Assembly (NCBI GenBank): GCA_017420535.1 | Contig: JAFOIV010000039.1 | Span: 1-44,654, forward strand | Origin: Eubacterium sp. | GTDB lineage: Bacteria; Bacillota; Clostridia; Lachnospirales; Lachnospiraceae | Reading direction: 5' to 3' | DNA length: 44,654 bases | Part shown: positions 1-44,654 of the stretch, one piece after another | Layout of the letters: each line of letters begins with the position of its first letter | Position numbering within the stretch: position 1 is the first letter of the stretch | Program-made: the position numbers and the translations under genes | Notes under the pieces: generated by a model | Told to the model about the DNA's origin: nothing | What the model saw: the letters and a program-made list of their open reading frames with translations, nothing else | Database searches by the model: none

Positions 1-651
1 CCACGAGTTGTTAACCTCTGCCAGCTTAGTGAGATTTGAAAGACTTAAAAAATAAAAATACTCTTCTTTATTTTGAGTTCCATCTAAGACAGAATCAAAA
101 ACAGTCTCAATAAGGACAATAAGGTAACTAACTCCAATTCCTGCGCCACAGCTATCAGCCAGAACTGTTATCAGCATAAAAAGTGCAGATAGTCTGAGTA
201 TAGGAAAAAACAAAAGTCCATTTCTTATAAGCATCTCATTTAAGGAACAATTATCTCCCCAACCATTGATAAAAATTACTACAACATAAGGCAGGAATAT
301 GGTGATCATTACAAATATGACACTCCAGAAAAAACCATTTATCACTCTTGCAAAAAACACCTTTTCTCTGCTGTGACCATTCATTAATTCATAATTTATT
401 GTCTTATCACTGCTATCTCCTCCCACAGTCTTAGCCGCAAAGATCATAATGATAAAAATATTAAATGCAACAATATCCTCATTTATAAGAGTATGATACA
501 TTGATCCTGTAATATTTGAAAAATCTATTTCCTGCATCATTCTGGTAAAATAAATTCCAAGGAAAGGCAGAGCTATAGCTGTAAGTATCGTAAGCACCAC
601 CATTAGGTCACGGCGAAGCGAATAATTTTGAGATTTTATAATATTAAACAT
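1..651 (-). CDS. ABC-2 type permease of a Lan/Bcr-type exporter, C-terminus cut by window edge
   Basis: This is the 5' part of a multi-pass membrane protein that runs off the left edge. No stop codon occurs in frame between the start and base 1. It begins MFNIIKSQNYSLRRD, followed by hydrophobic segments, as in ABC-2 permeases of lantibiotic or bacitracin immunity exporters. The ATPase stop and a first in-frame ATG overlap as TGATG at 655-659. A second ATG at 649-651 lies 8 nt from AGAGGAG and fits that ribosome site better, so it is taken as the start. The close coupling with the ATPase implies a two-gene exporter in the cytoplasmic membrane. The substrate cannot be told from sequence; antimicrobial peptides are the usual substrate of the family. 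Confidence 0.8.
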   Translation of the reverse strand, partial: MFNIIKSQNYSLRRDLMVVLTILTAIALPFLGIYFTRMMQEIDFSNITGSMYHTLINEDIVAFNIFIIMIFAAKTVGGDSSDKTINYELMNGHSREKVFFARVINGFFWSVIFVMITIFLPYVVVIFINGWGDNCSLNEMLIRNGLLFFPILRLSALFMLITVLADSCGAGIGVSYLIVLIETVFDSVLDGTQNKEEYFYFLSLSNLTKLAEVNNSW

Positions 652-656
652 AAGCA

Positions 657-1571
657 TCACTCCTCTTGTACCTTACGCATATAGTAATCTTCCAGGTTGA
701 TTTCATTTCTCGATATTTCAACCGGAATCACATTGTCCTTATAAAGACTAAGGGAAATGTTCCTTATGTCCTCTAAGCCGTCATAGATCCTTATCTTTCC
801 TGATTCCTGCACATCCAGATTTTTTATAGCGCATTTTTCAGTAAGAATTGTACAGGCCTTTTCATTATTATCTGTATCAATCTCAATATATTCACTGCAC
901 TGAGCCCTAAGTTCATCAGCAGTAAATATTCCTTTTATCTTGCCCTTATTTATAAAAATGTAATCCGTACAGAGAAGTGAAAGTTCACTTAATATATGAG
1001 ATGAAATTACAAGTGTTACTCCTTCTTCTTTATTTATCTTCTTAAAGAGTTCTCTCATCTCAACTATACCTTCCGGATCAAGACCATTAATCGGCTCATC
1101 AAGCACCATAAATTCTGGTTTTCCAAGAAGTGCATTTGCAAGTCCCAGTCTCTGTCTCATACCAAGTGAAAAATTCTTCACTACCTTCTTACCAGTATTA
1201 AGAAGGTTAACCTGCTTTAACACTTCATCAATCCTCTGCTTATCAGGGATACCTTTCTGAAGTCTCTGTTTTTCCAGATTCTCTTTGGCTGTCATCTTCT
1301 CTTTTTCATAAGGAGTCTCTATCATAAAGCTCATTCTTGTTCTGGCATGGTTAAGACCTTTTTCACTGCTCTCCCCATACATTTCAATGCTTCCATCAGT
1401 AGGATAAGCCAGCCCTCCAAGTATTTTCATTATGGTAGTCTTGCCGGCTCCATTTGGACCGATAAGGCCTACTATAGAACCTTTTTTTATTTCAAAACTT
1501 ACATGATCTAAAGCAAGTTGTTTTTTATATTGCTTTGTCAGATCATTAACTCTTACAATGCTTTCCGACAT
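657..1571 (-). CDS. ABC transporter ATPase, bacitracin/lantibiotic immunity type
   Basis: A 304-residue nucleotide-binding protein. Walker A is GPNGAGKTT (about residue 39), the signature is SLGMRQRLGLA (about 135), and Walker B is FMVLDEPINGLDPEG, followed by the H-loop VISSHILSEL. The extra 80-residue C-terminal domain is typical of BcrA/LanF-like ATPases. The protein would power the permease encoded by the overlapping downstream gene. The start has a ribosome site AAGGAGAAAAAT. A terminator at 1681-1711 separates it from the upstream kinase gene, so it probably has its own promoter. It has the same length and layout as the ATPase at 41484-42398, which suggests two paralogous exporters in one locus. 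Confidence 0.93.
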   Translation of the reverse strand: MSESIVRVNDLTKQYKKQLALDHVSFEIKKGSIVGLIGPNGAGKTTIMKILGGLAYPTDGSIEMYGESSEKGLNHARTRMSFMIETPYEKEKMTAKENLEKQRLQKGIPDKQRIDEVLKQVNLLNTGKKVVKNFSLGMRQRLGLANALLGKPEFMVLDEPINGLDPEGIVEMRELFKKINKEEGVTLVISSHILSELSLLCTDYIFINKGKIKGIFTADELRAQCSEYIEIDTDNNEKACTILTEKCAIKNLDVQESGKIRIYDGLEDIRNISLSLYKDNVIPVEISRNEINLEDYYMRKVQEE

Positions 1572-1592
1572 ATTTTTCTCCTTTTTTCTGGG

Positions 1593-1622
1593 TATCTAAA
1601 TAAACTCATACTTTCTTTACAA
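1593..1622 (-). promoter_or_regulatory. Candidate promoter of the ATPase-permease pair
   Basis: Reading the minus strand, TTGTAA (1617-1622) and TAGATA (1593-1598) are 18 bp apart and lie just upstream of the ATPase ribosome site. A promoter is expected here because a terminator lies immediately upstream. The boxes match the sigma-A consensus only moderately. Confidence 0.35.
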
Positions 1623-1680
1623 TAATCATGATAAAAGTTAAATATAAAGAAATTCTTAAATAATTAAAAAAAATAAAAAA

Positions 1681-1711
1681 CCCCTTTACTGTTTGCTTTA
1701 GTAAAGAGGTT
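1681..1711 (-). terminator. Intrinsic terminator after the histidine kinase gene
   Basis: The arms ACCTCTTTACT and AGTAAAGGGGT (minus strand) form an 11-bp stem with one mismatch and an 8-nt loop. On the minus strand a T-rich tract (1665-1680) follows. It lies directly after the kinase stop codon at 1717. Confidence 0.85.
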
Positions 1712-1716
1712 TTTAT

Positions 1717-2673
1717 TTAATCCTGTAAAAAATAAAGGTCAAAATATATAAAATCATCTTCTAATATAGCTTTAACATCTGCCTTCTGCTTTTCACATAG
1801 GAGTTTTGCAATATAGAGTCCTAATCCTGCACTACCGTCAGTTCTAGCCTTATCTGCTCTGTAGCTTCTTTCAAATATATGCTGAATATCAATAAGTTCC
1901 GGATCTTTAACTCTGTTTCCCAGTCTTATATGATACATATTGCATTCCCCATCCGAAGCCAACATATATGGCTGTTCATTCTTATATGTTATCGGATCAG
2001 GATATACCTTTAGAATAAAACCATCCACAGCATATTTCATAATATTACTGATAAGATTGCTGAACACTCTGCTGAGCAATTCACCACTGGCCCTTATATT
2101 TACCGCCTTATCAGGAAATGATATTTCAGGATTTATTTTTTTCTTTCGGATGATAGATTCATTTTCTATGATATAATCTGTTAAAAATGCTGTCACATCT
2201 ATCTTTTCTAATTCCACAGGCTTACTGTCACTTTCAAGAACAGATAATTCAAAGAATTCATCTACCATAACCTTTAAGGCATCCGCCTTATTATTACTTA
2301 TCTGAAGGTACTTCTTTCCTTCTGTTGAACTGACCTCATTTTCCAGCAGCTGAAGATTCCCTTTTATTACCGTAAGCGGCGTGCGAAGATCGTGACATGT
2401 ATCAGAAACAGACTGCTCTAAAATCTTGCTTCTTCTTTCCGTTTCTAATTTGATTTTTTTTTGAAAGGAAAGATTATCATTTATCTCTTTAGCCAGTTCA
2501 TTTAAATTCTTATCAGAAAGATCTACTCTTAACAGTCTGTCATATCCTGGATTTCTTGTCTTTCTCAGTTCATTGGTAATTTCTTTAATACTTATCCTTA
2601 GAAGGGCCCACCTTCTTAGTAAGAACAAACAACATAGACTTAAAACTATGATAAAACAGATTTCAATATTCAT
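1717..2673 (-). CDS. Sensor histidine kinase, single N-terminal membrane segment
   Basis: A 318-residue kinase. Residues 3-25 form one hydrophobic segment with almost no extracellular loop, so it probably senses through a partner protein in the membrane rather than by an outside domain. The H-box is CHDLRTPLTVIKGN (about residues 94-107), the N-box NLISNIMKYA, and the G-box GSAGLGLYIAKLL. It belongs to the HisKA/HATPase_c group used by Bce/Lan-type detoxification systems. It is the last gene of the MBOAT-DHHW-kinase unit and precedes the ABC exporter. The only response regulator nearby is at 5335-6027, on the far side of the acyltransferase genes, and is the likely partner. Confidence 0.9.
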   Translation of the reverse strand: MNIEICFIIVLSLCCLFLLRRWALLRISIKEITNELRKTRNPGYDRLLRVDLSDKNLNELAKEINDNLSFQKKIKLETERRSKILEQSVSDTCHDLRTPLTVIKGNLQLLENEVSSTEGKKYLQISNNKADALKVMVDEFFELSVLESDSKPVELEKIDVTAFLTDYIIENESIIRKKKINPEISFPDKAVNIRASGELLSRVFSNLISNIMKYAVDGFILKVYPDPITYKNEQPYMLASDGECNMYHIRLGNRVKDPELIDIQHIFERSYRADKARTDGSAGLGLYIAKLLCEKQKADVKAILEDDFIYFDLYFLQD

Positions 2674-2702
2674 CTACGCCCCCCGTGATCATACCCTGTG
2701 AC

Positions 2703-3821
2703 TTATTTTTCTATTGAAAAAGTCCCAAGGGAATCTACGTAACGTTCAACCACCTGAAAAACTACAATATCCGGATCCGCATCAAGATATTGCTGATACG
2801 TATAATAATTTCTATGGAACATATAGCTGTCATTAAACTGACTTCCGATATAGGGTGCCATACCAACACAGAAAGAATCTCTGAGGATCAGTATTCTTCT
2901 GGTATCTGCGTTTTCAGAATGATAACTGATCATTCCCGTATAATCATATTCTACATTTTCCGTATTATGTTCATCGTACCCGGATACCCTATAGACTCCA
3001 TCTGTATCAGCAAGCTGTTCTCTGAGATTCAACATATTGGCCAGGTCTCCCGCTGTATTATTACACGCCTCTATATTTATCTCATCACTATAAACAGAAG
3101 GCATTTCAATCCCCAGTTCTTTTAATAGCGCAACAGAACCTATATATGCACCAACAGAGTTCCAATGAGTATCCGTCTTGTAATAAAGATAATACCCTGT
3201 TTTTTCTTTTGCTTCCATCAATTCCTGATATGGGTAAACAATCCTTATATCAGTATTTTCCTTCAGGTAATCATATACCTGCTTAACTCTGTAATTTTCA
3301 GCAGGTTTTCCATAAAAGTCAGGCATATATTCCGAATATACCCTCTCCTTATTAGGCGCTATGAAAATTACAAATTCTCCGCCATGATTCTCAACATAAT
3401 CTCTTTGTTTGATACAGTTATCCGCTATCTTTTTTAACTCTTCATCACTATAAAGATTCTGCCCTCTGTAGTCTGCAATTGGATTATCTTCTTTTTTGGT
3501 TTTATAAAACAACCAGTTATCTTTTCCAATTACGACTGAATCATTTGAAGCCCTGTTAAAAACAAAGAGGTCAATCTCAGAATTAAGTGTTATAAGTTTT
3601 CTTCTGAATGGCAGATTATCATTATAATATGCTGTATATTGTTTGGAAAAATCTGCATATCCTTCCATAGTAAAGCTTGGTTTTTCCGCCATATTTCGAT
3701 TTTCATAATTTTTTGAATCTATAAATCTTCCAGCCACGAAATATATCACATTAAGAAAACACATTACAAAAAAGGCAACCAGAATTAGTATTCTACCTAT
3801 TTTCTTCTCTTTCATATTCAT
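2703..3821 (-). CDS. DHHW/AlgX-like SGNH acyltransferase partner protein
   Basis: A 372-residue protein with one N-terminal membrane anchor (about residues 9-30) and an extracellular domain. It carries YYKTDTHWNSVGAY near residue 215, the DxHW motif of the AlgJ/AlgX/DHHW group, and RILILRDSFCVGMAPY near residue 310, which would supply the nucleophile Ser. Such proteins act with an MBOAT protein to move acetyl groups onto extracellular glycans. The MBOAT gene ends 3 bp upstream (stop at 3825, start here at 3821), so the two are almost certainly co-translated. The acceptor polymer is not evident; teichoic acid or an exopolysaccharide is possible. Confidence 0.88.
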   Translation of the reverse strand: MNMKEKKIGRILILVAFFVMCFLNVIYFVAGRFIDSKNYENRNMAEKPSFTMEGYADFSKQYTAYYNDNLPFRRKLITLNSEIDLFVFNRASNDSVVIGKDNWLFYKTKKEDNPIADYRGQNLYSDEELKKIADNCIKQRDYVENHGGEFVIFIAPNKERVYSEYMPDFYGKPAENYRVKQVYDYLKENTDIRIVYPYQELMEAKEKTGYYLYYKTDTHWNSVGAYIGSVALLKELGIEMPSVYSDEINIEACNNTAGDLANMLNLREQLADTDGVYRVSGYDEHNTENVEYDYTGMISYHSENADTRRILILRDSFCVGMAPYIGSQFNDSYMFHRNYYTYQQYLDADPDIVVFQVVERYVDSLGTFSIEK

Positions 3822-3824
3822 CTC

Positions 3825-5219
3825 CTAAAATTGAAAATAAATAAATGGATTATATGTATCACTTGCAATTGATGATATGCTTAAAAACAAAATGCCTATG
3901 CAATATAACGCTTCAATCACCGAATTGTTCCACTTATTCCTTATCTTTTCAGGAATACCCTTTAATAGTCCTATTCCTATAATGGCACAACCAAAGAAGA
4001 AAAGTGTCCTGTAATCCAGATACTCCCAAACTGACAGATATACCCCCGGATGTCTCCATGGAAGAAACATCCTTATTAAAAATCTAAGCCCTGTTATAGT
4101 ATCCTTAGCTCTGAATAAAACCCATCCGATATTGACGATAAAGAAAGTATACAGTACCGGCAAAACCTTCAGTTTCTTTAATATTTTATTTAATCCTATT
4201 CTTTCTATGATCGAGAAGAATCCGTGATAAAGTCCCCAGATTACAAATGACATATCAGCCCCATGCCATAATCCCGTTAAAAAGAATACAATGATCAGGT
4301 TGATATACGTACGGACCTTACCCTTTTTATTTCCTCCCAATGGGATATAAAGATATTCTCTGAACCATGAACCCAAAGAAATGTGCCATCTTCTCCAGAA
4401 TTCCGATATTGAACGGGATAAATATGGATAATTAAAGTTTTCAAGTATGGTAAATCCGAACATTTTTCCAAGTCCTATAGCCATATCTGAATAACCTGAA
4501 AAATCATAATAAATCTGGAAGGTATATGCTAATGCCGCTATCCATGCTGCACGACAGTCCACAGTTTCTATCTTAAAAGAGTATATTGTATCAACGCAAA
4601 GTCCCAATGCGTTTGAAATAAGCACTTTTTTAGAAAGGCCGTATATAAATCTCTTAAATCCATCCGAAACATCGATCCAATTGATCGATCTCTTTTTAAT
4701 CTGCTCATTTATATCCTTATATTTTACAATAGGCCCCGCTATAAGCTGAGGGAAAAATGAAATATAGAGTGCCACATTTACGATACTCTTTGACGCCTCT
4801 GTATCTCCTCTATATACATCAACAATATAAGAAATCGCCTGGAATGTAAAAAATGATATTCCTATTGGAAGAGCTATATTAAGCACCGGGATCAACTGGG
4901 CATGGAACATCTTATTTACTATTCTGGCAAAGAATGCTTCATATTTGTAGTATCCCAGAATTGAAAGATCCAACAGGATTCCAAGAGCCAGAAATACCTT
5001 ACGCCATTTTCCTTTTGCTTTATCCAAAGCAACACCGACACAATAATTGATCAGAATAGAAAAGATCATTAAAAATACCAGTTTGGGTTCTCCCCAGGCA
5101 TAAAATAATATACTCGCTGCCAATAGGAAATAGTTTGAAATTTCATTTTTTATCAGCATATTTCCAATAAAAACTATTGGTAAATATAATAATAAAAATA
5201 CCGCAGAACTAAAAACCAT
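3825..5219 (-). CDS. MBOAT family membrane O-acyltransferase (AlgI/DltB-like)
   Basis: A 464-residue polytopic membrane protein. The family motifs are present: FWRRWHISLGSWFREY near residue 275 and LTGLWHGADMSF near residue 315, whose His is the catalytic residue in MBOAT enzymes. The PLGGNKKG segment is typical of AlgI/PatA-like members. It would pass acyl groups, usually acetyl, across the membrane to the DHHW protein encoded immediately downstream. A good promoter lies just upstream (5283-5310), so this gene starts a three-gene unit with the DHHW protein and the kinase. No D-alanylation genes (dltA, dltC) are present, so it is not a complete dlt operon. Confidence 0.92.
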   Translation of the reverse strand: MVFSSAVFLLLYLPIVFIGNMLIKNEISNYFLLAASILFYAWGEPKLVFLMIFSILINYCVGVALDKAKGKWRKVFLALGILLDLSILGYYKYEAFFARIVNKMFHAQLIPVLNIALPIGISFFTFQAISYIVDVYRGDTEASKSIVNVALYISFFPQLIAGPIVKYKDINEQIKKRSINWIDVSDGFKRFIYGLSKKVLISNALGLCVDTIYSFKIETVDCRAAWIAALAYTFQIYYDFSGYSDMAIGLGKMFGFTILENFNYPYLSRSISEFWRRWHISLGSWFREYLYIPLGGNKKGKVRTYINLIIVFFLTGLWHGADMSFVIWGLYHGFFSIIERIGLNKILKKLKVLPVLYTFFIVNIGWVLFRAKDTITGLRFLIRMFLPWRHPGVYLSVWEYLDYRTLFFFGCAIIGIGLLKGIPEKIRNKWNNSVIEALYCIGILFLSISSIASDTYNPFIYFQF

Positions 5220-5282
5220 AAACTTCTCCCTCTCATACTCTTCAGAGCATTTTTAATCATAGTAATCTAAAAAACGAGTGAT

Positions 5283-5310
5283 ATTATACCACTATTGGGA
5301 TAATTTGCAA
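5283..5310 (-). promoter_or_regulatory. Promoter of the MBOAT-DHHW-kinase unit
   Basis: On the minus strand, TTGCAA (5305-5310) and TATAAT (5283-5288) are 16 bp apart, and an extended TGG precedes the -10 box. An inverted pair GGATAAT / ATTATCC surrounds the -35 box and could be an operator for the adjacent OmpR regulator. Confidence 0.7.
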
Positions 5311-5334
5311 TTCCATTATCCTGATTGCAATATT

Positions 5335-6027
5335 TCAATTCTGCTTTAATCTGTATCCTATCCCCCAGACCGTTTCGATTATATCTTCTCCCGCTGCCTT
5401 CTTTAATTTTGACCTGAGATTACTGATATGGACATTTATTGTATTATCCTCATAGATATAATCCTCTTCCCAGACAGTTTCATAAAGATTTGCCTTTGAG
5501 AAAGTCTTTTTAGGATTCTTCATAAATAAGATAAGAAGCTGCCTTTCTTTTGAAGTAAGGCTAAGTTCTTTATCATTACAGCTGACGGTATTATTCTTCT
5601 GACTTACTCTAAGACTTTTAAATGTAAGATCATCTTTCTCATTCTTACTTTCTCTTACTCTTCTTAAGACTACTTCAATACGTGCTAATACTTCATTTAA
5701 GTCAAATGGTTTAAGGATATAATCATCTGCTCCCATGCGAAGAACTTCAATCCTTGTTTCTATCTTTGTTTTTGCAGATATAACAATAACCGGAGTTCTG
5801 CTTTTTTCTACATCTTTAGAAGAACGAATCTCTTTTATAAGCTTATCCCCTGACTTAAATGGAAGCATCATATCCATAAGTATTACGTCATATGTTTCTT
5901 GGGCCATTAATCTTGATGCAATAGAACCATCTCTTGCTTCTTTGATCAAAAAGCCATTTTGCGACAGAAATTTTCCAAGTAATTCCCTTATTTCTTTATC
6001 ATCTTCTACAATAAGAACCCTGCACAT
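5335..6027 (-). CDS. OmpR-family response regulator
   Basis: A 230-residue regulator. The receiver domain has the acidic pair VEDD at the N-terminus, the phospho-acceptor in VILMDMMLP (about Asp52), a switch Ser in VIVISAKTK and the Lys in LKPFDLNE. A winged-helix DNA-binding domain follows from about residue 130, ending ETVWGIGYRLKQN. Its probable partner is the kinase at 1717-2673, from which it is separated by the two acyltransferase genes. It lies 66 bp after the lipase-like gene with no terminator between them, so the two are probably co-transcribed. Confidence 0.93.
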   Translation of the reverse strand: MCRVLIVEDDKEIRELLGKFLSQNGFLIKEARDGSIASRLMAQETYDVILMDMMLPFKSGDKLIKEIRSSKDVEKSRTPVIVISAKTKIETRIEVLRMGADDYILKPFDLNEVLARIEVVLRRVRESKNEKDDLTFKSLRVSQKNNTVSCNDKELSLTSKERQLLILFMKNPKKTFSKANLYETVWEEDYIYEDNTINVHISNLRSKLKKAAGEDIIETVWGIGYRLKQN

Positions 6028-6093
6028 TTTTACCTCACTATATTACCACTCACTGATTTTCCTTTTCATTGTCACCTCAACCTGACTTATATC

Positions 6094-7305
6094 TTATAAT
6101 CCTTTATTTTTCAGGTCTGCAACTATATCAATAAAAAATTCCCTTACATCAAAACCCGGGATATTTTCTCTATTAAGGTCGATCATATCTCCATGAGATA
6201 TTCCTCTCTTCTTTTTATTTTCAAGGAAGATATATTCATCTCCCCATGGGAATGATTTTTCCCCAACTAAACCATCATTTCTTCCGTCAAATAATTTTAC
6301 GAACATATAACTCATATTAAGTGGAAATGCACCGCTTCCTGCCTGTTTCATACATGAACCTATACTCTTTGTATAAATTCCATGCCCTTTAAAATCAAAT
6401 CCCGCTGTCATATCCCAGATTTTTTTACAACCTGATGCTGTAAGATCTGTAACAGCTGCAATAAAATCCGGATTTGTATCTCCTAATTTACGGAGAGCAC
6501 TGTTATAACTGTTTGCAACTTTCTCTTTAAAACCTGCTGGTGCTTTATTTAATAAATATTCAGCAAATTCACAGCCTCGATGTGGAGTATTTACTGTTAT
6601 TATCGATGCTACCTTATCTGCTATGCCAAGGCAGCTTACCGCAGTCTTAATATCTAAGCCTCCTTTGGAATGAGCTATAATATTAACCCTGCCGCATCCA
6701 GTAGAATCCACGATTTCATTTATCCTTGCCGCAAGTTCCTTTGCACTGTTAACAACTGAAGCTGCTGACTGATGATTTCCATAAAACACGCGTGCTCCAT
6801 TTTTTTCCAGCTCATCCGGGATCCTGCCCCAGTAATTAAAATACTTAAAATCTCTGAAGAAAACTCCATGAACCATTAAAATTGGATATCTTGTTTTACA
6901 GATCTGTTGAAGTCTTCTTTTTTCATTAAGTTTAAGTTTTTTCTTTTCAAAATGAGCTTCTGCTGTTGTAACTTTGATTATCTTAAATAATACAAAAAGA
7001 TGTACAATGGGGATCCAGCCGCAAAGTACTCCAACAAGGCGAAGTTTTACTCCCAGCTGCACTGATGTGGTATATACCATAATGATACCTGCCCAGAAGA
7101 TAAGAGCTTCAATAATAATTAAAGCTGTAAAAAGCGGCCATTCACTTTTAAATGTATCCGCAAACCCATTTTCCACAATTTTTTTAATAAGGACAGCTGA
7201 ACACACTGCTACTGACAGAAAAAATAAGATTAGTAAAAATGCCCCGATAGATAATATCTTTAAACGATATCCTGTTAAGGGCTTGTTCTTTATGGATTCA
7301 TTCAT
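6094..7305 (-). CDS. Membrane-anchored lipase-like alpha/beta hydrolase
   Basis: A 403-residue protein. Three hydrophobic segments occupy about residues 18-42, 57-80 and 90-112, followed by a hydrolase domain. The domain starts at YPILMVHGVFFRD (oxyanion region) and has the nucleophile elbow IIAHSKGG (Ser213), a variant of the lipase GHSxGG motif. DGRNDGLV near residue 347 and ISHGD near 378 are candidate Asp and His of the triad. The family includes triacylglycerol lipases and PGAP1-like hydrolases; a membrane-lipid or acyl-glycan substrate is an inference. It is the first gene of a unit that continues into the OmpR regulator, and has a clear promoter upstream. Confidence 0.8.
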   Translation of the reverse strand: MNESIKNKPLTGYRLKILSIGAFLLILFFLSVAVCSAVLIKKIVENGFADTFKSEWPLFTALIIIEALIFWAGIIMVYTTSVQLGVKLRLVGVLCGWIPIVHLFVLFKIIKVTTAEAHFEKKKLKLNEKRRLQQICKTRYPILMVHGVFFRDFKYFNYWGRIPDELEKNGARVFYGNHQSAASVVNSAKELAARINEIVDSTGCGRVNIIAHSKGGLDIKTAVSCLGIADKVASIITVNTPHRGCEFAEYLLNKAPAGFKEKVANSYNSALRKLGDTNPDFIAAVTDLTASGCKKIWDMTAGFDFKGHGIYTKSIGSCMKQAGSGAFPLNMSYMFVKLFDGRNDGLVGEKSFPWGDEYIFLENKKKRGISHGDMIDLNRENIPGFDVREFFIDIVADLKNKGL

Positions 7306-7369
7306 ATTTACCCCCTATAATCGTTAAACTTCATTTAGTATTTACTATTCATCAAAAAAACATAGAACA

Positions 7370-7398
7370 ATCATATCATTTGACTTAAATTTAAACAA
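7370..7398 (-). promoter_or_regulatory. Promoter of the lipase-regulator unit
   Basis: On the minus strand, TTGTTT (7393-7398) and TATGAT (7370-7375) are separated by 17 bp, about 65 bp upstream of the lipase start. Confidence 0.6.
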
Positions 7399-7443
7399 GG
7401 CAAAGCCAAAAGAACTAACGTGAATCCCGACGTAAATTCATAT

Positions 7444-7510
7444 AAACGTACCAGGTATATTTCTTTGGCCCGGCTCACGCCATAACCTTCAAAATATACC
7501 TGGTACGTTT
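7444..7510. terminator. Long perfect hairpin between the DUF4173 and lipase genes
   Basis: AAACGTACCAGGTATAT (7444-7460) is repeated in inverted form at 7494-7510, giving 17 perfect pairs that extend to 19. The 30-nt centre carries GGC/GCC pairing. On the plus strand five T residues follow the stem. On the minus strand, the direction of the flanking genes, the trailing tract TTTATATG is weaker. It probably ends the DUF4173 transcript. A small mobile hairpin element is the alternative. The rest of the 236-bp gap holds only the lipase promoter. Confidence 0.6.
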
Positions 7511-7541
7511 TTATTATAAATCCACTGTTAGATTTTACATA

Positions 7542-9137
7542 TTAGTTTTCAATATATCTTCTTGCCATAATCTTCGACAGATTAAGATGCCTGAAGCTAA
7601 GATCGGATATTCCATACTTTTTAATAAAATTCTCATCCTTATATTTTAAAACAAATATATGGGATGTATCTTCAAGTGCAGGAATCGCATCTGCAGAAAG
7701 TGTATATTCATATCTATGGCTCCAAACAAGCTCCCGGATACTTTTTAATTCTGCATACTCATCATACATCGCGTCTAGATCATAATCCATCTTCTTCCAA
7801 AGTTCCATCTGATACTCTTTTTCTCTATTTTTATAATTCTCCTCAAAGTAAATATAATCTTCCCCATAAGCATCTAACAGTTCCATCTCTTCATTAGTAA
7901 GCTTACTCAGATTATATCTGGCGATAAATGCATCCATCCTTCCAAAAGAAAGCACAAGATAACAAATGCAGAATGCTATCATAGCCCATCTTGATAATCT
8001 GAAATTTTCCTTATAGATATTGATAACTACAAATATAAAGATAATCGCTAATGTTGCCAGTGCCCAGAACACCTTTACTCTTTGACGGGTAAGATTATAC
8101 TCTGATACATACATACCCATTCTAAGTGCACTGGACGCGATCATTATATAGGTACAGGCTGAAATAACTGTAAGAAGTATCTTTGTAATAATTCCACGCC
8201 TAAAATGTTTAAGCACAAATAAAACTATCAAAAGATTTAAGAGGCAGACAAACAAAAGCTGGAAAAAGCCCTCTCTCGCATACTTGGCATAGGTATATCC
8301 TTCTGGCAATCTGAAATCTCCAATGAACAGATATAAGATCTGTATTACTGAAAATACTAAATATAATATAGAGATAACGCTAAGCACTGTTATTGCTATA
8401 ACTTCTTCAAAATATTTATTTTTCCCATCATAGTCAGGTACTTGTTTTTGTTCCATAACCCTGATGCCTGAATATGATAAAACAAGACCCAGCAGAAATA
8501 AAACAACGATCTGAAAAACATTTGTTATATTAAAATCAATGATCTCTACAAAAATGGTACTTACTATTTTTCCAAAAACTGCATCCGCAGATGCAAGTAA
8601 AAAAACAAGGATTAAAACTATTGGAATAGATGTCACAAGTCCAACAAATACATAATATCCTGTTTCTTTTTTGGCAACTGCTGCATTATCACCATTTTGC
8701 TCTATCTTTTTATAATTTATTAATTCTCTAAATTCTTTAACGGGAAGAAATGTAAGAGGGATTATATTGAAAAATGATTTTACTATCATTCCAAGATATT
8801 TTGTAAGACTCCAGTTATTATCGAAATAATAATTATGAATAACTGTAACAGATGTAAGAAGAAATATTCCAAGATTATTAGTTGTCTGTATATCTTTATT
8901 ATCTGTGATAAAACTCGACAACCCTAAAAGTAATATCATCCCCAATAGGAAATACGAATCTTTCTTTATAGTTCCTATGCTGGATCTAATAGTTAAAAAC
9001 AGATAAAACACGAGTGCCATACTAAGCAATAATATTAATAGCCCTTCTCCCTTATCATAACGACAAAACGAAAAAACCGCCGCTATTAAAATACTCGCTA
9101 TCATATGGAACTTTCTTTTTTTCATTGCAAATTCCAT
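7542..9137 (-). CDS. DUF4173-type polytopic membrane protein
   Basis: A 531-residue protein with about 12 hydrophobic segments filling residues 12-410 and a hydrophilic C-terminal tail of about 110 residues. The features that suggest the DUF4153/DUF4173 group are the RMGMYVSEYNLTRQRVKVFW segment near residue 340, the paired ARYNLSK near 412, and a tail rich in Asp, Glu and Tyr. In other Firmicutes this family occurs next to DUF2975/XRE genes, as here: the next three upstream genes are a DUF2975 unit. No catalytic function is known to me. The start with ATGGAATTTGC has a ribosome site AAAAGGAGCAT. Confidence 0.8.
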   Translation of the reverse strand: MEFAMKKRKFHMIASILIAAVFSFCRYDKGEGLLILLLSMALVFYLFLTIRSSIGTIKKDSYFLLGMILLLGLSSFITDNKDIQTTNNLGIFLLTSVTVIHNYYFDNNWSLTKYLGMIVKSFFNIIPLTFLPVKEFRELINYKKIEQNGDNAAVAKKETGYYVFVGLVTSIPIVLILVFLLASADAVFGKIVSTIFVEIIDFNITNVFQIVVLFLLGLVLSYSGIRVMEQKQVPDYDGKNKYFEEVIAITVLSVISILYLVFSVIQILYLFIGDFRLPEGYTYAKYAREGFFQLLFVCLLNLLIVLFVLKHFRRGIITKILLTVISACTYIMIASSALRMGMYVSEYNLTRQRVKVFWALATLAIIFIFVVINIYKENFRLSRWAMIAFCICYLVLSFGRMDAFIARYNLSKLTNEEMELLDAYGEDYIYFEENYKNREKEYQMELWKKMDYDLDAMYDEYAELKSIRELVWSHRYEYTLSADAIPALEDTSHIFVLKYKDENFIKKYGISDLSFRHLNLSKIMARRYIEN

Positions 9138-9182
9138 GATTTATGCTCCTTTTATTCAATTCTCTTTTAATTGTGGAGCAGG

Positions 9183-9614
9183 TTAGGCCTGCTCCACTTT
9201 GTTTGAATGTGGTCCGGTTTCCCGGTTTTTTATTTTTTTATTTATAATATTATAAATAGCAATAATAAAAACAGCGATCTGGCTTAATATAAGCCCCACT
9301 ATAGGAGTTCCAAAGATAAATGGTGCTATATTGGGAATAAACCCATCGTCCGGTTCTCCTAAAGAAGAAATAACGATTATAAATAATAAAAACTCAAGGG
9401 CGAATGATGTAATGAAATAAATTATAAATGGATTAATCTCAACTCCCCCTATATTCGTAATGATATAAGTCATTAAAAAAGCCACAAAAACAGCTACAAT
9501 CATTAATTCCGGAATAATAAAAATTACTATCCCTGTAATTATAAATACAAATAACAATATACTCAGAATAAAAGTTATTTTTGTTGCTCTTTTTATAAAA
9601 TAATTAATATCCAT
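9183..9614 (-). CDS. Small four-helix membrane protein of the DUF2975/XRE unit
   Basis: A 143-residue protein starting MDINYFIKRATKITF. An upstream extension in the same frame is open for 40 more codons, but it overlaps the XRE gene and is highly basic. AAAAGGTTAG lies 8 nt before the chosen ATG at 9612-9614, so the shorter form is preferred. Four hydrophobic stretches (about residues 13-35, 38-60, 65-85, 100-125) are followed by a basic tail. It is not assigned to a known family. It follows the XRE regulator by 13 bp and precedes the DUF4173 gene, so all four genes may form one regulated membrane-protein unit. Confidence 0.75.
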   Translation of the reverse strand: MDINYFIKRATKITFILSILLFVFIITGIVIFIIPELMIVAVFVAFLMTYIITNIGGVEINPFIIYFITSFALEFLLFIIVISSLGEPDDGFIPNIAPFIFGTPIVGLILSQIAVFIIAIYNIINKKIKNRETGPHSNKVEQA

Positions 9615-9627
9615 CTTATCTAACCTT

Positions 9628-9840
9628 TTATGCTTCTTCATCTGGTCTATATTCAAGAATATCCCCTGGCTGACAATCAAGCGCTTTGCAGATTTTATCC
9701 AGCGTCTCAATCTTAATTGCCTTCGCTTTACCATTTTTTAAAATCGAAATATTTGCAAGAGTGATCCCAACTTTTTCAGCTAATTCTCCAACCTTCATTT
9801 TTCTTTTTGCCAGCATTACATCTACATTTATTATGATCAT
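9628..9840 (-). CDS. YozG-type small XRE/Cro-CI regulator
   Basis: A 70-residue protein that is almost entirely a helix-turn-helix domain. MKVGELAEKVGITLANISIL is the recognition segment, followed by TLDKICKALDCQPGDILEY, the standard ending of the HTH_26/YozG family. These small repressors are regularly paired with DUF2975 membrane proteins, and here that gene lies 11 bp upstream. It probably controls its own unit through the GGTCAA repeats in the leader at 10437-10462. GGAGG lies immediately before the start. Confidence 0.93.
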   Translation of the reverse strand: MIIINVDVMLAKRKMKVGELAEKVGITLANISILKNGKAKAIKIETLDKICKALDCQPGDILEYRPDEEA

Positions 9841-9851
9841 AAACCCACCTC

Positions 9852-10364
9852 CTAAATTGTAAGATCAGCTTCCTGTTTCATCTCGTATGCATTTCTAACA
9901 AGTCCTGCAAGGGCTTCTGTAAGTATTGCAAAGAGAAGAAATGCAATCGCCATTCCTCCACGGAGATAGAGGGACATTATATTAACCTTGTCCAATACTA
10001 CAAACAATACGATTCTTACAATATACTGAATTATTATGATGATTGAACTGATAGTCATTCTATGAAAGCTTTCTGCATTTTCCTGTGAAAATGAGTTATC
10101 TCTTCCAATCTGATCTGATATCTTCCAGAACTGAAATACAATAAAAAAACAAAGTACTGCTGTAAACCACATAAATCCTAAATTAAGTTTTGGATCCGCA
10201 GTAAGCATAAAGAAATACTGACTTCCTGTATCTTCTAAGTTGTCACTTACTGACTGGATAGTACACATAACAAAGAATGCCAGCATAAGTAAAGAAGCAA
10301 TTCCCGCCACTAGCTTTAAATAAATACTCATCTTTTTTGATTTATTTGTTTTTAGTTCCTTCAT
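9852..10364 (-). CDS. DUF2975 membrane protein
   Basis: A 170-residue protein with four membrane segments (about residues 15-37, 55-75, 100-122, 130-152). It has the QFWKISDQIGRDNSFSQENA loop typical of DUF2975, in which a hydrophilic turn precedes helix three. Translation is taken from MKELKTNKSKK, with AGAGGAGA 7 nt upstream. The frame is open 14 codons further upstream but without a ribosome site. It is the first gene of the DUF2975-XRE-membrane protein unit. Its function is unknown; the pairing with a YozG regulator is a known family association. Confidence 0.88.
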   Translation of the reverse strand: MKELKTNKSKKMSIYLKLVAGIASLLMLAFFVMCTIQSVSDNLEDTGSQYFFMLTADPKLNLGFMWFTAVLCFFIVFQFWKISDQIGRDNSFSQENAESFHRMTISSIIIIIQYIVRIVLFVVLDKVNIMSLYLRGGMAIAFLLFAILTEALAGLVRNAYEMKQEADLTI

Positions 10365-10436
10365 TAAAAATCTCCTCTCACAAAACAATTTCTTTTCAAA
10401 AACCAATCATACCATTCATTGGTAAGATCAATGTCA

Positions 10437-10502
10437 GGTCAATAGTAAGGTCAATTGGTCAACTCATGTTTGAAGTATACAATTCCGCTTATTATTTGTC
10501 AA
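10437..10502 (-). promoter_or_regulatory. Promoter and candidate operator of the DUF2975/XRE unit
   Basis: TTGACA (10497-10502), 17 bp, then TATACT (10474-10479) on the minus strand is a near-consensus sigma-A promoter. Just downstream of the expected start lie three TTGACC repeats (plus strand GGTCAA at 10437, 10449 and 10457). A dyad ACCAAT/ATGGT follows. Repeats in this position suit a repressor, and the XRE protein of this unit is the obvious candidate. Confidence 0.7.
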
Positions 10503-10573
10503 CTATTTTTTATCGTTTTGCGATATATTTTTATTATCCAATTTTGAATCAGGTCTGTTTTCGACAAAAATAA

Positions 10574-10634
10574 AAGAAGGGACAGCCTATACAATTCTGA
10601 TTTTTTATCAGATTGCTTTAGTCTGTTCCTTCTT
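10574..10634 (-). terminator. Intrinsic terminator of the LprI-like lipoprotein gene
   Basis: The arms AAGAAGGAACAG and CTGTCCCTTCTT (minus strand, one G-T pair) enclose an inner CTGAT/ATCAG hairpin. A T-rich tract TTTTATTTTT follows on the minus strand. It lies 21 bp after the lipoprotein stop. Confidence 0.85.
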
Positions 10635-10655
10635 AATATTCTTTTTCATTATTTA

Positions 10656-11624
10656 TTATTTTCTTTCAGCAATGATACTGTCTTTTATATAAGAATCACT
10701 ATTATCACGTAAAAGATCAAAGCCGTCATAGCTGCATACTCTTATATTACTTCCATCTATATCAATATGAATCCAGCAATATGATGGAGCACCATGTGTT
10801 CTATCAGTATCAGTTAAGACGATATTATTTTTACTAAAACCATAAACATTAAGGTCAGTTAATTCAATATTTTTATATGAAACTGACCATTTTGCCTCTC
10901 CTTCTGAAGAAGCATCTAAAGACTTGATCACAACATCACCTTCGCCATTTTTTGTAATTGACCATTCGCCCTCAAAGTCTTTAAATATTTCATCAAGTGA
11001 AGGATTTTCATTTTCTATTTCAGTCTTAACTTCTTCTGGAATTTCAAATGATTCACCCTTTTCCTTTGCCAGATAAGCAGCTAATTCATAAACTCTCTTT
11101 CTGGTCATATTTCTTTTCCTAGCTGAAGCATTACCTGAAGCCATTGAAGCAGAAAGATATTCTAAATAAGCAGCCTTACTATTGCCATCTACCTGTCTGA
11201 TCCATCTATTTTCTTCACTCATTAATGCCTCTCTATCAGCATCGCTTAATCTGTTCCATATTGAATTTAATTCATCATCCCATAAAGTGAATCTTTTTTC
11301 TGAATTTTTATTTATATCTGACTGAGTGGTCGAGTTTTTAATAACTTCCCCTATCTCAGCATCTTTTTTCTCTATCTCTGCAAGCTCTTCTTTAATTGTT
11401 GATTCAGCTTTTTCTTCTTTTAAATCTTCACTGTCAGTAGCTGTACTTTCATCTTCACTTGTAGGGACCGTACTTTGACTTTCTGTAGCTAATGTTTCTG
11501 CTGTTTCTTTTTCTGTAACAGTAGTCTTAATTTCTGTTTTCTTTTCTTCATTACTTTTTGTCTTTCCACAAGCAAAAAGACAAAGTGCAAGTGCAAGTCC
11601 TGTAATAAATAATTTCTTTCTCAT
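10656..11624 (-). CDS. LprI/DUF1311-like lipoprotein
   Basis: A 322-residue secreted lipoprotein. It starts MRKKLFITGLALALCLFACG, with a lipobox LFAC that makes Cys19 the anchored residue, and AAGGAG lies upstream. Residues 25-105 are low-complexity Thr/Glu/Ser, probably a wall-spanning stalk. Residues 115-190 (WDDELNSIWNRL, SEENRWIRQVDGNS) match the LprI/DUF1311 module, whose founder inhibits lysozyme. The usual Cys pairs of that family are absent here. A C-terminal beta-rich domain (residues 210-322) is unassigned. Inhibition of lysozyme is therefore only a possible role. The frame is open 29 codons further upstream but has no ribosome site there. Confidence 0.78.
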   Translation of the reverse strand: MRKKLFITGLALALCLFACGKTKSNEEKKTEIKTTVTEKETAETLATESQSTVPTSEDESTATDSEDLKEEKAESTIKEELAEIEKKDAEIGEVIKNSTTQSDINKNSEKRFTLWDDELNSIWNRLSDADREALMSEENRWIRQVDGNSKAAYLEYLSASMASGNASARKRNMTRKRVYELAAYLAKEKGESFEIPEEVKTEIENENPSLDEIFKDFEGEWSITKNGEGDVVIKSLDASSEGEAKWSVSYKNIELTDLNVYGFSKNNIVLTDTDRTHGAPSYCWIHIDIDGSNIRVCSYDGFDLLRDNSDSYIKDSIIAERK

Positions 11625-11918
11625 TATTTTCTTCTCCTTATTTATACTTAATAACGATTTTATTCTTTCATATTTCATAAAGAATCTATCAAATGAGAAA
11701 GATGATATCAAATTAAGGATTTATTAATCTTCTTAATTTTTTATTAAAACCATTATTTTTTTATCAAACAAATAGACCTTTTTTTTTTAAGACCCATTTT
11801 CTGATAAATCATAATATCTTTATAATTATATCTTTTTTTCAAGGAAGACAAAAGTGTTATGGATTTCAAAAGCAAATTTTTTCTTTTCTCCCATATCTTA
11901 ACCTAAAAAAACCACTGC

Positions 11919-11957
11919 AAAGCGAATTTGCAGACACTTCATAAAAAGGTGTATCAT
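11919..11957 (+). promoter_or_regulatory. Promoter of the TRIC-like gene, overlapped by a small hairpin
   Basis: TTGCAG (11928-11933) and TATCAT (11952-11957) are 18 bp apart on the plus strand. The hairpin CTGCAAA-gcgaa-TTTGCAG (11915-11933) overlaps the -35 box. A longer inverted pair TGTTATG (11855-11861) and CATAACA (11955-11961) brackets the region. The rest of the 11712-11991 gap is very AT-rich, with long T tracts, and contains no gene that I can see. Confidence 0.45.
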
Positions 11958-11991
11958 AACAGATGCAATTTATTATGGGGAGCATTTAAAA

Positions 11992-12633
11992 ATGTCAGTA
12001 ACACTTTTAGAAATATTTGATTTTATAGGCACAGTTGCCTTTGCCATATCTGGGGCTATAACCGGTATCCACAAGAAAATGGATATCTTTGGCGTTAATA
12101 TATTAGCCATCGTTACAGCCTGTGGCGGCGGCGTCATAAGAGATATCATCATGGGAAATTTTCCACCACAAATGTTTATAAATCCGTTTTATGTATTGGT
12201 AGCCGCCATAGTAGCTAATATCGTTTTTGCGATTATGTATTTTAAAAAAACTATCCCTGAAAAATTCTCAGGAATATACGAAAAAGGCCTTTTTATCTTT
12301 GATACTTTAGGCCTTGCTGCATTTATGGTAGATGGAATTATGATTGGTGCCAACTTTAGATATTCAGAAAATCTATTTCTACTGATCTTTCTGGGATTTA
12401 CCACTGGAGTAGGTGGCGGCGTACTTAGAGATGTACTTTCAAATCAGATGCCTGCCATCTTTGTAAAGCACGTATATGCTCTGCCTGTTATCATCGGCGG
12501 TATTGTCATGGTAGGAATGCATGATATTATCCACACATGGAATATTCCAATGGTAAGCAGCTTTATATTGGTAATACTTTTACGAGTATTAGCAAGACAT
12601 TACAGGTGGAATCTTCCAAAAGTGAATTATTAA
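11992..12633 (+). CDS. Trimeric intracellular cation channel (TRIC/UPF0126) family protein
   Basis: A 213-residue membrane protein made of two homologous halves of three helices each. The paired motifs are AISGAITGIHKKMDIFGVN...CGGGVIRDI near residues 20-55 and GVGGGVLRDVL near residue 145. The glycine-rich kinks and RD pairs are diagnostic of the family, which forms K+-selective channels in prokaryotes. GGGGAG precedes the start. It is the only confident plus-strand gene in the window and converges with the minus-strand peptide locus. It looks like a housekeeping gene not linked functionally to its neighbours. Confidence 0.9.
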   Translation: MSVTLLEIFDFIGTVAFAISGAITGIHKKMDIFGVNILAIVTACGGGVIRDIIMGNFPPQMFINPFYVLVAAIVANIVFAIMYFKKTIPEKFSGIYEKGLFIFDTLGLAAFMVDGIMIGANFRYSENLFLLIFLGFTTGVGGGVLRDVLSNQMPAIFVKHVYALPVIIGGIVMVGMHDIIHTWNIPMVSSFILVILLRVLARHYRWNLPKVNY

Positions 12634-12699
12634 TTTATCTTTCCAATATACTTTTTAGTTTCAATTACCTGTCCATCCAAATAAACACTGCAAAAAATC

Positions 12700-12783
12700 C
12701 TATTTCTCATTTTTTTTAAAAAATATAATCGCTATTATAAATAAAACCAATAAAACAACACTTATTATTAATCTAGTCTCCAT
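12700..12783 (-). CDS. 27-residue single-helix membrane peptide overlapping the ATPase stop
   Basis: The ATG at 12781-12783 overlaps the last codons of the upstream ATPase gene (stop 12773-12775), with GAGAGG 6 nt before it. The peptide starts METRLIISVVLLVLFIIAII and ends KKNEK: one hydrophobic helix with a basic tail that predicts an N-out or helical-hairpin insertion. It occupies the position of the small immunity peptide (AS-48D1, CirE) that follows the ATPase in circular-bacteriocin loci. It has no recognisable sequence family. The overlap, ribosome site and composition make chance unlikely. Confidence 0.6.
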   Translation of the reverse strand: METRLIISVVLLVLFIIAIIFFKKNEK

Positions 12784-13417
12784 TTTGGACCTCTCTTTTT
12801 AAAATGAATTTTCTTGTTGTAATTCTCTTAAACTGTTCTATATGAGTAACCATAAGAACGGCTTTATCATCACTATTTTTATAATTCTCAACATAAGGAA
12901 GAATCACATTCTGTGTTTCTTTATCCAGTGCTGTAAATGGTTCATCCAAAATAAGCACTGAATGGGTTTTGGAAAACATGATGGCAATATATAATTTATT
13001 TCTTGTCCCCTGTGACAATGTCTTAACAAGCTTATTCCTATAACTCTTTATTCCGAATTTTTCTACAAAAACTTCAACTTTATCTAAGTATTCTGCGTCT
13101 TCCTTAAATAGTTTTTTAAAAAATTTTATATTTTCATCCATAGTCATATAATCATAAAGATAATCTTCACTCATAACATATGAGAAATTTTTAATGAGCC
13201 TCTTATTCTTATAGACTTCTTTTTCTTCATAATATATATTTTTACCACTATTAAGTACGTTGGTTATACATTTTAACAAAGTAGTTTTTCCAGCTCCATT
13301 TTCACCTTCTAACAGTAAGACTTCTCCTGATCTTAACTCCAACGAAATATTTTTTATTACTGGATCATCTTCATATCCAAATGTCAGATTTTTCACCTTA
13401 ATCAACTCTTTACTCAT
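12773..13417 (-). CDS. ABC transporter ATPase of the SpoIIM/peptide locus, second module
   Basis: A 214-residue ATPase with Walker A EGENGAGKTT near residue 38, signature LSQGTRNKLYIA near 138, Walker B SVLILDEPFTALD near 158, and H-loop MVTHIEQ. The small size and TRNK signature are typical of single-domain ATPases that work with ABC-2 or bacteriocin membrane proteins. GGAGG lies 10 nt upstream. It is flanked by two tiny membrane-peptide genes and follows the DUF95 gene, an order like AS-48 C-C1-D-D1. It probably drives export or immunity with the 410-residue membrane protein of the same module. Confidence 0.9.
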   Translation of the reverse strand: MSKELIKVKNLTFGYEDDPVIKNISLELRSGEVLLLEGENGAGKTTLLKCITNVLNSGKNIYYEEKEVYKNKRLIKNFSYVMSEDYLYDYMTMDENIKFFKKLFKEDAEYLDKVEVFVEKFGIKSYRNKLVKTLSQGTRNKLYIAIMFSKTHSVLILDEPFTALDKETQNVILPYVENYKNSDDKAVLMVTHIEQFKRITTRKFILKREVQNGD

Positions 13418-13439
13418 CTTTTAATAATCCTCCGCCCAG

Positions 13440-13526
13440 TCATATTACTTTGTAATGAGAAACCATCACCTCTATTATTCCTGCAACAGCAAAGACAACA
13501 CTGCATACCATCAATAAAGCTATCAT
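13440..13526 (-). CDS. 28-residue membrane peptide coupled to the SpoIIM-like gene
   Basis: The ATG at 13524-13526 overlaps the SpoIIM stop TGA (13523-13525) as ATGA, the usual sign of translational coupling. The peptide begins MIALLMVCSVVFAVAGIIEV and ends with a short polar tail containing His, Tyr and Lys. It is one hydrophobic helix with one Cys. It sits between the DUF95 gene and the ATPase, where AS-48 loci carry the small C1 gene. The family is not recognised. The call rests on coupling, position and hydrophobicity. Confidence 0.55.
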   Translation of the reverse strand: MIALLMVCSVVFAVAGIIEVMVSHYKVI

Positions 13527-13990
13527 TGTTCCCACAATTTTTTTATCACATCTTTTACACTAACTTCGCACTTAATAATTTTAACTATGTTTTTAATAAT
13601 AAATATCCAAACCCAGATCACAGTTGAAACTGCTATAGATATTCCAATAAATTCAATTACCCCATGAGGGATCATTTTGGCAGCCAGTCTACCATATCCT
13701 TCATTTACCAATCCATTTGCTATAATCCCAATACTAAATACATTTTGAATATAGCTAAAATTTGAGTATAAAGAAATTGTGGTAACGCCCAGGAAAATAA
13801 TCTTGCAGATTAATATCATGTTTGATTTATATACATGCCAAAATACAACATTTTTTTCATTAATCAAATTTAAATCTAGTTTTATAAATTCTTTGCCGTT
13901 TAAAGAAAGAAATAATACAATTCCCATAGATATCATAAATAGAATAATAGCTAATTTTACTATCATTTTATTTTTTAAATATTTTTGCAA
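13523..13990 (-). CDS. SpoIIM/DUF95 family membrane protein, second module
   Basis: A 155-residue membrane protein with four hydrophobic segments. It has the DUF95 hallmark NGLVNEGYGRLAAKMIPHG followed by VIEFIGISIA; the PHG(x)xE motif is the one conserved in SpoIIM proteins. The full sporulation protein is longer and belongs to the spoIID-M-P engulfment complex, but no sporulation genes lie nearby. DUF95 proteins are also a standard part of circular-bacteriocin loci (AS-48C, CirC), and the linked ATPase and small peptides fit that use. The start overlaps the preceding membrane-protein gene by 23 bp. Confidence 0.85.
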   Translation of the reverse strand: MQKYLKNKMIVKLAIILFMISMGIVLFLSLNGKEFIKLDLNLINEKNVVFWHVYKSNMILICKIIFLGVTTISLYSNFSYIQNVFSIGIIANGLVNEGYGRLAAKMIPHGVIEFIGISIAVSTVIWVWIFIIKNIVKIIKCEVSVKDVIKKLWEQ

Positions 13991-15200
13991 AATCTGCAGA
14001 ATAATTCCCCGCTTCTATAAAATCTATGATATTTCTACCTATTCTCTTCATCACTTTTGAACATACAGGAATCGTTATCAAATATGACATTACAATTAGG
14101 AAATAAATGATTACAGCAGGAATATCAAACTTTATAAATGACTTTAAAACAAAAGTTGCTAATATGAGCATTACTACAGTTGAGATAATCTTAAAAAGGA
14201 TATTTATTGGCAAAAAATCATTTACTCCCACATCCAAAATCTGTGATTCATCCAAAAATTGCCTGTAGTCTTTATAATCCATTCTGGTATAGATTAAATT
14301 ATTGATCAGATAGTTTTTCGGCATCATGAATAACACCATTATATTAAGCAGATTCACACCCAGCATCATATAAATATTTCCATTAAAAATATTCATTATA
14401 ATATTGCTTATTGCAAAATAAATAATGATATTAAAAGATTTTATTATATAGAAAAACTCCAGTTTGCTTTTTAGTATATCTTTTATATCAATCCCATTTG
14501 TGTTAGCTATCAGCACTGTATTTTTATCTGCAATAAGAGACATATTTGCAATAAGCTTTACAGAAACAGCTGAACTTATATCAAGAATAAGAAAACATGG
14601 AATAAGTCCCATCAACACAAATCCTGCCCCGGCAAAAGAATGTCTATACATTACAGTAACAATCGCAAGTAAAATAGCAATGGACCGATCGGCTAAATAC
14701 ACATACCACGCATTGGCATAATTATATTTATATATGTCTGCAAATAAAGAAAATTCTTTTTCAACAAGCACACTGGACCTGCCTATTTTTTTTGCTATGA
14801 CTAAAAACAATCTCAATACGAAAAAGTTTTTTATTATATATCTGCTTTCATCTTTATAAATATAATAGTTTTCATTAATCCTCTTAAGAGCACGCACATA
14901 TACAACTAAATTCACCACGGCCATAAACACTACAACAGCAAGTATAATAGTAAAATAATCCGATAAAATTCCCGTTATTTTATAAACTATTATATGAAGT
15001 TCCTCCATTATCCTTCCTTTTGATGCCTCTCTCTTTATCACGAGTTTTATAAAAAAAATTGCTATTTCAAAAAAAAGATAAAAAGCCACCGCATTAAATA
15101 TAAATGATTTAATATACCCAATAAAACTATATATTTTCTTAATTTCTAAAGATGAATATCTTATAAAAAATACCGACCATTCCGAAATACAGAATACCAA
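13968..15200 (-). CDS. Large polytopic membrane protein of the SpoIIM locus, 5' end interrupted or uncertain
   Basis: Up to 410 residues with about ten hydrophobic segments. It is unassigned by sequence but sits where circular-bacteriocin loci carry the large B protein. The reading frame can open at a TTG (15198-15200) that has no ribosome site, or at an ATG at 15006-15008 (346 residues) preceded by AAGGAAGG. The ATG form would lose a helix that looks real (YLFFEIAIFFIKLVI). The same frame continues upstream through an in-frame TGA at 15210-15212 into a further 31 codons, so the gene may have lost its original start. It overlaps the SpoIIM-like gene by 23 bp. Confidence 0.65.
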   Translation of the reverse strand: MVFCISEWSVFFIRYSSLEIKKIYSFIGYIKSFIFNAVAFYLFFEIAIFFIKLVIKREASKGRIMEELHIIVYKITGILSDYFTIILAVVVFMAVVNLVVYVRALKRINENYYIYKDESRYIIKNFFVLRLFLVIAKKIGRSSVLVEKEFSLFADIYKYNYANAWYVYLADRSIAILLAIVTVMYRHSFAGAGFVLMGLIPCFLILDISSAVSVKLIANMSLIADKNTVLIANTNGIDIKDILKSKLEFFYIIKSFNIIIYFAISNIIMNIFNGNIYMMLGVNLLNIMVLFMMPKNYLINNLIYTRMDYKDYRQFLDESQILDVGVNDFLPINILFKIISTVVMLILATFVLKSFIKFDIPAVIIYFLIVMSYLITIPVCSKVMKRIGRNIIDFIEAGNYSADFAKIFKK

Positions 15201-15212
15201 AAAATTAATTCA

Positions 15213-15305
15213 AGCTGCTATAACATCTTCCCATATAATTCCCTTTTTAGCTAATATCAGATTACCTACTCCCCAAGATGCACCTAATACTTCAACAATT
15301 TTTAC
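15213..15305 (-). other. Open segment in frame with the membrane protein, ended by TGA
   Basis: Thirty-one sense codons between TAA (15306-15308) and TGA (15210-15212) read KIVEVLGASWGVGNLILAKK and then GIIWEDVIAA. There is no ATG, GTG or TTG in frame; ATT at 15297-15299, 9 nt after AGGAAG, is the only plausible initiation site. The segment is in the frame of the 410-residue protein downstream. It is either the former N-terminus cut off by a nonsense mutation, or a decayed small peptide gene lying just upstream of the B-type protein. Confidence 0.4.
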
Positions 15306-15975
15306 TTATCTTCCTAAAGTAAAAATCTTCAAGCGAACTATAATCACTGCCTATTTTTTTTATACTTTCTATCTCATCAACAACTATACCATCACTCATT
15401 AATACCGCCCTATTACACATTTTTTGCGCAGCAGCAAGAATATGAGTTGCAAGAACTACTATATTTCCTTTCTTTGCATAATCCTTTAAGAGTTCGATCA
15501 TTTCTGACAATGTTACTGGGTCAAGTCCTGATATATACTCATCCAAAAGGAGTACATCACTCTGTAAAGCCATTGCAAGCATAAGCTGCACTCTTTTTTT
15601 CATCCCTAATGAACATTCTGATAATTTCTTATTTTTAAAAGAATCTATTCCAAAAGAGCTTATCAGATTTTTATAATCCTCACTAATTCCATTTATTTCT
15701 AGAACCATTTTCGAATGTTCTTCAGGCGTAAGATGTTCATAAAGAACTGGATGATCAAATACCATCGTTATCTTTGGAGTTTTTTCTGTGTCACATTCTA
15801 TCTTTCCAGAATCTATGGTATCGAGCCCCGACACACAACGACATAAGGTACTTTTTCCCGCCCCGTTTGGCCCAAGCAAAGCTAAGATTTCCCCACTTTT
15901 AAAGCTTAAATTTATTCCTTTTAATATATCTTTATCATTTATAGTTTTCTTCAGATTTTCAATTTTAATCTTCAT
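15292..15975 (-). CDS. ABC transporter ATPase of the SpoIIM locus, first module
   Basis: A 227-residue ATPase with Walker A GPNGAGKSTL near residue 35, signature CSLGMKKRVQLMLA near 120, Walker B VLLLDEYISGLDP near 140, and H-loop LATHILAAA. The Pro-to-Tyr change in the D-E-Y segment of Walker B (usually DEP) is mildly unusual. Its ATG overlaps the stop of the 489-residue membrane protein (TAATG), which implies a stoichiometric permease-ATPase pair. It probably exports, or protects against, the peptide product of this locus. Confidence 0.9.
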   Translation of the reverse strand: MKIKIENLKKTINDKDILKGINLSFKSGEILALLGPNGAGKSTLCRCVSGLDTIDSGKIECDTEKTPKITMVFDHPVLYEHLTPEEHSKMVLEINGISEDYKNLISSFGIDSFKNKKLSECSLGMKKRVQLMLAMALQSDVLLLDEYISGLDPVTLSEMIELLKDYAKKGNIVVLATHILAAAQKMCNRAVLMSDGIVVDEIESIKKIGSDYSSLEDFYFRKISKNC

Positions 15976-17444
15976 TACTTATTTCCTCCAAAAAAGTAAG
16001 TGATCCAGCGCTTTTCATTCATTTTCTTTTTCAAATCTTTTTCTTTTATATATAGATAACTATTAATCCCTATAGCTGCCAGTATCATAAAAAGTCCCGC
16101 TTCAAAAGCTTTTATATCACCTGTAGCAAAAAGGATTGGAACAAGCCCATATCCCAGACATAAAAATACGATTTTCCCACCCTCGTCTGTTATATCCATA
16201 CGCCTCTGTGTTGAGAAATTCATATCAGTAAATTTTTCATTAGCTCTTATCGGATTATCTACTGCTGTCAGATTAAATATATGAAATGAATGATATCCGA
16301 TCATTATCAAATGAAACAGTACTACAACGGAAAACATAGCCTGTATCAGACTTTTTATTGTAGGTATAAGAATTATAAGATAAATCATAATTATCTCATC
16401 AATATATTTTTTTATATATGCACTTTTCTTTTCTTGATAAAGTCTATTGATATTATCTTTCCAGAATATTATTTTTTCATTTTCAAAATCCAGAAAAAAC
16501 TGATTATTGTTTTCAAACAAGTCTGTGATTATATATGGCGTAGCATAAATAAACAAAAGCATATATACAAGTAATAAGGTCGCTTGCCTTGAACTACTTC
16601 CGTTCATTAAAATCCCTGATAATAAACCAATTATGATGATAGAAAGAAAACCTAAAGATTTTTCTGTCTTAATCTTTTTAAGTATCATTTTTATTAAAAT
16701 GAAACATCCCACTTCAACCAAAAGGCTGTAATAAAAATTCCACGAGCATATCAGCTTTCTTAACTCAATTAGAAAACTCATTTCTTTAAATGTCACTATC
16801 CATTTTTTTAAGCCTGACATAACTTCAGAAGAAAGAGAAAGTGGACATGAAAGAACAATGTTGGCATATATCATTCCTATTATCTGCGTCAAAATTAACA
16901 GAATATACTTACAGACAACCTTTGTTTTTTCAAGCGGAGAGGTTCTTTTTGAAATAACCATTGAAATATATAAAAATACCACCGTAACAAGATATGCCAT
17001 TCCCGCAGTAAATATAGCTATTTTCCTCTCTAATCTAAAATAAAAGTATAATGCTCCTAAAAATAATGGTATATAAACCGAAATTCCATTTACAGCTGTC
17101 CAGACTATCTCTGTAATACTCTGAATTTTAAGGCTATCAATTTCTTTATTAAGCAGATATGCTTGATAAACATTTATCTCATCCTTTTTTATCATCCTCA
17201 TTTTTCTTTTTAAATCTGTACAGTCGATCATAAAATAAAACAAGGGTAAAAATGGCAAAAATTTTAATGTAATACTATATTCCCTTAATAATTTCAAACC
17301 TAAGAAAATTGAAACAGCCTCAAATAATTTTAATACTGTTAATACAAGCATAAGACTGGTCATATTTAGTTTTTTAAAAAGAAAAAAGCTTTGAACTCTT
17401 GTTTTTAAAAGACGTATAAATTCCCATTTAATAATTTTTTTCAT
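15975..17444 (-). CDS. Large ABC-2-like membrane protein of the SpoIIM locus, first module
   Basis: A 489-residue protein starting MKKIIKWEFIRLLKTRVQ, the cytosolic elbow helix seen at the start of ABC-2 permeases. About twelve hydrophobic segments follow, with a short charged C-terminus. It begins 3 bp after the DUF95 gene and its stop overlaps the ATPase start. It is most simply the permease of that ATPase. Its length is closer to the B proteins of circular-bacteriocin loci than to typical 250-residue immunity permeases. No family-specific motif could be confirmed by eye. Confidence 0.75.
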   Translation of the reverse strand: MKKIIKWEFIRLLKTRVQSFFLFKKLNMTSLMLVLTVLKLFEAVSIFLGLKLLREYSITLKFLPFLPLFYFMIDCTDLKRKMRMIKKDEINVYQAYLLNKEIDSLKIQSITEIVWTAVNGISVYIPLFLGALYFYFRLERKIAIFTAGMAYLVTVVFLYISMVISKRTSPLEKTKVVCKYILLILTQIIGMIYANIVLSCPLSLSSEVMSGLKKWIVTFKEMSFLIELRKLICSWNFYYSLLVEVGCFILIKMILKKIKTEKSLGFLSIIIIGLLSGILMNGSSSRQATLLLVYMLLFIYATPYIITDLFENNNQFFLDFENEKIIFWKDNINRLYQEKKSAYIKKYIDEIIMIYLIILIPTIKSLIQAMFSVVVLFHLIMIGYHSFHIFNLTAVDNPIRANEKFTDMNFSTQRRMDITDEGGKIVFLCLGYGLVPILFATGDIKAFEAGLFMILAAIGINSYLYIKEKDLKKKMNEKRWITYFFGGNK

Positions 17445-17447
17445 CCA

Positions 17448-17996
17448 TTAACCTAACCTTTTTGAAAGAGGATATGATACATATACTTCAGTAATTGCAG
17501 CCAACGCAAAAATAGCTATTATAATTCCTAATTTGATAGTTTCATTTTTAATATCTATTATTTTTTTCTTTTCAAGTCCGTATGCTCCGCAAAAAATAAG
17601 ACATGGAATCTCAAATATCCCATGTGGAACAAGCGATAAAAGAACCATAGATGAGATATCAGTAAAAAAATATGAGGCTATAACTATACCAAAACTTATT
17701 CCATTTATTATAAGTAAAAATCTTGTGATCATCTTTCCATAGATGCATCCAAAATATAATAAAAATCCAACTATCAGATTATGAAAGAAAATATTTGTAA
17801 ATGTCGGCCTCTTTCCTATAAAATCAGCCTCTTTAAAAAACTCAAAAGATGACTTGTTACTTGTCTGAGAATATAAAAGGAAAAAATATCCTATAATCAT
17901 TCCCAGCAGCATAAATAAGGCTGACGATACGATCATTTTTTTGTTAAGGCCTAAAAAATTAGACTTTTCCTCATTTTTTATAGAAATATCCTGCAT
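17448..17996 (-). CDS. SpoIIM/DUF95 family membrane protein, first module
   Basis: A 182-residue protein with five hydrophobic segments. The DUF95 signature MVLLSLVPHGIFEIPCLIFCGAYGLEKKK lies near residues 115-143 and is close to the sporulation SpoIIM consensus. It is the first complete protein gene after the tiny peptide gene at 18067-18133, separated from it by an 18-bp perfect hairpin. The second DUF95 gene at 13523 is more diverged. Two DUF95 proteins in one transcript suggest a duplicated peptide-handling module rather than sporulation. Confidence 0.87.
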   Translation of the reverse strand: MQDISIKNEEKSNFLGLNKKMIVSSALFMLLGMIIGYFFLLYSQTSNKSSFEFFKEADFIGKRPTFTNIFFHNLIVGFLLYFGCIYGKMITRFLLIINGISFGIVIASYFFTDISSMVLLSLVPHGIFEIPCLIFCGAYGLEKKKIIDIKNETIKLGIIIAIFALAAITEVYVSYPLSKRLG

Positions 17997-18017
17997 TGTT
18001 TTTTCCTCGTCTTAATT

Positions 18018-18057
18018 TTATAAAGTAAACACAGCAAAAGCTGTGTTTACTTTATAA
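18018..18057 (-). terminator. Perfect 18-bp hairpin between the tiny peptide gene and the SpoIIM gene
   Basis: TTATAAAGTAAACACAGC (18018-18035), a 4-nt loop, and the exact inverted copy at 18040-18057. There is no strong T tract afterwards. It may act as a partial terminator or a 3' RNA stabiliser, as often seen after highly expressed bacteriocin structural genes, letting a fraction of transcripts continue into the SpoIIM-ABC genes. Confidence 0.65.
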
Positions 18058-18066
18058 TCCACTATT

Positions 18067-18133
18067 CTAAGCAGCAATTATAACTTTCTTTGCTCCATGT
18101 TCAAACGCCTTCTAAATACTGTAAGAAATCCAT
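18067..18133 (-). pseudogene. Tiny amphipathic peptide gene, frame-disrupted
   Basis: The ATG at 18131-18133 has a perfect AGGAGG 7 nt upstream, the best ribosome site of the locus. The frame reads MDFLQYLEGV and then stops (TGA at 18101-18103). In the next frame the codons directly continue AFEHGAKKVIIAA and stop at 18067. Removing one G of the GG pair at 18107-18110 would give a continuous 21-residue amphipathic peptide ending KKVIIAA. The spacing FLxY...GxKxV..AA recalls the N-terminal half of leaderless bacteriocins such as aureocin A53, but the product is much shorter. It may be the signal or bacteriocin of the locus, inactivated by one inserted base or a sequencing error. Confidence 0.5.
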
Positions 18134-18177
18134 TTGTTTTCCTCCTAATTTTTATAATCATTAATGACAATGTTGAT

Positions 18178-18233
18178 ATTATCATTGAATTAACTTATAA
18201 AACCCAAAACATAATCAAACGCATCTAAACTGT
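18178..18233 (-). promoter_or_regulatory. Candidate LytTR-controlled promoter of the peptide/SpoIIM transcript
   Basis: TTGGGT (18202-18207), 18 bp, GATAAT (18178-18183) on the minus strand. Two nonamers match the AgrA/LytTR half-site pattern WMMGTTNRK: ACAGTTTAG (18225-18233) and TAAGTTAAT (18189-18197). GTTT also recurs at about 10-bp steps after the first. The spacing is not the standard 21-22 bp, so the sites are tentative. Control by the adjacent LytTR regulator is likely from position. Confidence 0.4.
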
Positions 18234-18275
18234 AATGAAAAGCATAAAAAAAGAATTTTATTGCTTTTCATTACA
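18231..18275 (-). terminator. Hairpin after the AgrC-like kinase gene
   Basis: The arms TGTAATGAAAAGCA and TGCTTTTCATTACA give a 14-bp perfect stem with a 17-nt T-rich loop, 22 bp after the kinase stop. No T tract follows, so termination strength is uncertain. It separates the two-component genes from the peptide transcript. Confidence 0.6.
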
Positions 18276-18296
18276 TAATAATTACTTATTATTTGC

Positions 18297-19610
18297 TCAT
18301 TCTATGTTTAATCTGTTTATTACTACTTTATTGATAAACTTTCCATCTTCAATTTTAATCTTCATCATTCCCCCATACTTTTTTGCCACTCCCTCAATGT
18401 TAATCAATCCGTATCCATGTAATTTTTTATCTTCTTTTGTTGTATCCACCCGTCCCGCATTATTGATTTCAACCTTTTTATCTATAGGATTTTCAACTGT
18501 AAGTGTCCATACTCCCTTACTGATCACCGAATATATATTAATCTCTTTATTTCCTTCAATTTCTTTGCACCCATCAATTGCATTGTCTAGTAAATTAGAA
18601 AGCAAAATGACCATATCAATATTTTCTATCTCTTCCGAAACTATAAATCCAGAAAGATTCAAATTAATATTATTACTTTCTGCCAGAATATATTTTGAAT
18701 TTATTATTGCATCAGCTATATAATTACCTGAATCAAATCTTGGTTTTGTCTTTTCTATTAAAACACTCATCCCTTCAATATATTTAATAGCTTCTTCATT
18801 TTTTCTTTCATTTATAAGAGAAATTAAAACCAACATATGGTTCTTTATATCATGCCTGAATTTTCTTAATTCTGTCTCTTTCTCACCTAACTGAATATAA
18901 TGTTCAGTCATTTTTTTTATAGATTCATTTAACAAAAAAAGGTTACTGTCTGTTTTATTCTTATTCTCATTAAATGAAATGATACTACAGATTAAGACAC
19001 CTATAAGTATCATCAGCAAAAAAGATATTACTCTTAAATATGTATTGTGCTCATATAACCAGAAATGGATTTCAACAGTTGCTGTTATATACAGAACCAT
19101 GGTAATCACTATATATTGAAGGTTCTTTAAATCAACAAATCTGATGGCTACTATATTTTTTCTCCTTAAAAATAACAAAAGATTAAGAACTCCAAATATA
19201 ATGATTGCTACCAAAAGCACCAACATATCATCTAACTCAAAATTCTTTTCTAAATGTATAATTGCAGATAGGATATATAGAATATTTGATGCACTAAAAT
19301 CAACTATCTCCTCATAGAAAATGGTTATCATTATGGATTTAAAACTTATTTTGTATTTTCCCCAGATAAGAGGCACAAATCTAAGATAATACAGAAAATA
19401 TAGCATCTTTAATGCATTTATCATCTTATTAAAACGAAAAAATACTAATAAAAATGTGATGATAAATGTATAGAGTATCCAGCATATTTTATATTTCTGT
19501 TTTTTTCTTTTATGCGATATTAAAAATCTATCAAAGATCAAAACAATATTTAATAACTGAAATATATTTATCAGTGTAAAAAGAATATAATCAATAAAAA
19601 GATTTTTCAT
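18297..19610 (-). CDS. AgrC-like peptide-sensing histidine kinase (GHKL type)
   Basis: A 437-residue kinase. Six or seven N-terminal membrane helices (residues 1-215) form a peptide sensor. A helical linker and the H-box ELRKFRHDIKNHMLVL near residue 245 follow, then the N-box NLLDNAIDGC near 335 and G-box KLHGYGLINIE near 395, the HATPase_c_5 type found in AgrC/ComD/PlnB-like proteins. Its start is 8 bp after the LytTR regulator stop. No AgrB protease or AgrD precursor is present, so the inducing peptide is probably leaderless or encoded by the tiny gene downstream. Confidence 0.92.
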   Translation of the reverse strand: MKNLFIDYILFTLINIFQLLNIVLIFDRFLISHKRKKQKYKICWILYTFIITFLLVFFRFNKMINALKMLYFLYYLRFVPLIWGKYKISFKSIMITIFYEEIVDFSASNILYILSAIIHLEKNFELDDMLVLLVAIIIFGVLNLLLFLRRKNIVAIRFVDLKNLQYIVITMVLYITATVEIHFWLYEHNTYLRVISFLLMILIGVLICSIISFNENKNKTDSNLFLLNESIKKMTEHYIQLGEKETELRKFRHDIKNHMLVLISLINERKNEEAIKYIEGMSVLIEKTKPRFDSGNYIADAIINSKYILAESNNINLNLSGFIVSEEIENIDMVILLSNLLDNAIDGCKEIEGNKEINIYSVISKGVWTLTVENPIDKKVEINNAGRVDTTKEDKKLHGYGLINIEGVAKKYGGMMKIKIEDGKFINKVVINRLNIE

Positions 19611-19617
19611 AGTAGTC

Positions 19618-20328
19618 TCACCTCTTGCTATTTAAATAATCACTATGAACATCCATTAACTCCTTATATTTTGCTCTGCCTACTGGTATCTTATCTCCAT
19701 TTTCCATTAATATCTCCGCATGATTATATGAAAAAACATATTCCATATTCACAATGTAGGATTTCTGACACCTATAAAAATATTCAGGCATTCTCTTTTC
19801 TATAGACGCCAACAGCTCATTACATTCCAGATTAACCTTTTCATCTATAAAATGGATTATAGTTTTTCTTCCTACACTCTCCAAATATAAAATGGTATTA
19901 GCTTTAATAAAAATAGAGCCGTTACTATTCCTAGTTACCAAAATATCATTATTCTTCAATGTATCCAGAAACCCATCCATTGCATTATTAAATTTATCCT
20001 CATCGATCGGTTTAACTAAAAATCTAAATATACCAACCTCAAAGCAATCAAAGACAATACTTGAATAACCTGAAACAAATATTATCTTAGTCTGTTTTCC
20101 CTTTTTGATTACTTCTTTAGCAATGCTGATACCATTAGATACACTATTATCAAATTGATAATCCATAAATACAAGATTAAAAACAGTATCTGCCTCTAAA
20201 AGCCGTTCACCCTTTTCAAATTCTTCAACTTGAAATTCAATATTATTTTTTATGGAATAATTAAGAAGATGCTTCCGAACTTCTTTACGCATAAAGTCAG
20301 AATCATCGCAAATTGCAATATTGATCAT
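19618..20328 (-). CDS. LytTR-family (AgrA-like) response regulator
   Basis: A 236-residue regulator. The receiver domain starts MINIAICDDS, has the phospho-acceptor in NLVFMDYQFD (about Asp56) and Lys in FLVKPIDED. A LytTR DNA-binding domain follows from about residue 130, with SIFIKANTILYLESVGRKT and FYRCQKSYIVNMEYV. It is the first gene of the pair, with a sigma-A promoter upstream. It probably activates the peptide/SpoIIM/ABC transcript and perhaps its own promoter. Confidence 0.93.
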   Translation of the reverse strand: MINIAICDDSDFMRKEVRKHLLNYSIKNNIEFQVEEFEKGERLLEADTVFNLVFMDYQFDNSVSNGISIAKEVIKKGKQTKIIFVSGYSSIVFDCFEVGIFRFLVKPIDEDKFNNAMDGFLDTLKNNDILVTRNSNGSIFIKANTILYLESVGRKTIIHFIDEKVNLECNELLASIEKRMPEYFYRCQKSYIVNMEYVFSYNHAEILMENGDKIPVGRAKYKELMDVHSDYLNSKR

Positions 20329-20363
20329 ATAATTCCCCTATCGTACTTTTTAACTCATAGTAA

Positions 20364-20392
20364 AATTTAGCTAAACACGAACATGTTGTCAA
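20364..20392 (-). promoter_or_regulatory. Promoter of the LytTR regulator-kinase pair
   Basis: TTGACA (20387-20392), 17 bp, TAAATT (20364-20369) on the minus strand, 36 bp upstream of the regulator start. Confidence 0.65.
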
Positions 20393-20463
20393 GAAAAACT
20401 TATCAAGCGTGTGTTTGTACCGTACACTGCCAAATTAAGCCAAACAGGAAACTATATATCTTT

Positions 20464-20847
20464 TCAATCCTCAATCATACAAAGATACATATCTAATACC
20501 AGGAAATTTTCCTTAAGATCTACTAATCTAAAATGTAAATATACATCCTCTGTATATTTATAATTTAATTTTGAAACTTCATTTTTGCCTCTTTCCATGT
20601 CACTTGTCAGCATATCAAAATCTGTCTCTAATCTAACTTTAATGCCAGGAAAAACCATTAATATATCCGTTCCCTTTTCATCTATAACAAATAGCTTGCA
20701 TATATTATCATTTATCCTTACAAATACGTTATCCTTTATAGTTAATCTGTTTTCTAATAAGGACAGTTTTTCCTCTAGTTCTTCTAATGGAAATTGGTCA
20801 ATATAATATCCTTTTTCTTCTGCATCAAAATATAATTTAATATTCAT
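20464..20847 (-). CDS. Hypothetical protein, 127 residues
   Basis: A small acidic protein with no signal peptide or membrane segment. It reads as alternating beta strands and one amphipathic helix (PLEELEEKLSLLENRL, residues 20-35), without a motif I recognise. The coding frame is clean and ends before the promoter of the LytTR pair. GGGTGTTAG precedes the start, a weak ribosome site. It could be a phage-type or conserved Clostridia hypothetical. It is 36 bp upstream of the 5' leader of the peptide regulator pair and may be an independent gene. Confidence 0.6.
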   Translation of the reverse strand: MNIKLYFDAEEKGYYIDQFPLEELEEKLSLLENRLTIKDNVFVRINDNICKLFVIDEKGTDILMVFPGIKVRLETDFDMLTSDMERGKNEVSKLNYKYTEDVYLHFRLVDLKENFLVLDMYLCMIED

Positions 20848-20972
20848 CTAACACCCTACTCTTTCTATTTTTTTACATATGATAACAATAAAATGGCTCT
20901 TGTGGACAAAAATGGAATGAACTGTCATTTTTTGAGAATAAACTGCAAAAATGAAGAAAAAATAATAAAAAA

Positions 20973-20998
20973 ATACCTCCGGATATATCCGAAGGTAT
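20973..20998 (-). terminator. Intrinsic terminator of the DUF2828 gene
   Basis: The arms ATACCTTCGGAT and ATCCGGAGGTAT (minus strand, one mismatch) are followed by a T-rich run on the minus strand (20950-20972). It is 5 bp after the DUF2828 stop codon. Confidence 0.85.
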
Positions 20999-21002
20999 CA
21001 TA

Positions 21003-22463
21003 TTAAGATACTGTTATTTCTTTATATCTATCTGAATTTAAAACGGAAAGCATCATTTCTTCTGGAGTCATTCCTATGGAATTCATAAGTGTCTTAAATG
21101 TTGAGGCACTCTGGCCAGAACAAAGCTGAACACCCTTTCTCTTTGAATCGACATGGAATATATCATTTCTAGAATTCACATTCCAGAAAACGATATTAGG
21201 GATACTATATCCTGCTTCCTCGTATCTATTTCTAATGTGGTCATAGAAGCTCCAGTCGTTTGAAACACAATAATCAATTTCCATATCTGAAACAACAATG
21301 ATCGACTTTACCATTTCATCAGCCGGAACATGATTATTCTTTGCAACTGTAAGGATACATTTAAATGCGGCTTCAAGGTTTGTATTCATTCCCCAGCTGA
21401 CCTTTTTAAGAAAATTAACTTTTTGATCAAGCTTTTCTCCCTTAAGTTCTACGATTGAAGGGGATGCAGAAAATGTCATAAACATATTGTGATATGCGCC
21501 AACATTTCTCTCAGCAAAATACATTGCAAGTCCTATTGAAGAAGCAAGCGGTCTTCCCTTTGCACATGTCATAGAACCAGAAACATCTGCCATAACTATG
21601 GCATTAGTTCCATTTTCTACATAATCTGGAAGCTGTCTCCACTGAGCTTCAAGTGTATCATCATATCCATTCTTATAAAGTATCTTTTCAACTATATCAT
21701 AAGGATACAATGTAGAAGAGTTGATCTTTTCCTCTCCCTTTAAAGCTTTTCGGATAAAATCAGAAAATCCCTCTTCATCATGTCTAAGAAATGCATCTCT
21801 ATATATCATCATAGCCCGGCTTGGTACTGCGGAATATTTGATCTTATCCCACTGACCCAAAGACATATATGTTTCAACTATTCCAATATGCTTACGGAGC
21901 TTTCTAAGGATACGCTTAAAATCATATACTGAATATCCAAGCTTAATTGCAGTCTTTATTCCAAGAGTTCTTGTTCTCTTACTGCTTGCATCGGGAGTCT
22001 TGATCCACTTAGCAAGCATAGAGATGGCATTTTTCTCTTTATAATTTGCTATATCCTCTTCAAGCTGAGTCTTCATTACAGCCCACATCTCTTCTTCTAC
22101 AGGTGTATCTATTAGACAATAGAGATCATCATAGCGCCCAAATACTCCTATAAGATCAAGGTTTGGAATGATCGCCTCCTGATGATAATTTGCCAGATAC
22201 TTTATAAGTACCCTAAATACTCGTCTTTCTCCAAGGCCGCTACGAATATCTCTTGCATAGAATAGAATCTTGGTCGCCATCAACTTATCTTCCTTAAAAG
22301 CTTCTACAAAAAGTCTCTCGATCTCGGATTCATTTCTGTTTCTAAGAGAACCTATTGAACCAAAAAGATCAACGCAGGCGCTGCCTGAAGTGTTATATGC
22401 ACTGGCACCATTCTCTGTAAATGTCTTTCTTCCTTCATTCTTTAATGCATCTATAAAATTCAT
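21003..22463 (-). CDS. DUF2828 protein: TROVE-like helical repeats plus vWA domain
   Basis: A 486-residue soluble protein. The N-terminal two thirds are helical and match the DUF2828 pattern: NGASAYNTSGSACVDLFGSI near residue 20, ILFYARDIRSGLGERRVFR near 85 and LDLIGVFGRYDDL near 120. This resembles the TROVE ring of Ro60. The C-terminal third is a von Willebrand A domain with the metal site DVSGSM near residue 293 and further MIDAS residues (MNTN near 356, SDMEID near 393). Ro60-type proteins bind misfolded RNAs and Y RNAs. Here the long leader encodes a tRNA-like RNA, which supports an RNA-binding role by analogy. The start follows AAGGTAAGAAAAG. Confidence 0.85.
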   Translation of the reverse strand: MNFIDALKNEGRKTFTENGASAYNTSGSACVDLFGSIGSLRNRNESEIERLFVEAFKEDKLMATKILFYARDIRSGLGERRVFRVLIKYLANYHQEAIIPNLDLIGVFGRYDDLYCLIDTPVEEEMWAVMKTQLEEDIANYKEKNAISMLAKWIKTPDASSKRTRTLGIKTAIKLGYSVYDFKRILRKLRKHIGIVETYMSLGQWDKIKYSAVPSRAMMIYRDAFLRHDEEGFSDFIRKALKGEEKINSSTLYPYDIVEKILYKNGYDDTLEAQWRQLPDYVENGTNAIVMADVSGSMTCAKGRPLASSIGLAMYFAERNVGAYHNMFMTFSASPSIVELKGEKLDQKVNFLKKVSWGMNTNLEAAFKCILTVAKNNHVPADEMVKSIIVVSDMEIDYCVSNDWSFYDHIRNRYEEAGYSIPNIVFWNVNSRNDIFHVDSKRKGVQLCSGQSASTFKTLMNSIGMTPEEMMLSVLNSDRYKEITVS

Positions 22464-22500
22464 CTTTTCTTACCTTTTTAACCTTTCCAAAATAAACTGT

Positions 22501-22530
22501 TGATACACTTTCAAATCCAGAAAGGTATCA
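22501..22530 (-). promoter_or_regulatory. Hairpin in the DUF2828 gene leader
   Basis: TGATAC-CTTTC, loop TGGATTT, GAAAG-T-GTATCA on the minus strand: an 11-bp stem with one bulge, about 37 nt before the start codon. It separates the leader RNAs from the coding region and could be a processing site. Confidence 0.6.
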
Positions 22531-22578
22531 GGACGCATTTTTCTATGTAAAGTAGAAAATAATTGCTGTTAGCGTCCC
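22531..22578 (-). ncRNA. Second structured leader element sharing a 12-mer with the tRNA-like RNA
   Basis: The outer stem GGACGC (minus strand, from 22577) pairs with GCGTCC (to 22531), and the inner stem TTTTCTA/TAGAAAA forms a terminal hairpin. CTAACAGCAATT follows the outer 5' strand. The same 12-mer lies inside the anticodon-arm replacement of the tRNA-like RNA (22637-22648), also right after a stem. A shared motif at equivalent positions suggests a common protein-binding site. Whether it is a separate RNA is unknown. Confidence 0.45.
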
Positions 22579-22583
22579 ATTAG

Positions 22584-22701
22584 CGGGGAGAGAAGGGCTT
22601 GAACCTTCAACAAACTAAATCTTAATCTTGTGATCAATTGCTGTTAGTGTAACAGTCATTACACCTTTTTTTCGCTGCTCTACCACTTGAGCTATCTCCC
22701 C
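22584..22701 (-). ncRNA. tRNA-like RNA with the anticodon arm replaced (candidate YrlA/Y-RNA-like)
   Basis: On the minus strand, GGGGAGA (22701-22695) pairs perfectly with TCTCCCC (22591-22585) as an acceptor stem. TA and a D arm follow, with GCTC, loop AAGTGGTA and GAGC. The T arm is GAAGG, TTCAAGC, CCTTC, with five perfect pairs and the TTC start of a T loop. The discriminator is G and the next bases are CTA. Between A26 and the T arm, where 22 nt are normal, there are 68 nt. These form GTGTAA/TTACAC and TTGATC/GATTAA hairpins but no 5-bp anticodon stem. This is not a functional tRNA. It lies about 120 nt upstream of the DUF2828 gene, as Y RNAs lie beside Ro60 genes. Confidence 0.75.
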
Positions 22702-22836
22702 TTATTTAATTCTATCCAGCTATAAAAATCATTTAATCGCTGTTCCTCATCGGATGTTTATATAATACATTCTTAAAATAGATTAATCTCGGAAAAAAAG
22801 TTGCGAAGATAAATAATCGACGTACGGACAAAAAAA

Positions 22837-22905
22837 TAGACGTAAATGCAAAAATAAAATAGACGCAAATACAAAAATTAAATAGACCCAAATATAAAAT
22901 AGACG
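22837..22905. repeat. Short AT-rich tandem repeat
   Basis: ATAGACG recurs at 22837, 22859 and 22899, with ATAGACC at 22882, in an A-rich context with 17-23 bp steps. It lies between the terminator of the surface-protein gene and the tRNA-like RNA. The remaining bases of 22702-22836 contain a TATTATATAA segment that could be a promoter for the RNA, but no clear -35 box. Confidence 0.55.
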
Positions 22906-22960
22906 CTCAAGCAATTCCTCCAGCGGTTAAATTTACCCTTTGGAGGAATTCTTTCGCGTC
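22902..22960 (-). terminator. Strong hairpin terminator region of the surface-protein gene
   Basis: On the minus strand, GACGC...GAATTCCTCCA pairs with TGGAGGAATT...GCGTC, a stem of about 17 pairs with a small internal mismatch and a 17-nt loop. T-rich sequence follows. It lies 120 bp after the surface-protein stop. The stretch between (22961-23079) holds nothing else that I can identify. Confidence 0.7.
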
Positions 22961-23079
22961 TTTATTTTTACTGGTTTGTTAACTTTATATAAGACTTTGT
23001 GCCTGTTTTTTATTGGAACTGGTTGGAGATACTTTATATAGGACTCTGCAGTTTATATTATGAAATAATTTATTTATAC

Positions 23080-26000
23080 TTATCTCCTGCGCTTCTTTTC
23101 ATCAAGTTTACTGCGGAGATTGCATAATGCAAAGATAACGCACATTGATAGTACCATAACAAGGAAAATCAGCTGTACATTAACTGTATCACCCGTTTCT
23201 GGCGTAACATCAGCCTTTTTATTATTAAGAGTAGTATCTGATTTCTTTTCCTCAGATTTTTCTTTTATTGTGAATTTTACTGTAACAGAGTTACCGTCAT
23301 CAAAGTTCGCAGTAAGCAGATGATCTCCTACAGCAAGTGTTTCAAGATACTCCGGCTTAAGTGTTATAACTACACTACCGCTTACAGCAGTATAGTTTGA
23401 TGCATCTACAGCTTTACTTTCTACATCAATACCTGTAAAGTGGCCAAATGTAAGCTCATCATCCACAGATCTCTTAAATACAAATTCACATCCTGCATTA
23501 GAGCCCTTTGTCCAAACAGCTCTATCACCGGAATAATTGCTATATCTGATGTCCCCTTCCGGATTTACTGTTTTCTCTACTACTGTCAGCGTTCCTTCTT
23601 TTGTATTAACTGTAAATTGCTTTGTAAGATCATTTCCGTCCGCATCAGTAACAACAGGTGTTCCAGAAATCTTTACCGGATATGTTCCGACTTCAGTTCC
23701 CTTAGCTGATGCTTCAATCCCTGATACGGTATATATCACATCATTTATTATAAATTCTGTAGACTCAATACCTGATACCTCATGCTCTGTACCATCATAT
23801 GTGAAATTACCACTGTTTGCTACAACGGTAATTTCATACCTTACATCTTTGTCAGAGCCTTCTTCATCTTCAGCTTTTCTATCTGTAATAGTAAGTATTC
23901 CTTCTACTGATGTGATTTCATAATTATCTGCATTTGTTCCTTCGTTCAAAGTATATGTAAATGAATTCCTGGTTTCACCCGGCAGTTTTCTTGTTCCTGT
24001 CACCTTATATTCAGCCCCTTCTCCTTCTGCCCATCCGTCACCGGAAACTGTTACTTCTGCATTTGTAAGTTCTTTTCCATCATAAGCCTTACTGTCTGAT
24101 GCTGATGTAAGTGTTACATTTCTCTTATTAATTACTATGTTTCCTGCTACCGGGGTAACACTGAATTCACTTGATACATCATTTCCTTCCGCATCAATAA
24201 CAACAGGTGTTCCGGTAATATTTACAGTATACTCACCGACATCAGCACCTGTGCCCTCTGCTGTCAGCCCCGATAAAGTATAGATATGAGTAGTTTCATC
24301 ATCTGTGGCTACCTCAAATGTATCAGTCACAAAGCCTGTTACAGAATGCTCACTTCCATCATAGGTAAATTCACCACTATTTGCCTTCGGAATGATCTCA
24401 TACTTAGCCAATCTGTTAGTTACTGTTAATGTACCTTCCTGCGAGGTTATACTATAATTGTCAGGATTTGTACCTTCATTTAATGTATATGTAAATGTAT
24501 TTGCGCTGCTTCCAACAACAAGCTGGTTTCCGGTAACATCAAATGATGCTCCTTCTCCATCTGCAAATCCATCACCTGTAATCTCGACATTATCATTTGT
24601 AAGTGGCTCTCCATCATATTGCTTTGTCTCTGAAGCGGATGTAAATGAAACATTTCTTGTATCTATAACCAATTGTCCGGGAACTATATTAACTATAAAC
24701 TGCTTAGTCAGATCTTTATCATCACTATTCTTAACTAAAGGAGTTCCTGTTACAACAACATCATATGTTCCGGCATCTGTTCCTATAACAGAAGCACTCA
24801 GCCCTGATACAGTATATGTCACATCATCACATAGAAACTCAAGTGTTTTAAAACCTGAAACTTCATGTTCATTTCCATCATATGTAACATTGTCACTATT
24901 TACCTCAACATTTATCTCATATTTTTCAGTTCTGTCATTAACTGTAAGCTTGTTAATTACCTTGCTAATATTGTAATTATGTTCTTTAGTATTATTATTA
25001 AGCGTATAAGTAAATCCATTATCTGAAGCTCCTGGAAGTGTCTGGGTACCGGTTACATTGTAAGTTGCCCCTTCTCCTTCTGCCCATCCGTCACCTGTTA
25101 CAGTAATATTATTATTAGTTAATGGTTTTCCGTCATAATCCTTACTGTCTTCTGCTGATGTAAGCGTTACATTACGCTTTGCTATAGCTGCCTCTACACA
25201 GGCAGGTTCAGAATCTAAATGATCCTTATCACCTTTTACCTTATACCATACATAGTAGGTTCCGGCGCTGATAGCGGTGGGAATATTTGTGCTCCAGCCG
25301 GTTGTCGGTGCTGTGAACGCATCTGTTCCGAGAGCATACTGCATTGTACCGCCTTCAGCTTCTCCGGCGGTTATAAGTTCCTGAGCCTGACCGGTGTAGG
25401 TCAGATTCTTTGCTTCCGGTGCCGTTGTAACTGTGGAAGCAGGAAGTTCAGGGAACGCCATCTTCTTAAGTGTATCAATTGACTGACCTTCACTGCTGAT
25501 GGGAATAGTAGTTTTGCTTGTGTTATCTTCCGGGTCTGTCCAACCGGTACCGGCAATCGCATTTTTCAAATAGTTAATTGCCTTAACGCCTCCTATCGCA
25601 ACTACCATCGCGTTCTCACTAATCGTCACAGCACTCGTTTGATAATTAACATCCCTCAAGCCTGAATGGATTCCTGTTCCTGTTTGTCCTATAGCATTTA
25701 CCTTACCGGATATGATATTGACTCCATACCCATATTTCTGTGTCTGAATACCATTTAACGCTCCTTCAACATTTATCTCAGCATCTTTTATAGTAAGAGC
25801 ATATGCTTCAATACCGACTGAATAATTACCGCTTCCTTTTACTGTAAGTTTTCCAGCTCCGGAAATTGTAATATTTCTACTACTTTCGATACCAATCTGA
25901 ACATTGCCGGTTACTCCAACTTTGTTATCAGAGTCTTCTGATAGAACGATACTAAGACTATCATTTCCACTATAATATATTCCCCTGGAAGAATTATAAC

Positions 26001-28731
26001 CGGGTTCTGTATAACCTGCAGCAATATCAACTCCGTTCAATGTAAGCGTATTAGTATCCACATCGTAGCTTACCGTTGCACCTTCATCCGTATCACCAAG
26101 CACGTCGTCTTTGTTCTCGCTCGTCACCTGTACGCCGCCGACCCAAAGGGGATACTCAACGACCGGCGTCAACTCAAATTTCTTCGTGCTAGAATCAAAC
26201 GTCACCTTGCTCAGGTCGAGCTTTAAAGCGGGGCGGACACCGTACTCATACCAGGGATTATCGCCAGAACTGGAAACTTCGCCGTCTTCGCAGCACACAC
26301 GCGCCGCCTTGCTAGAATCTAAGCCGCGCGAGCGCAGCCACCAGTAATAGCTCATTGCCGTGGAGCATTTTCTTACATCTTCGCTCAATCCCTCTGCTTC
26401 CGATGTGCTGAGAAGCCAGAGCTTTGCATCGACTTCACTATCGCTATTTGAACCCCTCACCTTAACAGTCACGATGGCATCAGCCACAGCCTCAAAGGTA
26501 CCGTCTGTACCTGTCAGACTATCCAGATAATCCTTTACGAGGGATGTGCTGTATACATAGACACTGTTTTGAGACTCATGGAATTGCAATGCTCTAATCG
26601 GATCTTTAGAAAGCAGCGTGACTGTCCCGGCATCTACTGCTGTTGAATCATCCGCTATGATGTACCAATCCATGTCATTAAACTCCACTGATGTAGTGGT
26701 GTTCACTAAACTTGCATAGGAATTTCCGGCATACGCATTCACCGTAACATTGCAACTGGCGCTCTTCTCACTGTCAGCATTGCTGGTGCATGTGACGGTT
26801 GCGTTGCCCGCTGAGATACCCTTGGCATAGACGGTCAGGGTTTCGGTGGCTGTATCCAATGTGACCGCAGTTTCACAAGCCTCGTCGGAATACAACGTCA
26901 CAGCGTCAGCATTTGTTCCACCAACGCTCCACTTCACCGTTTTGTCCGATGCGTTGTCGGGAGCGACAGTAGCGTTAAAGGAGACCGTATCGCCCACGGT
27001 AACCGTCTGTGCAGTGGTCTTGTCAAGGGTCACACCGGTGACGGCAACAGACGAATTCACCACCGTGAAAGTATTGCTTGTTGAATCAAATGTCACCTTG
27101 CTTAGGTCGAGCTTTAAAGCAGGGCGGACGCCAAGCTCCGATGAGAGGTTTTTACCGTCTTCGTCGAATTCACCGGTATCGCCGTCCACGACTGCCGCAT
27201 AGTAATAGTCGTAACCCTGCGAACAGAGCCACCATATATTTTCTTCAGCGTCAGATGCCTCAGAGCACTTTAGCACATCAGGGTTTGCATTATGGATTGT
27301 ATCTGCCTCATCAGTTGACAGAAGGAACATCTTGTTATCACTAACTGCTGTTTTAGCACCTGTTGAAATACTTTCCGCATAGTAATTATTTACGGCAGAT
27401 TCCACTGTAGAACCAGCGTATGTGTTCTCTGAGCCAAACCGCGATGCCCCAACACATTCTTTTGAAAGCAGCGTTACAGTACTATCATCATAATCGATAA
27501 GATACCAGTGCTTGCCGTCAAAAGTTATTTCTGTTGTGGTATTTTTTAGGCTTGCATAAGAAATTGTTGTATTGCCTGCATTCACCGTCACATTGCAGCT
27601 CGCAGATTTTGTGCTGTCCGCATTGCTGGTCGCTGTAACAGTGGCCGAACCTGCCGCTGTGCCCTTAGCGTAAACGGTCAGGGTGGAAGTGGCATCCGCG
27701 CCAATCTCATTGCCTGCAGTGCAATTTTCATCAGAATACAACGTCACACCGCCGGTCGTGCTCCACTTCACCGTCTTGTCCGTAGCACCGTCAGGCGCAA
27801 CGGTAGCGGTAAAAGCGACTGTTCCGTCTATATCGATTGTCTGCGTAGTGGTCTCGTTGAGTGACACGCTGGTGACCAATATAGGTTCAAATTTTATATA
27901 CTGTTTTGAGGAAGTGTTGTCGGTCACGGATGTCCAATTAGTATTGTCTTCGCTTTCCTCGGCATTTCCGGTGATGGATCCATATACAGCTTGACCAAAA
28001 TTGCCATTATAAGCATAGGCATCGCTACCTTTAGTTCCACCGTTACCGCCAGTTATAGTGGCAGATCCACCGTTAACAATGACGTCGCCTACACCATATC
28101 CTCCATCTCCACCGTTACCATAATTATAACCGTTACCGCCATTTCCACCAACAACAGTGATAGAACCGCCATTGACAATGACAACCCCAGATATACCAGA
28201 ATAACCTTCACCGCCTTCGCTACTGCCGCCTTCGCTACTGCCGGCTTCACCGTTACCGCCGTTAACGCAGACCAATCCACTCTTGACTGTAACATTACCG
28301 TAAACACCTTGTGCTCCTCCGGTTACTTGGACAGTTGCACCATCAACGATAAGGTTTCCACCAATACCAACAAGCGCTGGGTGGCCATCCTCTTCCGCGG
28401 GAGCGTTGACGATCAGTGTTCCTCCACCCGAAACAGTAAGGATAGAGTCATTATCACAATAGATTGCAGCATAGCTTACATAGTCGGATTGACCGTTGAT
28501 GGTCAGTGTCTTGCCTTCGGGAATCGTTAGTGTAATATCGGCATTAACCGTGACATTGTTATTAATCGTTACATCACCGGCAATGACTGAATTCTCGGAC
28601 CATGTCGTAGATTCACTGTTCAGTGTTTCAGCATACGCTGTCATGCCCAGCACCGGCACCAGCCCGACGACCAGCGCCAGCGTGAGCAAAAAACTCAGCA
28701 GCTTCCTTCCTAATTTTTGTTTTTTCTTCAT
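23080..28731 (-). CDS. Very large mosaic wall-anchored surface protein (Big_2, DUF6273, MBG repeats)
   Basis: An 1883-residue protein. A signal peptide (residues 1-34, ending AYAET) is followed by a Gly-rich beta-helix-like region (to about 275). Two cassettes of bacterial Ig-like domain plus DUF6273 follow (about 283-560 and 562-865), each closing with GVRPALKLDLSKVTFDS. Next come a second beta-helix region (about 870-1080), three long MBG-type repeats of about 155 residues (1175-1690; KRNVTLTSAxDSKxYDGK...), an X2-like domain (1700-1800), and a sorting tail TPETGD plus a hydrophobic helix plus KKRRR. The tail implies sortase anchoring. It probably mediates adhesion or glycan contact. The cassette region (26.1-27.9 kb) is visibly richer in G+C than the MBG region, a sign of domain shuffling. 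GAGGAGGA precedes the start. Confidence 0.9.
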   Translation of the reverse strand: MKKKQKLGRKLLSFLLTLALVVGLVPVLGMTAYAETLNSESTTWSENSVIAGDVTINNNVTVNADITLTIPEGKTLTINGQSDYVSYAAIYCDNDSILTVSGGGTLIVNAPAEEDGHPALVGIGGNLIVDGATVQVTGGAQGVYGNVTVKSGLVCVNGGNGEAGSSEGGSSEGGEGYSGISGVVIVNGGSITVVGGNGGNGYNYGNGGDGGYGVGDVIVNGGSATITGGNGGTKGSDAYAYNGNFGQAVYGSITGNAEESEDNTNWTSVTDNTSSKQYIKFEPILVTSVSLNETTTQTIDIDGTVAFTATVAPDGATDKTVKWSTTGGVTLYSDENCTAGNEIGADATSTLTVYAKGTAAGSATVTATSNADSTKSASCNVTVNAGNTTISYASLKNTTTEITFDGKHWYLIDYDDSTVTLLSKECVGASRFGSENTYAGSTVESAVNNYYAESISTGAKTAVSDNKMFLLSTDEADTIHNANPDVLKCSEASDAEENIWWLCSQGYDYYYAAVVDGDTGEFDEDGKNLSSELGVRPALKLDLSKVTFDSTSNTFTVVNSSVAVTGVTLDKTTAQTVTVGDTVSFNATVAPDNASDKTVKWSVGGTNADAVTLYSDEACETAVTLDTATETLTVYAKGISAGNATVTCTSNADSEKSASCNVTVNAYAGNSYASLVNTTTSVEFNDMDWYIIADDSTAVDAGTVTLLSKDPIRALQFHESQNSVYVYSTSLVKDYLDSLTGTDGTFEAVADAIVTVKVRGSNSDSEVDAKLWLLSTSEAEGLSEDVRKCSTAMSYYWWLRSRGLDSSKAARVCCEDGEVSSSGDNPWYEYGVRPALKLDLSKVTFDSSTKKFELTPVVEYPLWVGGVQVTSENKDDVLGDTDEGATVSYDVDTNTLTLNGVDIAAGYTEPGYNSSRGIYYSGNDSLSIVLSEDSDNKVGVTGNVQIGIESSRNITISGAGKLTVKGSGNYSVGIEAYALTIKDAEINVEGALNGIQTQKYGYGVNIISGKVNAIGQTGTGIHSGLRDVNYQTSAVTISENAMVVAIGGVKAINYLKNAIAGTGWTDPEDNTSKTTIPISSEGQSIDTLKKMAFPELPASTVTTAPEAKNLTYTGQAQELITAGEAEGGTMQYALGTDAFTAPTTGWSTNIPTAISAGTYYVWYKVKGDKDHLDSEPACVEAAIAKRNVTLTSAEDSKDYDGKPLTNNNITVTGDGWAEGEGATYNVTGTQTLPGASDNGFTYTLNNNTKEHNYNISKVINKLTVNDRTEKYEINVEVNSDNVTYDGNEHEVSGFKTLEFLCDDVTYTVSGLSASVIGTDAGTYDVVVTGTPLVKNSDDKDLTKQFIVNIVPGQLVIDTRNVSFTSASETKQYDGEPLTNDNVEITGDGFADGEGASFDVTGNQLVVGSSANTFTYTLNEGTNPDNYSITSQEGTLTVTNRLAKYEIIPKANSGEFTYDGSEHSVTGFVTDTFEVATDDETTHIYTLSGLTAEGTGADVGEYTVNITGTPVVIDAEGNDVSSEFSVTPVAGNIVINKRNVTLTSASDSKAYDGKELTNAEVTVSGDGWAEGEGAEYKVTGTRKLPGETRNSFTYTLNEGTNADNYEITSVEGILTITDRKAEDEEGSDKDVRYEITVVANSGNFTYDGTEHEVSGIESTEFIINDVIYTVSGIEASAKGTEVGTYPVKISGTPVVTDADGNDLTKQFTVNTKEGTLTVVEKTVNPEGDIRYSNYSGDRAVWTKGSNAGCEFVFKRSVDDELTFGHFTGIDVESKAVDASNYTAVSGSVVITLKPEYLETLAVGDHLLTANFDDGNSVTVKFTIKEKSEEKKSDTTLNNKKADVTPETGDTVNVQLIFLVMVLSMCVIFALCNLRSKLDEKKRRR

Positions 28732-28770
28732 GTGAAATCCTCCTCGAGATTATTTTTATATTAATAAAAT

Positions 28771-28811
28771 CGCCTTACCTGGCAGGGCATAATACCCCGT
28801 CAAGTAAGGCG
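28771..28811 (-). promoter_or_regulatory. Terminator-like hairpin in the surface-protein leader
   Basis: CGCCTTAC and GTAAGGCG form the outer stem on the minus strand, with an inner GGGTA/TGCCC hairpin, followed by GATTTTATT. It lies about 40 bp before the start codon and could attenuate expression. The remaining upstream gap (28812-29052) contains a TTGACA box at 28908-28913 with no well-spaced -10, a short GATGC repeat, and no gene. Confidence 0.5.
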
Positions 28812-29052
28812 GTTATTCATCACGAATATATGTTGTTTTATACGAAAGAAGGGCGCAGTTAATCGATGCGATGCGATTAGATTAAACGTGTACGATTTCC
28901 GCATAGTTGTCAAGTCCCCCTTTTCTATATTTTTCTTATTAATTCTGCTACTCTAAATCTTGTAAATCAATCAAAGTTTCACAAAAATTACAGTACAAGT
29001 GTATCAAATTTTAGACAATTTTTCAATGAATCGTACTGTGATTTTTATATGA

Positions 29053-29559
29053 ATTATATCTTCCTTCAGCTCTGAGACAGCTACATTAATAGATGTTCTA
29101 TTTACCTCCGTTTTGAATCATGCATTTAAGTTTGCAGTTTTCCCAAAGAGGTATCTTACAGATAATCCAATGCAGCATGTCACTCGCCATAACAGGAATG
29201 ATACCGCTAATATCTTCGAGGAAAGTGTATCTCCTAATGAATCAGCCACTTACCTGACATACGAGAAGTTCACTGAACTTATTGAGTATCTTAAGAAGCA
29301 CCACCCTTCTATAGTTCTCCCGGTACAGATATAATATTTTACCGGTCTGAAACTTGGAGAAGTGTGTGGGCTCACATGGCAGGACATCAATCTGGATGAA
29401 CAATATCTCACTGTAAAGAGAAGCATTTCCTACAAATCAGTGAGACGTAAATTTGAGATAGACCTTGCATGTACCAAGGACGATGGTTCCCACTTAACAA
29501 ACAGTGATATAGACTGTGCTTGCAGAAGGGCTTCAAAGAAAATCCCTACCCCTATATAA
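29053..29559 (+). pseudogene. Decayed tyrosine recombinase/integrase fragment
   Basis: One plus-strand frame interrupted by TAA at 29332-29334. Before the stop it reads VLNHAFKFAVFPKRYLTDNP, the end of the SAM-like core-binding domain of Tn916/phage-type integrases. After the stop comes YFTGLKLGEVCGLTWQDINL, the start of the catalytic domain (family form TGLRxGExxGLxWxDI). The first catalytic Arg position is Lys here. The N-terminus and the C-terminal HxxR and Tyr boxes are missing. It is a dead remnant of a mobile element beside the surface-protein gene. The following gap (29560-29792) holds repeats of AAGGGAAAA and no gene. Confidence 0.85.
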
Positions 29560-29792
29560 AAACTTTCCCTTGAAAAATTCCCATAAGGGAAAATACAAGG
29601 GAAAATGATATAATTTGATAACTGAAAGTGCCTATAAACGGCTAAATTTAAGGCAATTCTTGGAATCAGTTTATTATATTACAGATTTTATCTTTATTAT
29701 CTATTTTTTATGAAGATTCTCAAAAATGGATTAATCTGTACTGTCACCATGTGGCATCTCTTTAAAATATCCCTGTCTTCTTAAAGTCATAG

Positions 29793-30899
29793 CTAATTAC
29801 CCTCTCTTTTAATCCACTCCATTAACACATCCACTATATACTCCTTCTCTTTCTTATTTAATTTTTTCCCTGCAGGGATATTATGCCATTTTTCAAGGCA
29901 GGATCTGCAGCAACAGGCTGTGGCATGCTGTGCCTTAAATACAGGATGCCCCTTCATCGGTGTCTGCTTTCCATCATTTTCAGGATTCTCAGAAGAAAGC
30001 CTTTTTTCAACAAAATCCGCTGCATGACTTTTTATAAGTTCTATCCCCTTATCCTCTATATATTTTCTATCGCTTTCCGACAAATGAAACCTGCTTCGGA
30101 ATGTGGATTTACTTAATCTTAAAAATAATGCATCTCTATCAGGAAGCTGGTAAGAAATATTTTCTGCCATGCCCATCCCCGGAACATAGCTATATCCTGA
30201 TTGTCTGGCCTGACTCATCTGATATTTACGATCAACATGATACGTTTTTTTATCCATCAAGAATACAGCCCCAGTCTGCTTAAATGTAAATGGCACCTGG
30301 TTTCTTACACATTCTCTTCTTACTTCTTTGATCCAGTTGAAATCCAAAGGCCTTGCATTATTTCCTGATTCTCCTCCACAGGTAACATGCTCTATCTTTC
30401 CGGATCCCAGATACTTTTCTATATTTATTTCTTCAAGCATTGGCTCTGAAATGATTTCTTTATGTTTTATGGGAAGCTTTAGAAATATCGGAAGTCTATA
30501 GTCAGCTCTGTCCTGATTTTCGCAGGTACAGGAAATAGTAACATTTTCCCAGCCATCCCCCCAGTCAAATGGGACGCATTCCATAAAACGATGGATTCTT
30601 TTTGTAATGATATGAAAATGAAGATCCTGCCTCACTCTGATCATATCCCAGCAATCCTGCCTCCATAAGTCAGCTTCCTCTATAAAAAAATCCGAGGTCA
30701 TACAAGTAAAGACCACACCATCTTCTGGTGTGATCTTATACTTTTTCTCCCTGTTTTTCTTAAGAGGCAGAGAAAAATCATTTGTTTTTGTGATGATTGA
30801 AGCATCCTTACCTATGCTCTCGTCCCGTCTGTAAACATAACAGTTCATGCATCCGGGACTTATCTTAAGGCAGCCATGCCAGGGATTCCAGATTGTCAT
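29793..30899 (-). CDS. DUF5131 (phage Gp37/Gp68-like) protein fused to DUF4186
   Basis: A 368-residue protein with two modules. Residues 1-235 match DUF5131: MTIWNPWHGCLKISPGCMNC with a CxxxxxxCxxC-type cluster, VFTCMTSDFFIEEADLWR, FHIITKRIHRF and HVTCGGESG. This family resembles radical-SAM-like TIM barrels. Residues 250-368 match DUF4186: FRSRFHLSESDRKYIEDKG and HPVFKAQHATACCCRSCLEK, whose Cys cluster probably binds metal. The two are usually encoded separately as far as I know, so the fusion suggests they act together. The DNA or nucleotide substrate is unknown. Confidence 0.85.
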   Translation of the reverse strand: MTIWNPWHGCLKISPGCMNCYVYRRDESIGKDASIITKTNDFSLPLKKNREKKYKITPEDGVVFTCMTSDFFIEEADLWRQDCWDMIRVRQDLHFHIITKRIHRFMECVPFDWGDGWENVTISCTCENQDRADYRLPIFLKLPIKHKEIISEPMLEEINIEKYLGSGKIEHVTCGGESGNNARPLDFNWIKEVRRECVRNQVPFTFKQTGAVFLMDKKTYHVDRKYQMSQARQSGYSYVPGMGMAENISYQLPDRDALFLRLSKSTFRSRFHLSESDRKYIEDKGIELIKSHAADFVEKRLSSENPENDGKQTPMKGHPVFKAQHATACCCRSCLEKWHNIPAGKKLNKKEKEYIVDVLMEWIKREGN

Positions 30900-31002
30900 A
30901 GTATTTAATCTCCAAATGGTGAAGCCTCACACGACTGTCACGAATGTGCGGCGGCAATTCATCCATCAGCTTACTTAAAGCTCTCAACTAAAAAACTTGC
31001 AA

Positions 31003-32811
31003 TTATGCTAATTCCTTATTTAACTTCTCAATCTCATCTATGATTCCACCGATATAATCAATAGTATCAAGTAAAGCTGCATCTGTAGTCACATCAACTC
31101 CTGCCATTCTGGCAAATTCTACAGGAGTTACTGTAGCACCTGCAGCAAGAGTCTTCTTCCAGTCATCAACAGCAGGCTGACCTTCTTTTCTTATTCTCTT
31201 CATTACCTCTGTTGCAACTGTAAGACTGGCGCTGTAGCTGTAAGAATAAAGTCCCATGTAATAATGTGGCTGGCGCATCCAGGTAAGCTCGCATCCGTCA
31301 GTAAGTTCGATCTCATCGCCCCAGAATTTCTTTAATACATTTTTGTAGATTTCATTTAAGGTATCCGCAGGAACTCCTTCACCCTTATCAACTAATTTAT
31401 AGACTTCTCTCTGGTAAGCCGCCTCAAGAAGGTGAGTTACAAAATTGTGATAATAAGTATTTGAGATCTGTGCTGAAAGTACCCATCTTAAGAAGCGCTT
31501 ATCATCCTTATACTTTTCTTTTAAATATTCTGCCATGAAGAGTTCATTTATGGTTGATGGAGCTTCAACTACATACTGTGAAACGTCTACGTCAAAGGCG
31601 CTGCAGGATGCATTGCAGGCTTTAAAATGACCCGCATGTCCAAGTTCATGAGCTAATGTAAATACATCGCTCATTCTGTCATTCCATGAAAGAAGGATGT
31701 ATGAACCTTTCTGATATGGGCTGGCACAGAATCCACCTGTAGATTTTCCGATATTCTGAGCGAAGTCGATCCATCTTTCTCTATAAGCTTCCTCTAACAT
31801 TTCTAAGTATTCAGATCCCATGATCTTAAGACCATCTAAGATATATTTTTTTGATTCTTCAATAGTTACCTTAGGGTCATATTCCGGATCCAGAGCTATC
31901 TTTAAATCTGCATATGTCATCTTATCAAGTCCATTTGCTTCCTTAAGAAGGCGGGCATATTTTCTCATATGAGGCGCCAACTTTTCCATGATAAGGTCGA
32001 TCTGTCTATCATACATTTCTCTTGTAACTTTCTGCCCGAAAAGGAGATAGTCAAATACGCTGTCAAATTTACGAAGCTCAGAATTGATCTTTTCTGTACG
32101 AACATGCGCTCCATATACTGTTGCTGTAGTATACATATATTCTCTTAACTTCTCAGAGAATGCTTTAAATGCAGCGCGGCGGACTTCTGTATCTTTCTCA
32201 TATTCATAATTATCTTCAAATAAAGAATATCCAAGAGGATACTTTTTGCCGTTAACTTCAAAGTCATCAAAATGCATATCAGCTAACTTGCTTGTCTCAT
32301 AGATATTATAAGGCGCCCGAAATGCCTCTCTTAACGCCTCCATAGCAGCTTCTGTTTCAGGACTGAGACGATGAGGTTTCTCACGCTCTATATTCTGGAG
32401 GTGACATTTGCCAACAGTTGCTGTCTTTATGGCATCATTTATCAACACTTCTGGCGCATCTGCCAACTCACTGTCGATAAATGACATTCTGCTGTTAGCC
32501 ATGGCAAATGTAGCCATTACAAGAGCTTCTTCTTTCTTTGCTTCACTATTTGTATGGTCTACAGCTACATTTAAATTTGTATAATTGATAAGATGATCAG
32601 CCATTATGATCCACTGATTGTATTTTTCAAGGCATTCATTGATTTTATCGGCATCGGTAAGCTTTCCTTTATAATCTGCCTCTATCTCATCTGTAAGCTT
32701 TTTAAACTTTTCTAAATTTGCTTTTAAATCCTCTGAATCCTTGAAAATTCGGGATGTGTCCCATTTTAATTCCTCCGGGATTTCATTTCTTTTCTTAAGT
32801 GTTTCTGCCAT
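31003..32811 (-). CDS. pepF: Oligoendopeptidase F (M3B metallopeptidase)
   Basis: A 602-residue cytosolic zinc peptidase of normal family length. The zinc site is LAHELGHAGHF near residue 385, with the third ligand Glu in EAPSTINELFMAEY about 25 residues later. The C-terminal QPHYYMGLYSYSYS segment is characteristic of PepF. It cleaves short peptides of roughly 7-17 residues in the cytoplasm. The start has a weak ribosome site (AGGAGACTAAAAACC). It is followed by no obvious terminator within 100 bp. The acyltransferase gene ends 13 bp upstream, so both may be on one transcript. Confidence 0.95.
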   Translation of the reverse strand: MAETLKKRNEIPEELKWDTSRIFKDSEDLKANLEKFKKLTDEIEADYKGKLTDADKINECLEKYNQWIIMADHLINYTNLNVAVDHTNSEAKKEEALVMATFAMANSRMSFIDSELADAPEVLINDAIKTATVGKCHLQNIEREKPHRLSPETEAAMEALREAFRAPYNIYETSKLADMHFDDFEVNGKKYPLGYSLFEDNYEYEKDTEVRRAAFKAFSEKLREYMYTTATVYGAHVRTEKINSELRKFDSVFDYLLFGQKVTREMYDRQIDLIMEKLAPHMRKYARLLKEANGLDKMTYADLKIALDPEYDPKVTIEESKKYILDGLKIMGSEYLEMLEEAYRERWIDFAQNIGKSTGGFCASPYQKGSYILLSWNDRMSDVFTLAHELGHAGHFKACNASCSAFDVDVSQYVVEAPSTINELFMAEYLKEKYKDDKRFLRWVLSAQISNTYYHNFVTHLLEAAYQREVYKLVDKGEGVPADTLNEIYKNVLKKFWGDEIELTDGCELTWMRQPHYYMGLYSYSYSASLTVATEVMKRIRKEGQPAVDDWKKTLAAGATVTPVEFARMAGVDVTTDAALLDTIDYIGGIIDEIEKLNKELA

Positions 32812-32824
32812 GGTTTTTAGTCTC

Positions 32825-33919
32825 CTATATAATTTTTTTAATAAAAGGTATTTTTTTCAAAACGATTGTTATTATTGTTCCTGATATCATACTAAAGATG
32901 ATCCATCCAATCGTAACCATCATTGTAGGTAATAATGGTTCCATACGATTATTATAATCTTCAAAGAACAACTGTTTCAGACAAGGATCTATCATATATA
33001 TTCCTAATGTCATCGATCCCATAAAACAAACTACTTTTTCAACTCTTGGCCTGTATGTTTTATTTTTTACTATAACCAGATATTTAATAACAATAAATAC
33101 TACTATTGTTGTCATATAATCAAATAACTGAACATAGTTTTGTGAATAACTTCCATTTATCTTTGCATCCATAAGAGTACAGACATTTGATAACGCAATT
33201 CCGATAATTCCAAGTAGAATTAATGTAACTAGATGCTTTGTTTTTATTTTAGTATAATTTATATTATGCTCCAAATAATAACCTACCAATGTATAAAAGA
33301 ATGGTTTTTCAAAAGCAAATGGAACAGAAAAATCTCCACAGATATAAATGCTTATGTCAATCTTACGATATGCCAGGAATATATTAATCATTGGAAATAA
33401 TGAAGCTGTTACAAAATGTAAGATAATCAAAGCTATTATTTCCGTTTTTGTTATTTCTTTTGCTATTCTTTGCATAAAAGGAAGTAAAAATAAAACTCCA
33501 AGATATGCATATAAATACCAATATGTTCCAGCCCCTGGTATTGACTTGTTTAAAAGGCTTAAAAAGAAGTCTTTTATCTTTAGATCTGGGCTCTTTCCTT
33601 TCACTAGGAATTCGTATTTTTGTATTATAAACAATATTGCATTAAATAATACAAGTAAATAAATTATTCTTAATGTTCTTTTCTTTTGTACTGATATAAA
33701 ATCATCACTTCTGCCAAACAGTAAAGCGCCACTTATCATAAAGAATATTGGCACATTAATCCTTGTTAGCATGGTTAAAGTCATATATCCCATCTGTTTT
33801 AATCCACTAGATTTATTGAATAGCATATATCCTGGCAAATGATTAAATAATACCAAAGTACATGCGATAATACGCATTATTTCAAAATATATTTTTTTAT
33901 TTTTACCCTCTAAACTCAT
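32825..33919 (-). CDS. Acyltransferase-3 family membrane protein
   Basis: A 364-residue protein with ten hydrophobic segments. It starts KKIYFEIMRIIACTLVLFNH, the acyltransferase-3 (OafA/WecH) signature with the conserved His, and later has the PIFFMISGALLFG segment with the Ser-Gly pair. Members acetylate or succinylate surface sugars, lipids or peptidoglycan. No extracellular SGNH domain is attached. Its start overlaps the methyltransferase stop by 17 bp, so it is probably translationally coupled with that gene. Confidence 0.9.
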   Translation of the reverse strand: MSLEGKNKKIYFEIMRIIACTLVLFNHLPGYMLFNKSSGLKQMGYMTLTMLTRINVPIFFMISGALLFGRSDDFISVQKKRTLRIIYLLVLFNAILFIIQKYEFLVKGKSPDLKIKDFFLSLLNKSIPGAGTYWYLYAYLGVLFLLPFMQRIAKEITKTEIIALIILHFVTASLFPMINIFLAYRKIDISIYICGDFSVPFAFEKPFFYTLVGYYLEHNINYTKIKTKHLVTLILLGIIGIALSNVCTLMDAKINGSYSQNYVQLFDYMTTIVVFIVIKYLVIVKNKTYRPRVEKVVCFMGSMTLGIYMIDPCLKQLFFEDYNNRMEPLLPTMMVTIGWIIFSMISGTIITIVLKKIPFIKKII

Positions 33920-34520
33920 TTTTCCCTCCAGTTTTCATTTTTAAAAATATTAAATTCAGCCACATTTCATCTTCTCTGCCTGGTCTTGCATCGCATGATT
34001 TCCACTTTTCTACTTCATTAAGTTCCGGGAAATGTTCCATAAATCCAGCAAGACTTTCAAAGGTAAAATCTGTAAAATATCTTTCATTTCGCTCTCCCTC
34101 AAAATCACCGTATTTAAAGGATGCATAGATATAACCGCCAGGCTTTAGCGCCTTTATCATCTTATTAAATACTATTTTCAGCCGTTCTTTGGGAAGATGA
34201 AGTATGGAAGCGCAGGCCCAGATGCCGTCATACTTTTCTATTTCGCTCAGCTCTTCAAAAAGCATCTGTCTTACCTTTATCCCGGTATTTCTGCTGGCTA
34301 TCACACAAAGTTCTTTTGATCCGTCTGTTGCATCCACCTTAAAACCTTTATCTATAAAGGCTTTGGTATCTCTTCCTGCTCCACAGCCAAAATCAAGGAT
34401 ATAAGCCTTATCAGGAAGTAAAGACATAAATTTATTCTGAACTTCATTAAAATCAACTTTTAATGTGTTTTCTGCAAAAACAGATGCATTTTCATCATAA
34501 TATTTAAGTGTATTTGTCAT
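33903..34520 (-). CDS. Class I SAM-dependent methyltransferase
   Basis: A 205-residue soluble protein with Rossmann motif I YILDFGCGAGRDTKAF near residues 40-55, the acidic end of strand two (VDATDGS), and the post-motif IWACASILHLPKERL. It resembles small-molecule or tellurite-resistance-type (TehB-like) methyltransferases. The substrate is not evident. It starts after AGGAAATAAAA and overlaps the acyltransferase gene downstream by 17 bp. Confidence 0.9.
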   Translation of the reverse strand: MTNTLKYYDENASVFAENTLKVDFNEVQNKFMSLLPDKAYILDFGCGAGRDTKAFIDKGFKVDATDGSKELCVIASRNTGIKVRQMLFEELSEIEKYDGIWACASILHLPKERLKIVFNKMIKALKPGGYIYASFKYGDFEGERNERYFTDFTFESLAGFMEHFPELNEVEKWKSCDARPGREDEMWLNLIFLKMKTGGKNEFRG

Positions 34521-34529
34521 TTTTATTTC

Positions 34530-34745
34530 CTATATTTTTTCTTTGCAACAATCGGCAAATGAATTACTATCCTTATTCTTGGTTGACATAAAAGTGGACC
34601 ACTGTCTCCGGGACTTAAGGTCCATTTTTATAATATTACATTTTTCTTTTTTTGTCGTCTGTTTATTTACAATAGAAAAAGGAATTGTTTTTTTAGGTAT
34701 TAACATCTGATCAAATACAACATGTTCTCTTTTTTTCTTTCCCAT
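34530..34745 (-). CDS. Small basic ORF interrupted by a palindromic repeat
   Basis: A 71-residue frame with GGAGGG 5 nt before its start. The first 40 residues (MGKKKREHVVFDQMLIPKK...) are basic and unassigned. Residues 41-56 (MDLKSRRQWSTFMSTK) are simply the translation of palindromic repeat copy A. The original gene may have ended before the repeat or been truncated by it. Because the ribosome site is good and the frame stays open, expression is possible. The family is not recognised. Confidence 0.4.
   Translation of the reverse strand: MGKKKREHVVFDQMLIPKKTIPFSIVNKQTTKKEKCNIIKMDLKSRRQWSTFMSTKNKDSNSFADCCKEKI
34581..34632. repeat. Palindromic repeat, copy A
   Basis: GGTTGACATAAAAGTGGACC, then ACTGTCTCCGGGACTTAA, then GGTCCATTTTTAT. 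It has the same layout as copies B-E, a GTGGACC/GGTCCAT stem with a G-T pair and a CTCCGGGA loop. The right terminal GTTAAC is lost. It lies inside the 71-residue ORF at 34530-34745. Confidence 0.85.
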
Positions 34746-34836
34746 AGACCCTCCATTTTTCTAGCTAATTGTATCGCGTCTCACTTCATTTCTAGCTTTT
34801 TTCGCCAGCCTTTAGATTCACTTTACGGCTGGAATT

Positions 34837-35973
34837 TTAGCTCATTCCGCCAGCCTTGTAGTTATAGACAGGTTTTATTATCTTATCGATTCTTATGGTA
34901 TCCCTGATCACTTTTGCAATATCATCTATCTTTCTATATGCAAATGGGCTTTCGTCCAGCGTATCCTTATTGATACAGATTGAATGAATACCTTCCATTT
35001 CCTTTTTAAACTCTGACACTGTGTGATGCTCTACTACTTCTGATCTGCGGTAAATTCTTCCTGCTCCGTGTGGCGCAGAGTAATTCCATTCAGGATTTCC
35101 AAGTCCCGTTCCAAGGATTATCCCGTCACGCATATTGATAGGAATTATCACTCTCTCACCATCTTTTGCACTGATGGCACCTTTCCTTAGGAGTGGGGCA
35201 TTTCCAGAGAAATCAACATAATTATGGACTACGCAAAAACTGTCCTCAACCTTCCATTTCATCCCTTTTACAATGGATTCAATGATAGCTTCCCTGTTGA
35301 TACGGGCGAAATCCTGGATTATCTCTAGATCATAAAAGTAGTCCTCCATAAGTTCCCCCGTAAGGCTGGTCATTTCATAAGAAGCATAACCCTGCTTTTT
35401 TCTTTGCATTTCCTTTTGCCCGGCACGTAGGTAATACTCCGCAACTTCTATCCCTAAGTGCCTGCTTCCTGAGTGGACCGTCAGATAAATATTTTCTTCC
35501 TCATCTTTATCAACTTCAATAAAATGATTCCCTCCCCCTAGAGTTCCTATGCTCAGCTTTGCTTTCGCTTCACTTATAGATTTTGCAGACTTAAGTTTCG
35601 AAAGGTCGATCCTATCTGCAAATTTATGCTCTTTTCTTTGTATTGCAGGGCCCACGGGAACATTTTCCCTGATAACGCTGTCGAGCTGCTGAAACTGAAG
35701 GGCCTTTGACTTTATCTTTGCAATAGTCATTCCACAGCCGATATCAACTCCCACAAGGCTTGGAAGTATTACATCTTTCACAGTCATTGTAAAGCCTATG
35801 GTTCCGACTTTTCCTGGGTGAACATCCGGCATAACACGGATCTTAGAGCCTTGTGCAACCGGATTATCACATATCATCTGCAGCTGTTTTCTTGCATATT
35901 CATCAAGGGAATATAGCTCATTTTCAACTGTATAAACTTTTGCATTAGTATATTTTCCATATATTGTAATCAT
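34837..35973 (-). CDS. rtcB: RtcB-family RNA ligase
   Basis: A 378-residue protein, slightly shorter than E. coli RtcB. Metal and nucleotide motifs are intact: MPDVHPGKVGTIGF, GVDIGCGM (Asp and Cys metal ligands), LGGGNHFIEV, VHSGSRHLG, and SAPHGAGRIYRRSE near residue 300, whose His would carry GMP. RtcB joins 2',3'-cyclic phosphate and 5'-OH RNA ends using GTP and Mn, in tRNA splicing or repair. No archease gene is seen. It follows a small Cys-rich protein gene by 24 bp. The DUF2828/tRNA-like RNA genes 12 kb away may belong to the same biology. Confidence 0.95.
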   Translation of the reverse strand: MITIYGKYTNAKVYTVENELYSLDEYARKQLQMICDNPVAQGSKIRVMPDVHPGKVGTIGFTMTVKDVILPSLVGVDIGCGMTIAKIKSKALQFQQLDSVIRENVPVGPAIQRKEHKFADRIDLSKLKSAKSISEAKAKLSIGTLGGGNHFIEVDKDEEENIYLTVHSGSRHLGIEVAEYYLRAGQKEMQRKKQGYASYEMTSLTGELMEDYFYDLEIIQDFARINREAIIESIVKGMKWKVEDSFCVVHNYVDFSGNAPLLRKGAISAKDGERVIIPINMRDGIILGTGLGNPEWNYSAPHGAGRIYRRSEVVEHHTVSEFKKEMEGIHSICINKDTLDESPFAYRKIDDIAKVIRDTIRIDKIIKPVYNYKAGGMS

Positions 35974-35997
35974 ATCTTGTTTTTCTCACTTTCCTTT

Positions 35998-36189
35998 TTA
36001 GTTCCATTTGTCATGCCTGTCCTTATCTTTTTGTTTTTTTGCCTTAAATGACTCTTTTATTTTTTTAGTCTTTCGCGGCTGATATTTCGGACAGTTCTTA
36101 CACTTCTTTAGATTTACTTTTACAAATCCTTTTTCGCAATCTGCATCCTTACAAATGTAATAAATGCAGGGTTCTGATCTATCTTTCAT
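35998..36189 (-). CDS. Small Cys-rich protein upstream of rtcB
   Basis: A 63-residue basic protein starting MKDRSEPCIYYICKDADCEK. Five Cys residues within the first 35 (C..4..C..5..C, later CKNC) could bind zinc, and a Lys-rich tail follows (KKIKESFKAKKQKDKD). The frame is open 52 codons further upstream, but that part is tandem-repeat DNA without a ribosome site. The chosen ATG follows AGAAAGAAG. Placed 24 bp before rtcB, it probably shares its transcript and may bind RNA. No named family is known to me. Confidence 0.65.
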   Translation of the reverse strand: MKDRSEPCIYYICKDADCEKGFVKVNLKKCKNCPKYQPRKTKKIKESFKAKKQKDKDRHDKWN

Positions 36190-36241
36190 AATAATTCTTC
36201 TTTCTTTTTTATTAATAGGGAGTAATGCTTCTTTAGGAATC

Positions 36242-36320
36242 ATGATTTCTTGGCTTATCCCCTGGTGTATGATTCCTTGTTTTTTCCCTTGTGCATGATT
36301 TCTTGTTTTTTCCCCGGTGT
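36242..36320. repeat. Three tandem 26-27 bp repeats upstream of the Cys-rich/rtcB genes
   Basis: Units start with ATGATTTCTTG (36242), ATGATTCCTTG (36269) and ATGATTTCTTG (36295), and end CCCCTGGTGT, CCCTTGTGC and CCCCGGTGT. A partial fourth start follows at 36321. The 26-bp period is not a multiple of three, so the repeat is not selected as protein. It lies between the leader terminator and the Cys-rich gene, where it would form part of the transcript. Confidence 0.8.
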
Positions 36321-36341
36321 ATGATTTTAGGCATACAAAAA

Positions 36342-36379
36342 ACACCCCTGGCGTGATTTTTAACCACGCAAAGAGGTGT
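36342..36379 (-). terminator. Intrinsic terminator between the leader peptide gene and rtcB
   Basis: ACACC...GCGTGG and CACGC...GGTGT form a stem on the minus strand with a 7-nt AT loop and a small internal loop, followed by TTTTTTG. It ends the transcript from the 36563-36591 promoter unless read through or prevented. Confidence 0.8.
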
Positions 36380-36427
36380 CAGTCATCTCAATCAATATTA
36401 AAATAAAATCCCTTTAACTATTTCACG

Positions 36428-36496
36428 TTAATACTTAAGGACAACTGCTGCCTCTAACTCTGTTATTAAGTTATTTCGATTAATAATAATAAACAT
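36428..36496 (-). CDS. 22-residue peptide with a strong ribosome site, candidate rtcB leader peptide
   Basis: The ATG at 36494-36496 has AGGAGG 5 nt upstream. The peptide begins MFIIINRNNLITELEAAVVL and ends with Lys and Tyr before TAA (36428-36430). It is mildly amphipathic with no signal or leader motif. A near-consensus promoter precedes it and an intrinsic terminator follows 49 bp after the stop. The Cys-rich protein and rtcB genes come next in the same direction. This arrangement suits either an independent micropeptide or a translation-coupled attenuation leader. Confidence 0.6.
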   Translation of the reverse strand: MFIIINRNNLITELEAAVVLKY

Positions 36497-36562
36497 GTTG
36501 TCCTCCTTTTCATTCTGGATCAATAGTTACAAGAGACTCGTGCATGTCTCATTCCATAGCTG

Positions 36563-36591
36563 AATATATTATAAATAATTAAATCTGTCAA
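36563..36591 (-). promoter_or_regulatory. Sigma-A promoter of the 22-residue peptide (and possibly rtcB)
   Basis: TTGACA (36586-36591), exactly 17 bp, TATATT (36563-36568) on the minus strand. The leader downstream includes GAGAC/GTCTC, a short hairpin just before the AGGAGG. Confidence 0.8.
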
Positions 36592-36605
36592 CAGCTTAAT
36601 CATTA

Positions 36606-36660
36606 GTTAACATAAAAATGAGCCATAGCCCCCGGGACTATGGCTCATTTTTATGTTAAC
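36606..36660. repeat. Palindromic repeat, copy B
   Basis: Perfect 23-bp arms (36606-36628 and 36638-36660), starting GTTAACATAAAAATGAGCC and closed by loop CCCCCGGGA. A5 and T5 tracts flank the GC-rich centre, as in a bidirectional terminator. It abuts the DUF3592 stop codon at 36661. Confidence 0.95.
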
Positions 36661-37341
36661 CTAGTTTTCCAGGTCTACATAGTATTTATCTTCTTTTTCT
36701 GGATCCAAGTAGATTCTTATTGAATCTCCAGGGTTGTATCTTCCTGATGGATTATCGAAAAGCTGCTGGCTCTTATATTTCTTTACGATCCCGCTGGATG
36801 GATCTGTATAACTGCAGATAATAACATATGGGTGAGAGCCATTTACCTCTATAAACATTTCCTGTTCGATGGAATCAACCACACCGTATATCAGTCTTCC
36901 TGTTTCCCTAAGTTTCTTTCTTCCGTCGCCCTTAAGTCCTGCAATAAGAAGGATTGCTCCCACTGTTCCAAAGACTACGCCAAAGATAACTGGTAAGATA
37001 ATATATAAAACCTCACCTTTTACTCTTACATTACGAGGTTTCTCTGGATTAACAAGAAGAGTTATCTCATCCCCTTCATTCATTGAGGATGAAAAATAAT
37101 TAAGCCTTACATCATTATATTCTTTTCCGTCAAATTCAAATGATACAAAGGCGCTTCCATGTCTTTCCCCATCTGAGTCTCTGCTATATGAAATGTCAGT
37201 GATCACCGCCGTTACTTCCTTTGCTGTTTTATTGAACTTATTTACATTTACGCAAAGTATAGCAAGCACGATAAAAGATATAGCACCTAGCGCTGTAAAA
37301 ATACCTCCAATAAGTTTTAATGCTGATGATGGTTTATTCAT
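36661..37341 (-). CDS. DUF3592 membrane protein
   Basis: A 226-residue protein with two membrane segments (about residues 10-30 and 107-135) enclosing an extracellular beta domain. That domain contains VTAVITDISYSRDSDGE and the closing EITLLVNPEKPRNVRVKG, the DUF3592 pattern. A second copy of the beta module follows the second helix (residues 145-226, closing IRIYLDPEKEDKYYVD), so two related modules face opposite sides or lie in tandem. The function is unknown. AAGGAG precedes the start. It lies between palindromic repeats B and C, so it is probably transcribed alone. Confidence 0.85.
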   Translation of the reverse strand: MNKPSSALKLIGGIFTALGAISFIVLAILCVNVNKFNKTAKEVTAVITDISYSRDSDGERHGSAFVSFEFDGKEYNDVRLNYFSSSMNEGDEITLLVNPEKPRNVRVKGEVLYIILPVIFGVVFGTVGAILLIAGLKGDGRKKLRETGRLIYGVVDSIEQEMFIEVNGSHPYVIICSYTDPSSGIVKKYKSQQLFDNPSGRYNPGDSIRIYLDPEKEDKYYVDLEN

Positions 37342-37397
37342 ATCACCTATTTCTCCTTCTCAAGTCGTAATTTCAATTCATAATGGTAAATCCTATA

Positions 37398-37452
37398 GTT
37401 AACATAAAAATGGACCACTGCCCCCGGGACCTAGGTCCATTTTTATGTTAAC
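37398..37452. repeat. Palindromic repeat, copy C
   Basis: GTTAACATAAAAATGGACC (37398-37416) and its exact inverse at 37434-37452, around ACTG-CCCCCGGGA-CCTA. It contributes the final codons and the TAA stop (37443-37445) of the large permease gene. Confidence 0.95.
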
Positions 37453-39041
37453 TTGTTGATCGAATGATAATTTAGAGCAGCAAGTGTGGTATATAAGGCT
37501 ATTATTATAAGTGCTCCGATCTTAGCATTAAGGTAATAGCAAAATGCGCCGTATCCAGCTACAAGTGCCATTGTAGCAAACATATTAGGCAGAATATATA
37601 CTGTAACTGCGGCGCTCTGCTTCACAACCTGTATCTCATTATCCCATTCATAATTCACATGTTTGAGTCCGCATCTTAGTCCATAAATACTAGAAAAAAA
37701 CACCATGGATGTGATCATCAGTAATCCAAGGATAAATTCTACAAATGTTACCTTCAACGAGATAAGCCCCGTAATTACAGCAAACAAACCCGGCAGAAGA
37801 TTCATATATAAGTTAAAAAGGATCTTGCCTTTATATATATCTTTTTTCTCTATTGGAAGGCTCTGTAAGATCCAGCTGCTCTTTCCTTCAAGCGATGGAC
37901 TCGGCGCTGTGCTAGGTACCATTCCTACGAAAAAGTATACAATCACAGGCCATACCAGCTTAAATGGACTTATATCAAATGGCTCTCCTTTAGCCATAAG
38001 GTTTATCAATTTCTCAATTCCAATAAATGGAATCACGCAACCCACTAAAATACTCAGAACAAATCCCATTCCAATATTAACAGCACAGGTAGTGGATCCT
38101 GTGATCCTTTTAAATTCATTAAAACAAATGCTGTTAATGGTTTTTTTCTTTTTATAATTTGCGGATACATTTACATTTTTACGCTTTTTTCCGGCATTTT
38201 CAAGCAGAGAATTTATCTTTCTGTAATTTATACTGATAAGATTAACACTGGCAATATAAATTATTAATGATACCACGATAAGAAGCAGCACTGCTTTAAT
38301 ATCATGCTTATTTACAGCCTCGCTGAACCATTTATTTGTAAAAAATAATTTAGATAAATTATCGATCTCACTCACTGCCTGTCCCAGCATTTCCTTACTA
38401 TTATCGCTTTTAAAAACGAACTCCAGGACATTTCCCAGGAAGAATAAAGGAATAGTAACAAGAAATGTAAGGATTATCTGTATCATTTTTTTATGTTTTA
38501 CTCTGGCTCCGACATTTGCCACAAGAACTCCCAGCAAAGCCGCAACGACTGTAGGAAAAAGCGGGATAAAAAATGTAAGTCCCATCCAGATTAAAATTGT
38601 TGTAAGGCTTGGCTTCACTGCACCGATATAGCCCAAAAGTATTGAAAATGACATCAATAATTCAAAAGGCAAAAGATCAATATACATGATGAAGAATCGC
38701 GCCGAAACAATAGCCTTTACTGAAAATGGTAAAGACATCAGCATATCATACTCTTTAAAAGAATAGAGATATCCATTTGCCTTAAATATGGTGAAAATAA
38801 GCGCCATGGTGCTGATAGCTGCTGCGACCATGGAAGGAACATTTTCCGTAAGCCCTATCTTTGTAAGGCCGAATCCTGTAAATATTCCGCTGAAAAAAAG
38901 ATATAAAGACAGAAGAAAATATCCTGCTAAAGCTGTCTTTACTGATCTTATTTTGTTTTTATCCTTCGAATTCTTCAGGACATTTATATTGCTTGAAGAA
39001 ATATACATTGTCCTGAGAAGCACCAAGCTATTTGTTTTCAT
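37443..39041 (-). CDS. Large ABC exporter membrane subunit
   Basis: A 532-residue protein with about 14 hydrophobic segments in two halves joined by a basic loop (NAGKKRKNVNVSANYKKKKT, near residue 290). The KEYDMLMSLPFS segment near residue 98 and the second-half segment LEGKSSWILQSLPIEKKDI near 380 are paired motifs common in such double permeases. It overlaps the ATPase gene by 14 bp and would be its partner. The last residues, KLT and stop, are encoded by repeat copy C. The substrate is unknown. Confidence 0.85.
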   Translation of the reverse strand: MKTNSLVLLRTMYISSSNINVLKNSKDKNKIRSVKTALAGYFLLSLYLFFSGIFTGFGLTKIGLTENVPSMVAAAISTMALIFTIFKANGYLYSFKEYDMLMSLPFSVKAIVSARFFIMYIDLLPFELLMSFSILLGYIGAVKPSLTTILIWMGLTFFIPLFPTVVAALLGVLVANVGARVKHKKMIQIILTFLVTIPLFFLGNVLEFVFKSDNSKEMLGQAVSEIDNLSKLFFTNKWFSEAVNKHDIKAVLLLIVVSLIIYIASVNLISINYRKINSLLENAGKKRKNVNVSANYKKKKTINSICFNEFKRITGSTTCAVNIGMGFVLSILVGCVIPFIGIEKLINLMAKGEPFDISPFKLVWPVIVYFFVGMVPSTAPSPSLEGKSSWILQSLPIEKKDIYKGKILFNLYMNLLPGLFAVITGLISLKVTFVEFILGLLMITSMVFFSSIYGLRCGLKHVNYEWDNEIQVVKQSAAVTVYILPNMFATMALVAGYGAFCYYLNAKIGALIIIALYTTLAALNYHSINKLT

Positions 39042-39753
39042 CTAAGGCCTCCAAAAATACATCTTCAAGGGACTGTCCATCTTTAAGAAGATCTTCCATA
39101 CTGCCATTTGCAATTATCTTTCCCTTTTTAATTATGGCAATCTTATTGCATAATTTTTCTGCCACATCTAAAACGTGGGTTGAGAAAAATACCGCACTGC
39201 CTTTTTTACACATATCATGCATTATCTCTTTAAGGATAAATGCTGCCTTTGGATCAAGCCCTACAAATGGCTCGTCCAAAACAAGAAGACGTGGCTCATG
39301 AATTAGAGCTGAAATTATCGCCACCTTCTGCTTCATACCATGTGAGTATGAGCTGATTGTCTCAGCAAGGGCCTCTGTTATTTCAAAACGCACGGCATAA
39401 TCCTCTATCCTTTTCTTTCTATCTTCCTCGCTTACATTAAATGCATCTGCGATAAAATTAAGATACTGCAGACCTGTGAGATTCTCATAAAGATCCGGAT
39501 TATCAGGAATATAAGCTGTTACTCTTTTACATAGAAGGGCCTCTTTCTTAACGTCATGGCCATCAATTTTTATTTCTCCTTCGTCGTAATCAAGAACTCC
39601 AACAACAGCACGAATTGTGGTACTCTTTCCGGCGCCGTTATGGCCTATAAATCCAAAGATATCTCCGCTTTCAACTGAAAGACTCACATTATCACATGCT
39701 GTATTTTCTTTATTATATTTTTTTGTAAAACCATTAATTTCTAATATACTCAT
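39028..39753 (-). CDS. ABC transporter ATPase
   Basis: A 241-residue ATPase with Walker A GHNGAGKSTT near residue 40 (His instead of the common Pro), signature SYSHGMKQKVAI near 135, Walker B LLVLDEPFVGLDP near 155 and H-loop FFSTHVLDVAEKL. It overlaps the double-permease gene and forms a two-gene exporter with it. The gap upstream to the kinase gene contains repeat copy D and a short AT-rich stretch with room for a promoter. Confidence 0.93.
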   Translation of the reverse strand: MSILEINGFTKKYNKENTACDNVSLSVESGDIFGFIGHNGAGKSTTIRAVVGVLDYDEGEIKIDGHDVKKEALLCKRVTAYIPDNPDLYENLTGLQYLNFIADAFNVSEEDRKKRIEDYAVRFEITEALAETISSYSHGMKQKVAIISALIHEPRLLVLDEPFVGLDPKAAFILKEIMHDMCKKGSAVFFSTHVLDVAEKLCNKIAIIKKGKIIANGSMEDLLKDGQSLEDVFLEALDENK

Positions 39754-39807
39754 AACCCGTTATCTCCAATATCTATATTATTTACTTTACTGTCCCCTCA
39801 CCACCTG

Positions 39808-39863
39808 GTTAACATAAAAATGAGCCACTGCCCCCGGGACCTAGGTCCACTTTTATTGTCAAC
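39808..39863. repeat. Palindromic repeat, copy D, coding for the kinase C-terminus
   Basis: Starts GTTAACATAAAAATGAGCC and closes GGTCCACTTTTATTGTCAAC around CCCCCGGGA. The inner stem is mismatched: the left arm is like copy B and the right arm like copies A and E. It encodes the last 14 codons and the stop of the kinase gene. Confidence 0.9.
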
Positions 39864-40705
39864 CTGTTGTGGGTGTAATCAGCTGTGATGCTGCCGCCCA
39901 TTCTTTCCACAAGTGTTCTTGCTATCGAAAGCCCAAGTCCTGTGGAATTTCTGGCGGCTTCCACAGTGTAAAATCTATCGAAAAGCTGCTCCACCTGAAC
40001 CTTGGTAAGACTTTTAGCTTCATTTGAAAATGTAATCTCCCCCTTCGAAGAAAGAACGATCTCCAAATCTCCATCACTATATTTAACTGCATTATTTAAT
40101 AAATTCGAAAAAATCCTGGCCAGATCAGTCTTGCTGCCTTTTCTTATAATACTAACATCCGTAATATCAATTTTCGGCGTAATATTATTCTGACTAAGCA
40201 CCGGATAAAAACTGCTGATACTTTCCTGCAGGATCTGGTTAACGTATACATCCTCTTTCGCAGTTTCATTTTCCTCGGAAACGATAACCGAATAGCGGAA
40301 CAATTCTTCCGTAAGCAGCTTCATTGCTTCAGTTCGGTCCTCAATGGCTGCGATATATTCCCTTATCTCAGAAATATCCTCAGTCTTTTTTATCATATAA
40401 AGATTTCCGGCAATTGCAGTAAGGGGGGTGCGAAGATCATGGGAAATATTAGTAACTGCATTTTTTAGTTCAGTATTTCCATGATAATATTGCAAATGTT
40501 CCTTCCTAAGGACAGTGAGCTGCTTATTGATACTATCCGCAAGCAGCCTCATATCCTTGTCCCTGGAAGGAATATCGATCAGGGTATTGGTATCGGTCTT
40601 AAGCCTGTCAGCAAAATCTTTTGCTATAACTCTGGCCGTTTTTTTCAGCATTATGATCTTTATTGTGGCCGCTATCAGCAAAATGACCAGTAGACCGTAA
40701 ACCAT
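39809..40705 (-). CDS. Sensor histidine kinase of the second exporter system
   Basis: A 298-residue kinase with one N-terminal membrane segment (residues 2-22), almost no sensor domain, H-box SHDLRTPLTAIAGN near residue 95, N-box NLLNNAVKYS near 195, and G-box STGLGLSIARTLVERMGG near 255. It matches kinases that work with Lan/Bcr exporters. The natural end is probably near LTIKV. The final KVDLGPGGSGSFLC is the translation of palindromic repeat D, which also supplies the TAA stop. GGGAGG precedes the start. It is the last gene of the regulator-ATPase-permease-kinase unit. Confidence 0.92.
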   Translation of the reverse strand: MVYGLLVILLIAATIKIIMLKKTARVIAKDFADRLKTDTNTLIDIPSRDKDMRLLADSINKQLTVLRKEHLQYYHGNTELKNAVTNISHDLRTPLTAIAGNLYMIKKTEDISEIREYIAAIEDRTEAMKLLTEELFRYSVIVSEENETAKEDVYVNQILQESISSFYPVLSQNNITPKIDITDVSIIRKGSKTDLARIFSNLLNNAVKYSDGDLEIVLSSKGEITFSNEAKSLTKVQVEQLFDRFYTVEAARNSTGLGLSIARTLVERMGGSITADYTHNRLTIKVDLGPGGSGSFLC

Positions 40706-40717
40706 ATAATTCCTCCC

Positions 40718-41500
40718 TTAATTTAAATCTGTCTTTCTAAAGTAAAGCGCCGCTATTATATATACTACTGTGATTTCAAGGATAAGCGCTCCTGCAGCAG
40801 GTAAAAATTCAAATGTCATTCTTCCCAATGACTCAGATATTTCAATCCCATTTCCCATGCTCATCAGGGGATTTGTAGGAATTTCATAATAATTTAGATT
40901 TAAGCAGACTACTGATGGACAGAAATAAAGAAGTACCTTTGGTATTTTCTCAAAGGACATTGCCCCGAGACTAGCGACAATCAAAATCTGATTCACCAGA
41001 TAGATTGCAAGAAAACTCTTAACTCCTTTAAGTACAACGCAGAACAACTGGGTAATAGTCGTAAATAAAACTATCTGCAGACTAGTAAGAAGGATTCCTA
41101 TAAAAACCTTATCCCAGCATACATTTCCCGGCGCATCAAAAATCTTTGCTGTAACTAAAACCCCTGCTGCAAACAAAAGAAACAGCACCAGTGCAAAAAA
41201 GTTTGTAGTAAGCCAATCTGCAAAAAATATATTTTTTCTTTTATGTCCCACTGCCAACTGATTTCTGATAGTACCATTTGTAAAAATCGGATAATTAAAT
41301 AATCCAATCACAATCCCCACATAGATTGGGAAGATAAAGCATCCCAGAAAAAATGGTATCTGATATACAACCATTTTATCCCTTAAGATTATCCCGACTA
41401 AAATGCCTCCAGCCAGCATCAATATAAGTAAAGCTCTAAAAATTTTCCATTTTGCAAGGCGTACAAAATATGCATCTAATAAATTAAACATTTTCAGCAC
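40718..41500 (-). CDS. ABC-2 permease, lantibiotic-immunity type
   Basis: A 260-residue membrane protein with six hydrophobic segments. It has the NYPIFTNGTIRNQLAVGHKRKNIF loop near residue 70, typical of LanG/BcrB-like permeases. It overlaps the ATPase gene by 17 bp and is followed 12 bp later by the kinase gene. The ATPase and permease probably expel a membrane-active antimicrobial peptide, with the kinase and regulator controlling their amount. Confidence 0.9.
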   Translation of the reverse strand: MLKMFNLLDAYFVRLAKWKIFRALLILMLAGGILVGIILRDKMVVYQIPFFLGCFIFPIYVGIVIGLFNYPIFTNGTIRNQLAVGHKRKNIFFADWLTTNFFALVLFLLFAAGVLVTAKIFDAPGNVCWDKVFIGILLTSLQIVLFTTITQLFCVVLKGVKSFLAIYLVNQILIVASLGAMSFEKIPKVLLYFCPSVVCLNLNYYEIPTNPLMSMGNGIEISESLGRMTFEFLPAAGALILEITVVYIIAALYFRKTDLN

Positions 41501-42398
41501 CTCCTATCAGGGAAATATAAAAGCTTTCGAGACTTTCATCATGCTCATTTACTGAAAGCACTTCGCAGTTTTCCTTAGCAAGAGCAAGGGTCAATTCTGT
41601 GATATTTGGTTTTGAAAATATATCGCAGAAAGATGAATCAATAACCTTATATTCCAGATTCATCTTATCCAGAACTCTTGTTAAGACTTTCAAGTCTGAT
41701 ACTGAAACTCTTACGCATTTTCTGCAGGCATCTTCAAGTTCCTGGGCACTCATTTCCTTAACAATACGGCCTTTATCGATGAATCCGTAATGAGTAGCCA
41801 GCTTTGAAAGTTCATCCAATATATGTGATGAGATAAGAACCGTGATCTTATTTTCCCTGTTCAGCTTTAAGATAAGTTCTCTTATCTCAACAATTCCCTG
41901 TGGATCAAGTCCGTTGATTGGCTCATCTAAAACCAAAAAATCAGGATTTCCGCAAAGGGCGATGGCAATGCCAAGACGCTGTCTCATACCTAAAGAAAAA
42001 TTTCTCACCTTCTTTTTTCCAGTATTTTCAAGCCCTACCAGATTAAGGATTTCTTCAATCCCGTCAAAACTTGGAAGTCCCAAGATGCGGTACTGCATTT
42101 TAAGATTATCCTCTGCTGTCATATCAGGGTAAAGGGCTGGAGTTTCAATTACAGCCCCCATTCTTCTCCTTGACTTATTTATACCTTTTTCTTTACTGCT
42201 AATTCCATACAGCGAAAACTCTCCGAATGTTGGCTCCTGCAGTCCTGATATAATTCTGATAAGAGTTGTCTTTCCTGCACCATTTTTCCCAACAAAACCA
42301 TAAATGGATCCCTTTGGCACATTCATGGTAACTCCATTTAATGCCTGGAATTTACGGTAAGATTTATGAATATCATTTGTATTAAGAACGTATTCCAT
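41484..42398 (-). CDS. ABC transporter ATPase, bacitracin/lantibiotic immunity type
   Basis: A 304-residue ATPase with Walker A GKNGAGKTT near residue 38, signature FSLGMRQRLGIAIA near 135, Walker B FLVLDEPINGLDP near 158 and H-loop LISSHILDEL. Translation is taken from MEYVLNTND, with AAGGAAGGAG 7 nt before it. The frame is open 13 codons further upstream without a ribosome site. Its length and motifs match the ATPase at 657-1571. Four TCTTAAC-type repeats lie just upstream, a probable binding site of the adjacent OmpR regulator. Confidence 0.93.
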   Translation of the reverse strand: MEYVLNTNDIHKSYRKFQALNGVTMNVPKGSIYGFVGKNGAGKTTLIRIISGLQEPTFGEFSLYGISSKEKGINKSRRRMGAVIETPALYPDMTAEDNLKMQYRILGLPSFDGIEEILNLVGLENTGKKKVRNFSLGMRQRLGIAIALCGNPDFLVLDEPINGLDPQGIVEIRELILKLNRENKITVLISSHILDELSKLATHYGFIDKGRIVKEMSAQELEDACRKCVRVSVSDLKVLTRVLDKMNLEYKVIDSSFCDIFSKPNITELTLALAKENCEVLSVNEHDESLESFYISLIGGAENV

Positions 42399-42441
42399 TA
42401 AATTATCTCCTTCCTTTCTAAAACTAGAATAGTACATATTA

Positions 42442-42483
42442 GTTAAGAAAATGGTTAAGAAAAAAGTAAAGATTTAGTTAAGA
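42442..42483 (-). promoter_or_regulatory. Four direct repeats, probable OmpR-regulator operator
   Basis: TCTTAAC occurs on the minus strand at 42477-42483, 42454-42460 and 42442-42448, with TCTTTAC at 42466-42472. Steps are 11, 12 and 12 bp, about one helical turn, the usual layout for OmpR-type dimers. A TACTAT box lies downstream. It sits between the regulator and ATPase genes, so the exporter can be induced separately from the regulator. Confidence 0.65.
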
Positions 42484-42541
42484 TTTCGGGGTTGGGCGTA
42501 TAATACCCGGCGTGCATTTTCTGCTGTTTAACCTTGGCTGT

Positions 42542-43213
42542 TTAACCTTGGCTTTCATTCAGCATAAATCCGATACCCCAGATTGAAGAAATGTAATCTT
42601 TACCTGTAAGATTCTTTATTTTTTTTCTAAGATTATAAACATGGATCTTTAAAGAATCTTCTGTGCAATCCGGTGTATCCTGGCTGATCCTGTCGAGGAT
42701 CGTAAGCTTTGCCACAACCTGCTCTGAATTAGATATAAGAATCTTTAAAATAGCAAACTCCGTACGAGTAAGTTTTTGCTCCTGTCCATTTGCAGTGATC
42801 ATATGTTTATCCGTATCCAGTGAGATTTCCTTATACTGAAGGATGTTTTTCTCAAAGGATTTTTCATTCATTCTTAGTTGAACCTTAATCCTTGCCAGTA
42901 ACTCATTCATATCAAACGGCTTTGTAACATAATCCGCAGCCCCGCCAAGCAAAAGATCCACCTTATTTGTAACATCAGCTTTAGCGCTGACCACAATGAC
43001 AGGAACATTTTTAATCTGTGGTAATAATTCTTCCCCTGAAAGTCCAGGAAGCATCAGATCAAGAAGGATCAGATCCGGCTTTTCATTTTTTAACACCATC
43101 AAGGCTTCCGTCCCTGAAAAAGCCTGCGAAACTGTATATTCCTCGGCTTTTAATGCTTTTGATACTATGCTGTTTATATGTGGATCATCATCTATGATTA
43201 AAATATTAGACAT
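42542..43213 (-). CDS. OmpR-family response regulator of the second exporter system
   Basis: A 223-residue regulator: receiver domain with IIDDDPHINS, phospho-acceptor in LILLDLMLPG (about Asp52), VIVVSAKA switch and TKPFDMNE Lys; winged helix from about residue 125, ending SSIWGIGFMLNESQG. The stop codon lies within a 14-bp tandem duplication (GCTGTTTAACCTTG at 42523-42536 and 42537-42550). The partner kinase is the last gene of the same unit (39809-40705). Confidence 0.94.
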   Translation of the reverse strand: MSNILIIDDDPHINSIVSKALKAEEYTVSQAFSGTEALMVLKNEKPDLILLDLMLPGLSGEELLPQIKNVPVIVVSAKADVTNKVDLLLGGAADYVTKPFDMNELLARIKVQLRMNEKSFEKNILQYKEISLDTDKHMITANGQEQKLTRTEFAILKILISNSEQVVAKLTILDRISQDTPDCTEDSLKIHVYNLRKKIKNLTGKDYISSIWGIGFMLNESQG

Positions 43214-43253
43214 TTTTTAACCTTCCCAAAAACTTTACTTGATCATAGCTAAA

Positions 43254-43283
43254 ATTATATCTTTTCTTCCATAATTATGCAAT
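43254..43283 (-). promoter_or_regulatory. Promoter of the second exporter unit, overlapping palindromic repeat E
   Basis: TTGCAT (43278-43283), 18 bp, TATAAT (43254-43259) on the minus strand. The -35 box is at the outer edge of repeat E, whose terminal GTTAAC is missing on this side, so the promoter uses sequence where the repeat is eroded. Confidence 0.6.
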
Positions 43284-43329
43284 AAAGTGGACCATAGTCC
43301 CGGAGGCTATGGTCCACTTTTATGTTAAC
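43281..43329. repeat. Palindromic repeat, copy E, inverted relative to A-D
   Basis: ATAAAGTGGACCATAG (43283-43298) and its exact inverse at 43308-43323, then GTTAAC. The loop CCCGGAGG is the reverse complement of the CTCCGGGA type, so this copy points the other way. It ends 3 bp before the MATE stop codon. Confidence 0.9.
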
Positions 43330-43332
43330 TAA

Positions 43333-44654
43333 TTATGATTTAGTTGAAATTGTACGGCTATATTTTAGATAAAATTCCAAAGTTGATGAAAGATATAAAA
43401 TCCCCAAGCCAGCAAATACACCGGCCAGCCCTGTTTTAAAGAGATAAATATTTCCAAATATTATTGCAATGTCAAACATCGACAGAATAAATGAAACGAT
43501 AAAAACCCATTTTTCTTTGCCGATTGCTTGTAATGCATATTTATACATTTGTGTTGGTATATTTAATAACTGCACTGATAAAGCAATTATCACCGCCGGA
43601 ATGGCTTTCTCAAGTAGTTCATATTGATCAGTAATCATTCCGCAAACCTTGTCAGGAAAGAGAAATGTTACTGATATCATGATTAAATACATAATTGCTG
43701 CAATGAGAGAAGCCGCGAAAGGATACAACCTACAATTATCTTTCGTATTATCTTTAGCTGCAAATTCCTGTCCCACCAAAGTCATTGTTGCGCCGGCATA
43801 AGAATAAATGACTATTGTCAGAGCAACTATGATGGCATTTATAACTGAATATGTGGCAAAAAGAACAGTGCTATATCTTGAAATGATTGCTCCGATAAGC
43901 ACTACAAATAAAGTGCACTCAATAAAATCCTGGGCTAAAAGCGGGAAAAACAGCTTCAAAGTCCTTTTAAATATATCTTTATCAATTCTAAATTCGAATC
44001 TAAATCTCTTTTCTTTAATGAAAAAAATGATAAATATAACCACTTCTGCAAGAGTCCCAAGGACTGTGCCTATAGCAGAGCCGGGACCGCCTAATTTGGG
44101 TGCGCCCAATTTTCCAAATACCAATATGTAGTCTGTAACAAAATTTACAGGAAGTGAAACGCATAATGCTATCAGTGAAACCTGGGGTTTGAGCAGATTC
44201 TTAAAGAAATTTGACATAATGAAAGATACCAGATTCAGTCCCACGCATAAAGAAGCAATTATAAGATATAGATAGGCTTCATTTAAAATATTACCTGTCA
44301 CACCATATATGGCACTGATAAGAGGTCTTCCCAATATCACAGCTAATATTTCAATTATACCTCCAAGGATTATTGAAAATGATACCGTACTATTAAAAAT
44401 ATTCTTAGACACAGATTCATTTTTTTCACCAATACTTTTAGCAAATAAAATTGAAAAGGCTATGGATAAGGCACCTAAATTTCCTATTAATAGATATATT
44501 AAATTTGCAGAAATTGAAACGGCAGTATAGCTACCGACATTCGTTCTTCCTACGATTGCCTCATCAGCTACTGTAAAAATAGTTGATATGATAGAAGACA
44601 TAATGCCTGGTATCGCCAGTTTATTTATTTTTTTTAAAACATTTTTATATTTAG
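43333..44654 (-). CDS. MATE family multidrug exporter, N-terminus cut by window edge
   Basis: At least 440 residues of a twelve-helix transporter. The frame stays open to the right edge and reads KYKNVLKKINKLAIPGIMSSIIST, the normal MATE N-terminal region, so the ATG at 44599-44601 is internal and the true start lies outside the window. TVADEAIVGR and the GLGILYLSSTLEF ending are family-like. Such proteins expel cationic drugs or polysaccharide precursors using Na+ or H+ gradients. Transcription probably ends at repeat E. Confidence 0.9.
   Translation of the reverse strand, partial: KYKNVLKKINKLAIPGIMSSIISTIFTVADEAIVGRTNVGSYTAVSISANLIYLLIGNLGALSIAFSILFAKSIGEKNESVSKNIFNSTVSFSIILGGIIEILAVILGRPLISAIYGVTGNILNEAYLYLIIASLCVGLNLVSFIMSNFFKNLLKPQVSLIALCVSLPVNFVTDYILVFGKLGAPKLGGPGSAIGTVLGTLAEVVIFIIFFIKEKRFRFEFRIDKDIFKRTLKLFFPLLAQDFIECTLFVVLIGAIISRYSTVLFATYSVINAIIVALTIVIYSYAGATMTLVGQEFAAKDNTKDNCRLYPFAASLIAAIMYLIMISVTFLFPDKVCGMITDQYELLEKAIPAVIIALSVQLLNIPTQMYKYALQAIGKEKWVFIVSFILSMFDIAIIFGNIYLFKTGLAGVFAGLGILYLSSTLEFYLKYSRTISTKS

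Follow-up and report, generated by a model that had tools for sequence, protein, structure and literature searches.

Genomic context and Ro-like nature of the DUF2828 protein

The window, a stretch of 44,654 nucleotides from Eubacterium sp. (Lachnospiraceae), carries on its minus strand (21003..22463) a gene coding for a Ro-like protein of 486 amino acids, which consists of DUF2828 and the vWA-like DUF7788 (Pfam, E = 4.6e-40 and 1.3e-47, respectively; PF11443, DUF2828, scores 138.2 bits against a cut-off of 29). The protein also matches PHROG 850, annotated as "RNA-binding protein" (E = 1.2e-137). It is the sole DUF2828 match in the 2.67-Mb source genome, and proteins 97–99% identical to it are encoded at two named Lachnospiraceae loci. 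Two RNA elements, referred to below as class A (22584..22701) and class B (22529..22578), are located on the coding strand, 66–238 nt upstream of the ATG. Directly upstream of them, at 23080-28731 on the minus strand, is the gene for a repetitive protein of 1883 amino acids with DUF6273 and weak Big_2 and CBM_X2 matches, for which no connection to the class A RNA is apparent. A promoter scan gave nothing on the relevant strand, and no terminator-like site was found in 22400-23080. An RtcB RNA ligase (34837..35973, minus strand; Pfam RtcB, 1.8e-57) is encoded 12 kb upstream of the DUF2828 gene, at one of the three places in the genome where RtcB occurs. By tblastn, 11 of 37 bacterial loci (L011, L012, L014, L017, L022, L023, L025, L026, L027, L029 and L034) have an RtcB homologue no more than 0.5 kb from DUF2828, a raw count over a set of 37 that includes near-duplicates; in two viral loci the distance is at most 4 kb. 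Operons combining rsr, Y RNA and rtcB genes (rsr-yrl-rtcBA), as well as Rsr-Y RNA-PNPase, are described in a passage of PMC7790460.

The sequence comparisons indicate that DUF2828, with its vWA-type domain, is distantly homologous to TROVE/Ro60. Comparing an alignment of 58 DUF2828 sequences with a TROVE alignment gave a probability of 92 and an E-value of 6.7e-7 over 378 columns, among them those of the DxSGSM metal site in the vWA portion, for a single pair of profiles with five TROVE sequences (all from Bacillota) and without database correction of the E-value. This profile match and the vWA-type domain support the TROVE-like/vWA nature ascribed to the gene in the preliminary description. 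In a sequence-only search, TROVE chains in the PDB match DUF2828 only at E = 2, and a sequence search of solved structures returned only weak vWA matches, the best with E = 0.045. According to Pfam, the four phage proteins tested are composed of DUF2828 and DUF7788, and the TROVE control of TROVE and vWA_Ro60; the "Ro-like RNA binding protein" of mycobacteriophage UPIE is DUF2828+DUF7788, and CKA15_055 of a Listeria phage is DUF2828. DUF2828 proteins match 681 of the 50,697 phage records searched. TROVE was found in none of the 397 genomes of the bacterial family, in a search whose controls were positive in 1 of 14, and in 7 of 348 genomes sampled from the phylum as a whole. PADLOC returned nothing for four proteins.

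Structure of the class A RNA

Read along the minus strand from 22701 to 22584, the class A RNA has the layout GGGGAGA / TA / GCTC-AAGTGGTA-GAGC / 68 nt / GAAGG-TTCAAGC-CCTTC / TCTCCCC-G, in which an acceptor stem, a D arm (22677..22692) and a T arm (22592..22608) are combined with 68 nt replacing the anticodon arm and variable loop. The coordinates, strand and arms are as originally proposed and are recovered both by a structure-only scan, which finds 7, 4 and 5 pairs in the acceptor, D and T stems, and by the Rfam tRNA model (RF00005), which scores 42.0 bits (cut-off 29) and places the insert at the position of the anticodon arm. ARAGORN made no tRNA call in the whole window. Two hairpins had been described in the insert, of which the first, GGTGTAAT-GACT-GTTACACT (22646..22665), is conserved and covarying, while the second lies in a variable stretch. 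The conserved feature that had been left unnamed is the ACAGCAA sequence (22638..22644) right after the first hairpin, hereafter the tag. Folding of the RNA gave z = -3.18, 2 of 200 shuffled sequences folding equally well, and a class A covariance model (R1) scores it at 107.5 bits, the window copy itself being part of the R1 seed.

Conservation in bacteria and phages

DUF2828 was found in 40 of the 397 genomes of the family, 30 of which were retrieved as loci; a further seven loci were taken from named contigs, and 80 viral ones were kept from at least 389. The structure-only scan, which applies rules for the acceptor, D and T arms and ignores the tag, was run over 120 DUF2828 loci and gave 161 distinct hits with an insert of at least 40 nt, 130 of them scoring 15 or more. 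ACAGC is present in 83 of these 130 (class A), spread over 53 of the 120 loci, leaving 47 long-insert tRNA-like hits without ACAGC and 67 loci where no class A RNA was found. The same scan of the antisense strand of the same loci gave 15 hits, of which one scores at least 15 and none contains ACAGC. Insert lengths in class A range from 42 to 80 nt (median 67), although the shortest one (L088) reads ACAGCC and may be a chance match. CCA is encoded in six of the 83 copies, and two or three copies stand in tandem in six loci (L002, L005, L024, L033, L035 and L037).

In an alignment of 25 copies, 92.2% of the cells of the acceptor stem, insert hairpin and T arm are paired, with two-sided changes at 18 of 22 pairs and in 133 cells (36 when shuffled); the covariation score is 0.666 compared to 0.178 for shuffled alignments, none of 500 shuffles being as good. 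The insert hairpin (helix 3 of alignment A1) is paired in 93.4% of cells and all six of its pairs have changed on both sides. The D arm is paired in just 73% of cells, because seven Leu-like copies are unpaired in those columns. Support for a short stem that may replace the anticodon stem is modest to weak: at least five pairs can form there in 26 of the 83 copies, compared to a mean of 15.9 and a maximum of 25 after swapping (300 runs).

The class A model matches 43 of the 80 viral DUF2828 loci at more than 60 bits, none of them part of the seed, and 14 of the 397 family genomes, 13 of which possess DUF2828. Twelve of these 14 genomes contributed sequences to the seed, and the independent finds are therefore G047, where the RNA lies beside a DUF2828 gene, and G131 alone. 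No match above 60 bits was obtained in 27 of the 40 DUF2828-bearing family genomes, in a search that used stricter filters; an extra copy near the DUF2828 gene of G118 scores 53 bits. The weaker matches listed (up to about 49 bits, mostly 73 nt long) are taken to be ordinary tRNAs. Listeria phage CKA15 has no class A RNA at a recognisable score. In Synechococcus phage B23, a class A RNA with the tag variant ACTGCAA (L183 4369-4478, plus strand; 78.8 bits) is found 0.4 kb downstream of the DUF2828 gene and is annotated as "tRNA-Undet-???"; similarly, ARAGORN reports the copy of L020 as "tRNA-???". Another copy (L006 3053-3165, minus strand) adjoins a cluster of tRNA genes and directly precedes the DUF2828 gene. 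The RNA of G131 (L068 6091-6206, plus strand; 95.9 bits) carries ACAGCAA, and no DUF2828 was found in this genome by protein search, by tblastn in the 14 kb around the RNA, or in a Pfam search whose controls were equally silent. The nearest gene downstream of the G131 RNA looks, from reading its sequence, like a nicotinamidase.

The tRNA-like element of the window is thus real and conserved rather than due to chance, since its fold recurs beside DUF2828 genes, covaries, and is nearly absent from the antisense strand. That a conserved tRNA-mimicking RNA accompanies the DUF2828 gene, as had been suggested, is upheld by the same recurrence and by the folding and covariation results. Neither a tRNA interrupted in one strain only nor a lack of conservation near DUF2828 was observed, and a recent insertion in a single strain was rejected, the fold and the insert both recurring and covarying near DUF2828 genes. 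The location assigned to the element, the leader of the gene, is too narrow: 56 of the 83 copies precede the DUF2828 gene and 27 follow it, 75 of them within 1.5 kb. Copies of the tag-bearing RNAs also occur kilobases away, at L069 2741-2845 (7.6 kb upstream) and in Aeromonas phage 4_4572 (4.4 kb from the gene).

The ACAGCAA tag and the class B stem-loop

When 7-mers in the 1-kb flanks of 111 DUF2828 loci (dereplicated from 134) were ranked by the number of sense minus antisense loci, ACAGCAA came first (102 and 10 loci, respectively), followed by words overlapping it, words from the tRNA arms and two A-rich words. Before dereplication, the near flanks of 120 loci (233 kb) contain ACAGCAA 302 times in sense and 16 times in antisense, compared to 139 and 47 times in the further flanks (633 kb). 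At least one near sense copy is present in 112 of the 120 loci, and eight have none within 1 kb. The tag is found within 300 nt upstream of the gene in 92 loci; within 1 kb, it is upstream only in 75, downstream only in 13 and on both sides in 24. Downstream tags are found in phage FelixO1, mycobacteriophages UPIE and Bromden, and a Staphylococcus phage. Fourteen further loci were inspected from 700 nt upstream to 900 nt downstream, and the tag is present in 10 and absent in four (Twort-like, Synechococcus B23, Aeh1 and Kae01). Five intact TROVE loci have three sense ACAGCAA sites in their flanks, one each at three loci, which is about background density. In 80 of the 83 class A RNAs, a hairpin of at least four pairs ends 0–3 nt ahead of ACAGC.

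The tag also occurs outside class A. In the window, the class B element (22529..22578, minus strand) is a stem-loop of the form GGGACGC-TA-ACAGCAA-variable-GCGTCC-TG, and the region 22527-22582 folds with z = -3.20, 1 of 200 shuffles being as good. The general plan, a stem strand, nn-ACAGCAA, a variable loop, the second strand and UG, was looked for at the 243 [A/G]CAGCAA sites that lie outside class A in the 111 loci. A stem of at least six Watson-Crick pairs closes 181 of them (mean 29.6, maximum 42 after swapping the 3' parts), and one of at least seven pairs closes 141 (mean 9.9, maximum 18; 100 runs), with UG following the stem in 101 of the latter. Under a stricter rule that requires UG and allows longer loops, 109 sites are closed, compared to a mean of 7.2 and a maximum of 10 after swapping. 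A crude classifier for further classes (C and D) assigned 90 of the 243 sites to class B, 16 to a T arm only, two to D and one to C, and left 134 unclosed. In alignment A5 of class B, 99.4% of cells are paired, a value that is partly so by construction because the sequences were selected by stem and CTG; 20 cells have changed on both sides, compared to four when shuffled. Stems of this kind were seen by eye near the gene in phages of Enterococcus, Aeromonas, Salmonella (FelixO1), Campylobacter, Fusobacterium, Mycobacterium and Staphylococcus, and in a Bacillus plasmid. Class B is the commoner companion of DUF2828, with a site having a stem of at least six pairs and UG in 76 of 111 loci, compared to 53 of 120 loci for class A.

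A proposed common helix in several topologies

The order of elements in class B is strand a, nn-ACAGCAA, loop, strand a', UG, whereas the hairpin of class A reads strand a', loop, strand a, nn-ACAGCAA. We infer that both are one helix with its 3' extension, circularly permuted. UG is found at the junction of strand and loop in 54 of 80 class A hairpins, compared to 0.29 per random insert 6-mer. Further arrangements are met with in other loci. In mycobacteriophage UPIE, a stem bearing GCAGCAA encloses a T arm and then a D arm, 125 nt downstream of the DUF2828 gene; this element scores 39.8 bits with the Rfam YrlA model (RF02553, cut-off 69). Because of the order of its parts, the YrlA-like form and class A appear to be circular permutations of each other. 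In L025 (1368-1463), L011, L027 and L029, class B stems enclose a tRNA-like body, and ARAGORN finds a tRNA in L025, L027 and L029; by eye, the body in the class B loop of L025, L029 and others has its arms in the natural order. The tRNA body and the tag helix would accordingly be joined in at least three ways, namely with the helix in the anticodon loop, around a permuted tRNA, and around a body of natural order.

Similarity to the Class I RNAs of Dictyostelium

A scan of the window stretch with 4227 Rfam families placed the Dictyostelium Class I RNA family (RF01414) on the class B element, with 21.9 bits and E = 0.1, a value that has no significance by itself. All RF01414 hits are below the cut-off of 41.5 bits, the best one reaching 29.8. 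The position of the hits was examined in whole viral records. A first set comprises 27 of 80 records, 12 of which already had a class B candidate when chosen, and has a hit (E ≤ 1) in 24, the best hit being within 2 kb of DUF2828 and on the same strand in 16 (0.50 expected). A second set, 50 of the 53 other viral records, has a hit in 33 and the best one near DUF2828 in 15 (2.11 expected). Taken together, 57 records have a hit, and in 31 of them the best one lies no more than 2 kb from DUF2828 (about 2.6 expected); 20 of the 77 records have none. In Aeromonas phage 4_4572 (103 kb), eight of nine hits fall in the 4.5 kb upstream of DUF2828 (record positions 75474-79907, seven of them from 78940 on), the best with 29.8 bits and E = 5.8e-5; L176 1521-2488 (plus strand) of this phage is an array of Class I-like stem-loops.

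Among 17 named records, 15 have a hit. The best one is near DUF2828 in eight, which are CKA15, FelixO1, the Campylobacter, Fusobacterium and Staphylococcus CoN phages, a Bacillus phage and a near-identical plasmid (1.3 kb off), and Aeromonas 4_4572 (4.4 kb off). It is elsewhere in seven (phiN3, Twort-like, Vibrio, B23, Aeh1, Kae01 and, 4.9 kb off, Enterococcus), and the two mycobacteriophages have no hit. Of the bacterial genomes, 14 of 14 match at E ≤ 10, nearly all far from DUF2828, compared to 8 of 14 controls; this whole-genome search scored 150 of 2933 candidates, and the window element is not among the matches listed. At E ≤ 1, seven of 14 control genomes match in one search, and seven and five in two others. 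Since large control genomes also match weakly, single weak RF01414 hits mean little. The likeness of Class I RNA and class B possibly reflects homology, convergence on a common protein surface, or a chance similarity of short motifs.

Proposed role and alternative explanations

The best reading of the class A RNA, in light of these comparisons, is that of a Y-RNA-like partner of a Ro-like protein which is nevertheless not YrlA. The element probably gives rise to a small noncoding RNA working in trans, with the protein of the neighbouring DUF2828 gene as its partner; action in trans is argued for by the copies that sit downstream of the gene or several kilobases from it, while the RNA of G131, for which no DUF2828 gene was found, counts against such a partnership. 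The protein would bind a short helix, one strand of which continues 3' into nn-ACAGCAA, a handle that class A would present in the anticodon loop of a tRNA body and class B on its own. The tRNA body may be processed in the manner of a tRNA and could serve as a second binding surface beside the handle, through which the Ro-like protein would meet a tRNA-recognising factor or tRNA-like competition. The particle might then help to survey, degrade or repair structured RNA, in parallel with Rsr-Y RNA beside RtcB; a role involving structured or damaged RNA would be expected by analogy with Rsr-Y RNA-PNPase and rsr-yrl-rtcBA, and the linkage to RtcB suggests RNA repair.

It is less probable, and on balance unlikely, that the elements are a cis-acting leader, in which the tRNA-like structure and the stem-loop would sit in the 5' UTR and control how the DUF2828 mRNA is translated or degraded, for instance through binding of the protein to its own leader or through titration of a processing enzyme by tRNA mimicry. 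Both window elements do precede the ATG on the coding strand, no terminator-like site was found in 22400-23080, and most loci have their tag within 300 nt upstream or, within 1 kb, upstream only; autoregulation would also be compatible with the partner role. A leader, however, does not account for the loci with tags downstream only or on both sides (FelixO1, UPIE, Bromden and the Staphylococcus phage being among those with downstream tags), the 27 downstream class A copies, the RNA copies kilobases away in L069 and Aeromonas 4_4572, or the G131 RNA. We consider it more unlikely still that class A is a decoy tRNA directed against anticodon nucleases or tRNA-targeting toxins, with the DUF2828 protein as its chaperone. 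The RNA has a tRNA-shaped body with no anticodon to cut and occurs in tRNA-rich phages, and a passage of PMC7790460 suggests that YrlA could compete with an anticodon nuclease; but class B is commoner and has no tRNA part, so that the function of the protein seems not to need a tRNA decoy. Finally, an aberrant real tRNA, or a tRNA gene (possibly phage-borne) interrupted by an insertion or intron, would fit the RF00005 score above cut-off, the L006 copy beside tRNA genes and the undetermined tRNA calls in L020 and B23, but is mainly refuted and very improbable, as no anticodon loop remains, ARAGORN is silent in the window, and the insert structure and tag are kept across many genomes, unlike a mobile element.

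Relation to earlier reports and significance

The preliminary description held that a Y RNA principle was not established for this protein family. This is true in part: phage "Ro-like" proteins and mycobacteriophage Y RNAs were already known, and the class A form is unreported in our searches. According to passages of PMC12282133, Y RNAs have been identified in mycobacteriophages (citing Chen 2014), and an Rsr/Y RNA pair has been suggested in a Listeria phage. The same paper reports an HHpred match to Rsr for CKA15_055 and detects this protein in purified particles of the phage, although its authors warn that proteins found in this way need not be true components of the particle. A passage of PMC7824862 mentions TROVE proteins in some jumbo phages, with a tRNA-like partner in cellular organisms. 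The most abundant CKA15 transcript region (26,236-26,727) is interpreted in PMC12282133 as an siRNA or Y RNA. This RNA was rejected as a class A RNA, as the region (26,195-26,746 of CKA15, or L164 3696-4247, minus strand) matches ROOL RNA (RF03087) with 90.1 bits, just under the cut-off of 99.1. Three class B stem-loops are located between this ROOL-like region and the CKA15 DUF2828 gene. In the open-licence literature, no published report was found of the class A form, of ACAGCAA together with DUF2828, or of a link to Class I RNAs.

DUF2828 is found in 681 of 50,697 phage records and 40 of 397 family genomes, and its putative partner RNAs are not annotated as such in the stretches examined. 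With a defined tag, they can be annotated in well-studied phages such as FelixO1 and offered for an immediate binding test. Two Ro-type systems would separate, one pairing TROVE with Y RNAs and the other pairing DUF2828 with ACAGCAA RNAs, and several fusions to tRNA bodies would show that tRNA mimicry was built by permuting two parts. If the similarity to Class I RNAs is real, direct tests of their binding partners and function in social amoebae become possible, and the claim that they are confined to dictyostelids would have to be revised. We tentatively propose, with somewhat more doubt than confidence, that a module of DUF2828 and a helix running into ACAGCAA is common to phages, bacteria and social amoebae, that the abundant Class I RNAs of Dictyostelium are Y RNAs of a DUF2828 protein, and that, in phages and bacteria, tRNA bodies have been joined to the module in three or more ways.

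Comparison with known systems

Phage genes annotated as "Ro-like RNA binding protein" or PHROG 850 belong to the same protein family as the window gene. Their annotation is limited to the protein, the tag-bearing RNAs being unannotated as such in the stretches examined and in some cases overlapping annotated small ORFs (e.g. CoNPh3_CDS0028 and TJCWGUJI_CDS0134).

Class I RNAs have, according to passages of PMC7919456, a 6-bp stem, an 11-nt motif adjoining its 5' strand and a CUGU end, and their genes are reported there as restricted to dictyostelids. They resemble class B in having a stem that joins the 5' and 3' ends, with the motif (Rfam consensus CCUUACAGCAA) or ACAGCAA beside the 5' strand, and a variable loop, the window element measuring 50 nt compared to about 60 nt. 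The 3' end is CUGU in Class I RNA and CUGAU in the class B element of the window, the closing CTG having been part of the A5 selection. Of the four interactors reported for Class I RNA, the RRM protein Rnp1A is the direct partner.

With tRNA (RF00005), class A shares the acceptor, D and T arms and a discriminator base, and the L006 copy adjoins tRNA genes. It differs in having, instead of an anticodon stem and 7-nt loop, an insert of 42–80 nt with a hairpin and ACAGC; an ordinary tRNA was rejected for the window element, which has no anticodon loop and gives no ARAGORN call.

YrlA (RF02553), a bacterial Y RNA of Ro60 (Rsr), is, like class A, encoded beside a Ro-family protein, has tRNA-like D and T arms and a stem serving as protein handle (putative for the window RNA), and lies in the neighbourhood of RtcB in some genomes. 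The label "YrlA-like" initially given to the window RNA could nevertheless not be kept, and membership in that family was rejected, as RF02553 does not match 22400-22800 even at E ≤ 10 and the arm order is circularly permuted: in YrlA, the T arm precedes the D arm and the RNA ends at the protein-binding stem, whereas in the window RNA D precedes T and the RNA ends at the acceptor stem. The partner of YrlA is a TROVE protein, while the neighbour of the window RNA is DUF2828+DUF7788. The ends of class A pair as an acceptor stem, whereas those of class B form a closing stem of their own, as the ends of YrlA do. The ACAGCAA tag is missing from the Rfam YrlA consensus and is carried by class A, whose putative handle, unlike that of YrlA, sits in the anticodon loop.
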